Positions 1 through 64,000 of a DNA stretch of 64,000 bases are shown in pieces. The stretch's first letter is position 1, and each line of letters starts with the position of its first letter. The notes under the pieces are model-generated. The model saw only the letters and a list, made by a program, of their open reading frames with translations. It ran no database searches and was not told the DNA's origin. The position numbers and the translations under genes are program-made. The stretch comes from Zygnema cylindricum (taxonomy: Eukaryota; Streptophyta; Zygnematophyceae; Zygnematales; Zygnemataceae): contig JBBHKE010002552.1 of NCBI GenBank assembly GCA_037447655.1, positions 218,501-282,500 on the forward strand, given 5' to 3'.

Positions 1-468
1 AGAAAAATGGTGCCGATCTAATAGAGTGATTATTCGAGGACTGGAAAAAAATGTTAAAGCTGATAAACTTTGTGTATTTTATGAGTAGAAGTCGATATTT
101 ACGTCATAATAATGGATGTTGGTTGAAATATTTTTGATCAGTGAAGCTGAATTTGTCAATGATAAGTTCACTGAGAAAGGTAAAATATTCTTAAAAATGT
201 TAAAAAAAAAACACCGATTTAAGATGCTGCTAAAAAACAGCTTACAAAAAAATGCTGTTTTGAATCTTTGGGACAATTAACTGCTTTCTGGATAAATATT
301 ATACTATGTTAGGATCACAAAGTGCTTGCGAAGCTCATGACAATAAGGAAAAAAACGATTATTGAAAGATAAGTATTCCTTTTCTTGATATTAATTGTGA
401 GTTAGGATTACAAATGTTAACAAGAGAAAAAGTGATTAATGAAAGTTTTTTAGTTTTGAAGGGTTTAG
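1..468. other. Upstream of LEA gene, no gene recognised
   Basis: AT-rich sequence. The first coding exon of the LEA gene on the right should lie here or beyond the window edge, because the frame of the recognised exon is closed by stops immediately upstream of position 469. I could not find a convincing ATG-containing exon of the right phase with a GT donor. Confidence 0.4.
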
Positions 469-1111
469 ACGCTTGAAGAGCGAGTGAAACATGGTGAAAC
501 TGTTGTAAAGGGAGGCACTGGAGGAAAATCTTTGGATTCTCAGGTTCGACTGGCTGAAGGTATTTAGTTCAAAATAAAATACCAATTATATATCGTTTTA
601 GATCAAATTTAATGGTTAAAAGGATTGTATAGTTCACAATCATCATGTATTCTGCTTGTCAACAATTAGTGCAGAAACTGGTTTCAATTTTGCTATTATG
701 TAAACTTTTTTTTCTCAAAGCTGACTGTTTGACATCATAATAGTTTTTTGCCTTTTCTTTCGTTTTATTAGTTGTGGTCACCGTATTGGTGTTTTGCACT
801 CAAAACTTTTCTGATACTTAAAGCACTCTATGTCTAATTATTGTTCTGTTTTTGATTTGTTTCCATCTGTAAGTTCGACTACTTAATAAAAACAAAATTA
901 TAAAACAAAGTCATACTTATATAAACGATATATGAATATGAACGATTTTGCAGGGAGTAGCAAAGGAGGCCATCATCGAGCCGAAGATTTGGGACATGAA
1001 GGATACCAAGAAATGGGAAAGAAAGGAGGGCATTCTACCTTAGAGAAATCAGGAGGAGAGGCAGCAGCCGAAAAGGGTGTTGAAATTGACGAGCCTGAGT
1101 TCAAAAAGTGA
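469..1111 (+). CDS. Group 1 LEA (Em-like) protein, 5' exon missing
   Basis: Two exons: 469-559 and 954-1111, with a GT-AG intron 560-953. The first encodes VKHGETVVKGGTGGKSL, the second GGHHRAEDLGHEGYQEMGKKGG and ends in a TGA at 1109-1111. These match the conserved Em/LEA_5 pattern (GETVVPGGTGGKSLEAQ, then the 20-residue GGQTRKEQLGxEGYxEMGxKGG motif). The intron also sits where plant Em genes have theirs, just after the LAEG motif. Em proteins are small, hydrophilic, glycine-rich proteins that protect cells during desiccation, in seeds or dormant stages. The exon codes from an acceptor-like TTTAG at 464-468; the short N-terminal exon is unresolved. Eighty-two residues are visible, and the family is usually 90-110, so little is missing. 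Only one copy of the 20-mer motif is present. Confidence 0.85.
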
Positions 1112-1959
1112 CTTGGAAACCTTAATTACTCAGAGGAAAATGTATCCTGAAAATGTTTTCTTTCTTGTATACAGTTTTGAAAAATAGCTCAGTTAGCAAT
1201 GAGTAGGAAAAGGGACAAATAAAAAATGTTACTGGGAGTTTTCAGTCGTGCAAGTGTGTTTGTACTTCATCATTGTATATACAAATTTTGGTGAAAAACA
1301 TCAGTTGTAATTTTTTGTATTGGAATAGGTGTGCCGAGGGTCAAAGAATGGTTTTCCATAGTGGAAATTTGGTTTTCAATCCTATTCTTGTTTGTTCCGG
1401 TTGACGAAAAAAGTTGCCAAGCAGATTCTCCTCAGTTTTTGCATTCAAGTGAAAATCTTTTTGGATTAGAAGGGATAATGACTTTTTGATGCATAGATGG
1501 TTTAAGTCGAGGTGTTAATCTGGTCTCTCTCTGTTTGAACTCATCCCATTCAAATAATTTTAAAATATTTTGTAACATTAGAGAATGTGTACTGTGGAAT
1601 CAACCACTTACTTTGGGAATTATTATCTCCATCGTTATCTCGAAAATCAAGCCGATATTCCAAATAATACATAAAAAATATCAAATGAAGGACATTTTTC
1701 AAACCAAACATGTGTCCTTTATTGCGCTTTTTTAACGATCTTAAACATAAAACATCTGTTTTTCAACTGTATAGATTATGTTTCTTTCCGTCTCCAAATC
1801 CAATAGCTAGTGACATTGAGATGTTGATACTCTGACTTTTCACATCCCTCTTAGTCTTATACCTACTATATACGAATCATATCGAGACTAAGCCATGCTG
1901 AAGTTCTCATATGCATGAATATTGAAACTAATCTAACCTACAATCACATCTAGACCTAA
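1112..1959. other. Intergenic, convergent 3' ends
   Basis: Between the 3' end of the + strand LEA gene and the 3' end of the - strand WD40 gene. It should contain both 3' UTRs. No ORF, repeat family or RNA gene was recognised. Confidence 0.5.
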
Positions 1960-4900
1960 TCATTCTAAACCTCTCCAGACATAAAGTCGACCACTACTTG
2001 TACCGCCGGCTATGATTGAATTTAAAGAATTTACTGCAACTCTTGCGGGAATTGCTGTCATAAGAGGATCCATTAGTTGGAAACTCTTATTTTCCTTTGA
2101 AGTTGATAAAATGTCGATCGTTTTACTTCGACCACCAACCAAAAGATGACAGCTGTCCCGCATCCACATAGCTCTGCTTCAAGCAAAAACCAATGAAATT
2201 TATTAAGTGCATTTTTTGGTGCGTGTTTTTGTGTGTTTGCCTTTAACACCGTCCATACAAAATGACAAGTCATCACGAAATGTTTGGAGAAACCATATTA
2301 GTTCATGAAAGATTCCTGTCAATCTTCAAACATTTTTTTTAACCATGATAAATGTTTTTTTCAAATCCAATAAAACAAAGGAAATTAGATCGTCTGATTT
2401 CCTCCATCGAACTCCAACATCCTCTCCCTCCTCCCTTTTTACCTGAATGGCGACAACCACCACTCCGATTTGTTGTTGCGGGCTATTTTTTTTGGTCCGG
2501 AAACATTTTCTCCCTTTTTAACCTCTTCTCGTGGCCTTGACTTGGAATCAAATTCATCTAAATTATCCCAAACACGAACATAGTCGTCATAACTGCCAAA
2601 AAAAGGTGAGAGACATGGAAACAGTTTCCATTAGTCATGAACACACTATTGGAAAACATCAGAGCACATTTGTATAATTTCAATTTTGAGGCATTTGAAA
2701 CCACACCTTTCATTGCTATTTGAAAAAGTGTATTATTAGTGTTAAACCAGTATTAGTAATGACTACATTAAATTACGGCTGGATAACGTGCCCAAAAACT
2801 AAAATAGCTTTATTATGTTGGGGGTATTAATTGAAAACATTTTTTTACTTTTAATTTCACCTATTTGAATTCTCTATATTATAACCATTACAAAAACTTT
2901 ACCACCCACTCACCATGTGGATGCGAGAGATTTACCGTTGGGAGAAAAATACGCTGATGTCACTCCTTTATTATGTTTCAAATCGATTAAAGATTTGCAA
3001 CAACTTTTACTTCTTATTTTGGTTTCCATACTTCTAATGTCCCATAGTTTAACAAAATTGTCGGTCGAACTCGTAGCCATGAGATAATCCTTATGTGGGT
3101 GAAAATCAACGGTGTGGATTCTTTTAGTATGGATCTCATGTTTTTTAACCACATTTTTGTCTCTTGTGTCCAATATTGTGAGACTCCCATCATGATCCGC
3201 GAGATAAACAGTGGAAATATTGGAGGAACCTAAACGAAAAGCGGTATATAAAGTGTCGTGACTTTTATGAACTTCACGAAAAATGGAGTGCTCGACATCC
3301 AAAACACAAAGTCTTCCATCGTAGGAACATGAATATAACTGGAAAAACAATGACAAGAAAAAAAAATACAAGGTAAGAGGAAAATATACATACTTTGGAA
3401 GGAAAGAGCGAAGAGTCAAAAACAACATGGGGTTTTCTGGTTTGGCCATAGGAAAAAAAAAATGTTGGGACGTACGGGCGGCAATATTAAGAATATACGG
3501 CTGACGGCTGCCGGCCGTGGCATGATGTCGGTGGCGGTGACCGTTAAATTGGCGCCATTCTGTCCGGACAATATAGTTCGTACTTTTCCTCTTCGCATTC
3601 GGGCAGCATTTTTCAGGATCTCCATTGGAAACTCCGCCGGTTTCAGGAAAAGACAGGAAATTTTGGAGTACAATTGATTACCTTTTAACTGAGAGTGGTA
3701 CGGATTACATGGTATCATTAGATTGGGTCGTTTTCAATGATGACGCCATCTTTATTGTACTGACATCACTGTATCTTTGCTGCGGGTTTGGGATTTGTCG
3801 TTTATCCGTACAGTCTATTCTGAAGTTTTTGAATGGAAAATCGTACAAGTGCACATTCTGGTACGGAATCTGATCATTGTTTCGGTCCTTTCGTAACACG
3901 TGTCTTTCGTGACAAAGCCCTAAATAGTACATACAGCCATTCATGTGGGAGCAGCAATATGTTTAGTACTTTTTGTTAAATACACATTGCCATAAAATAC
4001 TTATCGAAAGTCTTGACCTGTTTTCTTCATATTCCCTACGCCACGTGTCCGGTACGTTTTATTGTTCTGCATTTCGTCAAACGTTGTTAATTTTCAAACT
4101 TAATTAGCCATGATAATCCGGAAAACCCGGAACTCCGAAACGCTTTTGTCGTATAGGACCATAAATAATGTTTTTTCCAAACCGTATTGACTATTGAGTC
4201 CTTTGTGTCAAAAATATATTTTATAGATCTGTTTGTACCCGTTCCAATGAGAAAGTGAATGACTGAGGACCATATTCGTACATTCAGATGTAAGATAAGG
4301 CTTGCTTAAAAAGGAGTAAAAGGGCTATGACTCATGCTGGTCAAGATGACTGTACTATTATGAAAGGTCAGTACGGTAGTCTCTTGTTCGTACAGAATCG
4401 TATCTTTTTTAATTATGCTCAACTGTATAATCTTTTTTTCTAAATTGCAGAGCTTGAACAGGAATTCATTTTACGCAATCTTTTTTTGACACGTGATTGC
4501 AAATGTTATTACATAATCCTATAGGAGAAAAATGTTTAGTCGTCAAAAAGTACAAAAAAAAAGAGTCGATCGCGTAAAGAGAAACCCTAATTGGCTCAAT
4601 TGCTGAAAACCCTAATTGGTTTCGGTTATTCCTTGTATTGTCCTCGATTTCTCTTTTGTTTTTGAAACGCCACGTGTCATTCTTTTCCTATCGACGAATA
4701 TAAAGTTTTTCAAAATCCGCGCTGCGATCGTAGTGTTGATCCACGTGTCAACGCATCCGTCGCGTATAGTACCATTCTATGCGATTTAGCTAACCGAATT
4801 TTCCTAAAAGATACGATTTTGTATCAACTGGTGCGAAAAACTGGAAAGAATAACATGAGAGTATGAGACTGTGCTAAGAAGCGTTAAATAAGACGAAAAT

Positions 4901-7388
4901 TCTGTAAGTCAAATCAGATACGATACGCAAGATTTTAGTTGTGATTGTGAATACAAAATTAGAAGTTTACGAGCTTGAAGGAAAGATCGAAAACTATTTT
5001 TTACCAACAAAAAATAGTGCTGATTTTGTGGCTAGGACGAAGTACAGACAAGGTTTCTTACGAGTTGGCCCGGTTGGTGAGATTGGTGAGAATCGTCGTA
5101 TTTTATTCAGTACAGTACACCGTCGATCGTATTTAGCGTGTAGAAATTATTAGTGTGTAGAATAATTTAGTGTCATGTACACTAATTTCGACTTAGAGAA
5201 ATTTCGAAAAAAAAGTTTTACACTAATTTTTCAACATACGCCAATATGGGTACAGCTGATTTGTCGAGAGGATATCCACAGTAATATAGGTAAAATTACA
5301 AATTCTGACAATTCGTACACTGTCGCATTACTTTCACTCTAATTAATTTCTAACTCTAATTTCGGTTTTTTAGGGTGTAGGCAATACGCGACAAATAAAT
5401 GTACACTAAAACAGGTACAAGTATGAAATTATTTAATTCACAGGGCAGATTTTCGTGTGATAGCAGATATTTTGTTAAAACATCCGTATTTGTATAGTAA
5501 AAAAGTACATTTTAATACGAACCGACACGTTCCGTACTCCACACTAATAGAAATATACATAAGTTAAAATGTGTACACTAATTGTTCATCTCGTAATTGG
5601 CGTACAGGAAAAATTAGTATCCTTTACCCTATTTTAGGTAAAACCCTCAAAATTTAGGGGCGCCGAATTAGTGTTCAACACGCTAAATACGATAGACGGT
5701 GTACTGCAATTTTTACTCAGATTTTCAGTCCAGATTTTCAGTCCGTATCTGCAGATTTTGAAGATTCTCACAGATCTGATCGAGATCTGAAAATCTCATG
5801 TACAAACGAAATTTCCATGCAAAAAAAAACAAAAGCAAAGCAGTGTGAAAAAACAGTTCTCACATAATAGGTAGAAATATGATCGTATAGATTCGGTCTT
5901 TCATCACTTTCACCACATGATTCTCATCAAGATGATAATTTTCAAAGTCGCAAAAGATTCCGTTATTATTTACGTGTCCTTCTTCCACTCTCGATGTCAA
6001 ATTTGAAGAACTTTCAAACTTCCATATTCCCTTTTTTTCACTCTCTTCTTCTTGAGTTTGACAATCTCGAACCTTTCTCAAGGTCTCAATAAACGTTGAT
6101 TCATAACCACTACTTTGACCAATTTTGACAATGTAGGGCTTCTCCTCCTCTTTCTCCTTATCCTCTTTCTCAGTGTCCTGCGAAGAAGATTCCTTATCGT
6201 CCTTCATTACTTTTTTTCCTTCTGATTCATGCTCTGGAGATAAGCCTTGTACTCTTAAGGAACGACGAATAATAATATTGTCTGATTTCGGTTTTTTCGG
6301 ACGAGGATCGCCTGAATTTGTCCTGCAGGAAGGAAAGTAAGGATAGTCATACAAAAAAAAAAAAGATCGGAAGATTTATGAGAATTTGACAGATTAACGA
6401 TCTCTCAAAACAGATAAAAACTTTTAAGTTTGACGGATTAACTATACCTTAAAGTAGTTTAACTATTGTTGAATTAGATAGATTGACGATATCTTAAAAA
6501 AGGGATAACCATTTCCCTACAAATTTCTGAGGAAAAAGAAAATCTATGCTTTAATACAAGAAGCTATATCTTGAACAAGTTGCAGAAAACCATAACCAGT
6601 CTAATATTAAGAAGAGGATAAAAAAATTAAGTAGATAAACTTCAGAATTACAAACTTGCATGAATCTATCGGATGTTTTAACATTAATGTTTTGACACAA
6701 ACAATTGAAGAAGTCAAAACATTGATGTTGAACTGATTCTACGTATCACTTTAACTCTCAGAGAGAGAGGGTGGAGAAAGGGCGGGGTGGGGAGAGGAAG
6801 GGGGAGAGGGAGAGAGCGACAGAGAAACAGGGAACACCCATCCCCACACTTTAATTTATATCTGAGTTCCTCTTTTTAATTAATTCAAGACATTAATTTA
6901 CAACCATTAAGTCTACACTAGTTTCAGTTAAATGATGCTTTTAAATTCACAAACCCATCCAAAAGTCAAAAAATGGAGAAAAAGCAAAACAATAATTTCA
7001 CCGTTTTAATATTTCCCATAAGCCTTTAAACAAATTTAAAATAGATACATCTTTGCATAAAATTTAAGAAGTAAATAAAAAAACCCGCACCTTTAACGTT
7101 GCTTTCTTCGAATACAGATGAACCTCAAAATCCAAAGCTTTCAAAACAAATCAATCGAAACCAAACATAAAAATAAATAAAAAAAAACAAAAAAAACAAA
7201 ATAAAACAAAACGAAACAAAACAGAATATAAATCACCTTTTCCGTTTCTTGGCATTTAAAATAGCTTCATTGACTTCTTTCGCGACAGCTGTCACTCCCA
7301 TGGCCGCCATTTGTCTCTCATTTCGAGCGATATTGAGAGCTCGCTGTCGTTCATATTCGGTTAGGGGGTTACCCGTTACAAATACCAT
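1960..7388 (-). CDS. WD40 protein of the CMR1/WDR76 family
   Basis: Six exons on the - strand: 7388-7237, 6322-5864, 3436-3394, 3338-2914, 2592-2443, 2173-1960. All are GT-AG and the phases agree throughout, giving 480 aa and a TGA stop. Exon 1 has LTEYERQRALNIARNERQM; exon 2 has RRSLRVQGLSPE and a Lys/Glu-rich linker; exon 4 has KLYSCSYDGRLCVLD, HPHKDYLMATSSTDNFVKLWD and SAYFSPNGKSLAST; the last has MTAIPARVAVN and AGGTSSGRLYVW. This order is that of CMR1/WDR76, relatives of DDB2 that bind damaged or misfolded chromatin-associated proteins. The segment expected between RIYTIIFLP (end of exon 2) and KPHVVFDSS (exon 3), normally a GDKxGxxxxWD blade of roughly 40-80 residues, is missing. Exon 2 ends and exon 3 starts in phase 2, so either a phase 2-2 exon is hidden in 3437-5863 or the blade is lost. 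Start chosen at the first ATG before LTEYERQR. Confidence 0.82.
3437..5863. other. Long intron of the WD40 gene
   Basis: A 2.4-kb interval inside the WD40 gene. It contains a 588-bp MITE (5116-5703) and a CG-richer patch at about 3470-3640. I looked on the minus strand for the missing WD blade (GDK/LWD-type motif) and did not find it. Confidence 0.5.
5116..5703. mobile_element. MITE, TACACCG family (588 bp)
   Basis: Left end TACACCGTCGATCGTATTTAG, right end CTAAATACGATAGACGGTGTA: a terminal inverted repeat of about 21 bp with one mismatch, flanked by or including TA. This is the longest member of the family in the window. It lies in the large intron of the WD40 gene and has no coding capacity. 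Confidence 0.75.
6763..6825. repeat. GA-rich simple sequence
   Basis: Purine tract of GAGAGGG/GGAGAGG type in the first intron of the WD40 gene. One of more than twenty such tracts in the window. Confidence 0.9.
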
Positions 7389-8119
7389 AATTAGTGTGGA
7401 TACTGATTGGTGTGGATTATTATTCGTGCAGCCTGTTGCCGAAGTTTCTCGGACTAAATTTCAGCAACTTTTTAATAGTTACTGCATTTATGGTTTTTTT
7501 TGAAGGTTTTTCAGCTTAAGGATAGCTGTGAGAAAGACTCTGGCATGAAATGGACACAAATGGCATGAAAGAGCAATACAAATGCATTAAATATCACATA
7601 TTAAATATTATATGTTAAATATTTTTAATATTAAAAGTTTGAAACTGTGTAGTCCCTGTGACAAAATTCTTGACAATCGGTTGAAACAAGCCAACTTTTT
7701 TTCTATTAAAAACGATTTCAGTTACACTTAAATAAAAGTTAATCTTACATATTTTTGCAGCTTCTCGATGCAAACATAGCTCTGCAAATACAGTTACAGA
7801 TTTATTTTGTGTATGTTTAATTATTTGTTCTTAAACTATTATGTTTTGAACTTTTTGATGCATTTGCCCACGGAATCAGCATATCGTGCGAACATCCCTA
7901 CATACGGTACAGTACTGCATATCGTACGAATATCCCTACAGCACAGTACGCCAGTAGAAATTTCGTGCGCGTACCGTATCTTCTTGCGGCCGCACGAAAT
8001 TTCCACGTACGGAAAGCCAGGAACTTACAAAATTCATTCTGTGCGAAGACTCGGACGAAAATTTCGCACGTATTCAACCTTGGCGTGTGGCTATAGACAA
8101 TACGCAGCTGCTTTGAAAC
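7389..8119. other. Intergenic, promoter side of the WD40 gene
   Basis: Upstream of the WD40 start codon. About 7870-8010 is rich in CGTAC/GTACGG-type short palindromes and near-repeats such as CATATCGT(G/A)CGAA. No gene is seen. Confidence 0.4.
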
Positions 8120-8322
8120 TACACCTTGAATCGTTATTAGCGTATAGAAATTATTAGTGTAAAGAAAAAATTAGCGTCATTCATTCTAATTTAGTGCAAG
8201 GAGACGCGGCAGATTATGGTCCACGTCCTTAAATAGTGTAATTTATTATATTTAAGGTATCAATGTCAAAATTTTGGGGTGCCGATATAGCGTACATAAG
8301 GCTAATAACGATTCACGGTGTA
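8120..8322. mobile_element. MITE, TACACCG family (203 bp)
   Basis: Left end TACACCTTGAATCGTTATTAG, right end CTAATAACGATTCACGGTGTA. The interior (GTGCAAGGAGACGCGGCAG, then GGTCCACGTCCTTAAATA) is shared with the copy at 19304-19506, so they form one subfamily. Confidence 0.8.
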
Positions 8323-9303
8323 ACGAAAGAAACTGGGGAAAAAAATAAATGATTTAGTCTGCTTACTTCTTACAGCTTCCTGCTAGGCTTATGTACGAAA
8401 TCAAATACATCCTTTTTTTTTTTCCATACAGATGAAAGGTAGAAACATGTACCTTTATCATAGAATCAAAAGCAGCTTAAAGAAGCTCAAAATCATAGAC
8501 GATTTATAGTCGTAGCAAAGGGAAGCAAAATGACTGGAAACTTTATGATGAAAAAAAATCATCTCCTTTTTGTTAGTGGACCTAGGGGCCTCATGTTAGA
8601 GATGTATGTCGAGGACGACTCCTAAGATAATGTAGTTTTATCCTACACCCAAATGTTTTCCATGTTCTCATTCATCAACAACCACAGTTCAGCATAAGGA
8701 ATGCGGAATTCAAAACTGATAATACCACGTGTTTGTGGCAGAAAGTAGTACCATCCACTACCAAGGGCAAAAGTCCATTTCAAACCCATATATTACATTT
8801 TTTTTCCCTTTTTTTTCTTTTTGGGGAAATTTAGCGATCATTTCGTGTGACCATTGAAGAGAGGAAAACTGTGGAGAATGGATTTTCGTCCAAAGACAAA
8901 CTCAAAAACCGCACGGACATACATAGTTCAAATGTGCGAAAACAATTGGAAACGATGTATCCTGTAACCACGTACTACATGTGTATATAGCACAGCGTTA
9001 CAAAAAATAGTTTTTCCAATTGTTTTCGCACATTTGCTTATAATACATAGGCCACGTTCACAGAACCAACAGTACAATTTTCTACCACGTAACATCCGAC
9101 ACTAACAGACAAAATAGGAATCCGACTCACAAACAAAAATAAACCCACTTAAATTTTTAAAGAAAAAAAGGCACCTGCAATAAACATTCCGTAAACATTT
9201 TCCCCTAATTCCCACAAAAAAACTATGACAACATTTTCCTTAAAACAAAATCTAGATAAAGCCTCCACAAAATTCATACTTCCGTGTCCACTGATCTAAA
9301 TCT
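8323..9303. other. Intergenic between WD40 and GT92 genes
   Basis: No gene is recognised. It holds a small inverted-repeat element at about 8922-9042. The 3' UTR of the GT92 gene should lie just left of 9304. Confidence 0.4.
8922..9042. mobile_element. Short hAT-like MITE, CATAGTTCAAA family
   Basis: Inverted arms CAAATGTGCGAAAACAATTG and CAATTGTTTTCGCACATTTG enclose about 70 bp. The left end CATAGTTCAAATG is identical to that of the 20273-20411 element. The right end is degraded (CATTTGCTTATA), so the exact boundary and target duplication are not visible. Confidence 0.6.
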
Positions 9304-10968
9304 CTAATTAAGTGTCTCGCTTTCGTTCCAACCCTCTCTTCTCCTTTCACTATTATTCTCTTCTTGAGTTTGACCTTGGTCGGTTTGACCTCCACTTAAG
9401 TCCTCCGTCTGAACGACTTCTTGCTTCTCTATGGACTCATTATTATTATTTGTGTCATCAACCTTCACTTCCTCCCTCCTAAAACCCTCTCCCTCCTTCT
9501 GTCCGGTCCCCAATTCTCCACTCTGGTCACCTTTAAGGGATACTGTACACTGAGAACACACAAAAAGACAAAAAGAGAAAGCTCACAACCATTTCAAAAA
9601 CAATGTTTTGCACGAAAAAATCCAAGAAAGTAGATTAAATGTCGGAAAAATTCTAAAGGTAAGAAAAGGGAGAAAGAGGGAGGGAAGGAGAGAGGGAATT
9701 GGAGAGCTTCTACCTTCCCTAAAGGGAGGCATGTGAAGTATCCAACATGAACCAAACAGGAGGGGGGGGAGGAAAGGGGGAGGAGAGGGAGAGGGAGAGG
9801 GAGAAGACAGGGAGAGAGAGGAGAGGGAGAGGAGAGAGGGATTTTACGAATATTTTTATTTTATTTTTTATTTTTTTGACATTAATGACACATTTATTTA
9901 CTCTTAATTTATTTTACCCATTTAATATTTTATTTTATTTATTTACACACATTTTAACATTTATTTTTTGACATTTTATTTATTTTATTTTTTATTTATA
10001 TTTTATTTATTTTATTTTATTTTTATATTTATTATTTTATTTATTTATTTTATTTAATATGATGATGATGATGATTTTTTTGATGATGATGATGATGATG
10101 ACATTATTTTATTACATGACATATTTACTATTACATTTTACACATTAGATTAGATTTATTTTAGAGGAGAGGAGCGAAAAAGGAGAGGAGGAGGGAGAGG
10201 GAGGAGGAGAGGAGAGGAGGAGAGGAGAGAGGAGGGAGAGGAGGGGAGAGGGAGAGAGAGAGGAAAGGAGAGGAAAAGGGAGGGGAGAGGGAGAAGGAGA
10301 GAGGGAATTACCCCCTCTGCAGAGAAGTTGCAATAATGCCCTTGTCTTAAGCTCTTTGCGAAGTCGTAAACATTAAAATTTCGATACCAGAAAACAATCG
10401 TCTCATTGTTGGGAATAATTTCTGTGCATAGAATGGAAGCTCCTTCCAACAGCCTCTGGTAATGGAGGTGAAGGAGAAAATCTGTACTAATATGTTCCCC
10501 GTTTTCTTCTTCGGTAGAGTGAGGACCATAAAGTTCCATTCGCTTGACCTGCAATCAAAAACATCACAAAACTCAAAAAATATCCAAACTAGAAATGCTG
10601 ATCAACGCAAAATTTCAATTCAATACTGAAAACAATTCTGAAAACAATACTGAAAGGAGTATTGAAAGCAATATCGAAAACTACACTGTGGATTCTTTCA
10701 GAGTTGATGATTTTTTTGCCACTCAAACATGGTTTTCTCCGTGCACTCTTGTCGGGTTTTGCATCACACATTCGTCACTCGAACGATAAAAGTTTTTTTA
10801 ACTGCCACTCAGTTACTTCCAGACAAAGGTCTGGGTCGGAGAAAAACGGGTTTGGGAGGCCAGAAAAATATAAATATAAATCATAATAAAGATATAATGT
10901 GTAGAGTGATAGATATTTTCCAGAACAGTGCCCAGAAAGAATCCAAATGACTAAAACAGAGTACTGGG

Positions 10969-11006
<38 letters not shown>

Positions 11007-11008
11007 AA

Positions 11009-11073
<65 letters not shown>

Positions 11074-14000
11074 ACACAAAAAAAAAAAAAAAAAAAAAAG
11101 TAAACCATGGCATGTCTGAAGAAGCGAAAGGATAGAAATTCTTGAGCCCTTACCTTTCGTGGATTAACAATTAACTTTCGGTGACCTGTATTCCCGAGAC
11201 AATATCTTCTATCCGCAAACTTTTCCGTATCATGACAGAGAACATAGGGCCACCTGAAAACCATACGTTCTATTGAAAATCTGTCACCCTCAACGGAATC
11301 CGTTTCGTCAAACGGAGGACAGCATTTGTCAGCGGCCCACCATACACTTCCGTGAGAAACCCAGTCCTTTTCTTTATATAAATCCAGGAAACCTTTTAAA
11401 GTGGAGGGAGGGGCGACCCATAGGTACTCGTGAGCCTCGAGAAAAGCTACCCATTGGGATGAGAAAACCGACGAATATAGACAGTCATGATATGCTAGAA
11501 GCTGGTGCAAATAACAAAGAAAAGTACAAATTTCACCAGTGTTAGAGTGGACCACACCATTTATAAACGAAGGCAATGTATGGGTTGAAAGTTAAGGTAC
11601 ATTAGGTTTTCGCTGTTTCATATGAAACAATGGTTAGTAATGTAACTGATCTTGGGGCGATTGCCACAAAATCAAGAGAATAAGCAAAAAGATAACAGAC
11701 AGACAAACCTAAAAGCACAGCCGCAATAATTAGTGCAAAAGGTGTACGTTTATTGGCAAATAAAAAAAATAAAGGAAAAAAGCTTAGCTCGTCCATGTTT
11801 GTCAGCGTCATTGATCCAATTTGCACCCATTTATACCGTTTGCAATGTAGTTGAAAGTCATGTCACACTTACTCATCCTTCCTGCCTTTAGAAAAAATAC
11901 TACTTTTAGCTCCACGCACATGTCAGCCTGCTTCCCTCTCCCATTCCTTGCTCATCGCTATCCCTCTCCCCCCCTCCCTCTCCCTCTCCCTATTCTCTCC
12001 CTCCCTTCGCCCCCTCTCCCTTTTAGTCTCCCTCTCTCTCCCTCTCTCCCTCTCGCTCTCACCCTCCCCCCCCTCCCCCTCCCTCTCCCCTTCCCCCACT
12101 CTCTCTACCTTCCATGTTCTAAAAAAGTAAGAAACCATTGTCAAAGGAACAGCTCCTTTTACTTCCATACAAACATTTGATACGGACAGAAAGGGACGCT
12201 TTCTTCCTCTCCTCGCTCTCTCTCCACCCCCCTATGATAAGAAAAAATAAAGGAAGACTATACCTGCCCCCGAGCCTGCTGCTCATATTTTTCCATTCCG
12301 TGGAACGAAGCAATTCCCACATGTCGATTTCGAATATCCGTGGCAAATTTTTGTCGGAATTCGTCCCCAAGACCTCCGGCATCATAGAAAACGAATTGAT
12401 CGATACCCAAAAGGCGATGGAATTCAACAAACTCACGGAGAATAGAAACGTCAACAGATTGAGTTAAAGGAGCGATACACATAGTCATGAAATGGGGGAG
12501 GGGTTCTTGAGGGGCTAAATCAACAAATTGGCCGATTTCTTCTCTGCATCAGCAGCCACGGTTGGAGAGGGAGGACGGGAGGGAGGAGTGGATGGAGAGG
12601 GAGTGAGGGAGGGAAAGGGTAGGGAGAAGGTAGAGAGGGAGGGAGGAAGGAAAAGAGAGAGGGAAAGACAGAGAGTATGTGTGAGCTATCATGAAAAGTC
12701 ATAAGACGGAGTTGTAAAGACTCGGAACTAGCCGATTGTCAATTTTCTCTTCAAATGGAAAAAAAGGATAAGAAACAATTTGAGAGAAGACAATATGACC
12801 GCCAAATCCTTTCTTTGAAAGTTAACAACAAGACAACAATATGCCCAGTTACTATTGTTTGTGTATCCACATCATACTTACAGGAAAATAAATAAGCCCA
12901 AAAATGGCATTCCACATGAAAAGTCAACTGACCTGTACAATGTGTACGTTTCATTATTGATTGAAGCTATCAAATATCCCCCTTGAGAAGAGATAGGAGA
13001 AGGAAAAGTGCAGTGAATCACAACCACCACATAGGGCTTGTCGTCTTTTTCTCCTGTCAACAAAGTTTTTGCATCTCCCATTATCGTACTTCCACGTCCT
13101 TCCCAACTGCACAAAAACAAGACAACAAGAAAGTCTCAAAACACTTCTGTTGGAGAACTTTAGAGCTTAAAACTCGGTCGCCTCTCAACTCTTTAGATCA
13201 TAAAACTCGGTCTCCTCTCAACTCTTAAGAGCTTAAAAATAGGTCTCCTCTCCTCTCTTTAGAGCTTAAAACTCGGTCTCCTCTCACTTCTCTCTTTTCT
13301 GAACTTCTCTGGACAGAAACGTGATTTTGCTAAACACAGACACATAGTCTCAATGGAGTGGTGTATGTGTGAAGAATTTAATTTTACCGGCAGTCCTCGA
13401 CCTTTGGAGGATCGGTTCTTGCTTCGGTCATAACTCCTATAGCCACCATTTTTGCCTCTCCTATTCGGTACCCGCTGTGACCATGGAGGATTCCACCATC
13501 TGTTCTTCTTGTCAGTCTCTCTCTTCTCCCTCCCTTCCCTCCCTCCCTCCCCCTCCCCTTCCCCCCCTCTCTCTTTCAACTTCTCACTCCTCACTCACAT
13601 ACACAGATTTGCAAGTAGTTTTATTGCTGTTTCCACAATTGGCTTGTAATTTGTACAATAACAAGTGATAGGCAAAATAGAGAAAAATAAAAACTCAAAA
13701 TCGCAAATCTAATGCAATAGCACGACCTCCAAAGAAAAGATAGCGCGTCATTCGTTGTATCCGAAATGCATGCAATCTTGCTTCCTCCTAGAGCTACAAT
13801 GGTGGCAAAGGAGAGAAAGTATTTCCTGTGTTTTCCAATTTCTCCTAAGAAATATAAGAGGATCCAGACGTGGGATCATTACCTAAGACTGAATAATACG
13901 GCATGTACCACTATTTGAGATGATGTGTTTTTTCACCACTCAAGCTCTCGTTGTCCCTCACACTTGTCGAGTGCTTCAAATTTGAGTTGAATTTTGAAAC

Positions 14001-15649
14001 GCGAACAAGATATCATGATCAAAATTTTAGTCTTACCTTTCGATTGGTCACTTTTATGTGAAAAGCTGAAAAGTGTGCACATCCAAATCCGGGCTTGATA
14101 GGCGGAAATAACATTGACTCTACTAGTACTACACAGTCTACAGTTTTTGGTAATTGCCTGCCTAAACCCATGACAGATGCAGGAATTTTGACCAAACTTA
14201 CAAAATATGTTAATAAAGCAATTTCCACTTCACCTTCACGACTGAACTTACCATGATCCTACCTCCCCTCACTCCCTCCCCCCCTCCCTCCCTCCCCTTC
14301 TCACCTGAACCGAACAAAGGTTGGAGAACCAGCCAGCTGTTGCTGCATCCACGATCCTGCATCTGTTTCATACAAATAATACGTCTCAGAAAAACACCTC
14401 CTTAAAAGGAAACTTGAACTACTTTTACTTGACTCCAAGTTTTAACTAGAAATCACGAACTAACCACCATGGGCACAAATGGAGAAAATTAGACGGTATC
14501 AGTTTTGGCTGTTTCCAAACAATCAGAAATTACAGGCATACCGAGAAAGATGACTCTTGGATGCAAAAAGATATTTAATATGAATGTCTGTAAAATCAAC
14601 TGTTGCATGTTTCTGAAGTCTATGGTGATCTTTTGGATTAAATTTCAAGAAAGGATCAACAGAATCTAAAACATACTGTCCATTTAGTAAAAGAAGACAT
14701 GAGAAGATAATTGCTACCTCCATCAGCAGAATCGTGAAGGGATGAGGGGGTAATTTTTTATTTTTTTTTCGTTATTTTATGTGACTTTGACCCTGCATTT
14801 TATCCACTCATGAAACCCACTCATTCAATCTCTCCGCTTACCCCCAACATCGACCTTCGGCTCAACTGTCACATCACTTTTCACAGGTGCCTCTTCACTC
14901 ACTCGTTCAACAGCTCCTCCCTTCTCTCCATCCCCTGTCCCACCTCCTTCTCCCTCACCTTTCGTCCCCTCCCCAACCTTTTTTTCAAGTGTACTCATTC
15001 TCTGATCAAGATTTGATATCAACTTTGTTTGGTTCCTTAACTCGATAAGAAGCATTTGAAGTACTGATACGCTTTCTTCTCCCTCTTTCCCTTCAAAATT
15101 TCCTCGAGACTCTCCTTCCAAAGCTACCACCTTTTCTTGAACATCTGTTATTTGAACCGTTTGCTTTCGAACTTCTTGCAAAAGCCCTATAATAGCCCCT
15201 TGAAGTTCTGGGGATCCATTTCCTTTCCTTGTTTCGTCTCCTTCCTCTCCTCCCAAACCATCTGTTTCTGCCTTCTTCACATTCGCGAGATCGGCTAAGG
15301 TTGGCAGTTTTGTCTCTAAATCGATAAGTCTTTCTCGTAACTGACTAATAGTGTTCGACTGGAAACGAACTTCTCTTCTCAACCCATCGATTGCAGATTG
15401 GTTTCGAACTTCGTTCATTATTCCTTCTAGCAATTGAAGTGCTTCTGTCTGAGAAACAATGAAAACATGTACATTTCAGCAACACAACCATTAGCTTAAC
15501 GGTATTACTTATTTTTGACACACATCGCACTCCTTGAGACATATCGCACTCATTATTCCTTCTGGCATCTACAACGCTTCGTTCTGAAGAAGAGCAAAGC
15601 ATACAATCTTTCCACAACGCAATTTCTTTTTTGACTGTATTAGCTCTCC

Positions 15650-15703
<54 letters not shown>

Positions 15704-18570
15704 CAATGAATTAAGAACAATGAATTACGTAACAAAAAAAAAACGAACCGATTCAACTACCCCCTCTAAAAATCTTACACACAAAAGGTCAACAATATGC
15801 CAAGAAAAAGAAAAAAAGAAAAAGGAAAAAACTAGACTCAGCTTTCATTCACCAATGGTGGATGTTCAAAAAAAACATACCTGGGCAGCATAAGAACTTC
15901 CCTCCTTTTCTTGATTTCGAAGATGTGCCACCAGAGCTTTCAAAACAGCATGGATTTTTTCCTACAAAAATACACATGAATACACGTTAGGGACCCATAG
16001 GAATACACATACAATACACAATTTATACAAAGAACTACTGTGTATGGGAAACAAGCATTTGCTTTTAGGAAATTCTAAAACGAAATCCTGAAAACTCCTT
16101 GCTGGTTTCCTGGCATCTCACTCCAAAAATACATCGTGAATCACTATTAGCGTTAATTACATTACTTCGGTCAAGTTTTTTTAGCCTCGAGACACGAAAA
16201 GTGTTGATGGCACTAAAGGTTACTTTCTTAACTCTTGGTTTACAATCGTCCAAGTCATTCGGACCAGACACAGAATTATCAACACTAAAACTGTTTTTGT
16301 ACGAATTTCTCTTGACACAACTAGCGATTCACTGTGTACCAATTCCTGATACACATACCGGTATTGATTTTATCAAATTCCAACACCAGAAACAATTATA
16401 TTTGTCTGTCAGAAGAATGACAAACCGAAGAGGGAAAACAACCAAATAGGGAATATGGAAAGTTAGTAGAACAAATATAACAACAAATGTCAAGGAGTTA
16501 AGTATTGACATGAGCCAATGATAGTCTCCTCCAAAGGTTTCCAAATGATAAGTTAATGACATTTGTGAACTAGATAAACTTCGCCACATAAGTCAACCTG
16601 TCCTTTTTCTCATTAAACATTGGTTGAACCTATGCTGTAACATCAAGTAACGTCATTAGAGTTGATATTTTTTTCACCTCTCTCCAAGCCCACTTGCTAG
16701 TTTTGGTTTCAAATGACCAATGGGAAGGTATGACTTTTCCCTTTTTTAATCACGATATTTAGATGAGAAATCCAACAAGAGTGAACAGAAAAAAACAAGT
16801 CTCAGTTGCAAATAAAATGTTTTACATTAACATAGATACATGGTGCATCATGAATCAGGCTTACTGCTCTCCCCGGGAATGGTAAATTGAGGAAGAACGG
16901 AAAGAATACTAGTATAATATAGTAGCACTCAATAACAACAGCAATCGTAACAGTAATAGTAACAGTAAAAAAACCAGTAAAATAGTAACATAATCACTGT
17001 AATAATAGCAGAAATCAGAATGATAACATTTGAGAGAGGAAGGAACTTGTTGTTGAGAAAAAAAAGATAGAATGTATGGACAGAGATATACCTGTTCTGC
17101 GGAAGAAGTCTGTCCCCCCACTGCGGCATCTTGAGCAGCTATAAGCCCTGACAGGGCATCCAATGTTTGCTGCATTTAATAAAACTCCCAAAAAAAAAAA
17201 AAAAAAAACTTAAGAATGAAAAAGCACGGCATAAGTTTACTTAAGAATGGAAAAACACAGAACTGTTCTATCAGACAGGGAATCCAATGTTTTGCTCCAC
17301 TCAATAAAAACCCCAAAAAGATTGTCACAGATTAGAATGAAGAAAAGAATAATTGAACAAAAAAAAAAACGCATAAACACCGTAAATCACTAATGGCTAC
17401 CAAAAACTTATGAACTATCCAAATTGAAATGAATAACTCAATAATTAAAAAGCATGACATGCTCTTCCTTCTCTAATAGGAGTTATTGAATACGTCCACT
17501 ATTTGTGCTCTTCCAATTAGAAAAGAGTGTAGGATGACATCGTGGAATCCGCGCTCGGCGAACTGGCATGCATATCGAGTTCGCGTCGGAGTTGAACGAT
17601 TCGGTCGACGTTTATTTGTTAGTTTGGTACGGTCGGATTGTTTGTTGTACTTTCGGTTTCAGTTTGGTGCTAGTGTAGAATGGATCCGTGGTTCCGGTCC
17701 AGTGCACAGTTTCGGTCTTGTACAGGTGTCATAGTTTGGGAGTGTTTGGCGGCCACGCGTTTCTCGTGTTGTGTACACTACACCGCGAATCGTAATTAGA
17801 GTAAATTACTCTAATTCGGTCGCTCGAAATTTCGACTCTATCACATGAAATAGAGTAAATGATTCTAATTTTTTCATTATTCTATTTAAGGTAAAGTTTA
17901 ATTAGCGTTTTTAATTCTAATATAGGTTCGTTTTAAATAGTGTGGAGAACAGACGACCTCCGACCGTGCAAAATTGTACTTTATTAAGTAAAAAAGTACA
18001 AATAATGATTTAATATAGGCCGTTATCATGTAACTGCGTTTTAACAAACCGCGTAGTGCAAACGTCATAGTGACGATAAACTGTACGTTTTGCCAAATTC
18101 TGTACGAATACCATATTTACAGTAGAGGATATTAGCGTGCCAAATTAGAGTACTTAAATAAATTAGAGTAAACTTCATAGTTGAAACAGCTCTATCACAT
18201 AAATTAGCATTCATTACTCTATTTTTTTTTTTTAGTTTTTGTACTCTAATTTTTTCATTACTCTAATTACGATTCGGGGTGTAGTGAACTGAGTTGTAGG
18301 GTTGTGAAGAGTAAGTACGAAGTTAGGAAGAGAGTGAGAGAGAGAGAGACTTTTGTAAGGAGAAAAACTTCAGCCTAATATATTTATGTTTTGCCGACTC
18401 TCTTGCCCATGGATGTAATGTTGTGTATGCTTCCGCTTGACTTGTGATTATTGTGCGTGCTCTGATGTTTTGATTTGCAACGATCCTATCAAAGTGGACC
18501 AACAGCAATTCAGAACTATGATCACACAGTAACCTGCCGGACAGCAAGAGAGAGAAAGAACGAGAGAGAG

Positions 18571-18603
<33 letters not shown>

Positions 18604-21600
18604 GAAGTGGCCAACCAAAACTGATCCTGTCGATCAAGCTACTCTTTTTTTTTTCCCTTCTTTTCACATTTTACTTTGACATAGAGGTTTAGTTTGATCG
18701 ATATTGAATGATACCTGGGCAGTTTGTTGAATCTCGGTATGTTTTTGCATAGTGGCCAAAATGTCCTGCAATGTCTTATCATTTGAAGTCTGTCATAAAA
18801 AAAGAAGAAAGCCCAGAAAGAGTGTATTAGATAACACGGAAGAAAAAAAAAAAAAAACTTTGAAACACGTGATTGTGAAAACCACTCATCCTAATCAACC
18901 CGTTTTCTGTTCCATATTTTATTTTCTCGCAAGTGTATAAGAATGTTACATTAGTTTTACTAAAAACAATACAAGGTCCTTTGTTTAATAATTTGAGTTT
19001 GAAAGGGGAAATTACAGAATAAAAGTTACGAGGGTCGAAAAAAGATGATGAAATGACTGGAAGAGCGTTTTACAATAAAAAATGCTTCATCTTAGGAGTA
19101 ACATGTCATAGAGTGAGAACCTCTCCTACACGAGACTTTCTATAATGAGAAACGTTTTTCTGGAGTCTAAAACTTGTCCGGCATACAGTTGTGATGCAAT
19201 GGTGCAAAATAATTGTTACAGTTACATTTCATATAAAATTTCTGAGAAGTAACATTTTTCCACATTTGACTTGCCTGTACCGTATTTATCATATCCTAGT
19301 CACTACACCGCCCATCGTTATTAGTGTTAAAGAAAAATTAGTGTAAATGCGAAATTAGAATTAATAATACTAATTTAGTGCAAGGTGACGTGGCAGATTT
19401 TGGTCCACTTCCTTAAATAATGTTGTTAACTCTATTTTGTGATTTTTGGCCAAAAAAAGTCGCGACCGAATTAGTGTTATTAACACTAATAACGATGGAC
19501 GGTGTACCTTTCTCACCGTAGGTAGTGTGAACCAGACTCAATTTATGAGACCCATTTTTTATGCGTACACGGAAAATAATATGTACTATTTTACATACAC
19601 ATTATAGATGTACATGGACATTAAGCATCTATGGAGTCCCATGAGTTGGATACATGAAGAGATGGAAACCTTGCTATATTTCAATCAACACTACTAAGTC
19701 CCATCCACACTAACTATGATAGTATAGTATAGGAGCTAAGTCCCATCTATCTGTTCCCCAAAATAACTTGAAACCAGCTTTAGTTGAAAAAGAAAAAAAA
19801 AAAATCCACCTGAGAATCCGTTTTTGTATCAGACATGTCCTGTAGAACCTTTAGGACCTCCAGAACACCTTTCTCCAACCTTCGCTGCAAAACCAACACA
19901 GTAAATCCGTTTAATTCTGTACTGGATCCCCCACAGACATGGAAACGAAAAGTGAATGAAACTGTCCTCACAAAAATCTCAGAATGGTGAAAGACATCAA
20001 TTTCAAGGTTTCATTTGAAACATATGCGGATTAATTGAAAAAGCTGATGGATGTGGTTGTGCAGTTTGAATGTTCGAGAGAATATCAACTAACATATGAG
20101 AAGAGACACAAGTTTCATGCTTCTGGAACATAAATTTTGTTGGACACAAGCTTATGATAGTTCCATGGTGTGAGGCCTTTTAAAACATGCCAGATACATT
20201 CAAAGTCCAAAGTTTAATAAGCCCAATCAGAAAATTGCTCGCATATCACAACACTCGACAGCATGAGTAAATCATAGTTCAAATGTGTGAACAGCTGGAA
20301 ACGCTGTATGTGGGTTACTCCATACTCTGCGTGTATTATACTGTATGATACGCGTAAGTATGGAACAACAGCATATAGCATTTCCAATTGCTTCCGCACA
20401 TTTGAACTATGGAGTAAATACTTGCTCGAGGTTAAAATCTCAAAAGAAATCCCACCTGCGCTCGCAGAGTAGCCATGGAATAACGTGTCTGGTTGTCCAA
20501 AATCTCTATCATTTTTCCCACACTTGGTGATTCTGGTTGGGCTCTTAATGTATTTCGGACATCTCGAGAAATTTCTCTGACTTCTGTGCGGTGAAGTTCG
20601 CTTTGTTTCTCGATCGCAAGTGCCACTAAGCGTGAGTGGTTTTTAAGTTCATCGGACAGTCTGTCAATTCTCGCAATTTGGAGATCTGAACTATCTTTCA
20701 CACTGTATGCGACAAACCGAGACTGATTCTGTACAGTTGAAGCAACACTTCCCAATTCTTTCACTTGAAGCCCTGCTTCGCTCTCAATCCTGTAAAAACA
20801 CCAAGAAAGGGGAGGAGAGGTGAAAAGGCGCTCCTCTTTCAAACCTGTTAAAACACCAAGAATAGGGAGGGAAAGATGAAAATGCAGAGGGAGAGGTTAT
20901 ATAGTAAAGGATGTTGCAGAACGTAATAATTGAAGCTCAACATATGCAGAATAACTTTGGTGAAGGAGTACGCCAATTTCAATTTTTTTAAATCCATTAG
21001 TTTTAAGGATAAATGTACCTCCTTTCAGAACACCAAAACCAAAATATTATACTAAAATAAAGCATTTGCAGGCTCTTTCGACTTGGTCTTTGTTGTTAAA
21101 GGGCTTTCTGCTCATTAGCATAGCAGGCTTTTGTTGTAATCTCCAACCACAGCAAAAAATGCAGAGCATTATTGCACGCCATGTTTATTTTATTGAAACT
21201 ATCTCATTCAAATGTTTCGAAAGTATAAAAATGTGAAATTTTCAGTGGAAAGGGCATGGACCAAAACAGGCATGACATATGCAAAAGGAAACCCAGATGG
21301 AACTCAGACGACAGTCTGCTCTATAGAAAACTGTTTTCATTGTGACTAAATTTATAAATTTTAAAGCTTAATTTAGATAGAAGTGCATCATCACGTCTTG
21401 ATGAATTTCAGCAAAGCGGAATACACCGTCAATCGTTATTAGAGTAATGGTGTTTATATTAGTGTTACCAATTATAACTCAGTTCCAAATGACATGGATG
21501 ATTCTGAACCGTTTAAAGAATTAGCGTTACGAAAAAAACAATTCGTATCATTGGTACTAGTTTAGTCTCAAAGGTAACATTTAGGGGCACCGATATAGTG

Positions 21601-22358
21601 CCGTTGACGCTAATAACGATACACGGTAATAATTTCAAGTGTGTAAGGACTAAGTATGACAGGGCCTATAAAGATTACGACTTTAGACCTACATTTGAAC
21701 AAGTATTATTTAGTAAAGAAATGAAGTGGCTTTACAAAATTTCAATTTTTGAAAACCTCGTCTTTAGAAGCTTTGGATTTGAATTCAAGCCAAACACATT
21801 TGCCGTTCAAATAAAAATGACAAATTAAACTTTTGCATTGATAATTACGGAGGAGAAAGGGGGAAAAAAATAACAAAAAAAAGCAAAAGTGCACATCCTC
21901 AATCTGACCAAATCTGTAAATTTTGGAAAAACAACGCGACAAAGACAAATCAAATGGAGGTAGCTATTCTTGAATCGTACTGAAGGTTTCTGTCTTCACT
22001 CTTAAGCATGGACAAATGAAGCGATAAATGAGTCTCAATATTTCCAAGTTTCTTTCTCTTATTGGTAAGGCATTCAAGTTACTCCGCCCTCAAACTAAGT
22101 TTCAAAAAACTAGACAGAGTATACCATAAGTCTTCAAGACAAATTGGTGACTAAATATGAGCCGCTCATCCAGGTGATAAATAAAGCTATAGATACACTT
22201 ACAATTCAGAAAACAAAAATGAACTGAAACAGCTATGAAAGCGACTCACAACAATGTGCCGTTTCAACATTCCAGACAATTATTGAAGAACTAAATAGTA
22301 ACTATAGGAACAATTTCATAAGATGCAGTCCTCGCTTTATTTGAATTGTTGAGATACT

Positions 22359-22426
<68 letters not shown>

Positions 22427-22495
22427 TGTGTGTAGTGTATGTGTATGTGTGTGTGTGTGTGTCGTATAGATATAGTATGCGATGCGTGTCGTAGC

Positions 22496-22533
<38 letters not shown>

Positions 22534-24464
22534 ATATATATATATATATATTCACTTTAAGATAAATGGTTGTGTTTATGATTCCTTATCCCTGGTGTCT
22601 ACCGTACCGAGTTCATGCATTTTAAAACGATTTTGTTTGCCTTACATGATACTCAGAAGGGGTTTAGAAGCGTAATATGATACGGAAGCCTCGAAAGGGA
22701 ATAAGATTCTGTTTCAAAAATAACTTTAACAAAACATTCTGAAAATAGTTGTTTGTTGGTCATACCACTCAAACTACAGTTGTAGAATTCTGACCAAAGT
22801 TAGCCATTCCATTTCAATGATAGACAGGGCTTTAATAACAAGTATGCCTAGAACCATTAAAACAAAGAGATAATCGTGGAGGTGTGGTGATGATGAAGTT
22901 GAGGATGACAAAATGTGCGGGGAAATGTGAAAGGCAATCAGGTCCGTTCAGGTTCATGCGCTCCAACAGCATACGCAAAAATACTAATATGTTTCTGTAA
23001 CTGTTTTTGCTGCTCTATAGATGACTGTTTGCAGATTCTCACCTTTGTGTCAACGCCAAAGTTGCCTTCTCAAAAGTGCGAGCCAACAAATAATACTGCC
23101 ACCCAAAAGAAACATAAAAACAGGAATAAATACCAAAAATGTCGTAAATTAAGAGTTGCTGTTTGCAAGAAATACCTGACATTCACTGGTTTTCCTTTCT
23201 AAAAGCAAAGATGTCATGACCAACTTCGATGTTTTCTCTACCTGATGTCCAGAAGATTCTAGCGCTTCACCAAGTATTACAGATTGAGTAAAGCGTACAT
23301 AGCTATATCTCCCCCTTTTTCAATCATCCCTTTTGCCAAAGTCATTTACATAGCACCCATTTAACCTGCGTTCGGAAATGTAGAGTGGTTATAGTGTTTC
23401 ATTAAGAATAAAAATAAAGCTACAAGTACGCCAGAGCATGCTTTAATTCGAATACTTCATACTAAAGCTGATTCAATTTTTGCAGTAACCATACTTTGGA
23501 GAATACTACACCGTGTATCATTATTAGCGTCACACCATATTGGTGCCCTTAAACGTTGCCCCTCAAACCTAAAATAGCATCAACGACACTATTTTTCTTA
23601 ACGCTAATTCTTCAAAAGGTCCAGAATCGAAACTGAATTAGAATTAATGACACCAATATAAACCCCATGGTAACAATCCACGGTGAAGTTTTATAAGGAC
23701 ATCAAATTCGTGTTGAATTGATTCCTGAATAGTTTTTTTTGGTCCATCAATGCAGATATGCATTGTCTACCTCACCATATTCTACTTTTGCTCAGAACAT
23801 TTGAACACGTTATAATCAAACATATTGCTGAAAAAGAATCAATGTGATAAAAAAGTAAGCAGCATGAATTGGAAAGTCAAAACTGCTTATTCATGCCTTG
23901 TCCAATATTTAAACATCTGCATTTTATAATCCCCGTGACTAGCTCTAGAAACATAGGGGTTCGTAGTTTCTACAACCTCTTGGTTAGAGCAAGACATCTG
24001 AGATCTATAGAATTCAGTCACTTAACAACATTAATTTTGTGCATCTTCCACCATTTAATCAGTCGTCTCTCTCGCTCTCTCACTCTCTCTCTTCCCTGTA
24101 GTACTGTTAATAAGTCGCATTAAAGTTCATTTCGAAAAATTTACTATTATTCTTGTAATCTTCGTTTTCCATGTCCTTCCTTCCTTTCTGCGAGAAATAC
24201 CATTTTTTGCATCAGTTATGGAATTCAGAGCCATTTACAGTCGTAGTAGACTGTCTACATATTTGAATTTTGCATTTTTTTAGGATTTTGCTTGTTGAAA
24301 GCACAAATGACAAGATAACCACAAATGTGGTATTTTCAAAAGAAATGAGAAGAGTGGAAAACAGATATGCTTACAGTTACAGCGATCGCTCCAACTGAAA
24401 TCAAAAGCACATAGAGAAGCAAATTCCGTTGAGGACTTGATCGACGGTTTGCACGAGTGTCCAT
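9304..24464 (-). CDS. Membrane-anchored coiled-coil GT92 glycosyltransferase (1030 aa)
   Basis: Seventeen exons on the - strand: 24464-24375, 23095-23043, 20789-20456, 19884-19810, 18789-18715, 17169-17092, 15961-15881, 15448-14842, 14665-14542, 14362-14305, 14157-14037, 13499-13388, 13106-12933, 12543-12264, 11501-11154, 10548-10312, 9549-9304. All have GT/AG ends and every phase fits, summing to 1031 codons. Residues 14-35 (LLLYVLLISVGAIAVTYYLLA) are a signal anchor. About 36-460 is a heptad-like coiled-coil stem. About 500-950 resembles Glyco_transf_92 (former DUF23): SAYQAR, DCRWEG, VVVVIHCTFP, MTMCIAPL at about 681, FVEFHRLLGI then FVFYD at about 699-715, HDCLY at 759. The acidic Gln/Glu-rich tail ends in TGA. 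The metal-binding DxDE(Y/F) of the family reads EAHEY at 776-780. Alternative: two genes, the first stopping at 14825 and the second starting at ATG 14723. I prefer the fusion because only 101 bp would separate them, a GTAAGC donor and a TACTAA...TTTTAG acceptor join them in phase, and the result has normal Golgi type II topology. Confidence 0.78.
9750..10140. repeat. GA-tract, TTTTA-rich DNA and (GAT)n in GT92 last intron
   Basis: GAGAGGG-type tract at about 9758-9840, then TTTATTTTATT-rich sequence, then two (GAT)n/(ATG)n blocks around 10061-10101. All lie in the last intron of the GT92 gene. Confidence 0.85.
10162..10303. repeat. GA-rich simple sequence at a 5' splice site
   Basis: About 140 bp of GGAGAGGAGG/GAGAGGG. 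On the gene strand (minus) it is a CT tract starting eight bases after the donor of exon 10548-10312. Confidence 0.9.
10969..11099. repeat. Poly(A)/poly(T) tract of about 130 bp
   Basis: Almost pure A on the + strand, interrupted only by one CAAC and one CACAC. It lies in the GT92 intron between exons 11501-11154 and 10548-10312, 54 bp past the donor. Too long to be trusted base for base. It could be a retroposed poly(A) tail or slippage, but no retroposed gene body is visible next to it. Confidence 0.85.
11935..12110. repeat. CT-rich simple sequence in GT92 intron
   Basis: CCCTCTCCC-type tract in the intron between exons 12543-12264 and 11501-11154. On the minus-strand gene it reads GA-rich. 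A second purine tract lies at 12556-12670 just upstream of the 12543 acceptor, and a CT tract at 13513-13575 just upstream of the 13499 acceptor. Confidence 0.9.
15551..15589 (-). pseudogene. Degenerate copy of the start of exon 15448-14842
   Basis: A 39-bp stretch resembles the 5' border of the large coiled-coil exon (compare 15416-15455), including its TTCAG-like acceptor. Read on the minus strand it gives NEAL, a stop, then MPEGIM, against TEALQLLEGIM in the real exon. It looks like a partial tandem duplication decayed inside the intron. Confidence 0.5.
15651..15700. repeat. (TG)n microsatellite
   Basis: Uninterrupted TG dinucleotides, about 25 units, in a GT92 intron. Confidence 0.95.
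16130..16338. mobile_element. MITE, TACACCG family (209 bp)
   Basis: Left TACATCGTGAATCACTATTAG, right CTAGCGATTCACTGTGTA, each bounded by TA. In a GT92 intron. Ends are slightly diverged from the family consensus. Confidence 0.65.
17779..18283. mobile_element. MITE, TACACCG family (505 bp)
   Basis: Left TACACCGCGAATCGTAATTAG, right CTAATTACGATTCGGGGTGTA. The interior is rich in GAGTAA/TACTCTAAT repeats and unlike the short subfamilies. In a GT92 intron. The flanks CAC and GTG form a small palindrome around the TA target. Confidence 0.75.
18543..18605. repeat. GA-rich simple sequence
   Basis: AGAGAGAGA tract in a GT92 intron. Confidence 0.9.
19304..19506. mobile_element. MITE, TACACCG family (203 bp)
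   Basis: Left TACACCGCCCATCGTTATTAG, right CTAATAACGATGGACGGTGTA, near-perfect inverted ends. Exactly the same length as, and the same interior as, 8120-8322. In a GT92 intron. Confidence 0.8.
20273..20411. mobile_element. hAT-like MITE with 8-bp TSD GAGTAAAT (139 bp)
   Basis: Ends CATAGTTCAAATGTG and CACATTTGAACTATG are perfect inverted repeats. The flanks 20265-20272 and 20412-20419 are both GAGTAAAT. An 8-bp duplication is the hallmark of hAT transposases. In a GT92 intron, 36 bp from the donor of exon 20789-20456. Confidence 0.88.
21422..21628. mobile_element. MITE, TACACCG family (207 bp)
   Basis: Left TACACCGTCAATCGTTATTAG, right CTAATAACGATACACGGTA (last bases eroded). The interior is the reverse complement type of 23507-23686 and 36920-37134 (GGGGC, CCAATATAG, TTCTGAACC elements), so a second subfamily. 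Confidence 0.7.
22361..22551. repeat. (TG)n and (TA)n microsatellites
   Basis: About 70 bp of TG repeats, further TG blocks at 22447-22462 and 22501-22529, then (TA)n to 22551. In a GT92 intron. Confidence 0.95.
23507..23686. mobile_element. MITE, TACACCG family (180 bp)
   Basis: Left TACACCGTGTATCATTATTAG; right end decayed (ATCCACGGTGA). The left end is identical over 21 bases to that of 36920-37134 and the interior is similar. In the first or second intron of the GT92 gene. Confidence 0.65.
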
Positions 24465-25175
24465 TTTCGCTGTATGTAACGTGAGATGTCACCTTTTCTT
24501 ATCTACTTCGGATCCTAATTCAACTCCTCTATTCCACTTTTATTGATCTTTACAACAAGCTATTTTTTCAGAGCAGTAAATTATCCGCTCACTACCTTCT
24601 TTCTCATAAAATCTCCAAATACTTCTCAAATTCAGCTATTTTCTGTCAATATAATTTAAAATTGACAACCTTTTCAGTTATCCTTCCTAGCTTTTGCCAT
24701 TTCCTTAAATCATTTCGATATCTAATCCTTTTTCTGCGTAAATTTTCATCTGCTAGCTTGCATTTTTGCGTTTACACATTGAAAGATAAGTACATTAATC
24801 CGTACTGTCATACAACCAGCTTTAGATTTTACTGCTTCTAAACTTCTCCTTTACATTCTTCCAATTTTTTCCTTTCTTTCAATACGGGAGTCCTATTTTT
24901 CCAGGAAGATTCTAGCGATTTGACAACACTTAACCACACTTAATCCAAAAATAGCATTCAGCTTCACAGCGTGGCACGTGCTCGTCTTCTCTTCCTTGTC
25001 TCCTACTGTGCAAGTTACACTCTCTTTTTTTTTTCTCTGTAACCTGCAATTGCAATCGAATTCTCTCTCAACATTTCATCGTCTTTTCAAACAGCAATCG
25101 TCCTTTTGGTTCCGTACGTTCGTCAAACTAAACTTTCCAACGACCACAGTACGGAACAGTTAAAACTCGCTCTTA
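24465..25175. other. Intergenic upstream of the GT92 gene
   Basis: Upstream of the GT92 start codon; should hold its promoter and 5' UTR. No recognisable motif or gene. Confidence 0.4.
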
Positions 25176-26153
25176 GGGTACGTCCCCATGTAATCGGTAC
25201 TTTGATAAAGTATTTTGGACTGTAGTAAGGATTCTCCGTACTACTTTGAAGAGCGTCCCTATGTGCTAAAATGAAATCGGAACTTTGGAATGTGACGGTT
25301 GTAGACGTAGGTACAACTTGTGACGATTGAAGGCGACTACTAAACTTCCGACGATTGGTGACGCCAACAAAAACAGCGACAGTGGTAGACGTCTAGATTT
25401 TTGTGAAATCGAGTGGTAGACGTCTAGATTTTTGTGAAATCGTAGATGTTTAGGGTTTGGTGATATTGTGACGTCACGCTCACTTATGACAACGTCAACG
25501 TCACTGATTCAATAACTTTCTGCCATGGTTTTCCGATTTCGTTTTTTCTACTTTTCTCGCTCGACTTGCCATTAAAAAAAAACCTAAAAATTGTCAAAAA
25601 TAATATTTTTAAAATATCTTTCATTTTATACCAATATTGTCGTCTCTCATTCTAAACAGTGTGAGATAAAAGCGATGGTGTGAGAGGGAGAGGGGAGAGG
25701 CGACGACGGCGCAAAATTTTGCAAAGGACCCCATAAATGAAAGTGAAGGTTGGAGACCCCTGCAGATTTTTTTCCGTACATGCGCGTGACGGCACGGAGA
25801 AATATAGCGAGGACTCTCCCTCGTCCTAAATTTTCACACTCTTGTCGCGCGTCCGTGGGTCATTTTTCATTCGCTGTTTGGGCGGTACTTGAACTAAAAT
25901 CACCCCCTCGAGGTGATTTTGGATGAAGTTTTTTTTTGGGCTGGATTCTCTTGCCCGGGGGTCGAAAAGGGGAAAACGCCAAAATGCGTTCACATGACGA
26001 CAAACATGCCGTACATCCAAAGTATGAATTGACGTTTACTTTACTTTGGTAAAAATGATTTTTTCGTACGGCTAAAGTTTTTGTCAAAGTTCCCTGAATT
26101 CTAGGGCAAAAAGACAGAGAAAAGTAGATACTTTAATACATGGGGACATACCC
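25176..26153. mobile_element. PIF/Harbinger-like non-autonomous element (978 bp)
   Basis: Ends GGGTACGTCCCCATGTA and TACATGGGGACATACCC form a 17-bp inverted repeat with one mismatch. Both sides are flanked by TTA (25173-25175 and 26154-26156). TTA duplications with GG(G/C)-starting ends define PIF/Harbinger (Tourist-like) elements. There is no transposase ORF; the longest frames inside are under 80 codons. A 31-bp tandem duplication sits inside at 25381-25442. Confidence 0.85.
25381..25442. repeat. 31-bp perfect tandem duplication
   Basis: Unit beginning AGTGGTAGACGTCTAG occurs twice back to back inside the Harbinger-like element. Confidence 0.9.
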
Positions 26154-26156
26154 TTA

Positions 26157-29100
26157 GTTATTTTCTGATGTCAATAGGACAACTAGAGTAGGAACCCGAA
26201 ACTTAAAAGAGTACAACTGTGGTTACTACAGTAACAGTTGTACTCTAACACTGTTTGAGTGCAATAATTAAGATCGATTAACTTTATCAAAGTTTAACGG
26301 TTCAAAAGCACCAAGGTCAATATGTGCATAGGACACGCATACAATTTCGCACATTGTACTGTTGCGCCACACTTTTAAAGACCAATTATTAGGATCCACA
26401 CAAATTGTTCTCTCCTTGCCAAAGGTTCATACAAACCTATCAAAACCAAACCAAATCAAGTTTGCTTTGTTAACTCGCCCGCTGTTTTGTTGTTACTAAT
26501 TTTGGTCCATTGCATCGTGTACAATTTCCTTCAGTTTTTAACCGATACGATGCGTATCATGTATCGTATCAAGACACCATTTATACTTATTGTGATGTAT
26601 GTGCGATACACAATACAAGGAACATATATATAGAGAGGATTGCACCTGCAAGATTGTCGATGGATAAACACAACCGAACAAAAATTGAGCCAAGTATCAC
26701 AATCAAGGCTAATAAAGAATAATGGAGTTGTACAAAATGGTCGATTAGCGGCCAAAAGCATTTGAGAAGTGGAAATTCATTAACAGAAAAAAACGCCATG
26801 AACGACCATTTCTGTTTAGTGAAATGAACTAATTTTAAACTGGCGGTAAGTCCATTGAAAAATAAAAAACAATGCCATAAAATCAGCTAAATCCAAACTG
26901 GCAAGGGCTATAACTGATTAAGAGAAATTGACATGGAAAAATAGTGAGGAATTGTCCACATGCATGTGCTACATCCCCGAAAATGTGTCCTTTTGGGTCG
27001 TGAGAGGTAAAACCTCTTGTATAAGTGGTCATAGCCATGCACACATAATTGGACCAATACAAGTGGGCATATTCTTTTACAGACTGAACCACATCGTAAC
27101 ATTCAAAACAAAAAAGGATCATCGAGAGCATTTTCAAAGCCCGAAATAGTGGATCGAGAAATTGGCCTTGATGCAAAAGATTCATAAAAAGAAGCATATC
27201 AAATTAATCCACGAGATAAATGCTGATTGAAGAATTTTAATGCACCGGCACCATGATTTTTGTAACAGAAAATGGAGATAAGGCCAAGGGGATAACGGGA
27301 GAGGTTGCTGTCAACATTTTCCCAACAATTTGCCAACATACCATTTTAAGTCCTGGATTGAAAAAAAAGTTTGTCCATTGTAAAGAATGTGGCTCCGATT
27401 CAACTTTAACCCTTAAAAAGAATAAAAAAAGGTTAATGGGAAGGAACAATGCAATCTTTCCACGAACAATGCAAAAACAAACAGGTGAAACAGTATTCTT
27501 GATTAGCAACAACAACTGGAAAGTTGTTGATAGAAATCAGTGAACTATCTCTTAAACTCTATAAGGAAAGTGTATCTACATTGTAAACTGAAAGTAGCTC
27601 CTACTTTCCTGCTGGTGTAAACAGAGCTCGCAGTCTAAGTTATCTATGCCCTATCTCTAACAACTAACATTGCAAGGCAAAAAAGAAAAAAAAAAAAAGC
27701 AAAAAAAAAATATTGGTAAACTAGTCCAAAGATATGTGTTTATTTACATCTACCTTGAGACTAAATGCACGTAAATACAGATAAAAAATTTCACCAAAAT
27801 CCGCCCTGAGAGAAAGTATTATAAAATGTAAATATTTTGCAGGAAACTAAGGACGGAACATTAAACTTCTTGGCTTCAAAATTCCAGATTCAGATTTCTT
27901 AAACTACTACCAAAAAACTCTAAAAAAAACCCATTGTATCCTTTTTTCAAAAATAGTTGATATCGCCTTTGTCATAAACCGGCCAAAGCCGGTCTTCCCG
28001 GTTTACTTTGAGACCAATTGTTTGGAAAACACCACCAGAAAAGTGCCCAAGCTGTCTTTTCCAACGATTTTGAGACAGACTCCCATCCTAATCGCAGGCA
28101 ATACATAATTTTCCAGACTTCTGCAAAAGGTTCACTTACAAAAACAGATCATTAAAAAAGAAAAAACTAAATTTTCCTACCTCTTGCAATAAGTTCAAAT
28201 GCTTGAAGGGATTACTTCAGATAGCAACAACCAAATGACACCACATCAAATTGTAACAACGTTAAAATGTAGAATTGTATGCCAAAACGGTTTTAACACT
28301 ACATTTGTTTACTACCATTGATGTTGTCCATATCTTTGTGAACAAGGTCTAGAGGAAAAAAATACGATTTAAAAAACATGAATTAACTGGATCGGTTTAC
28401 TTCAAGAAAATGAGGAAATGCACTTTATTCGGGAAAACTGTACCAAATCAGTGTGGCTTAGCAATGATGACTAGAGCCCAAGCTTTTGCTGACACATGCA
28501 CTAACAGTAAACTGTACTGAACTGAACTGAAAATACTAAATGGAAAAATAACGAAAAGAGAATTCGAAAATACATGATGCTAAAATAATACTAAAAAAAA
28601 AAACATAAAAAAAACTATGTTGTAACTGACACAGGTCCGTTGTAAAAACATTTTTAGACAAAAAGAACAGGGGGAACACACTCAGAACTTTTAATCAAAT
28701 TACTATGAGTAAATTAGTGTTGCATAGAACGGGTTTTGTCAATAATCGACAATGTATTTTTTTTAGGAATCTAGAAAATCAATACATTGAAGGAATATAT
28801 CGAACGACCGAAAATCGTGATATCAACAATATGAGCGTACACTACTTCAACTCCCTACAGTCAGTCAGTAAGATTTCACACATTCAATAAATTCTGTGTA
28901 TTCTGTACATCTAAAATACTTTAATTATTTAAGGTCGATTTATAGGCGATTATCAGCGATTATCGCGATATCGATATTTCCTGGCAAAGCCGACAAATAT
29001 TGAGTTTTGAACTCCTCGATATCACGATACATCGAAATTGCGATACATCGTTTTTGAGTTCGATTGATACACAACACTAGCAAATATGAGTAAATGAATG

Positions 29101-29290
29101 TAATGTGAGTAAAAACATTTTATGTGATCATCCTCTCCCTCTCCCCTCTCCCCCTCTCTGACTCTCACCCTCTCTCCCTCTCCCTCCCCCCCTCCCCTTC
29201 TCCCTCTCTCTCCCTCCCTCTCCCTCTCTCACTCTCTCCCTCCCTCTCATTCTCCTCCCTCCCCTCCGCTGGTTGAGAAAAATAACTTAC
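26157..29290. other. Intergenic or 3' region of the ADCK gene
   Basis: About 3.1 kb with no recognised gene. Minus-strand open frames at 27515-27237, 27197-26883 and 26799-26587 are hydrophobic and are interrupted by stops. I cannot match them to a family. The missing last exon of the ADCK gene (phase 1 start) should be near the right end. A fragment of the CGATATCG-rich hAT group ends at about 29082 with GATACACAACACTA. Confidence 0.4.
29131..29265. repeat. CT-rich simple sequence near an ADCK donor
   Basis: CCCTCTCCC-type tract. It begins about 25 bp past the donor of exon 29362-29291 on the gene strand. Confidence 0.9.
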
Positions 29291-32226
29291 CTAGTCTAAA
29301 TAAAAGTTGCAAACAACCGACATTTGCTCGCATCATCGTCACTAACCCCTGTGTCCAAAAATCTGCAATGTGTTCAAAATAGAAAAATATTCTGTTTAAT
29401 TTCAAATTGAACCACACCATTAACTGTAATTCGCCTTAATTTGCCATCCTTCAAGCAAAAATGACCGGAATTCGGTTTTTTCTTCACCTTTGCCATAAAA
29501 GGAAAAAAAAAAAAGTCACATCATAAAAAAAGCTAAGTTAAACTCAAGCTTAAACCCACCACCGTATTTGTGCACCATTCCCCTAATTTGGCCAAAAAAA
29601 AAAAATTTTTCCCTCCACGATATCTAACTTACTGTGAAAAAATCAAAGAAGTGCAAAAAAGAATAACAACTCCTGGATTCAACCTTCAAATAAAGACAAT
29701 TTGACTTCAAAATGCAAACGAATTTACTTTTTTTCTGGTAATTTATCGTGAGAAAAAAGCCTTCACCATTATCAACTGATTAGAAACCATAAAAAAAATT
29801 CACCTGTTTCCCCTCTCTGTTGGAGAGCCAATCCCGTGATTGCAAATTTTGCGTTAATTAAAAGTCGTTGAATGGGAGCCACTCCTAATTGGGTAACAAT
29901 CTGTCGTAATAAACTACTGCAAAAAAAAAAAAAAAAAAGGGTGTTACATACACTCATTAATCTATTAACTCCAAAAAAAAAAATCGGAGTATTGGTTTCT
30001 GATGAATGAAGAAATTGCGTTTTTGAAAAGTTTTGAGTTCCAGAACTGTTTAAATGTAACCATTCGGTTTTTTTTTAAGTATAAAGAGTTCAACTGATCA
30101 ATCTCGACTAAAAGCTGTAAACAATTCAATAAAAGGTGTAGTTAAAAATCTTCAAAAAAATTACAATGAAGTTATATATTTGTTGGTGTAAACCTGTCCC
30201 TCTGTACCCTCTACAAAATCTTGACAATTTCGAAAATTTCGTTAAATTTTCCGAGATAATTTAAAAACATAGGAGACTTTGATAACTCCATCAGTTTAAT
30301 GAAAAAGTTTACTCATCAAACGGATTTCTAAATTTGTTCGAAAGGACAACTTATTTCTTAAGAAAACAACCTATTTGTAAGAAAGACAACCTGTTAAAAA
30401 TATTTACTTGAAAGCAGATATGAACGCCAATAAGTCGAAAACTCCTCTTTCCTTCCACACATCATAAAATCATTTATGTCGAATTTTAAGCAAGTAAAAG
30501 TTTTAAAATTAAAGTCGTCAAATATAATCAGAATTTCCCAAGGAATTTTTAAGGTTTTCTAGGGTTTAGGCTCTTATAGGGATTTTTAGGATCTAAAAAG
30601 GTTTTTTGGTTCTTTTGGCGTTTTTGAGGTCTTTTAGATTTTTCAGGGTCTTTTAAAATTTTTGGGGACTTATAGTTTTTAAGGCTATTCAGGGTTTAAG
30701 TTTTGAGCAAATCGATTGGGAGGGAGGGAGGGAGGGGGGGAGGGAGAGAGATTGAGAGAGAAATTGAGAAGGAGAGAGAGAAGGAGAGAGAGGGGGAGAG
30801 AGAGAGGGAGAGAGAGAGTAAACTCGTAAACTCACTCTGTTTTTAATACAAGGAAAAGGTCATTCGACAATCCTCCAAGAACCGAACTTAAATCCCCTAT
30901 TGAAAACTGCTTCACTTCCGCCCTCAATTCTTTGAGCTCTTCCGGAGTCATTTTTTCACCCAAGGCCGCCTTGCTGTTGTACCCCCATTTCCGCCCAAAA
31001 AAACCTCCCAACAAAAACAAATAAGTAAATAAAGATTAGAGAAAGGAAAATGGAATGGAATGGAATGAAATGAAATGACATGAAATGACATGAAATGAAA
31101 TGGCATGAAATGAAATGAAATGACGTGAAATGAAATGAAATGAGATAGAAATTGATTGAAGTGTACGGGGATAGAATGTTCGGTTAATCAGGAATATATA
31201 CACCCTTGAAACACATGGTAAGAGGTTCAGGGACCCCTCTCCCTCTCCCTCTCCCTCTCCCTCTCTCCCTCTCCTGGTCCCTCTTTCCACTCCCGCTTCC
31301 AGCACGCACTTAAGCATGTGGCTGCCAGCTTACAGGTGAGTGGAGGGAGAGTGAGAGGGAAAGGAAGAACAAACAAAAAACATATATATAAGAGAGAGAG
31401 AGAGTGAGAGAGAGAGGTAAAAAACAGCCGACAGAAGTCGTTGGTCGCAGGAGAAATATTATTTTGACTTTTTACCTATTGACAGGTCTTCCTGTAAACA
31501 GAATCGGAAGAAAACGAGAATATTGTGCCGCCCCAAGTTTCTCTCCCAAACTTTTCACTCCCTCTCTGTCAGCCAAAATAATGGCCCTCCATAAACGACA
31601 AAAATCTTTCCGGAAATTTTCATCTAATTCTCGATACAATCCGTGGTCAAGTAGTACTGCCAAAAAAAAAGGGAAAAAAAAAATGAAAAGGAAAATAGAA
31701 AAAAAAATAAACCACTTCAATAAACACAGATATCCCAAAAAATCTTAAATCACACACTCCAAGGCATTTCATTTTTTAAAGTCATCATTTCAAAAACCTT
31801 CATTTAAATTCCAGAAGCAATCCTCACACTGCAAAAAGGTAAGTTAAAAAGGAAAGGGAAAAAGAAGAAAAATAAATAAACAAGAATAACAAAAATAATA
31901 CCCCAATACGTCCTCAACTTTATCTTAATTAATTTATACTTCTCTAACGTCCTTTGTCACTCCGTCTTCATTCCCATACAACAAGTGTATGTGATATATT
32001 GATGGATATTAAACTAAAAAAGTATCCAACTCAAAACACTATATTTCAGTTATATTCAATCTTTTTCAATACTTCCTCCCATTCACTTTGCCTTAAAAAA
32101 CCTCAAATCCAGGAAAAAAACCTCATGAAAATAAAATTGTGAAAACCCAAAAAGTCCGCCAAGAGAGAGAAAACACGAAAGCACGAAAGAGTGCAACAAG
32201 AGAGGGAGAATGCGAGAGCATGAGGG

Positions 32227-32272
<46 letters not shown>

Positions 32273-34841
32273 AGAGAGAGAGAGAGAGAGAGTTGAAGAT
32301 CTTACTGATTTTAAAGTTATGTCTGGCGTGATTTGTAGGACAAGCCTTGACGAGAATATTTCCAGGATGAGGATCTCCATGAACGTACCCGTGACAAAAA
32401 ACCATTTCTGCAAAAACCTCCAAAAGTACTTCTGCGACCTGTCCACAAAACCCAAAGTACATTCCTTTTTGTTTTTTCTTCTATCTTTTCAATCATTTTT
32501 CTCCTCTTTTTTTCTTTCCCCTTTCTCCGCTAATTTCATTTTATCTTTTTTTCTTTTTTGCTTTTTCTTTTTACCTTTTTGTTTCTTCGTCTCCATTTTT
32601 TATTTCTCCATTTTTTCCTTCTTCTTCTCTTGCCTTTTTCCTTTTTCCTTTTTCGTGTGTCGAATTTCTGATTTGACCCCTAGTGATATCCATCTTTCAA
32701 AGTGAATAAATTGATGATAAATAGACTTAAGAAAACCATCACCATCACCAATATAATCATCATAAAGCTTTTAAAAAAATATACACATTTATAGTACATT
32801 TTTTTAGTTTATATTCACAAACTGCTGGATCAGCCTTATGTTGTGTCTTATTGTTAGTTATCCGATATTGGTTCTCACTAAGTTATCCATTTTAAGCTAT
32901 TAAGTGATTTCAAAATATCAATTATAATGTTGGGTATCGGGTAAAATCATATCGCGATAATTTTGATATTCGATATATCGATTATCGATCGGTGAGAGGC
33001 TTCGATATATCGTATTGGGACCAACAAAAATTATCGCGATATATTTTGCGATATATAGTACTTTTTAAATTTAATACTATATAATTGTGTTGTGTATCGG
33101 TAAGGATTTGCAGATAACCGATATGGGCCTTTTTTCGGGTAGCCGATAATCGATATATTGGTACGATATATTGTTATCGGTGTTATCGCCGATAAATACC
33201 CGATATTTATCGGGTATTTATCGGCGATAACACCGATATCGATAACTATCGGCGATATCTGTACGGACCGTACAGATAAATGTACGGCCAGTACACTCAA
33301 CTGTACGTGCTATTGTACGTGCTATTCCCCGGACGCGCCGCAGACCCCCTTCCCCCCGATTTCGGTGAAAAATCGCCATATTTCCTTCATTATTTCTTAT
33401 TTAAGGGGGTTTTACTTGGGTACCCCTTTCAGAATGTCCTTTTGACTGTTCTTTTTTTACAAATGGCAGTTAATGGCGGCAGTCTGACAGGTTTGTTCGT
33501 CTGCTTTGTTCGTCTGGTTTTCAATGTAATTTATTTTTTTCGTTTCGGTAATATAATTTTAGAACTATAAACAATTATTTTAAATTTGTCAAAGTTCATG
33601 TGCCGCGCTATCCCTAATAAATTTCAGTTAAACAGCGTACAGAACAAATTTTTACACATGGCATACCACGCTATATAAAGTCAATAATATAATACAGCAT
33701 ATTATAAAGCACTATTGTATGCATACTAAATTTTTTTAAGTTATCGCCGATATGGAATTTGTTGGTCTCGGACCGATATACCGGGACCTCTGACCGTTAG
33801 ATAACCAATAACTATCGGTATCAGTGTTATCGGGATAATTTTTTTACCGATACACAACACTACTATATAATACATTATTTTATCGAAAACGAAAAATTGT
33901 CTGATACGCCACGTATGACGTGAATTTTGTAACGTTACTTCAAGGTAGAGGGCGCAAAATGTAACCGAAGAAAAATTAGTACTTCATATAATTAGTACAT
34001 ACAGAACTTCACAATTTCAAACGAAAAACTCACACTAATTTAGTCAAATGATGATCTGACAAGATTTGATTTTTTTTGCAGACTGTTCGTTTCAGCCAGG
34101 AATACTTACCAATCTGCAGGCAGGAAGCATTACATTGATGCTTATCCATTTTCAGCAATTAGTATTATAGAAAGGTTACACTTTTATCTTTCTCCATGGG
34201 TTCCAGTAGTACTCGCAGCAGCAGCAGTACCACTAGTATTACTAGCATTAGCAGCAGTACAGTAGTACTAGCAGCAGCAGCATTAGCACTTGTCTCTTAT
34301 TTCACAAATCACATTTTTCAAGCATAATGTGAGAGAAAACTACAGAAATAACTCTAAAAACCAGAAAATAAAATCTGGAACGTGTACGGGGACACAAACA
34401 CCTACAAAAAGTGTAAAAAAGAAGAGAAAAAGCTTCGATATATCACGATAAATATATCGGCATATCGGCCCGATATATCGGTAAAATATCGCGATATTTA
34501 GCTCCTCGATATATCGAAGCGATATATCGATTATCGGGTACCTAAAATTAGGTACATACCGAATATCGGCAAGTGGTCCTCGATACCCAACACTTATCAA
34601 TTAATTGGCTTATTGTCCACATCAATGTTGGTAAAGTCTTAAAAAGACGTATAGAAAACAAACATATATTTATATACAAATAAGTGATTGTCAAAACATC
34701 AGCTATTTGGCTTAATCAGGCCAAACATCAACATCGATGTTAGAAGAGTATTTAAAAGTTGTAAAGACAAAAATATGTACATCTATAGATATGTATCATA
34801 TCCAACATACATATAAACATATATATACAAAGAGAGAGAGA

Positions 34842-34881
<40 letters not shown>

Positions 34882-37411
34882 TGTACCTGCTTTGGTTCCA
34901 GACCCTGGGCCTTCATTCCTTCCACGTCATCGATCTGAACTAACCCAATCCAAAAAAGAACCTTAGTTAAAAAAGCGTTGAATTTCATTTAAATAAATTC
35001 AGTTAAAAAATCATTAGATCTCAGTTCAAATAAATTCAGTTAAAAAGAGCATTAAATCTTAGTTCAAATAAATTCAGTTATCAAAGAATTCAAATTCAGT
35101 TCAAATAAAACTCTAAAAGCAGAAATTATGAAACAGAATGGTTTCCATTTTCGAATAAAGACAAAAATTGATCGACAAATCTGGGAACTACCCTCATTTG
35201 TTGACACAGCTTTGGGAGCAAAACAAGAGGGAGAGGGAGAGGGAGAAGGGAAGGTGAAGAGGGAGAGGGAGAGGGAGAGGGGGAGGGGGAGGGAAAGAGA
35301 GAGAAAATAGATAATTCAGAATAAGAGAGAAGGGGAATTAAAATAGGGAATTAATAGGGAGATTAAAGAGATGACCAAAAACACACCTTACATCCATGCA
35401 TAAACTCCATTGTCAAAACTCTCCTTGTAGTCACACCCTGTAGATCACAAAAATCATTCACTCAAAAACTACGAATCACCTTTTTATTTTAATTTTACAA
35501 TAAGTTTTTACAAGAAAGTTTTTACAGAATCACCTTTTTATACTAATTTTACAATAAGATTTGACAAAAAAGTTTTTACAAGAGAGAAAATAGCACTTCA
35601 TAAGCCTTGTTTACGGGGCAACAAATTAACAGTTCAAAAGTTGCCTTCAACCCAAACACAATTTTACCAGAATAAGGATAAGCAAAAAAATATGTTTTTT
35701 CTGTTTCTATTCTTCTATTTTTATAAACATGATCCTATCCATCTTTCTGTCTTTATAAACATGTATCTATTTCTCGATGAACATATCTATTTTGCTGTTT
35801 TTTAAACATGAAGAAATCTATATTTTCCTTTTATAAACATGCTCGAATCTATTTTTCTGTTTCTATAAACATGAACATATCTGTTTTCTTGTTACTACCT
35901 CCCTATTGTTTAGAATACTCAGTTTTTCTCCAAAAAGTCAAAAATAAAGTCAACTTTTGAATGTGCATTGCACGAGAAAACCGACCTTTTTTAAGGCAAA
36001 GAAAAGAATGTGTCAAAAAAAAAAGTGTGTTTAAATATGTGTTAAAAAAGTATTAACTACACAACCCGAACTTACCCAAGCATTTACAAAAATCAAAATT
36101 TTGTTTTTTTAATGCAAATTCGAAACTAACCCAAATAGTTGCAAAAATCAAACGTAAATGACCAAAGTTTCTATCATATAGCAACGATGTTTTAAACTCT
36201 CCAATATGCGATTTTTCTGAATGCAAAAATTTCACATTCAAAAATGTAGTTGTTGAATTTAAGTTTAACGAACAAAATTTCTTACCCAAAAGTTTCTTGG
36301 AACTTGCAAAACCTTTTATTTCACAAAAAAAAAATTATGTCTAACAAATAGAATTTCTTACCCAGAAAATTTTTGGAACTTGTAAAACCTTTTTATTAAC
36401 AAAATTTTTCATTGTTCGCTCGGAATTCGCACCTTCGAGTCGAAAATCTACAATTCCATTTATAAAAATTACAAAAACAAAAAAACAAACAAATATTAAA
36501 TATTCGTATATAATGTATATATATATCAACGTGCAAAAAAATAAAAAAAAATCTTCATGCAAAAACAAAGACTACCTCAAAAACTCAAAAGGTTTACTGA
36601 ATAAACAACCTTCGTTTCTATCGTAAAGCATAATTTCAATCAGTATCCTTCTCCCTCTATCCCTCTCCCTCCATCCCTCTCCATCTATCCCTCTCCCTCT
36701 CCTTCATTATTCCTTAGTTTTTCTGTATCACAGAATTACCTAATTGTTGCGCCAAATTCTCCTCAAAATGAGGCACAACCCATTCCAATTTATAGTCTGG
36801 AAATAACTGCATGAATTCCAGAAAACAAATAAAAATTTGCCGAAAAAGAGTTAGTTAAGTTTTTAGTGAAGTTTTTAGTGAAGTTTTTAGTTCGTAAGTT
36901 TGTTGGTTGGTTAGTTATTTACACCGTGTATCATTATTAGCGTCAATGACACTATATCAGCTACCCCCTTGGACCTAAAGTAGTATCAATCAATAATTAT
37001 TTTTTTCTTATTGCTAATTCATAATCAGTTCTGAATCAGCCTCGTCATTCGGAACTAAATTAGTACCGAATTAATGACACTAATATAAGCCCCACGCTAA
37101 TGATTTCTTAACTCTAATAACAGTTTATGGTGTATTTAGGTAGATAGTTAGTTAGTTAACCAGTCAGTCACTTAATTAGTTAGTCAGTCAGTCAATTAGG
37201 CGGTGAGTCTATTTGTTGGTTAGCTACACCGCTATCCCTATTAGTGACACTAATTCGGCGCCCCTAGACCCTGGAACCTAAAATAGAGTTATGAATTAAT
37301 CTCCGGTCTTTGGTCAGGAAGTAATTTACATACCCAAGAAACGGCTTTTGACAACACAGCCATGGTTCTCAAGTCTGTCTCCACTTGCTTCTCCAAACCT
37401 GGATACTGGAT
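29291..37411 (-). CDS. ABC1/ADCK (UbiB-type) atypical kinase, partial
   Basis: Ten exons on the - strand: 37411-37334, 36806-36740, 36447-36362, 35437-35387, 34934-34887, 32438-32306, 31656-31476, 30973-30836, 29916-29804, 29362-29291; 967 nt, all phases consistent. Order: IQYPGLEKQVETDL, LFPDYKLEWVVPHFEENL, NSERTMKNF, VPKIFW, RVLTMEFMHGCK, IDDVEGMK, VFAEMVFCHGYVHGDPHPGN (catalytic HGDPHPGN loop), LLDHGLYRELDENFRKDFCRLW (the DFG-like D of LLDHG). This is the ABC1 family whose members regulate coenzyme Q or isoprenoid-lipid metabolism in mitochondria and plastids; closest in pattern to ADCK1-type proteins. The N-terminal KxGQ and Ala-rich loop exons are not in the window up to 41 kb, nor recognised beyond. 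The C-terminus after LQLLFRL is not found. A copia LTR ends 96 bp before the first recognised exon, so the upstream intron is at least tens of kb or the gene has been cut. Confidence 0.88.
30719..30820. repeat. GA-rich simple sequence past an ADCK donor
   Basis: GGGAGGGAGG then AGAGAGAGG. On the gene strand a CT tract 15 bp after the donor of exon 30973-30836. Confidence 0.9.
31051..31143. repeat. (TGAAA)n / (TGGAA)n pentanucleotide array
   Basis: Starts as TGGAA repeats and changes to TGAAA/TGACA variants. In the ADCK intron between exons 31656-31476 and 30973-30836. A CCCTCT tract (31228-31285) and GA tracts (31340-31416) follow. Confidence 0.9.
32160..32292. repeat. GA-rich simple sequence past an ADCK donor
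   Basis: AGAGAGAGA with a run of G. Begins 13 bp after the donor of exon 32438-32306 on the gene strand. Confidence 0.9.
33085..33862. mobile_element. Nested hAT-like element with 8-bp TSD CTATATAA (778 bp)
   Basis: Left TTGTGTTGTGTATCGGTAA and right TTACCGATACACAACACTA are inverted ends with one mismatch at the outer bases. Flanks 33077-33084 and 33863-33870 are both CTATATAA. It also has dense CGATA/TATCG subterminal motifs, showing it is a cousin of its host element (TGTTGTGTATCG against TGTTGGGTATCG). A 64-bp perfect palindrome lies near its left end. Confidence 0.9.
33175..33238. repeat. 64-bp perfect palindrome
   Basis: 31-bp arms (33175-33205 and 33208-33238) with a two-base TT spacer, built of TATCGG/CGATAA units. 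It would form a perfect hairpin or cruciform. Inside the nested hAT-like element. Confidence 0.95.
34205..34282. repeat. Imperfect AGC/AGT trinucleotide repeat
   Basis: AGCAGCAGCAGT and AGTACTAGC units over about 80 bp, in non-coding DNA within the outer hAT-like element. Confidence 0.85.
34833..34880. repeat. (GA)n at an ADCK donor
   Basis: AGAGAGAGA tract. On the gene strand the (CT)n run begins five bases after the GT of exon 34934-34887. Confidence 0.95.
35226..35305. repeat. GA-rich simple sequence in an ADCK intron
   Basis: GAGGGAGAGG tract, about 80 bp past the donor of exon 35437-35387. Another CCCTCTCCA tract at 36651-36706 is about 35 bp past the donor of exon 36806-36740. Confidence 0.9.
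36271..36396 (-). repeat. Partial tandem duplication of an ADCK exon end
   Basis: Two diverged copies about 79 bp apart (36271-36318 and 36343-36396). The right copy is the true 3' end of exon 36447-36362 (KVLQVPKIFW then GTAAG). The left copy, now in the intron, still reads KVLQVPRNFW followed by GTAAG, so it retains a usable donor. Confidence 0.7.
36920..37134. mobile_element. MITE, TACACCG family (215 bp)
   Basis: Left TACACCGTGTATCATTATTAG, right CTAATAACAGTTTATGGTGTA (decayed). Interior similar to 23507-23686. In the ADCK intron upstream of exon 36806-36740. Confidence 0.7.
37225..37295. mobile_element. Truncated MITE, TACACCG family
   Basis: Only a left-like end (TACACCGCTATCCCTATTAG) followed by GGCGCCCCTAG. 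No right end before the ADCK exon at 37334. Confidence 0.45.
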
Positions 37412-37507
37412 CTGTTTCAACTCCCAAATCAAAAACTTCAAGTTAAACTTTTTGAAAAATCCCAGACACTCAAAAATAGTAAAAAACATCTTTAAAAACT
37501 TCACACC

Positions 37508-37918
37508 TATTGAATGAGACGACATGGTAACAGACAGAAATACAGAAAGAACAGAGAGAATGGCAAATAAAAAATGATTGCAAATAATATTAAAACTGGA
37601 AACTTTTACAATGAAAACAAAAGATTAAAATAGTAACTAATGGTGTCACGTAGTACAAGTCTGACAGACTAATCTACAGCCTGTAGTGATCCCGAAGGGT
37701 CACTTGGCTCTTCCAAGTGTGACGAAAGGGCAAGGTGACCTTTTGTAAGAAGAAGAGAAAAGATCTAGATCTAAAAATATCTAAAGCTAAATCTAACTAA
37801 ATCTAGAACAGAGGTATAGAGAGTAAATGACGGGAATCAAAATACTAAACTAAGTTATCTAGTACAAGTCATTTAAAACTAAGTTTGTAGCAAAGGAAAA
37901 TTGGGAAGAATTCCAACA
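37508..37918 (-). mobile_element. 3' LTR of copia element C1 (minus)
   Basis: On the minus strand it starts TGTTGGAATTC right after a G-rich polypurine tract (C-run at 37919-37930 on the + strand) and ends CATTCAATA. It carries an ATG (37525) 18 nt before its end, as the other copia LTRs here do. The Lys/CAT and TGACCCTTCGGGATCAC blocks match the 47846 and 51768 LTRs. No matching 5' LTR is present. Confidence 0.8.
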
Positions 37919-40900
37919 CCCCCCCCCCTTTGCTAGAAACGGAGGCCGCCTTAGGAGCGGTGAGCCTCAAATTAAGGCCAGGGAAGAGCCTTGGTCAAAA
38001 AATCTGCCATTTGAAAAATCTGCCATTTGAAGATTAGTGGGACAGTGGTGGAAATAAGAATGCCTGCAACAATGTTGCGCGTGTAAAATGGTATTGAATG
38101 TCTATGTGCTTGTTCTGCGGTGATAAATAGGGTTATTCATTAGGGCAAGGGCCTTTTGAGAGTCAAAAAAAATAATGATGGCAGAAAAAGGACAGAATTG
38201 CATATTGAGGAGGAGGGAGCGAAGCCAGAGGGCCTACTAGGTGGCGTGAGTCGCAGAGATGTACTCAGCCTCAGTGGAGGAGAGGGCAATAGTAGGTTAA
38301 TTCTTTGATGCCCAAGATACAAGGGCACTCCCAAGGGAGAAATAGACGCCGGTGGTGCTGCAACGAGAATCCAGGTCTCCCCCCTAGTCGGCGTCGCAGT
38401 GGCCGACGAGAGCTGGAGGAGAGGAGGCGGTGAAGGTGAGCTTTAGTGACTTTGTTCCCTGAAGGTATCCTAAGACCCTTTTTGCTGCAAAGAGATGGTC
38501 AGGGCTCGGATTTGACACTAACTAATTGAGTTGGCCAATAGCGACAGCAATGTCTGGACGTGTTCTATTCATTACGTACATACGGCTACCAACTATAGAC
38601 CTGTACAGCTCATGTATATCTGTGTATTGCTCATGTATATCTTTGGGGACAGTCCCACCTGATTGTTTGAGGAGCTTAACATTTGGATCGAAAGGGGTAA
38701 AAATGAGAGTACAATCGGCCATGGAAAATCTGGCTATAACCTCTCCTATATACTTTTATATACTTTTCCTGGGACAGATAAAGGGTTTTATTGGGGCGAT
38801 CCCGACCTGTAAAGACCCCAAGGCAATATTCCACCTCTCGCAAGCCCGTCTGGAAAATTGGGTGTTAAGCATTGTTTTTATAAAAGAGAAAGAGAGGGGC
38901 CAGCAAGAAGGAGATCGTCTATATATAAGACAAGAATGACAAGTATGTCATATGTTCCCTGAATGAAGAGGCCAAAGTCTGCATTCAGTTCGGAGAAGCC
39001 TTCACGGAGGAGGATTGCCTCTAGGTGCTTATTCCAAACCGTAGGAGCTTGTTGAAGGCCATAGAGGGATTTAAAGAGACGACATACCAAATGCTCAGAA
39101 CCCGGAGAGATACCATTCCGGTTGTTGGAGGAAGATTTCCTCGCTGAGAGTCGCGTAGAGGAAGGCAGTCTGAACATCCATGTGATGGACGTGCCAGTCA
39201 TGGGCATCTACGAGGGAGAGAAGAATCCGAATGGAGGTGAACTTTGCAACCGCGGCGTAAGTTTCAATGAAGTCGACGCCCTCCTTTTGAAAAAACCCTT
39301 TAGCAACAAAGCGAGCTTTAAATTTGTTGTCGGATTTAGTCTTCACCCGGAAAACCCACTTGGAGCCGATAACTTTTCTGCCTGGAGGAAGGGAGGTAAG
39401 TCTCCAGGTGTCTTTCCAGAGAAGGGATGCAAATTCAGAGTCTGTGGCAGCCTTCCAGTCAACCGCTTGAGGACTAGCCATGGCAGCGGAGAAGGTAAGA
39501 GGAACAAAAATTGTAGAAATTGTGGCACTGTTTGCAATGCCATGGCTGAGTTTTTGCATTTGGAGGCGGTCACTTCTGCGAGGGACAGGTTCAAATGGAG
39601 GGATTTCGTATGGGGAGTTGGCTGGAGGGATGGGAGATAGAGAGTATTGGTGAGAGTTTGTACGAGTGAGAGGGGATGGTGTGGAAGGAGGAAGAAAACC
39701 TGAAAGGGATCATGTAAGAGTGGATGAAGGCAAGGAAAGCAGTTTGGGAGAGGTCAAAGGGAGGATGACTGAAAGTGGATCGGAGGAGGTAAGGGCAATG
39801 GGGGAAAAGGATGTGGAGGGAGGAGGTAGGGAAGGAGGTGAAGTAAGAATGGCATCATGAAGTTTTAGAAGGAGTGGCATTTCAATGAAAGTAAAGTCAC
39901 GGCTAAGGACGACTTGACATTCATTTGTCAACTTGATGTGATATGCCTTGGATTTGGTATTGTAGCCGACTAAAACGCCAATTTTGGCGCGGCTTTGCCA
40001 TTTTCCTGTCGGTGTCAAGTTTTTGATCCATGCATCACAGCCGAATATACGAAGGTGCAAAATATTTGGTTTGGTGGCGTGCCAAGCTTTGTACGGGGTA
40101 ACAGAGAGCACGGAAGTTGGACAGCGATTTCGAATATAATTTGTCGTGGACACAGATTCAGCCCAAAATGTGGTGGGTTGAGTAGCGTAATGCAACATGG
40201 AACGTGCCATGTTGAGGAGAGTGCGATTATAACGTTCTGAAACCCTATTCTGTTAAGGAGTATGGGGGGTTGTTGATTGGTGAGATATCCGTTAGCCGCA
40301 AGAAAAGAGGAAAATTCGTTGGAGAAGTATTCACCTCCGTTATCCGTACGGAGGGTTTTAATGGGAGTGCACAATGAATTCTCAACGAGGGCTTTATATT
40401 CTGTAAATTTCTGAAAGGTTTTAGATTTGCGGCGGAGGGGATAAAGGTAAGTGTATCGAGTGGCGTCGTCGATTAAAATGACAAAATGGAGAGCACCAGT
40501 TCGACTAGGGGTAGACCTGGGACCACATAGGTCACAATGAACCAATTGGAATAGAGTGGAGGTTTTTGAAGTAGTAGAGGGAATTTAGGGTCTGGATTAT
40601 CTTCCCTCAATGCATCCGAAACAGAAAACAAATTTTTTTCTGTGAATGGTTCGAAGCCGGTGACAAGATCAGTGTTGAGTTGATGGAGGCCAGATTGTGA
40701 AAGGTGGCTGTTTTTAAGATGCCACTCAAATAGAGTAGAGGTTGCCAGTGGAGTAGCAATGTTGGTTGATCCAAAGATGGAGAAGTGACGTAGAATATAT
40801 ATTGATCCGGTCGTGACACCAAGTTGAAAGGAAATTGACGTTGGTGTGGGAGAATAAAGCTGTGGCCCTTTGATGAAGGGCTGCACAGATAGAAAATAGT

Positions 40901-41370
40901 TGCTTTTTAAGGCCAAGTACGAGGAGGACATGAGATAGTGTGATTGATAGTTGTGGATCAAGATGACTTGGCGCGTGGATCTGGCCAAAGTGAGTCGGCG
41001 TAGGAGCAACATTGTTGCCAAGGAGGATCGACATTGGTGGACAGAGAGGAGAAATGGAAGTAAACCAATCTGATCTATAGAAGAGATGATGAGACGCACT
41101 AGAATCTACAATCCAAGAATCGACAGATTTTGGAGAATTGAGTGAAGATGTTGTTTGTAACACATATCCAAACTCAGAGTAGAGTACGGATTAGTGGGAG
41201 TGTGATTTGGTAACTCTAAATTCGGTGAATGTTGACCATAGACGTACTGAGGGTCCTGAGTGGAAGGTAACGGAAAATGATCGGCAACATGTTGCTGGCC
41301 GTATAAGGTGGATTGGACGAAGGGATTTGTCTGCGCAAAAGTGGCGTTGACTGATGGTTGAATAGTTTTG
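37919..41370 (-). pseudogene. Copia element C1 gag-pol remnant
   Basis: Minus-strand order from 41370 leftwards: gag tail, protease (WIVDSSASHH around 41080-41110), pre-integrase, integrase core (HCDLCGP, IDDATRY, LRTDNGGEYFSNEF around 40300-40545), reverse transcriptase (KWVFRVKTK, QTAFLYATL, LYIDDLLLA, about 38880-39470) and RNase H up to the polypurine tract near 37930. This domain order (integrase before RT) is Ty1/copia. Several frameshifts and stops break it. The 5' LTR and most of gag are missing; the element is cut at about 41370 against a + strand copia fragment. It lies on the same strand as, and immediately upstream of, the recognised ADCK exons. Confidence 0.85.
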
Positions 41371-41808
41371 GACTCCCGACGCTCCACTACCGGTGTGTGT
41401 TTTTCCCTTCATGGCGCCCTCATTTCTTGGTCTTCCAAGAAGCAACCAACCGTTGCTCTTTCCTCCACCGAATCCGAATATATGGCTGCCACTCATGCCA
41501 CCAAGGAGGCGATCTGGTTACGCTTTCTCCTCTCCAATCTTCAGTTTCCACAACCCTCCGCGACTGTCATCTTCAGCGACTCCCAAGGTTCCCTTGCCCT
41601 TATGGGCAATCCAGTCCACCATCGAAGGACAAAACATATCGACATTCAGTTCAACTTCACACGCGACGCCATTGCTGCAGCACTGTCAAGTTCACCTACT
41701 GTCCCACCTCCAAACAGCTGGCCGACTTTCTCACAAAGGCTCTTGCCCGACCTCAGTTCGAAATTCATCTGTCCAATTCCGGCCTTCGATTCTAACCAAG
41801 AGGGGGGG
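41371..41808 (+). pseudogene. Copia fragment C2: RNase H end and polypurine tract
   Basis: Encodes [35 protein letters not shown] and [14 protein letters not shown], nearly identical to the RNase H of C3 at 46300-46725. A one-base deletion around 41685 shifts the frame. It ends in a stop at 41793-41795 and a polypurine tract (AAGAGGGGGGG) directly before the LTR at 41809, so this LTR served both C2 and C3. The left junction with C1 lies in a shared TTGGACTC. Confidence 0.8.
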
Positions 41809-42319
41809 TGTTAAAATTATTTCTTTGTTAGAATCTTCGAACTAGCCCTACCTTTGTTAATAACGCAAACCGGTATCCAGTTTGCGTTATCTAGCTAGTT
41901 AGAGCAGTCTAGCCTATGCTTTTCACATAGCTCAGTTTTCTGTTCTTTCAGTCTCTGTTTTAGTCTCAGTTTTATGTTTTAGTTATCTATTTCTGTTTTC
42001 TACTCCTAGAGCTTCTTAGAAGCGCACACTGCAGCCACTGTAGTTTCTGACAGTTTCTGCAAGTAGATCTGATCCTTAGCTCTCACTGACACCTAAGGAT
42101 CCAATTTCTGCCTTTTCAGCAAATGAGCAAAGTGACCCTTTAGAGTCACATTAGCTCCCTAGATCTTGAAAAGTCATGCTTATGACTTTCTCTCTTCTAC
42201 TTAAACGACAACTCTGTATTGTTCACTACCAACCAAGAAATACAATTTGTCTTTCTTTGCCTGTCTTTCTGCATTACTTCTATCCCACTTTGTCTACTGC
42301 CATGTCATCAATTCCTATA
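41809..42319 (+). mobile_element. 5' LTR of copia element C3 (511 bp)
   Basis: Starts TGTTAAAATTATT and ends CCTATA just before the primer site. About 479 bp of it recurs as the 3' LTR at 46739-47217 with scattered differences. It includes the gag ATG at 42302. Confidence 0.85.
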
Positions 42320-42330
42320 GGTTATGGGCC
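42320..42330 (+). other. C3 primer-binding site, half-tRNA-Met type
   Basis: GGTTATGGGCC, complementary to the anticodon-loop region of initiator tRNA-Met (GGGCCCAUAACC), as in Drosophila copia. It follows the LTR end directly and is translated as part of GYGP in gag. Confidence 0.75.
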
Positions 42331-42533
42331 TGTTCAAACGCATTCAAACACTGTTGCAAAATTCAACGGACCTGACTTTTACGGATGGAAGTTTCAAATT
42401 GAGCACCTTTTGCGGCGGGAGAAACCTTGGTCCATCATCACCGGAAGGGAGGCCGAACCTTTGGATGCCGCCACCAAACCTGCTTGGATACTTCGCAATG
42501 AGGAGGCGCTTTCGAAATTGGTTTTGGCCCTTG

Positions 42534-42857
42534 AGCCTTCCCAGCTTGGACTCATCCGTGACGCTAGCTTTGCTCACGACGCTTGGACACTCTTGACAAA
42601 TGCCTATGAAAACCGATCTTGGTCCAACAAACTTCTTCTTTGACGTCAACTGATTTCTTCTCAGAAACTTCCCTTTGAGAGTATGCAACTCCCCTAGCCT
42701 TCCCAACTTGGACTCATCCGTGACGCTAGCTTTGCTCACGACGCTTGGACACTTCTGACAAATGCCTATGAAAACCGATCTTGGTCCAACAAACTTCTTT
42801 TTTGACGTCAACTGATTTCTTCTCAGAAACTTCCCCCTGAGAGTATGCAACGTCCCT
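42534..42857. repeat. 162-bp tandem duplication in C3 gag
   Basis: Two copies starting AGCCTTCCCA(G/A)CTTGG at 42534 and 42696, with few differences. It disrupts the gag frame. Confidence 0.85.
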
Positions 42858-43540
42858 CCGAGAGTATGCAGAACTGCATCCAAAATATCAAATCTTTGGC
42901 TGGTCGTCTGAAGAGTATCAGCTCTACCGTCACTGATGAAGATATTATTACGGCGATCTTGGGAGGACTGCCGTCCTCTTACGCCGCCTTCATTTCATCA
43001 ATCGACAATTCTGCTGTCACTATCACTATTCCATCTCTCACCACCGGTCTGGTGCATGAGGTCATGCACCAAAACAGAATCTGCCGCCGCCCCCTGGTGT
43101 CGCTTTGGCAGCCTATCATCCGTCTACCCGGCCGTCCAAGGTCTCTTCCTGTCGTTATTGCCGTGAGCTTGATCACATCATTGACAATTGTCCTGCACTA
43201 AAACGCAAGCAGGATCGTCAAGGAGGTCTTGGTCGTACAACGCAAGCAGGATCGTCAAGGAGGTCTTGGTCGTACAGGTGGGCGTGGACGCCATGGTGGC
43301 CGCGGTCTTTATCATGGCCAAGCCTCTACAGCTGAAGCGATCCAGCCAGTCATCCCCGAATATTTCGCGCAAACGAATCCTTTCGCCAACCCTCATTCCT
43401 CTGGATACGGCAATGCTCTTTTTAGCGAATATCCTCCACCGCCGCCCATCGTCCAGCTGTACAGCAATCATCTTTATGGTCCCACATCATCCTTATGGTC
43501 CCACTCCAGCTGTCGTGGGACAATTACCGGCTGTTCAATA

Positions 43541-46500
43541 TCCTCCAACACAGCCTGATTATGGTTTCGCCCTTGTCACGTCCGCGGTACCCGATCCACT
43601 TATCCCAAACGACTCTTGGGTCGCGGATTTTGGAGCGTCCCATCATTTATCCTCACGCTTTGATTGGTTTACAAAAATATCGCCGCCACACTCTCCTATC
43701 ACAATTCTACTGGGTAACAATGTCGCTTTAACGGCCACCCAAATCGGTGAAATCTCCACTATCGACCACCCCAACGTGACATCACCAATAATACTCTCTC
43801 ACGTCCTATTCGTCCGTGGACTGAAAAAGATTTTTTTCTCATTCGGCGCCGCCCTTCATCAAGGCGCCACTGCTGTTTTTCCACAACCTCTGTTACATTC
43901 TATTCGTCTACTCACGCTCAAGTAGGACTTGGAATCAAATCCGGCTCTATATACATCCTATCTCATTATAACTCCGTTGGATCTGCTAGCTTTGCCGTAT
44001 CACCATCGCAACATTCATTCCCACGATGGCATCTCCGACACGGCTATCTTTCCGCCTCCAGCCTGCAGCCACTAAGCAAAGATCTTGTCAACGGCCTAAA
44101 TCCATTTTCACCCAAAAATCTACCCTTTTGCTCTGGATGCGTCCAAGGCAAGTTAACACGTCTGTCTTTTCCATCTTCCACTTCTAAATCCAGCGGCCCC
44201 TTCACATTGGTCCACTCTGATCTCTGTGGTCCTATACCCAATGTCTATACCCAATCACACCGGCGCCCTGTATTTTGTAACCTTCATTGATGACGCCACA
44301 CGCTTCTTTCATCTTTTCCTTCTTCGGCACAAATTTGACACGTTCCACAAATTTCAAGAATATAAATCCTTTGTTGAAAACTACCTTGAGAACCGACAAC
44401 GGGCAATCTACAGTTCCACATACACCACAATAAAATGGTATTTCCGAGAGATATAATCGTACGGTGGTCAACACAATTTTCTGGGCAGAATCTGTAACCA
44501 CTGCATATTACTTACGTAACCTTTCCCCAACCTCCGCTCTTCCCGGAAAAACCCCTCATGAAGCGTGGACAGGAGTAAAACCGGACGTCTCACACCTTCG
44601 TATATTCGGTTGTACCGCTTGGATAAAAAATCTTACTCCAGTCGGCAAGTGGGACAGCCAAGCCAAAACGGGCGTCTTAGTTGGTTTTGCAACCGAATCC
44701 AAGGCATACCGAATCTGGGTCTCCAGCGAACGTCGGGTCGTCCTCAGCCGTGACGTCAACTTTAATGATGCACCTCTCCTTCTCAAACTCCTGCATGCTT
44801 CACCTCCTTTTCCTTCCCCTCCTCCTCTTCCCCTTACCCAGCTGGAATCTCCTTCATCACCCCTTTCCATCATTTCCCCTGCCAATCCTCCTCATTCGGC
44901 CAATCATTCTTCACTCTCCCACCCTTCTCTGCTCCTCCCTCCTTCCACACTCCTCAGATCTACTTCAGAACTCTTTTTACCATCCTCCCCTTCCCCACTC
45001 TCTCGGACTGTTTCCGACCCTTATTCCCTCTCCGCAGTCAATCCTAACGATCCACCATATGTTATTCAAAAGGAAAATTCCGTTCCTACTCCTGATGCTA
45101 CCGCCCTCCCCCTTCGAAAGAGTGAATTCAACCAGCAGCTTCGTGAAGCTAATGGAACAGCAAACATTGCCACTTTCGCCGTTCCTCGATCTTTTTCAGC
45201 TGCCATGAATGGGCCACATGCTGCCTCCTGGAAAGTGGCCACAGACACGGAGTTTGCATCCTTGCAAAAAAATGGCACGTGGGAACTCATCTCCCTTCCA
45301 AAAGATCGAAAGGTCATCGGATCGAAATAGGTTTTCCGCATCAAAACTAAAGCTGATGGATCCTTTGACCGCTTTAAGGCCCGCTTTGTCGCCAAAGGTT
45401 TATTGCAGAAGGAGGGGGTTGACTTCAACGAAACCTACGCTCCAATAGCACAATTTACTTCCATTCGTATACTCCTCTCCCTTGCCGCTGCGCGTGACTC
45501 GCACGTCCATCACATGGATGTGCAAACAGCTGTTCTCTACGGCACATTAAGCGAGGAAATCTTCATCCGCCAACCGGAAGGATATGTAGCGCCTGGCACC
45601 GAGCACGCAGTCTTCTCAAATCTCTCTACGGCCTGAAACAAGCGCCTCGCATTTGGAATAAACACCTGGAGGCCGTTCTTCTCAAGGAGGGCTTCAACAA
45701 GTTTGATGCAGATTTTGGTCTTTTTTTGCGAGGTAATGACGAGTCTCTAGTCATCCTAGTTATCTATGTAGATGATCTTCTTCTAGCCAGTCCTTCTCTT
45801 TCCCTCATCAATCTAGTAAAAACCATGCTTAACCTCTACTTCTCCATGACTGACTTAGGCGAGGTGGAATACTGTCTTGGTATTTTTGTCGGTCAAAATC
45901 GACTCTCCAAAACCTTATACCTATCCCAAGAAAAATATATCAATGAAATCCTCACCAGATTTTCCATGTCAGATTGCAGCCTGATTTCCACTCCATTAGA
46001 CCCCAATGTAAAACTTATCAAAAACTCCGGTGGGCTTGTCCCCGGAGCAACCCATGAACTTTATCGTTCCATTGTTCGGAGTCTCATGCATGTATGCTAT
46101 GACAGGGATGTGTCCAGATATAGCAGTAGCAGTTGGATAGTAGCAGTTGGATAGATCAGTCAATTTGTGTCTAGCCGCAGATCACCTGCCAAAAGGGTTC
46201 TTCGTTATCTCCAAGGGACAAAAAGCCTCAAGCTCACCTTCACTGGCTCCTCTTCGCCTGAGCTGGTTGGTTTTTGTGATGCGGACTTGGGGGGGCGATT
46301 TGGACTCGCGACGCTCCACTACCGGTGTGTGTTTTTCCCTTCATGGCGCCCTCATTTCCTGGTCTTCCAAGAAGCAACCAACCGTTGCTCTTTCCTCCAC
46401 CGAATCCGAATATATGGCTGCCACTCATGCCACCAAGGAGGCGATCTGGTTACGCTTTCTCCTCTCCAATCTTCAGTTTCCACAACCCTCCGCGACTGTC

Positions 46501-46725
46501 ATCTTCAGCGACTCCCAAGGTTCCTTTGCCCTTATGGGCAATCCAGTACACCATCGAAGGACGAAGCACATTGACATCCAGTTCCACTTCACACGCGACA
46601 CCATTGCTGCTTGCACTGTGGAGTTCACATACTGTCCCACTTCCAAGCTGGCTGATTTCCTCACTAAAGCCCTTGCCCGTCCTCAATTCGAACTTCATCT
46701 TTCCTCCTCCGGCCTTCGATTCTAA
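43541..46725 (+). pseudogene. C3 pol: protease, integrase, RT, RNase H, broken
   Basis: Protease region NDSWVADFGASHHLSS (about 43610; the usual D of DSGA reads DFGA). Integrase start at about 44210 (IDDATRF), then a gap between LRTDNG and NGxSERYNRT that removes the middle of the integrase core. RT at about 45240-46100 with a TAG in IGSKWVF (45328-45330), QTAVLYGTL and VIYVDDLLLA; RNase H to a stop at 46723-46725. Several frameshifts. Not autonomous. Confidence 0.85.
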
Positions 46726-46738
46726 CCAAGAAGGGGGA

Positions 46739-47217
46739 TGTTAAAATTATTCCTTTGTTAGAATCTTCGAACTAACCCTACCTTTGTTAATAACGCAAAC
46801 CGGTATTCCAATTTGCGTTATCTTGCTAGTTAGAGCAGTCTAGCCTATGCTTTTCACCTAGTTCAGTTTTCTGTTCTTTCATTTTTCTGTTTTAGTTTCA
46901 GTTTTTTGTTTTAGTTATCTATTTTTGTTTTCTACTCCTGGAACTTCTTAGAAGCGCACACTGCAGCCACTGTAGTTTTTGACAGTTTCTGCCAGTAGAT
47001 CTGATTCTTAGCTCTCACTGACACCTAAGGATCCAAATTCTGCCTTTTCGGCAAATGAGCCAAGTGACCCTTCAGAGTCACATAAGCTCCCTAGATTTTG
47101 AAAAGTCATACTTATGACTTTCTCTCTTCTACTTAAACGACAACTCTGTATTGTTCATCACCAATTAAGAAATACTTCCCTCCTACTTTGTCCGTTGCCA
47201 TGTCATCTAATCCTATA
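46739..47217 (+). mobile_element. 3' LTR of copia element C3 (479 bp)
   Basis: Preceded by the polypurine tract AAGAAGGGGGA. Starts TGTTAAAATTATT and ends AATCCTATA, where similarity to the 5' LTR stops at the same base as the primer site begins in the 5' copy. Contains ATG at 47200, again 18 nt before the end. Confidence 0.85.
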
Positions 47218-47845
47218 CCATGAGGGAAAGGGAGGGCCCAGCAAATAAGAGGTGATCGTCATAGATTCCAAGGATTATGAGTGTATGTGTGGTTTCCCAA
47301 AAAAAGTAGCCAAAGTCGGCATCAAGTTTTAAGAAGTCTTCACGCAGGAGGATGGCTTCAAGATGCTTATCCCATACTTGGGGAGCTTGTTTGAAGCCAT
47401 AGACATATTTGAAGAGGCGGCATACCAGATGTTCCATAACGGGCGATACATACCCTTCTGGCTGTAAAGGAAACCGGGCGGTCTGGACGTCCATATGCTG
47501 TACATGCTAGTCTTTGGCAGTTGCAAGAGAGTTGAGAACGTGGATCGAGGTGAGTTTGGCGACTGGAGCGTAAGTTTTGGTGAAGTCCACACCCTCTTTT
47601 TGAAGAAATCCTTTGGCAACAAATCAGGCTTTGAAGCGATGAAGGGTCCATCGGATTTGGTTTTCTCTTTGAAAACCCATTTGAGCCAATAACCTTCTGC
47701 TGGAAGGAGCAAGTCCCAGGTGTCACGTCAAAAGATGCAAATTGAAAATCGGTGGCGGCTTCCATTCGGTTTGAGGGTCGACCATGTACAAAAAAGTTGG
47801 AGAGGAACATCAATGGTAGCCGAGCCTGTGACATGGGTGGGATTT
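47218..47845 (-). pseudogene. Copia C5 RT segment, split off by C4
   Basis: Minus-strand reading continues the linker and RT of C5 (52160 onwards): ATIDVPLQL, then PEGYVSPVMEHLVCRLFK and KHLEAILLRED to GPSLSL at the left edge. Full of frameshifts. The RT stops exactly where the C3 3' LTR ends (47217); RNase H and LTR of C5 are not found further left. Confidence 0.75.
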
Positions 47846-48236
47846 TTTTGGAATCTTGGATTCGTCCTTATTCTCCTTTGCTAAAACTTTTTTTATTAGT
47901 CTTAGTGCTAGATAACGCAATCTAGTATTATGCTTTTCGTTATCTATTTTCTGTACCTCTGTCTTAGATTCGGATTTAGATATTTTCTTCCTCTTCTTAC
48001 GAAAGGACACCTTGCCCTTTCGTCATGCTAGGAAAAGACAATTGACCCTTCGGGATCACGTAGGCTGTAGGACAGTCTGTCAGAGTGACACTAAGTGACA
48101 CTCTCAGTTTCTACTTTAGCAATTTTTGTTTCATTGTAAAATAACCTTTTTTTTAAACTATTTTGGCAATTATTTTACCTGCCCATTTTCTGTCCTTTTT
48201 GTATTCGTGCCCGCTGCTATGACTATTAATTCAATA
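47846..48236 (+). mobile_element. 5' LTR of copia element C4 (391 bp)
   Basis: Pairs with 51768-52159 (392 bp) at high identity. The first bases are mutated (TTTTGGAATC instead of TGTTGGAATC). Ends TTCAATA before the primer site. Holds the gag ATG at 48219. Flanking GATTT (47841-47845) and GTTTT (52160-52164) resemble a 5-bp target duplication with one change. Confidence 0.82.
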
Positions 48237-49160
48237 GGCTATGGGCCTCTCCCCGTTAGTTCGAATACCGTTGCCAAATTCAATGGCAAGGATTTCTACG
48301 GCTGGAAATTTTCCAGATTGAGCACCTTTTCCGGCGCGAAAAACTTTGGTCCGTTATAAACGGAAGCGGAGGGGAACCTTCCGATGTCGCCGCTAAATCC
48401 GCCTGGCTCGCTAAAAATGAGGAGGCGCACTCTAGGCTGGTTCTCGCCCTTGAACCTTCGCAGCTTGATCTCATTCGTGATGCCACCTCAGCTCACGGTG
48501 CTTGGACGCTTCTGTCCACGGCATATGAGAACAAATCTTGGTCTAACAAACTACTTCTTCGCCGCCAACTCAACACTGCTCAATCCTGCCGAATCTATTC
48601 AAGCCTACATCAACAACATGAAATCTATTGCCGGCCGTCTCAAAACCGTCGATGTTGTCGTCTCGGATGAGGACATCATTTCGGCCATCTTGGGCGGTCT
48701 TCCAACGTCCTATTCGGCTTTTATCTCCTCTATCGACAACTCATCTACAGCTGTCACCATCCCCTCTCTTACGGCCGGTTTACTTCACGAGGAAACTAAA
48801 CACAATTTTTCCCCACCTCCTGGTGTAGCTTTGGCTACTTTTCCTCCACCCAATCGGAGTTCAAAAAATTCCTCCTGTAGGTACTGTCGTGCGCCGGATC
48901 ACGTCATTGACGTCTGCCCGGTACTCAAAAGAAAAAACGACCGTCAAGGAAATTATGGACGTCGGCCTGGACGTGGACAAAAATCCTGGCCGAAATCTCT
49001 ACTCCGGTCACGCATCCAGTGCTGAGGCGATTTTTTCATCCCCCAACGATCCTCTTACGCCAACCAATCCATTTATCCAACCCCTGATCCCCGGTCACCA
49101 AAATCTGCCAGACCATCATTTCCCTCCGGCACTTCCAAAACCTCCAATCCACTCCAATTA
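48219..49160 (+). pseudogene. C4 gag, broken
   Basis: MTINSIGYGPLPVSSNTVAKFNG start, LVLALEPSQLDLIRDATSAHGAW-like block with frameshifts, AGRLKTVDVVVSDEDIISAI region and a CCHC knuckle CRYCRAPDHVIDVC (about 48880-48925). The frame then runs into the integrase region after a large internal deletion at about 49160. Confidence 0.85.
48237..48247 (+). other. C4 primer-binding site, half-tRNA-Met type
   Basis: GGCTATGGGCC, one base different from the copia-type GGTTATGGGCC, immediately after the LTR end and inside the gag frame. Confidence 0.65.
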
Positions 49161-51754
49161 ATCCACTTTGACCTCTGCGGCCCAATGTCCACTCCCAGCC
49201 CCACTGGTGCGCTTTACTTCGTCACTTTCATCGATGACGCAACTCGCTACTCCTTTCTCTATCCCATACGCAGAAAATTTGACACATTTCAAAAATTCAA
49301 GGAGTATAAAGCCCTTGTTGAAAATTTATTGTCCAGCAGAATTCAAAACCTCCGTACAAATAATGGAGGAGAATACTTCTCCAATGAATTCTCCTCATTC
49401 CTTGCAACTCACGGTATCACTCACCAGTCAACGACCGCCAATACCCCTCATCAAAATGGTGTATCAGGGAGGTACAACCGTACCCTCCTCAACATGGCCC
49501 GTTCAATGTTACATTTTCCCACTCTGCCCACCACCTTTTGGGCAGAATCTGTCTCGACAGCGAATTACATTCGCAATCGCTGTCCGACTTCTGCATTACC
49601 TGCTGTTACCCCTTATGAGGCTTGGACCGGCACCAAACCAACCGTATTGCACCTTCGAATATTCGGATGCGATGCTTGGATAAAAGACTTGGCACTTGCA
49701 GGCAAATGGCACAGCCGCGCCAAACACGGCGTCTTTGTCGCCTACAGTACAGAATCCAAAGCTTACCGCATCTGGCTGACAAATGAACGTCAAGTCGTCC
49801 TCAGCAGAGATGTCGCTTTCAATGAAATGCCACTTATCAAAAAAGTCTATGACTCCATGCGTATTTCGACTCCTCCGCAATCTGTCTCATTCCCCGGACC
49901 ATCTACTCTTGCATCCACTGATGCTCTCTCTGTCATTCTCCCTTTAACAAGTCTTACTCCCTCCACTCCTTCTGCAAATCTCCTTTCCTTCCCTTCCTCC
50001 ACTCTCACCAGAACAACTTCTGCATCCCTTCCCCTATCCACACTATCACCCCTCACTCGGACAGCCTCTGATCACTACTCTCTTTCTCCCATTCACCCCA
50101 AAGATCCTCAATACCAAATTCCTCCTTCTGCTCCTGGCCCTCGCCGAAGTGAAAGCCTTCAGGCGCAGCTTCTTACTCATGGAACAGCAAATTCTGCCAC
50201 CATTGCTATTCCCCTTACCTTCTCTGCCGCCATGGCTGGTCCTCAAGCTGCGGAATGGAAAGCCGCCACCGATTCCTAATTTGCGTCTCTCCAACAAAAC
50301 GGCACCTGGGTACTTGCCTCACTGCCCCCTGGCAGAAAAGTAATCGGATCGAAATGGGTCTTTCGGGTCAAAACAAAGTCTGACGGAACTCTTGACCGAT
50401 TCAAGGCCCGCTTTGTGGCAAAAGGATTTCTTCAGAAGGAAGGCGTCGACTTCACGGAGACATATGCTCCTGTTGCAAAATTCACCTCAATTCGGGTTCT
50501 TCTCTCCCTTGCAGCTGCCCAAGACTGGCATGTCCACCACATGGATGTGCAGACCGCCTTCCTTTACGGTTCCCTCACTGAAAAAATCTTCCTCCATCAA
50601 CCGGAAGGGTATGTGTCTCCCGGCAAAGAACACCTGGTATGTCGTCTCCTCAAATCTCTTTATGGCCTCAAGCAGGCTCCTAGAGTGTGGAACAAGCATC
50701 TCGAGGCAATTCTCCTCCGTGAGGGTTTCTCCAAATTAAATGCAGATTTTGGACTGTTCATTCGAGGTACTGCAGACACACTCGTCATCCTTGTCATCTA
50801 TGTAGATGATCTCCTCCTTGCTGGCCCCTCTCTTTCTCTTATTCATCTTGTTAAATTCATGCTCAACACTCACTTCTCAATGTCAGATTTAGGGGAAGTA
50901 GAGTATTGCCTTGGCATTTTTGTCGGTCGGGATCGTCCACTAGGACTCTTTATCTTTCCCAAGAAAAATACATAGGTGAAATTCTGACCCGTTTTTCCAT
51001 GGCTAATTGCTCCCCTATCTCAACCCCTCTAGATCCAAATGTTAAACTCCTTAGACACTCTGGTGGGCCTGTCCCCAGAGATATACATGATCAGTACAGA
51101 TCTATAGTTGGCAGCCTTATGTATGCAATGACTGGAACTCGTCCGGACATCGCTGTAGCTGTTGGCCAGCTTAGTCAATTTGTCTCCAACCCCTCCACTG
51201 ACCACCTCCTTGCAGCCAAAAGAGTCCTGCGCTACCTCCAGGGTACTCGGACTTTGAAACTCACCTTCACCGGCTCCTCTCCTCCAGCTCTCGTCGGCCA
51301 CTGCGATGCCGACTGGGGCGGTGATCTGGATTCTCGTCGCAGCACCACCGGCGTTTGTTTTTCACTCGGCAGCGCTCTTGTTTCTTGGGCATCTAAAAAG
51401 CAACCTACTGTTGCCCTCTCCTCCACTGAAGCCGAATACATGTCTGCCACGCACGCCACTAAGGAGGCTCTCTGGCTTCGTTCTCTCCTCTTAAAAGTGC
51501 AATTCTGTCCATCATCTGCCACAACTATCTTTTGTGATTCTCAAGGGGCCCTTGCCTTGATGAACAACCCTGTTCATCATCGCCGAACGAAGCATATTGG
51601 CATCCATTTTCACTTTACTCGCGACGCCATTGCTGCAGGCACAGTTACTTTCTCCCACTGCCCCACTACTCAACAAATGGCCGACTTTCTGACAAAGGCT
51701 CTTCCTCGGCCACTATTCGAAGCTCACCGGTCCTCCGCCGGCCTCCGTTTCTAG
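49161..51754 (+). pseudogene. C4 integrase, RT and RNase H; protease deleted
   Basis: Begins with IHFDLCGPMSTPSPTGALYF, so protease and pre-integrase domains are absent. Integrase core has the D of HFDLCGP, LRTNNGGEYFSNEFSS (the second catalytic D is N here) and TPHQNGVSGRYNRT. The integrase-linker frame is open 49185-50279 to a TAA where DSEFAS is expected. RT follows (KWVFRVKTK, KFTSIRVLLSLAAA, LVIYVDDLLLAG), then a frameshift near 50940 and an open RNase H frame to TAG 51752-51754. The youngest-looking pol of the cluster but not functional. Confidence 0.87.
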
Positions 51755-51767
51755 CAAAGCGGGGGGG
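51755..51767 (+). other. C4 polypurine tract
   Basis: CAAAGCGGGGGGG directly before the 3' LTR start. Confidence 0.8.
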
Positions 51768-52159
51768 TGTTGGAATCCTGGATTCGTCTTTATTCTCCTT
51801 TGCTACAAACTTGTTTTATTAGTCTTAGTGCTAGATAACGCAATCTAGTATTATGCTTTTCGTTATCTATTTTCTGTACCTCTGTCTTAGATTCGGATTT
51901 AGATATTTTCTTCCTCTTCTTACGAAAGGACACCTTGCCCTTTCGTCATGCTAGGAAAAGACAAGTGACCCTTCGGGATCACGTAGGCTGTAGGACAGTC
52001 TGTCAAAGTGACACTAAGTGACACTCTCGGTTACTACTTTAGCAATTTTTGTTTCATTGTAAAATTACCTTTTTTTTAAACTATTTTGGCAATTATTTTA
52101 CCTGCCCATTTTCTGTCCTTTTTGTATTCGTGCCCGCTGCTATGACTACTAATTCAATA
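51768..52159 (+). mobile_element. 3' LTR of copia element C4 (392 bp)
   Basis: Starts TGTTGGAATCC and ends TTCAATA. Similarity with the 5' copy stops exactly where the 5' primer site begins, which fixes the LTR end and shows the gag ATG (52142) is within the LTR. Confidence 0.87.
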
Positions 52160-54833
52160 GTTTTGTGCTTGAATTCTATCACTTCTACGATACGAGGTGC
52201 GAGGGCGGTTGGGTTGCGGGGGGGAATGATGTAAGGATCGCCTGGATCAATAGGGGATAGAGAGTATGGATTGGAGTTTGTCCGAGTTAGGGGTAATGGT
52301 GTGGCTGGGGAGAAGGATGCACAAGTTCACCTGTGAGAGTAGAGGAAGGCAAGGAAAGGAGATAGTTGGAGGGAGTGGGAGAGGTTTAAGGCAGAATGAC
52401 GGAGAGGGGATCGAAAGGTGCAGAGTAAGAGAGACTTAGGGAAAGAGCAAATGGGGAAGGTGGTGGTAGAAAGATTGAATACTGGTTTTCAAACAGGAGA
52501 GGCGTTTCATTGAAGGCAACGTCATGGCTAAGGACGACTTTGTTCAACCAGATTCTGTAAACTTGTAAGCTTTCGATTTCGTATAGTAACCGACAAGAAT
52601 GTTGTGTTTAGCGCGGCTGTGCCATTTGTCGGCGGGAGCCAGGTCCTTGATCTAAGCGTCGTAACCGAATATTCGGAGCTGAGAAACGTTCGGTTTGGTG
52701 TCTGTCCATGCTTCATACGGAGTGACACGGGTTAACGCGGAAGTCTAACAACGAGTGCAAATATTATTAGCTCTCGTGGCGGATTCTGACAGCGATTGCG
52801 AATAAAATTAGCTCTCGTGGCAGATTTGTGGTGGGCAGAATTGCATACTGTAACATGGAACGGGAAATGATAAGGACGGTGTTGTGAGAAACAGGGAGAA
52901 CTCATTGGAGAAGTACTCCCCCCCGTTGTACGTACGAATGGTTTTAATGCGATTGGACAATTGGTTTTCCACGAGTGCTTTTTAGTTCTTGAATTTCTAG
53001 AAGGTGTCAAATTTTCGTCGGAGAGGATTTTGATGTCCGAATCGAGTGGCGTCATCATGAAGGTGGCAAAGTATAGACCACCTGTGGGACTGGGAGTGGG
53101 ACCACACACGGACTAGGAGTGGACATAGGTCCACAGAGATCGTAATGTGTCAATTGAAGTGGTTGAAGTGGATGAGAAGATTTGGAATCACTGGAGGGGA
53201 ATGAGGGTCTCGCGAGTTTACCCCCAATCCAACTGGAACGAAAGTTTAATTGTTTGTCTTTGAACGGCTCTAAGCCAGTGACAAGGCCTTTGGTTTGTAC
53301 CCCCTTTGGTTAGTTGGTACAGGCAGGATTGGGAAAGGTGGCCATAACGTAGATGCCATTTTGAGAGTGGATGTGGTGAGGAAGGTGGCAACGTTGCCTG
53401 GTCCAGAGGTGGAGAAACAGAGTATAGATGGATCCGGTTTTGATTCCCATTCCAACTGTGCGGTCATTGGTGGAGAAAAGCTTGACGTCAGTTTGGGAAA
53501 AGACTGCCGTGGCAACTTGATTAAGGGCGTCACTGACGGAAAATAAACTCTTCTTAGGGGCAGGGACGAGGAGGACATTAGATAGTGTAATAGAGAATCT
53601 TTTGGGACGAGGAGGACATGAGATAGTATAATAGAGAATCTTTTGGGAGGATCGCTGGCGGTGCAGAATTGTCCAAAATGAGTAGCGGTGAGGGTGACAT
53701 TGTTTCCAACGAGAGTCGCCGTTGGTGGACAATTAGGGGCGATGGTGGTAAATCAATCGAATCGAGAAGAGAGATGATGGGAGGCTCTTGAATTGACGAT
53801 CCAAGAATCGGATGATTCGGTAGAATCGAGGAGGGACGTTGTATTCAAGGCGTAGCCGAATTCGGATGGTGACGATACGTACGGATTGGGCTTGTTGGAA
53901 GTAGGTATCGCCAGATTGGAGTGGGAGGAAGTGGACTATCGGCGTATTGAGGGTACGGATTGGCTGTCAATTGAAAGCGATTGGCCATATATTAGTGAAC
54001 ATATTCAATGGGTTGGACAAATGGATTGGTCGGTGCAAAAGTGTCGTTGGCGGCTGGTAAAATTTCTTCGGCAATTGATGATTTCACAAGAATAGAGATT
54101 TTGCCCAGTGTTGTGTCCATGTCCATCAGACGTCCATAATTTCTTTAACGGTCGTGTTGTCGTTTGAGGATTGGACAGACGTCAATGACGTGGTTTAGTG
54201 CAGAGTGTTAACAATAGGAGGAATTTTTGGAAGTGCGAATGGGTGGAGGAAACATGGTCAAAGCTAACAGTAAAGATTGGGGATAGGGGATTGGGGAAAG
54301 ATTTTGTTTGGTCTCCTCGTGAACCAAACTGGGAGTTAGGGATGGGATGGTGACAACTGTAGAGGAGTTGTCGGTAGTAGAGATAAATGTCAATAGGACA
54401 TCCGAAGGTCCCCTAAGATTGTCTAAATCGAAGACGACACTGATAGTTTTGAGACGTCCAGCAATGGATTCGATTGAGTGGATGTACCCTAGGATTTTTT
54501 TGAGAAGTGTTGAGTTGGCGTTGAAGGAGTAGTTTGTTAGACCACGACTTGTTTTGGTACGCATTAGACAGAAGAGTCCAAGCATTGTGAGTAGATGTTA
54601 CGTCACAGATGAGATTGATCGACGAAGTTTCAAGTGCGAGTACCAGTCGAGAGTGCACCTCCTTATTGCGAATAAGCCGATCGGATTTGGCGGAGGTATC
54701 GCTTCGTTGTCATTGATTACGGACCAAAGTTTCTCACTGTACAAAAGATACTCTTCTGATACTTCCATCCATAGAAATCCGTGCCGTTAAACTTTGCAAA
54801 GGTATTAGATCTAACGGGGTAAGGCCAATAACC
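52160..54833 (-). pseudogene. Copia element C5 gag, protease, integrase remnant (minus)
   Basis: Read from 54851 leftwards: gag start MTSNSIGYWP and KFNGTDFYGWKY, RLVLALETSSINLI, AGRLKTISVV, then protease region (around 53800), pre-integrase, and integrase (GPTPSPTGGLYF near 53100; later RTxGG and KIR-like blocks) to the linker at 52160. Many frameshifts; the oldest-looking copy. C4 is inserted in its integrase-RT linker; the RT continues at 47845 on the other side. A primer site GGTTATTGGCC lies at 54823-54833. Confidence 0.8.
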
Positions 54834-54978
54834 TATTGAGTTGGAAGTCATGGCAACGGACAAAAATGTAGAAAAGGACAAGTAAAAAAAGGGCAAGATA
54901 GATGATTGCCAAATAGATTTAGAGGTAAGTATTACAATGAGGGAGAGAAGACTAAAGTAGTAAGCGAGAATGTCACAT
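54834..54978 (-). mobile_element. C5 5' LTR fragment
   Basis: Minus-strand sequence ends AACTCAATA before the primer site and shows the CTTACTACTTTAG and CTTGTCC blocks of the C4-type LTR. Truncated on the right by CT-rich simple sequence. The gag ATG is at 54851, 18 nt from the LTR end. Confidence 0.7.
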
Positions 54979-54987
54979 AGTGATATC

Positions 54988-55290
54988 TCTATATCCCTCT
55001 CCCTCTCCCTCTCCTTCCCGTCTCCCTGCCCCTCTTTTTCTGCCCCTCCCCCTCCCTCTCCCCCACCCTCACCTTCTCCCTCTCCCTCTCTCTCTCTCCT
55101 CCCTCTCCCTCTCCTCTCACCCTGTCTGATTTTTTGCCAGGTTGCATTTTTCACCAATAGGGATGTTAAAGCAATGGAAGAGTTGACTTGGGTAAGATCT
55201 CTCTCTCCCTCTCCCTCACTCTCCCTCCCTCTCTCTCCCTCTCCCTCCCCCGCCCTCCCTCTCCCTCCCTCCCTCCCTCTCCCTCCCGTG
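54988..55290. repeat. CT-rich simple sequence, two blocks
   Basis: CCCTCTCCC tracts at about 54988-55120 and 55198-55290, separated by about 75 bp. They lie between the C5 LTR fragment and the TRIM. Confidence 0.9.
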
Positions 55291-55412
55291 TTGTTACTGT
55301 TGGAGAACTGTCCACTTTGGACTCCACACGTGTGTATCGCGCTGTAAACTGGTTCGCCAGTGCGCCGCTAAATCGCCGTATAAATTCGGTATTAGGCGCA
55401 TGTGTACACATC

Positions 55413-55484
55413 GGCCGGGTAGCTCAGTTGGTAGAGCTAGTGTACGGTTCACACAGGTCCCGGGTTCGAACCCCGGCTTGGCCA
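55413..55484 (+). tRNA. tRNA-like gene in the TRIM 5' LTR
   Basis: 72 nt that fold as a cloverleaf: acceptor GGCCGGG/CTTGGCC (with two G-T pairs) plus discriminator A; D arm GCTC-AGTTGGTA-GAGC; anticodon stem AGTGT/ACACA (outer pair mismatched); T arm CCGGG-TTCGAAC-CCCGG. Internal promoter: box A TAGCTCAGTTGG at 55420-55431, box B GGTTCGAACCC at 55463-55473, and TTTTT directly downstream (55485-55489). By position the anticodon would be GGT (Thr), but base 33 is C rather than the invariant T, so decoding is doubtful. It is more likely a transcription unit or a tRNA mimic than a working tRNA. Confidence 0.65.
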
Positions 55485-55543
55485 TTTTTCAAAGTTAACA
55501 CTTTGGCGCCCTTGCGATTAGTTGAATATCGCCGATTCTAACA

Positions 55544-55559
55544 TGGTATCAGAGCCAGG
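55544..55559 (+). other. TRIM primer-binding site, tRNA-iMet 3' end
   Basis: TGGTATCAGAGCCAGG, complementary to the 3' end of plant-type initiator tRNA-Met (CCTGGCTCTGATACCA), directly after the 5' LTR. Unlike the copia elements of this window it uses the tRNA 3' end rather than the anticodon region. Confidence 0.92.
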
Positions 55560-55719
55560 GGGCGATGGCAAGCCACACGAGATGGAGTACATCGTGAGGG
55601 GGCGTGTTGGAGAACTGTCCACTTTGGACTCCACACGTGTGTATCGCGCTGTAAACTGGTTCGCCAGTGCGCCGCTAAATCGCCGTATAAATTCGGTATT
55701 AGGCGCATGTGTACACATC

Positions 55720-55791
55720 GGCCGGGTAGCTCAGTTGGTAGAGCTAGTGTACGGTTCACACAGGTCCCGGGTTCGAACCCCGGCTTGGCCA
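55720..55791 (+). tRNA. tRNA-like gene in the TRIM 3' LTR
   Basis: Identical second copy, 307 bp downstream of the first, with the same boxes and the same TTTTT run (55792-55796). Confidence 0.65.
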
Positions 55792-55855
55792 TTTTTCAAA
55801 GTTAACACTTTGGCGCCCTTGCGATTAGTTGAATATCGCCGATTCTAACAGTTAC

Positions 55856-57170
55856 GGTACACACCCAAATATAATTCTCTTAAATACATTTTATTTCTTT
55901 ATTTATTTATTTTCTTTTGTTTTGTTTTTTTCCTTTTTTTTCTAAACCTTTTTTAAGTCCTCTTTTTTTTTTTTTTTCAGGACTAATCTTTAAATTTATG
56001 GAGTATTCCTGAATTTTAAATTCCTATTATTGCATTATTCCAAATACATTTTATTTCTTTCTTTCTTTATTTCCTTTTTTTTTTCTCCTCTTTTTTTTTC
56101 CCCTTTATTTATTTATTTTTTCCTTTTTTTTTTTTTTTTCTTTTTGTTTTTTGTTTTGTTTTTTGTTTTGTTTTTCGTTTTCTTTTTTATTTTCTTTTTT
56201 TTTTTTTTTTTTTTTTTTATTTCAAAACTACTCTCATTTTTATTTCTCAATTTTTTCCTCTTTTTTTTTTCCTTTATTTAATTACATTTTTTTTTCCCTT
56301 TTTTTCTCCCATTACTTATTTATTTTCCTTTTCTTTTTTTTTTTTAATTTTTTTTTCCCTTTATTTAAGTACATTTTTTTTTCCCTTTTTTTCTCCCATT
56401 ATTTATTTATTTTCCTTTTTCTTTTTCTTTTTCTTTTTCTTTTTCTTTTTTTTGGTTTTCGAGATTACTCTCATTTTTATTTCTCATTTTTTTTCCTCTT
56501 TTTTTTTTTTTCTTTTCTTTCTCTTCCTTTATTGTATCCTTTTCCTTTATTTTATTTTTTTTTTCTTTTCTTTATTCATTTTCTTTTTCCTTTTTTTTTA
56601 TTTATTTATTTATTTGTTTATTTATTTTTTTTATTTTTTGTTCAGGACTACTCTATAAATTTTGACGAGGAACATCCGATTCAAGCATTCGAATGTTTGT
56701 GTGGAAGTTCTTTTTGTAGAAGTAAAAAAAAATAAGAAAAAAAACAAAAAAAAAAAAAAAAAAACAAATATGAAAATAAATGATAAATAATTAAAGAAGT
56801 AAAAAGGATAATTCAAAGAAAAATGAATTGTTAAAAAAAAAAAAAAAAAACGAAAAATATTAACGTACAAAAATAAATGTACGGAAATAGCATAAGTCGA
56901 AGGTAGTCAAAAATAATTGAAAAATAATCGAAAATAATCCGAAAAAAATTGAATATAACCGAAAAAATAATCAAAAACAATCCGAAAATAATCGAAATAA
57001 GTGAAATCAAAAGCAAGAAATGAATCAAATCCTGAAAATAAATCTAGCTTTGGGCAAATTATTCCCGAGTTCCACCTCCCTTCCTCTGTTTTTTTTTTTT
57101 TTTTTTTTTTTTTAGTTTTTTTGTTTTAGTAAAGTTACATTTTGAATTGTACATTCAATTCGTACCCGAC
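55856..57170. other. T-rich then A-rich low-complexity DNA
   Basis: About 55864-56650 is mostly T with C (TTTCTTTTT, TTTATTTA). From 56720 it turns A-rich, with AAAATAATCGAAA-like short repeats to about 57010. Two similar segments (GGACTA(A/C)TCT... around 55979 and 56645) and two (about 56230-56300, 56470-56520) suggest internal duplications. No gene. Confidence 0.6.
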
Positions 57171-58064
57171 GGCCTCCCTCCCTCTCCCTCTCCCCCTCTC
57201 CCTCTCCCTCTCCCTCTCCCTCTACTTCTCCCTCATAAAGGATGTAACCTACAAAGGCACATAGTGAACTCTACCTAAAGGGACAAAAAAAAAAAAAATT
57301 TGAAAAGAATTGAAGAATTGAAAAAAAAGAAAAATGTTGAGAGGGTTATAAAAATATCTTTCTTTATAAATCCACCTTCAGAAGGATAGGGTGGTAGTAC
57401 ATCAAATTGGTTTCCTACAAGGGAGTGGGAGAGGGAGAGAGGGAGGGAGAGGAGGGAGAGGGAGAGGGAGAAGGAGAGGGAGAGGGAGAAGGAGAGGGAG
57501 AGGGAGAAGAGAGAGAGGGAGAGTGTGGAAGTATAATTTCAGTTGTGTAATTAGTGAAACGTACTTTTCAAATGTACTTTAGTGCGTATTCTATTTTCAG
57601 TATGGTTGTGTCGTGTCACGTCCTTTTACGTCAATTCATGTAACTTTGTTGTTCTTGTACGGAAGTAATATCAATAAGAAAAAAGAAAAATTATACTAAT
57701 ATTATAGTAATTTTCTAGTAGTTATTATTATGGGTAATATTATCCAGACACAGTTTGTAATCATTGTACTTATTTTGTCTTGTTGCTTACTGAAACATCG
57801 CACCTTTTTACACCTTGTACCTTGGGAGGGCGAGAGGGAGGGAAGGAGAGGGAGAGGAGTTGAAGGGCGAGAGGGAGGGAGGGAGACGGAGAGGATCAAG
57901 AGGGAGAGGGAGAGGACCTACTATAAAGTGTACCTTCACAATAATTAATGTAATGTAGATTAGTGATTCTTTCATTATGGATTTCATGAACGGTATATTC
58001 TATTTTTTCCTCTCAGCTCTTACCTTCCACATCTTTATATTTATAGTATTTCATCGGTCGTCAC
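57171..58064. other. Intergenic with GA/CT simple tracts
   Basis: CCCTCTCCC tract 57175-57235, GAGAGGG tract 57421-57525, GAGAGGGAGGG tract 57826-57915. No recognisable coding exon. Confidence 0.6.
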
Positions 58065-58165
58065 TACCCCGTGAATCATTATTAGTGTTAAAGTTTTTTC
58101 CGCCAGGTACAACATTTCTTCTCCGTTTCTTCTCCGTGCACACTTGTCAGGCTTTTGAATAAGAG
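58065..58165. mobile_element. Truncated MITE, TACACCG family
   Basis: Left-type end TACCCCGTGAATCATTATTAG followed by the TTTTTTCCGCC and CACACTTGTCAGG blocks of the next element, with no right end. Confidence 0.55.
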
Positions 58166-58222
58166 AAAGAGAAAGAAAAAAAATTGAAAATAAAAAAGGG
58201 CAATTCTGTTAACATGTGATAT

Positions 58223-58453
58223 TACTCCGCTGATCATGATTAGTGTTAAATGTTTTATACATTTTTTTTTGCCACTTAAAACATCTTTTCTCTGTGCACA
58301 CTTGTCAATTGTCAATCCGGTGGTTGCTATTAATAGGCAAGATTCTCACCTTCCTATTAGAGGTCTCCAATTGACAATCCGACAAGTGTGCACGAAGAAA
58401 AGATGTTTTAAGTGGCGAAAAAAACTTCAACACTAATAATGATGAGCGGTGTA
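58223..58453. mobile_element. MITE, TACACCG family (231 bp)
   Basis: Left TACTCCGCTGATCATGATTAG, right CTAATAATGATGAGCGGTGTA, with inverted arms extending inward (CACTTAAAACATCTTTTC and its complement). Subfamily shared with 59527-59748 and 62280-62505. Confidence 0.75.
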
Positions 58454-59526
58454 GTTATACTTTTTTGTCTTGTTTTTGTCTTTTGCCGCTTCGAATCTCT
58501 TTTGGACGTAATGTAATTGGTCCACTCAAATCTAGTGTACACCCAATACTTATATAATTAATTTTGATGTACTCTAAATCTGGTATACACTCAGTATTTA
58601 TACAATTGAATTTGCACATTCATTTTACCGATTATAATGAGAAGACATTTTCTCCCCTTGGCTTTTCCTTTTGTATTCCCTTTCTTTTTATTTTTGTCTT
58701 ATCTTTTGCTTCCATTTTTTCTTCTTTCCCATAATTCTTTTCTCATTTATCTTTGACCTCTTTCTTCAATTTCTCTCTCCAATTCCCACCATGCCCTTAT
58801 TAAAAAACAGGTTTTAAAAAACCCTAAAACCCCGAAAAACACTTAAAAACCCTAAAAAAATCCTAAAACTAGTATATATACGAATGGTCATCCTCCAGCG
58901 GTACGATATATAGGGAGAGGGAGAAGGGGAGGGGGAGGGGGAGGGGGAGGGGGTGTGACATTATTGAAAATAAAATTCTCTTGGAGAGATCTAAGTCCTC
59001 TTCTACCTTATTACATATTTTCACATCCTCTTTTTCTCCTTTTTTTTTCACTATTTGGTCGCTCCTAGATTTTTTTTTTGTTTGAAGTTTTAAATTTTTT
59101 AAATGTGTGTTTCCGTGCTTTAAACGCTTTAAACGTTTAAAATGTTAATTCAAGTTTGGTTGAATAGCGAGGATATTTCGGTAAGAGGGTATAAATCTAA
59201 AAGAAAATGGCGGGAAAAAATCAAAAATCGCATGGATACGTAATTTTTGTAGCTTGACCGACTTTTTTTTTTTTAACATGAAGATATTGTGTACGACAAA
59301 ATGCTTGCCGTACATAAACGCCATTAATGGTGTCGTTTTTTTTTTTTTTGAAAACCATCACTGGATTGGAATGCTTTTTTTATTATTAATGTATTTGAAA
59401 CATGTGGTTCAATAACGAATACTGAGCCGACCTGCATTGACACGTGTCAATACTATGATCATACTTTAAATGTGGAACTTTTCATGTCGTACTTTTTACT
59501 TATCTTTTTTTTTTATGCCGTGTAGA
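58454..59526. other. Intergenic, low complexity
   Basis: AT-rich, with an AAACCCTAAAA-like patch at 58803-58866 and a GAGGGG tract at 58912-58953. No gene recognised. Confidence 0.4.
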
Positions 59527-59748
59527 TACACCGTGAATCGTAATTAGCGTTGATAACTTTTTCCGCCACTGAAAACATCTTTTATTCGTACACATTTTTC
59601 CAATTTTCTATTTAAGACCACCATTCGTAAGGTGAGAATCTTACCTTCCAATCGCAACCGTCCGATCCACAATCCGACAAGTGTGTACGGAGAAAAGATG
59701 TTTTAAGTGGCGAAAAAAACATTAACCCTAATTACAATTTACGGTGTA
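59527..59748. mobile_element. MITE, TACACCG family (222 bp)
   Basis: Left TACACCGTGAATCGTAATTAG, right CTAATTACAATTTACGGTGTA. Long inverted arms with AAAACATCTTTT and CGACAAGTGTGTACGG blocks. Confidence 0.8.
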
Positions 59749-59988
59749 GTGTCATGTTTTGGATAAAAACTATCGCGGTATATTTGGTGGGAGGTGGTTG
59801 TCCGTACAGATTTGGTACAGAATATTGTACGGTAAATTGTAGGGAGGGAAGGGCCTTTGAAATAAAAAATGGAACCCAATCGCTTTGATATATCGCGGTG
59901 ATAGAAATGATTAGCAAGCACGCCCTAGTAATTCTTATTACTCATGGAAATTAGTAGGATCACAAAAAATTAGAAATAAGAAGGAGAA

Positions 59989-60243
59989 ATGATGGAAGAA
60001 GAAAAGCTAGAAAAAAAGCCGCGGGCGACGAAAATTCTTGACAATATTGAAGTTTACCTATGTTATTTTATTAACGACAAAAATAAATTATGTCAGTCTA
60101 TTTTAGAAAAACTACAGGAGTTAGAAAAACAAAAGAAAAGGAATGAATATGGGAAGACGAGAATTAGTGATTTTTTAGAGCTCTTTTACGGCGCCGTAAA
60201 AGAAGCAAAATTAAGAAGAACACTAGCAAAAGAAAAAGAATAA
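59989..60243 (+). CDS. Small ORF of unknown function (84 aa)
   Basis: ATG at 59989 (the next codon is also ATG), TAA at 60241-60243. The product is very charged: EEEKLEKKPRATKILDNIEVY at the start, then a Leu/Lys/Glu-rich helical stretch (LEKLQELEKQKKR) and FLELFYGAVKEAKL. I do not recognise a family. It lies between two fragments with CGATATATCG-type hAT motifs (59753-59905 and 60405-60515), so it could be a remnant of a protein carried by such an element. Alternatively it is a chance A-rich frame. Confidence 0.3.
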   Translation: MMEEEKLEKKPRATKILDNIEVYLCYFINDKNKLCQSILEKLQELEKQKKRNEYGKTRISDFLELFYGAVKEAKLRRTLAKEKE

Positions 60244-60404
60244 TTATCACCGAAAAAAAACTTTTTGTCCAACTACGAGTAAAGTTAGAGAAGAGGTAGA
60301 AGAAAGAATCTTTTCTATCTTGTTTATCTTCTTCTGTTTTTCCTTTTGGTTCTATATATAAACAGAATCTATATTCCTACCAGCCTATATTCCTTGTTGC
60401 GGAC

Positions 60405-60515
60405 AAGGAATTTGTTGGTCTCGGAGCGGTATATCGAGACCCATCACCGTTGGATAATTGATAAATATCGGTATCGGTTTTATCGCGATAAGTTTTGACC
60501 CGATACATAACACTA
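60405..60515. mobile_element. Degraded end of the TATCGG hAT-like group
   Basis: GGAATTTGTTGGTCTCGG, GTATATCGAGACC, ATAAATATCGGTATCGG and CGATACATAACACTA follow the same order as the right end of the nested element (33750-33862). The matching left end and target duplication are not clear. Confidence 0.6.
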
Positions 60516-61051
60516 AAAAAGTGATTGCATACTGAGGCACTTACCGACCTACTTGCACACATGTCATTGTGATTTCAATAATGTGGTACTGTATACTTTT
60601 TGTTTAACAACCTTTAGTTTAGTGTTAAATCTAAACCTTTATTTTGTGGATAACGACTTGTGAAACATTATAGAACGTGAAATGGCGTTAAGAAGTACAA
60701 AATAATGTAAAGGTCATCATAATAAATTAGAAAAATATTTTTAAACCGTGTAATAACTTAAAATAACTTTAATACTGTTAGATTTTGCTCTAATTTGTAG
60801 TCTCTTGTCGCGGTAGTCTCTTACCGATGATCGATACATACTTTATTTCACGTGCCGTATATCAAAATATCGGTTCAATATATCGGTAGAGAAATCATGA
60901 TTGGTTGCAACACAAAAGATAGTACAAAAGCAAGTTGAAGCATAACATATATTCACACACAAGAAAGAGATTACTCCACGTAAGCCAATATATTCTAAGG
61001 AGAACTTTTCTTACATAATTTTCTCTTCAACTCTCAAACTCCTCCAAAAAC
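60516..61051. other. Intergenic, no gene seen
   Basis: AT-rich, with one further patch of TATCGG/CGATA motifs at 60830-60895. If the exon at 61052 is real, its 3' UTR lies here. Confidence 0.4.
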
Positions 61052-61193
61052 TTAATCATATAAAAGGGGCAACATTTCCTCCTTGATAATGTCCACTAAC
61101 CCCTTAAACTCCTTCAACTTCTTCATACACTCCAGAGAGGACCCATGCGAACCCATTGATAAATTGTCTCTCTCCACGCCCCAAATATACTCT
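61052..61193 (-). CDS. Possible terminal exon of an unrecognised gene
   Basis: On the minus strand an acceptor TTTGTAG precedes 142 nt (one base plus 47 codons) ending in TAA. It reads EYIWGVERDNLSMGSHGSS, then LECMKKLKEFKGLVDIIKEE and LPLLYD. The composition is that of a normal protein and better than its surroundings. The 577-bp hAT-like element (61226-61802) would be in the intron upstream. I cannot place it in a family or find the previous exon. It could also be a chance open frame. Confidence 0.35.
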
Positions 61194-61225
61194 CTACAAA
61201 CGCAACATACTAAATCAAACCAAAC

Positions 61226-61802
61226 CATAGTTCAAAAGTAGGCGTTTTTATGGTAGGCCTTTGGTCGGCGCACAAAACTTGGCACAATACTCGCGCAACG
61301 TAGGCATACTGTATGTGTGTGTGCTGTGCACACCCATGTACGAGCGTAACGACGTATGATCATAGTACAGCGCACGCCGCCGGACGAATTTTTTTAGCAA
61401 ACTGACACGGCGTAGGATGACATGACATTCTGCAGGAAAAAAAACCCGGAAAAAAAAACAGCGGACGTAAGTCCTATCGTAAGTTGTGTTATGGGCTTTC
61501 CATGTGATCCTCTTAGATCGCTACTTTGATCAACGACCGTCCGATCGTCCAAATCTGACGGTTTAAAAAAAAATACCTCAAAACTCAAGGAAAAATAAAA
61601 GTTTGTCCGAATGTTTTTCAAAATTTAGACATGACGTTTAATTCTCTATCGATCGATGTGCAACTCAACCCTGTTACTATTATTTTTCATTTTGCGACCA
61701 ATACAATATGGGTCTTAAGTCTTAACTCTTAAGGCCATATTGTATGTTTTGCGTACAATAGGCATATTGCATGGGCCTACTTTCACCTACTTTTGAACTA
61801 TG
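61226..61802. mobile_element. hAT-like element with 8-bp TSD AACCAAAC (577 bp)
   Basis: Ends CATAGTTCAAAAGTAGG and CCTACTTTTGAACTATG are perfect inverted repeats. Flanks 61218-61225 and 61803-61810 are both AACCAAAC. The first eleven bases equal those of the 139-bp element at 20273, so they are mobilised by related transposases though the interiors differ. No transposase ORF. Confidence 0.9.
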
Positions 61803-62279
61803 AACCAAACCGTACATTTAATACAAAAAAAAACCGTACACTTAATGCGCGTGGCAATCAATCGACGCCTCCAACCGAAACAACAAAGTACTACAGTACA
61901 ATTCAACTACGCTTTGACCGACACGAAACTGTGACGTCACATGACCAAGAAATTGACGACGTAACTATGACACGAAACGTAGACAAGACCAAACTAAGCA
62001 ACCGAACCATAATAAGCCACGCGTCGCCCGATTACACATGAGTAATCAGTACGGTGTACCATAACAACATCTTCATGAACCAACAAGTACATAAAGTTCA
62101 AAATAGCCAATCAAACGCGGCGCGACAAAAGCCGCCGACAAAAAAACCAAAATCAACACTCGTCTGTACAAGGACCACTACGAAGTACGAACCGCTACGA
62201 TTCAAGCCGTACAGAGATCTAATCCAATCGTACAGCCGTAATGGAGAAGTACATCAAACCAAACAAAGGTACAGTACAG

Positions 62280-62505
62280 TACACCGTGAATCGCTATTAG
62301 GGTTAATATTTTTTTCGCCACTTAAACATCTTTTCTCCGTACACACATGTCGGATTTTCAATTTGAGACCGCCAATCGGAAGCTGAGAATCTTAATTTTC
62401 AATCGTAACCGTCAGATCCACAATCGGACAAGTGTGTACGGATAAAGATCTTTTAACTTTTAAGTGGCGAAAAAACCATTAACCCTAATAGCGATTCACG
62501 GTGTA
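62280..62505. mobile_element. MITE, TACACCG family (226 bp) in a palindromic target
   Basis: Left TACACCGTGAATCGCTATTAG, right CTAATAGCGATTCACGGTGTA, perfect. Removing the element but one TA leaves CAGTACAGTACTGTACTG, itself a palindrome, so the inversion runs on into the flanks. Confidence 0.85.
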
Positions 62506-64000
62506 CTGTACTGTGACGTCAACACAAATCGCGAAACCACAATCGAAACTGAATCACGACATGGGAACTGAAACATCATCGAATCCGCAAACGGTAACGG
62601 ACTCTCAACAGTGGAACCGACAAATCATTATTTTGTCGATATATCGGCTTGACATTTGTTGACAAAAAGCTACAGTATCGGGAGGATAAAACGTGGTTTT
62701 TACTTTTTTAGTGATTTTTGCAGACTATCATTGGTACAACTTTTTTGTACTTGAATGTAAAAAAAAGATTCAGGGTGTACGGCCGGTAAATTCTTCCGTA
62801 CAACCACTGGGTGATCCTTAATTCCTTATGGATCGACGGCCATTAACAGTTTTTGTTTTTTTTGCCGATTTTGGAACTTTTGTTTGGGAGTCCTTGACCG
62901 TCATACTAGGATCCGGGAAAATTATTGCTTTTTCAGGCCGACATGATGGACTGACGGCCGTCAAATATTCTGCCAGCGTGATGACGCTGGGATAACGATG
63001 CGTTGCTGGACCCGGCAGGACACGTGGCGTCACGCGTGTCTCATTTCAGCAACGACTTTTCAACTGTAAGGAGACGGCGCCTTCATTTTCTATTTTTTTC
63101 AATCATATTTTTTCTTTTTCTTTCGATTTCTTTCTATTTTTTTCTATTTCCCCATTTTTTGTTTTTTTTTATATTTTTTTAGCTTCACCATAGTAAAAAA
63201 TAAATGAAAATGAAAAGAAGAAAAAAAACATGAAAAGGACCTATAAGGACCTGCGGCCGAATGAGGCAAGGACCGATTCCGTACAATTTCAAGATTAGCT
63301 CATGTTTCTGAGTCGGATAGGACTGCCACGTGTAAGATTACGTGGAATATAATATTGCGTCTGATAATTTTTTAGATCCCTTCCAGATATATTTTTCCGA
63401 AATTCCGGATATTGTGGATACAGTCAGTCGATTTGTCGTTTTATCCATTGCAGTTTGCTGCTTATTGTACGGAAAATGATTTTCGTTCATTTTCCAGCAG
63501 CACAAGATTCTGCCCTAAATTGGACGCATATCAATTTCACGGGCTTCAAAAATTCCGCCGGGAAATTTCGTCGGCAATGTTTTTTGTCGTATTGATTATC
63601 TTGTAAGAAAGCTGTAACAAAAAAGTTTTTTTAAAAAACGCAAAGCATCTTGGCGAGATGCTTGTATATTTGTCGTATTAGATATTTTGGGAGAGCGAAA
63701 CAAAAAAATGAAAAATGCTCCTCAGCTTTTCAGGCGGGAAATTAAAATTAACTTTTAGCTTCCCGACAAAATGCTGCATACTAAAATAAGCTTCCGATGA
63801 GAAATCTTTTAGTTGGACAGAGGGGATTCGAATTCTTCAATATTAAATCTTTCGTACTGTTAATCTTCCGTACTTAATTCTCCAGAGGGAAGGATGGAAA
63901 GTACGTACAGTTTTAAGCTTTTATACTTTTATTATAGGGCGGCGGACATTCCAAGATTTGGCTGGCAGTTGACCGTACAGAAACAATACGATTCTGATCT
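62506..64000. other. Right edge, no gene recognised
   Basis: A CG-richer patch at about 62780-63070, TTTCTTT low complexity to 63190, then unique sequence. Open frames are short (under 75 codons) and unlike known proteins. Confidence 0.4.

Follow-up and report, generated by a model that had tools for sequence, protein, structure and literature searches.

The miniature LTR retrotransposons (TRIMs) closest to the locus described here are the Helenus elements, which have been reported from fungi, animals and one plant as TRIMs with tRNA-derived sequence in their LTRs (Kojima 2024, Biology 13:119, PMC10886601). In the portion of that paper available, the plant host is Selaginella moellendorffii only, with an LTR of 120 bp and an interior of 85 bp, and Pol III transcription is given as unproven for the published members; it was the only paper on Helenus/TRIMp3 that we found in the open-licence literature. 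Ajax, as presented in the same portion, resembles our element in being a TRIM with a Pol III-type promoter in its LTR, but differs in that the promoter is 5S-derived and the hosts are two nemerteans only. A survey of TRIMs in 48 plant genomes records no 5S outside Cassandra (PMC4717578, as far as its accessible text goes) and, since the word ‘tRNA’ is absent from its main text, tRNA-like LTRs were apparently not sought there.

Within the window (the whole 64-kb stretch of Zygnema cylindricum DNA that was analysed), an element of 553 bp at 55298-55850, encoding no proteins, has the following parts:

55293-55297, no strand: left target-site duplication (TSD) GTTAC, identical to 55851-55855
55298-55543, plus strand: 5' LTR, 246 bp, TG...CA, 100% identical to 55605-55850
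55379-55385, plus strand: TATAAAT, its first base 34 nt 5' of the tRNA-like gene; absent from subfamily 2
55413-55484, plus strand: tRNA-like gene in the 5' LTR, 72 nt, anticodon GGT, C33 (ARAGORN, Rfam RF00005, fold)
55420-55431, plus strand: A box TAGCTCAGTTGG in the 5' LTR
55463-55473, plus strand: B box GGTTCGAACCC in the 5' LTR
55485-55489, plus strand: T5 run directly after the tRNA-like gene, putative Pol III terminator (T4 is commonest in the family)
55544-55559, plus strand: primer-binding site (PBS), 16 nt complementary to the 3' end of host initiator tRNA-Met (A73 plus CCA), of the ATCAGAG/CTCTGAT acceptor type
55596-55602, plus strand: polypurine tract (PPT) GAGGGGG, followed by CG before the 3' LTR
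55605-55850, plus strand: 3' LTR, 246 bp
55720-55791, plus strand: tRNA-like gene in the 3' LTR (ARAGORN, Rfam)
55727-55738, plus strand: A box in the 3' LTR
55770-55780, plus strand: B box in the 3' LTR
55792-55796, plus strand: T5 run of the 3' LTR, at which the full-length RNA is predicted to end (from sequence)
55851-55855, no strand: right target-site duplication GTTAC

The two LTRs show no difference from one another, and the 61-bp interior (55544-55604) starts with TGGTATCAGAGCCAGG and ends with GAGGGGGCG. Identical 246-bp LTRs with TG...CA ends, the GTTAC duplication, the initiator-Met PBS, the purine tract and the 61-bp interior had all been described in an earlier, sequence-only reading of this DNA, and all are borne out. 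The same applies to the 72-nt tRNA-like segment with its A and B boxes, both present in each LTR of the window copy: ARAGORN calls tRNA-Thr(GGT) at both positions, and Rfam RF00005 gives a score of 46.3 bits (gathering score 29), these two being the sole tRNA matches returned by either program in the 64-kb window. As to the surroundings, a long CTCCCT-rich tract (54980-55289) adjoins the element on its left, beside a minus-strand reading frame resembling the start of a Copia gag, and a very long T-rich tract of low complexity lies to its right (window 55860-56400 and beyond).

Like SMART and other canonical TRIMs, this is a very short, non-coding LTR retrotransposon, and we know of no small-RNA gene in the LTRs of those elements. 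The likeness to Helenus extends to the tRNA-derived sequence with A and B boxes inside both LTRs (strict A-box and B-box motifs are found in 55/62 and 46/62 aligned LTRs, respectively), to the PBS and PPT at the two ends of the interior, to a 5-bp TSD as in the plant and fungal members (exact here in 10/33 two-LTR units and 12/15 solo LTRs), to a length within 311-1263 bp, to the occurrence of solo LTRs, and to an anticodon often discordant with the best isotype model, as the group is described in the available part of its report (PMC10886601). All of the features compared having been found, we file the element as Helenus, with Helenus-1_SMo compared by description only; on its sequence it is a Helenus-type TRIM, and so a new example of an already published kind, not a new kind of element. 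The sequence-only reading knew of no TRIM with a tRNA-like LTR; the kind is nevertheless already described, as Helenus matches exactly at that level (PMC10886601, same portion); for the window element's own family, we found no published description among the titles and abstract openings of the open-licence literature. Unlike the Helenus of Selaginella, as described in that portion (PMC10886601), it has an LTR of 246 bp and an interior of 61 bp, and lives in another host. Set against Helenus more generally, the family is marked by a PBS for the 3' end of initiator tRNA-Met, in three variants matching host genes, and by turnover of the T run.

With Cassandra it shares a presumptive Pol III promoter and terminator in the LTR, the PBS TGGTATCAGAGC and tandem LTR-interior arrays (PMC7215508, in the text accessible); unlike Cassandra, which has 5S rRNA in its LTR, the window LTRs have a tRNA-like segment and no 5S match (Rfam gives only tRNA). 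The earlier idea of a TRIM analogous to Cassandra, each LTR of which bears a Pol III-type gene resembling a tRNA, has held up across the copies aligned. The internal promoter derived from a tRNA recalls tRNA-derived SINEs (SINE2), which rely, however, on non-LTR machinery (PMC10886601, same portion), unlike an element with identical 246-bp LTRs, PBS, PPT and 5-bp TSD.

Searching the host assembly (352.8 Mb, 2,689 contigs) with the whole element gave 303 candidate places, with the LTR on its own 307, and with the interior 92; in each case 40 were scored. Altogether we examined 40 loci (the window and 39 fetched). Two-LTR units, defined as two LTR matches of at least 225 nt lying at most 120 nt apart, are contained in 31/40 loci (33 units in total); the nine loci left out are L022, L024, L025, L037, L040, L042, L044 and L047, which do not have two such matches, and L032, where the matches are too far apart. 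The LTR alignment accordingly holds 62 LTRs from 31 loci, with L028 and L046 (two units each) represented by their second unit only. The tRNA-like segment is present in 62/62 of these LTRs, a figure that reflects few independent events and under-samples any segment-free LTRs, since the copies were found by similarity and are related. ARAGORN also detects the segment in 8/9 partial loci, and in 0/40 loci are the LTR flanks joined with the segment missing; the sole split match, at L042, has its two pieces 520 nt apart, with the break falling within the segment itself. The suggestion that the tRNA-like is a chance resemblance or a one-off insertion in the single window copy is refuted by these counts, and we give it practically no credence; the question raised by the sequence-only reading, whether other LTR copies carry the segment, is answered in the affirmative.

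Identity between paired LTRs ranges from 100% to 77.6%. TSDs flank 10 of the 33 two-LTR units exactly (5 bp) and four more with a 1-nt shift; for the other 19, some of which lie in tandem arrays, the test gave no match or one only at a shift of at least 3. A search with the LTR (54 rows, 30 loci) added 15 solo LTRs, 12 of them with exact 5-bp TSDs, although L074 and L075 share one TSD sequence, and tandem LTR-interior arrays are seen at L028, L029 and L046. We therefore regard the window element as one member of a genuine, repeatedly copied miniature retrotransposon family, with many separate insertions. L060/L076, considered as a longer relative, proved to be one copy interrupted by an insert of ~1.2 kb at the LTR/PBS junction and was rejected, and viral contigs scanned with the LTR and tRNA-like motifs gave no match.

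How closely does the segment resemble a working tRNA? In the window copy its cloverleaf departs from the norm at A27 facing A43, at C33 and at U37, whereas working tRNAs as a rule have U33 and a purine at 37. Folded alone, the 72-nt segment adopts the cloverleaf; when the whole LTR or the predicted 384-nt RNA (see below) is folded to minimum energy, the cloverleaf is not intact. An element that spreads functional tRNA genes, their product being used by or beneficial to the host, would fit with the ARAGORN calls in 33/39 fetched loci, with Rfam scores above cut-off in 13/16 scanned loci (up to 54.3 bits), and with a group of LTRs (9/62) whose ATGTCTA loop has U33. Against it, residue 33 is C in 49/62 LTRs and residue 37 is T in 58/60 of those with a seven-letter loop; the anticodon changes from copy to copy (GGT, AGT, GGC, GTC and others, called by ARAGORN as Thr, Ala, Asp and others); and the best whole-length identity to a host tRNA is 71% (Asn, Arg) among the 33 distinct ones read. 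We consider such a role very improbable. The Lys-CTT tRNA of the host reaches 68% identity and has TAGCTCAGTTGGTAGAGC in common with the segment. No parent was found among the host tRNAs covered (63 scored of 24,620 candidates, 50 loci read), which include no Thr or Ala gene, so that a parent tRNA may yet exist in this genome. One of the loci read, L088, bears a tRNA-Lys-like gene with a CTA anticodon (ARAGORN: Pyl), ~0.7 kb from a Lys-CTT gene. For annotation the family carries a warning, as perhaps hundreds of LTRs in this assembly could be called as tRNA genes (307 LTR candidates, 40 scored).

Compensatory base changes, which had been put forward as a sign that the cloverleaf is conserved across copies, do not bear this out: in an alignment of 53 rows (43 distinct), a subset of the 62 LTRs, two pairs show two-sided change against 1.5 in shuffles, and we have dropped covariation as proof of a conserved cloverleaf. 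The idea that the element exploits tRNA mimicry for packaging likewise finds no support.

Divergence of the segment was compared between two subfamilies, split by a TATAA motif into 29 and 33 LTRs (the two LTRs of L023 falling on different sides). Positions that differ between them number 4/72 in the tRNA-like and 29/174 elsewhere (Fisher p=0.023), with a p-distance of 0.110 against 0.191 for the rest; the A box differs at 0/12 positions and the B box at 1/11, a degenerate one, the boxes alone giving p=0.33. Conservation of the boxes within subfamilies is weak or absent and was set aside as an argument: in subfamily 1 they are not slower-evolving (139/191 windows as low or lower), and in subfamily 2 only modestly so (11/192). 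Taking together the lower divergence of the tRNA-like between subfamilies, the varying anticodons and the null result for covariation, the segment seems to be retained as a promoter rather than as a decoding tRNA.

The TATA motif bears on which polymerase might use the LTR. Genomic RNA could be made by Pol II from the TATA at 55379, starting at ~55410, in which case the tRNA-like at both RNA ends would be a structured passenger, or a signal for 3'-end formation or packaging, in place of a promoter. The motif, TATAAAT, has its first base 34 nt before the tRNA-like, and the TATA of subfamily 1 would be usable by Pol II; in published TRIMs related to Cassandra, moreover, TATA boxes replace the 5S promoter (PMC10853983, in the part available). 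Subfamily 2, however, has lost the TATA through a 2-bp deletion and yet includes recent insertions, with LTR pairs at L026, L027, L030 and L031 that are 98.0-99.2% identical, so that the TATA seems dispensable for movement, and we reject it as a required promoter for that subfamily. A TATA near -30 also precedes plant tRNA genes (PMC7279448), a motif within 50 nt being found for 22-32% of flowering-plant tRNA genes (PMC11700998; both in the text accessible), and 10/49 host tRNA genes have one by the motif that we applied. The passenger-structure version also lacks the covariation that a conserved RNA structure would lead one to expect. On balance, we think transcription by Pol II unlikely.

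A T run lies near every tRNA-like examined. At +0, directly after the segment, the 62 LTRs have T4 (36), T3 (17), T5 (5), T2 (2), T6 (1) or none (1); within 20 nt 3' of it, a run of T4 or longer occurs in 62/62, including those in which the +0 run is shorter, the longest run there being T4 in 54, T5 in seven and T6 in one. As a control, of 11,592 overlapping 20-nt windows taken elsewhere in these LTRs, 124 contain such a run. Host tRNA genes, a few of which may be organellar or dead, have T4 or longer in the first 20 nt in 19/49 cases and within 40 nt in 28/49, and 67-73% of flowering-plant tRNA genes have one within 50 nt (mean 5.0-5.4; PMC11700998, same portion). The T5 terminator of the sequence-only reading is indeed found directly after both window tRNA-likes, but fails as the family state, being at +0 in 5/62 LTRs. 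Subfamily 1 has its run of T4 or longer at +0. Among the LTRs of subfamily 2, such runs stand at both +0 and ~+10 in some, only at +9 to +11 in others, and only at +0 or +2 in a few, which looks like the gain of a backup run followed by loss of the first, with the polarity inferred and few independent events involved. A hairpin, CAAAG...CTTTG, lies 3' of the tRNA-like in 50/62 LTRs (window 55490-55506 and 55797-55813), and its loop contains the second T run in subfamily 2.

Bringing these observations together, we propose a model that we lean towards as rather probable: a Helenus-type TRIM driven by an internal type 2 Pol III promoter, with read-through of the terminator, priming by initiator tRNA-Met and a Copia helper acting in trans. 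Recruitment of Pol III by the tRNA-like of the LTR is plausible given its boxes; Pol III use, read-through and the identity of the helper are what we infer from the arrangement as a whole. TFIIIC would bind the A and B boxes of the 5' LTR, and Pol III would start near the 5' end of the tRNA-like. Most transcripts would end at the short T run just 3' of it, while a minority would slip past this terminator, a weak one that is mostly T4, and stop at its counterpart in the 3' LTR; the resulting read-through RNA would measure ~384 nt (55413 to 55796), with the order R-U5-PBS-interior-PPT-U3-R and a terminal repeat of ~77 nt. Such an RNA would supply the terminal redundancy needed for LTR reverse transcription, at the cost of reading through the first T run; one running past the 3' T run would serve equally, R still being in place. 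Host initiator tRNA-Met would then prime first-strand synthesis, with reverse transcriptase, RNase H and integrase supplied in trans by a Copia element. We also entertain, more tentatively and as something that may well turn out otherwise, that the T run is a selected and deliberately weak Pol III terminator, one that marks the 3' boundary of R, is maintained close to T4 to allow read-through in the 5' LTR and, if lost, is replaced by a T run ~10 nt further on. If so, the family would have solved in this way the template-length problem that it has in common with Cassandra.

The priming step has left a trace. Host initiator-Met tRNA genes (11 pattern matches, ten loci read, two of the ten being a 5' half only) fall into three acceptor types: two genes pair ATCAGAG with CTCTGAT, two pair ATCGGAG with CTCCGAT, and four have ATCAAAG, one of them with CTTTGAT to match and the other three with diverged 3' ends; the genomic base next after the acceptor is A (the discriminator). 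The first 12 nt of the PBS are exactly complementary to one of these types in 31/44 interiors (8, 18 and 5 by type) and match none exactly in 13/44, rows from one array not being independent. The diagnostic pair AG, GG or AA stands at PBS positions 8-9 in 40/44, and all three PBS types are found in both subfamilies. Each round of replication in LTR elements copies the PBS afresh from the primer tRNA, so that the variants, judged by their match to host genes, are a footprint of initiator tRNA-Met priming in this host. With this readable footprint, its recent copies and its two subfamilies, the family makes testable both the use of Pol III by tRNA-bearing TRIMs and the manner in which an internally started RNA that faces a terminator reaches the 3' LTR; it also adds a host, probably the second from the green lineage, to a group reported from one plant.

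As for the helper, Copia elements make 5-bp TSDs (PMC10886601, in the part available), and two host loci combine a Copia-type gag with a PBS of the 3' initiator-Met type: L138 (20/20 nt), whose gag scores are 26.9 and 29.5 bits (cut-off 27), and L140 (one mismatch). The 5-bp TSD and these two loci together point to a Copia helper. A third pattern match, L139, has no frame longer than 100 aa on the matched strand, and no helper sharing LTR or interior sequence with the TRIM was found. A Copia element does lie in the window, at 47848-52160, with 391-bp repeats that are 97.4% alike, the repeat extending into the start of gag; in its leader stands TATGGGCC, which looks like a primer site for the initiator tRNA-Met anticodon half, and with this half-tRNA type of site it is disfavoured as the helper. 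At a tolerance of one mismatch, TGGTATCRRAGC is confined in the window to the TRIM and to a single site at 60416, which has a mismatch; this is no more than chance. L136 and L137 carry, close to position 1501 and beside a ...TTTCA end, 39 nt complementary to the 5' half of host initiator tRNA-Met, which looks like the half-tRNA primer site of other Copia elements; these loci have no match to the leader of the window Copia at E 1e-3. A search with the Copia reverse transcriptase returned relatives in plants and oomycetes. The host itself reads as green lineage, probably streptophyte: its initiator tRNA-Met looks like that of a plant, and elsewhere in the window a WDR76-like gene fragment (2910-3677, minus strand) matches Diphasiastrum (45%) and Spirodela (33%).
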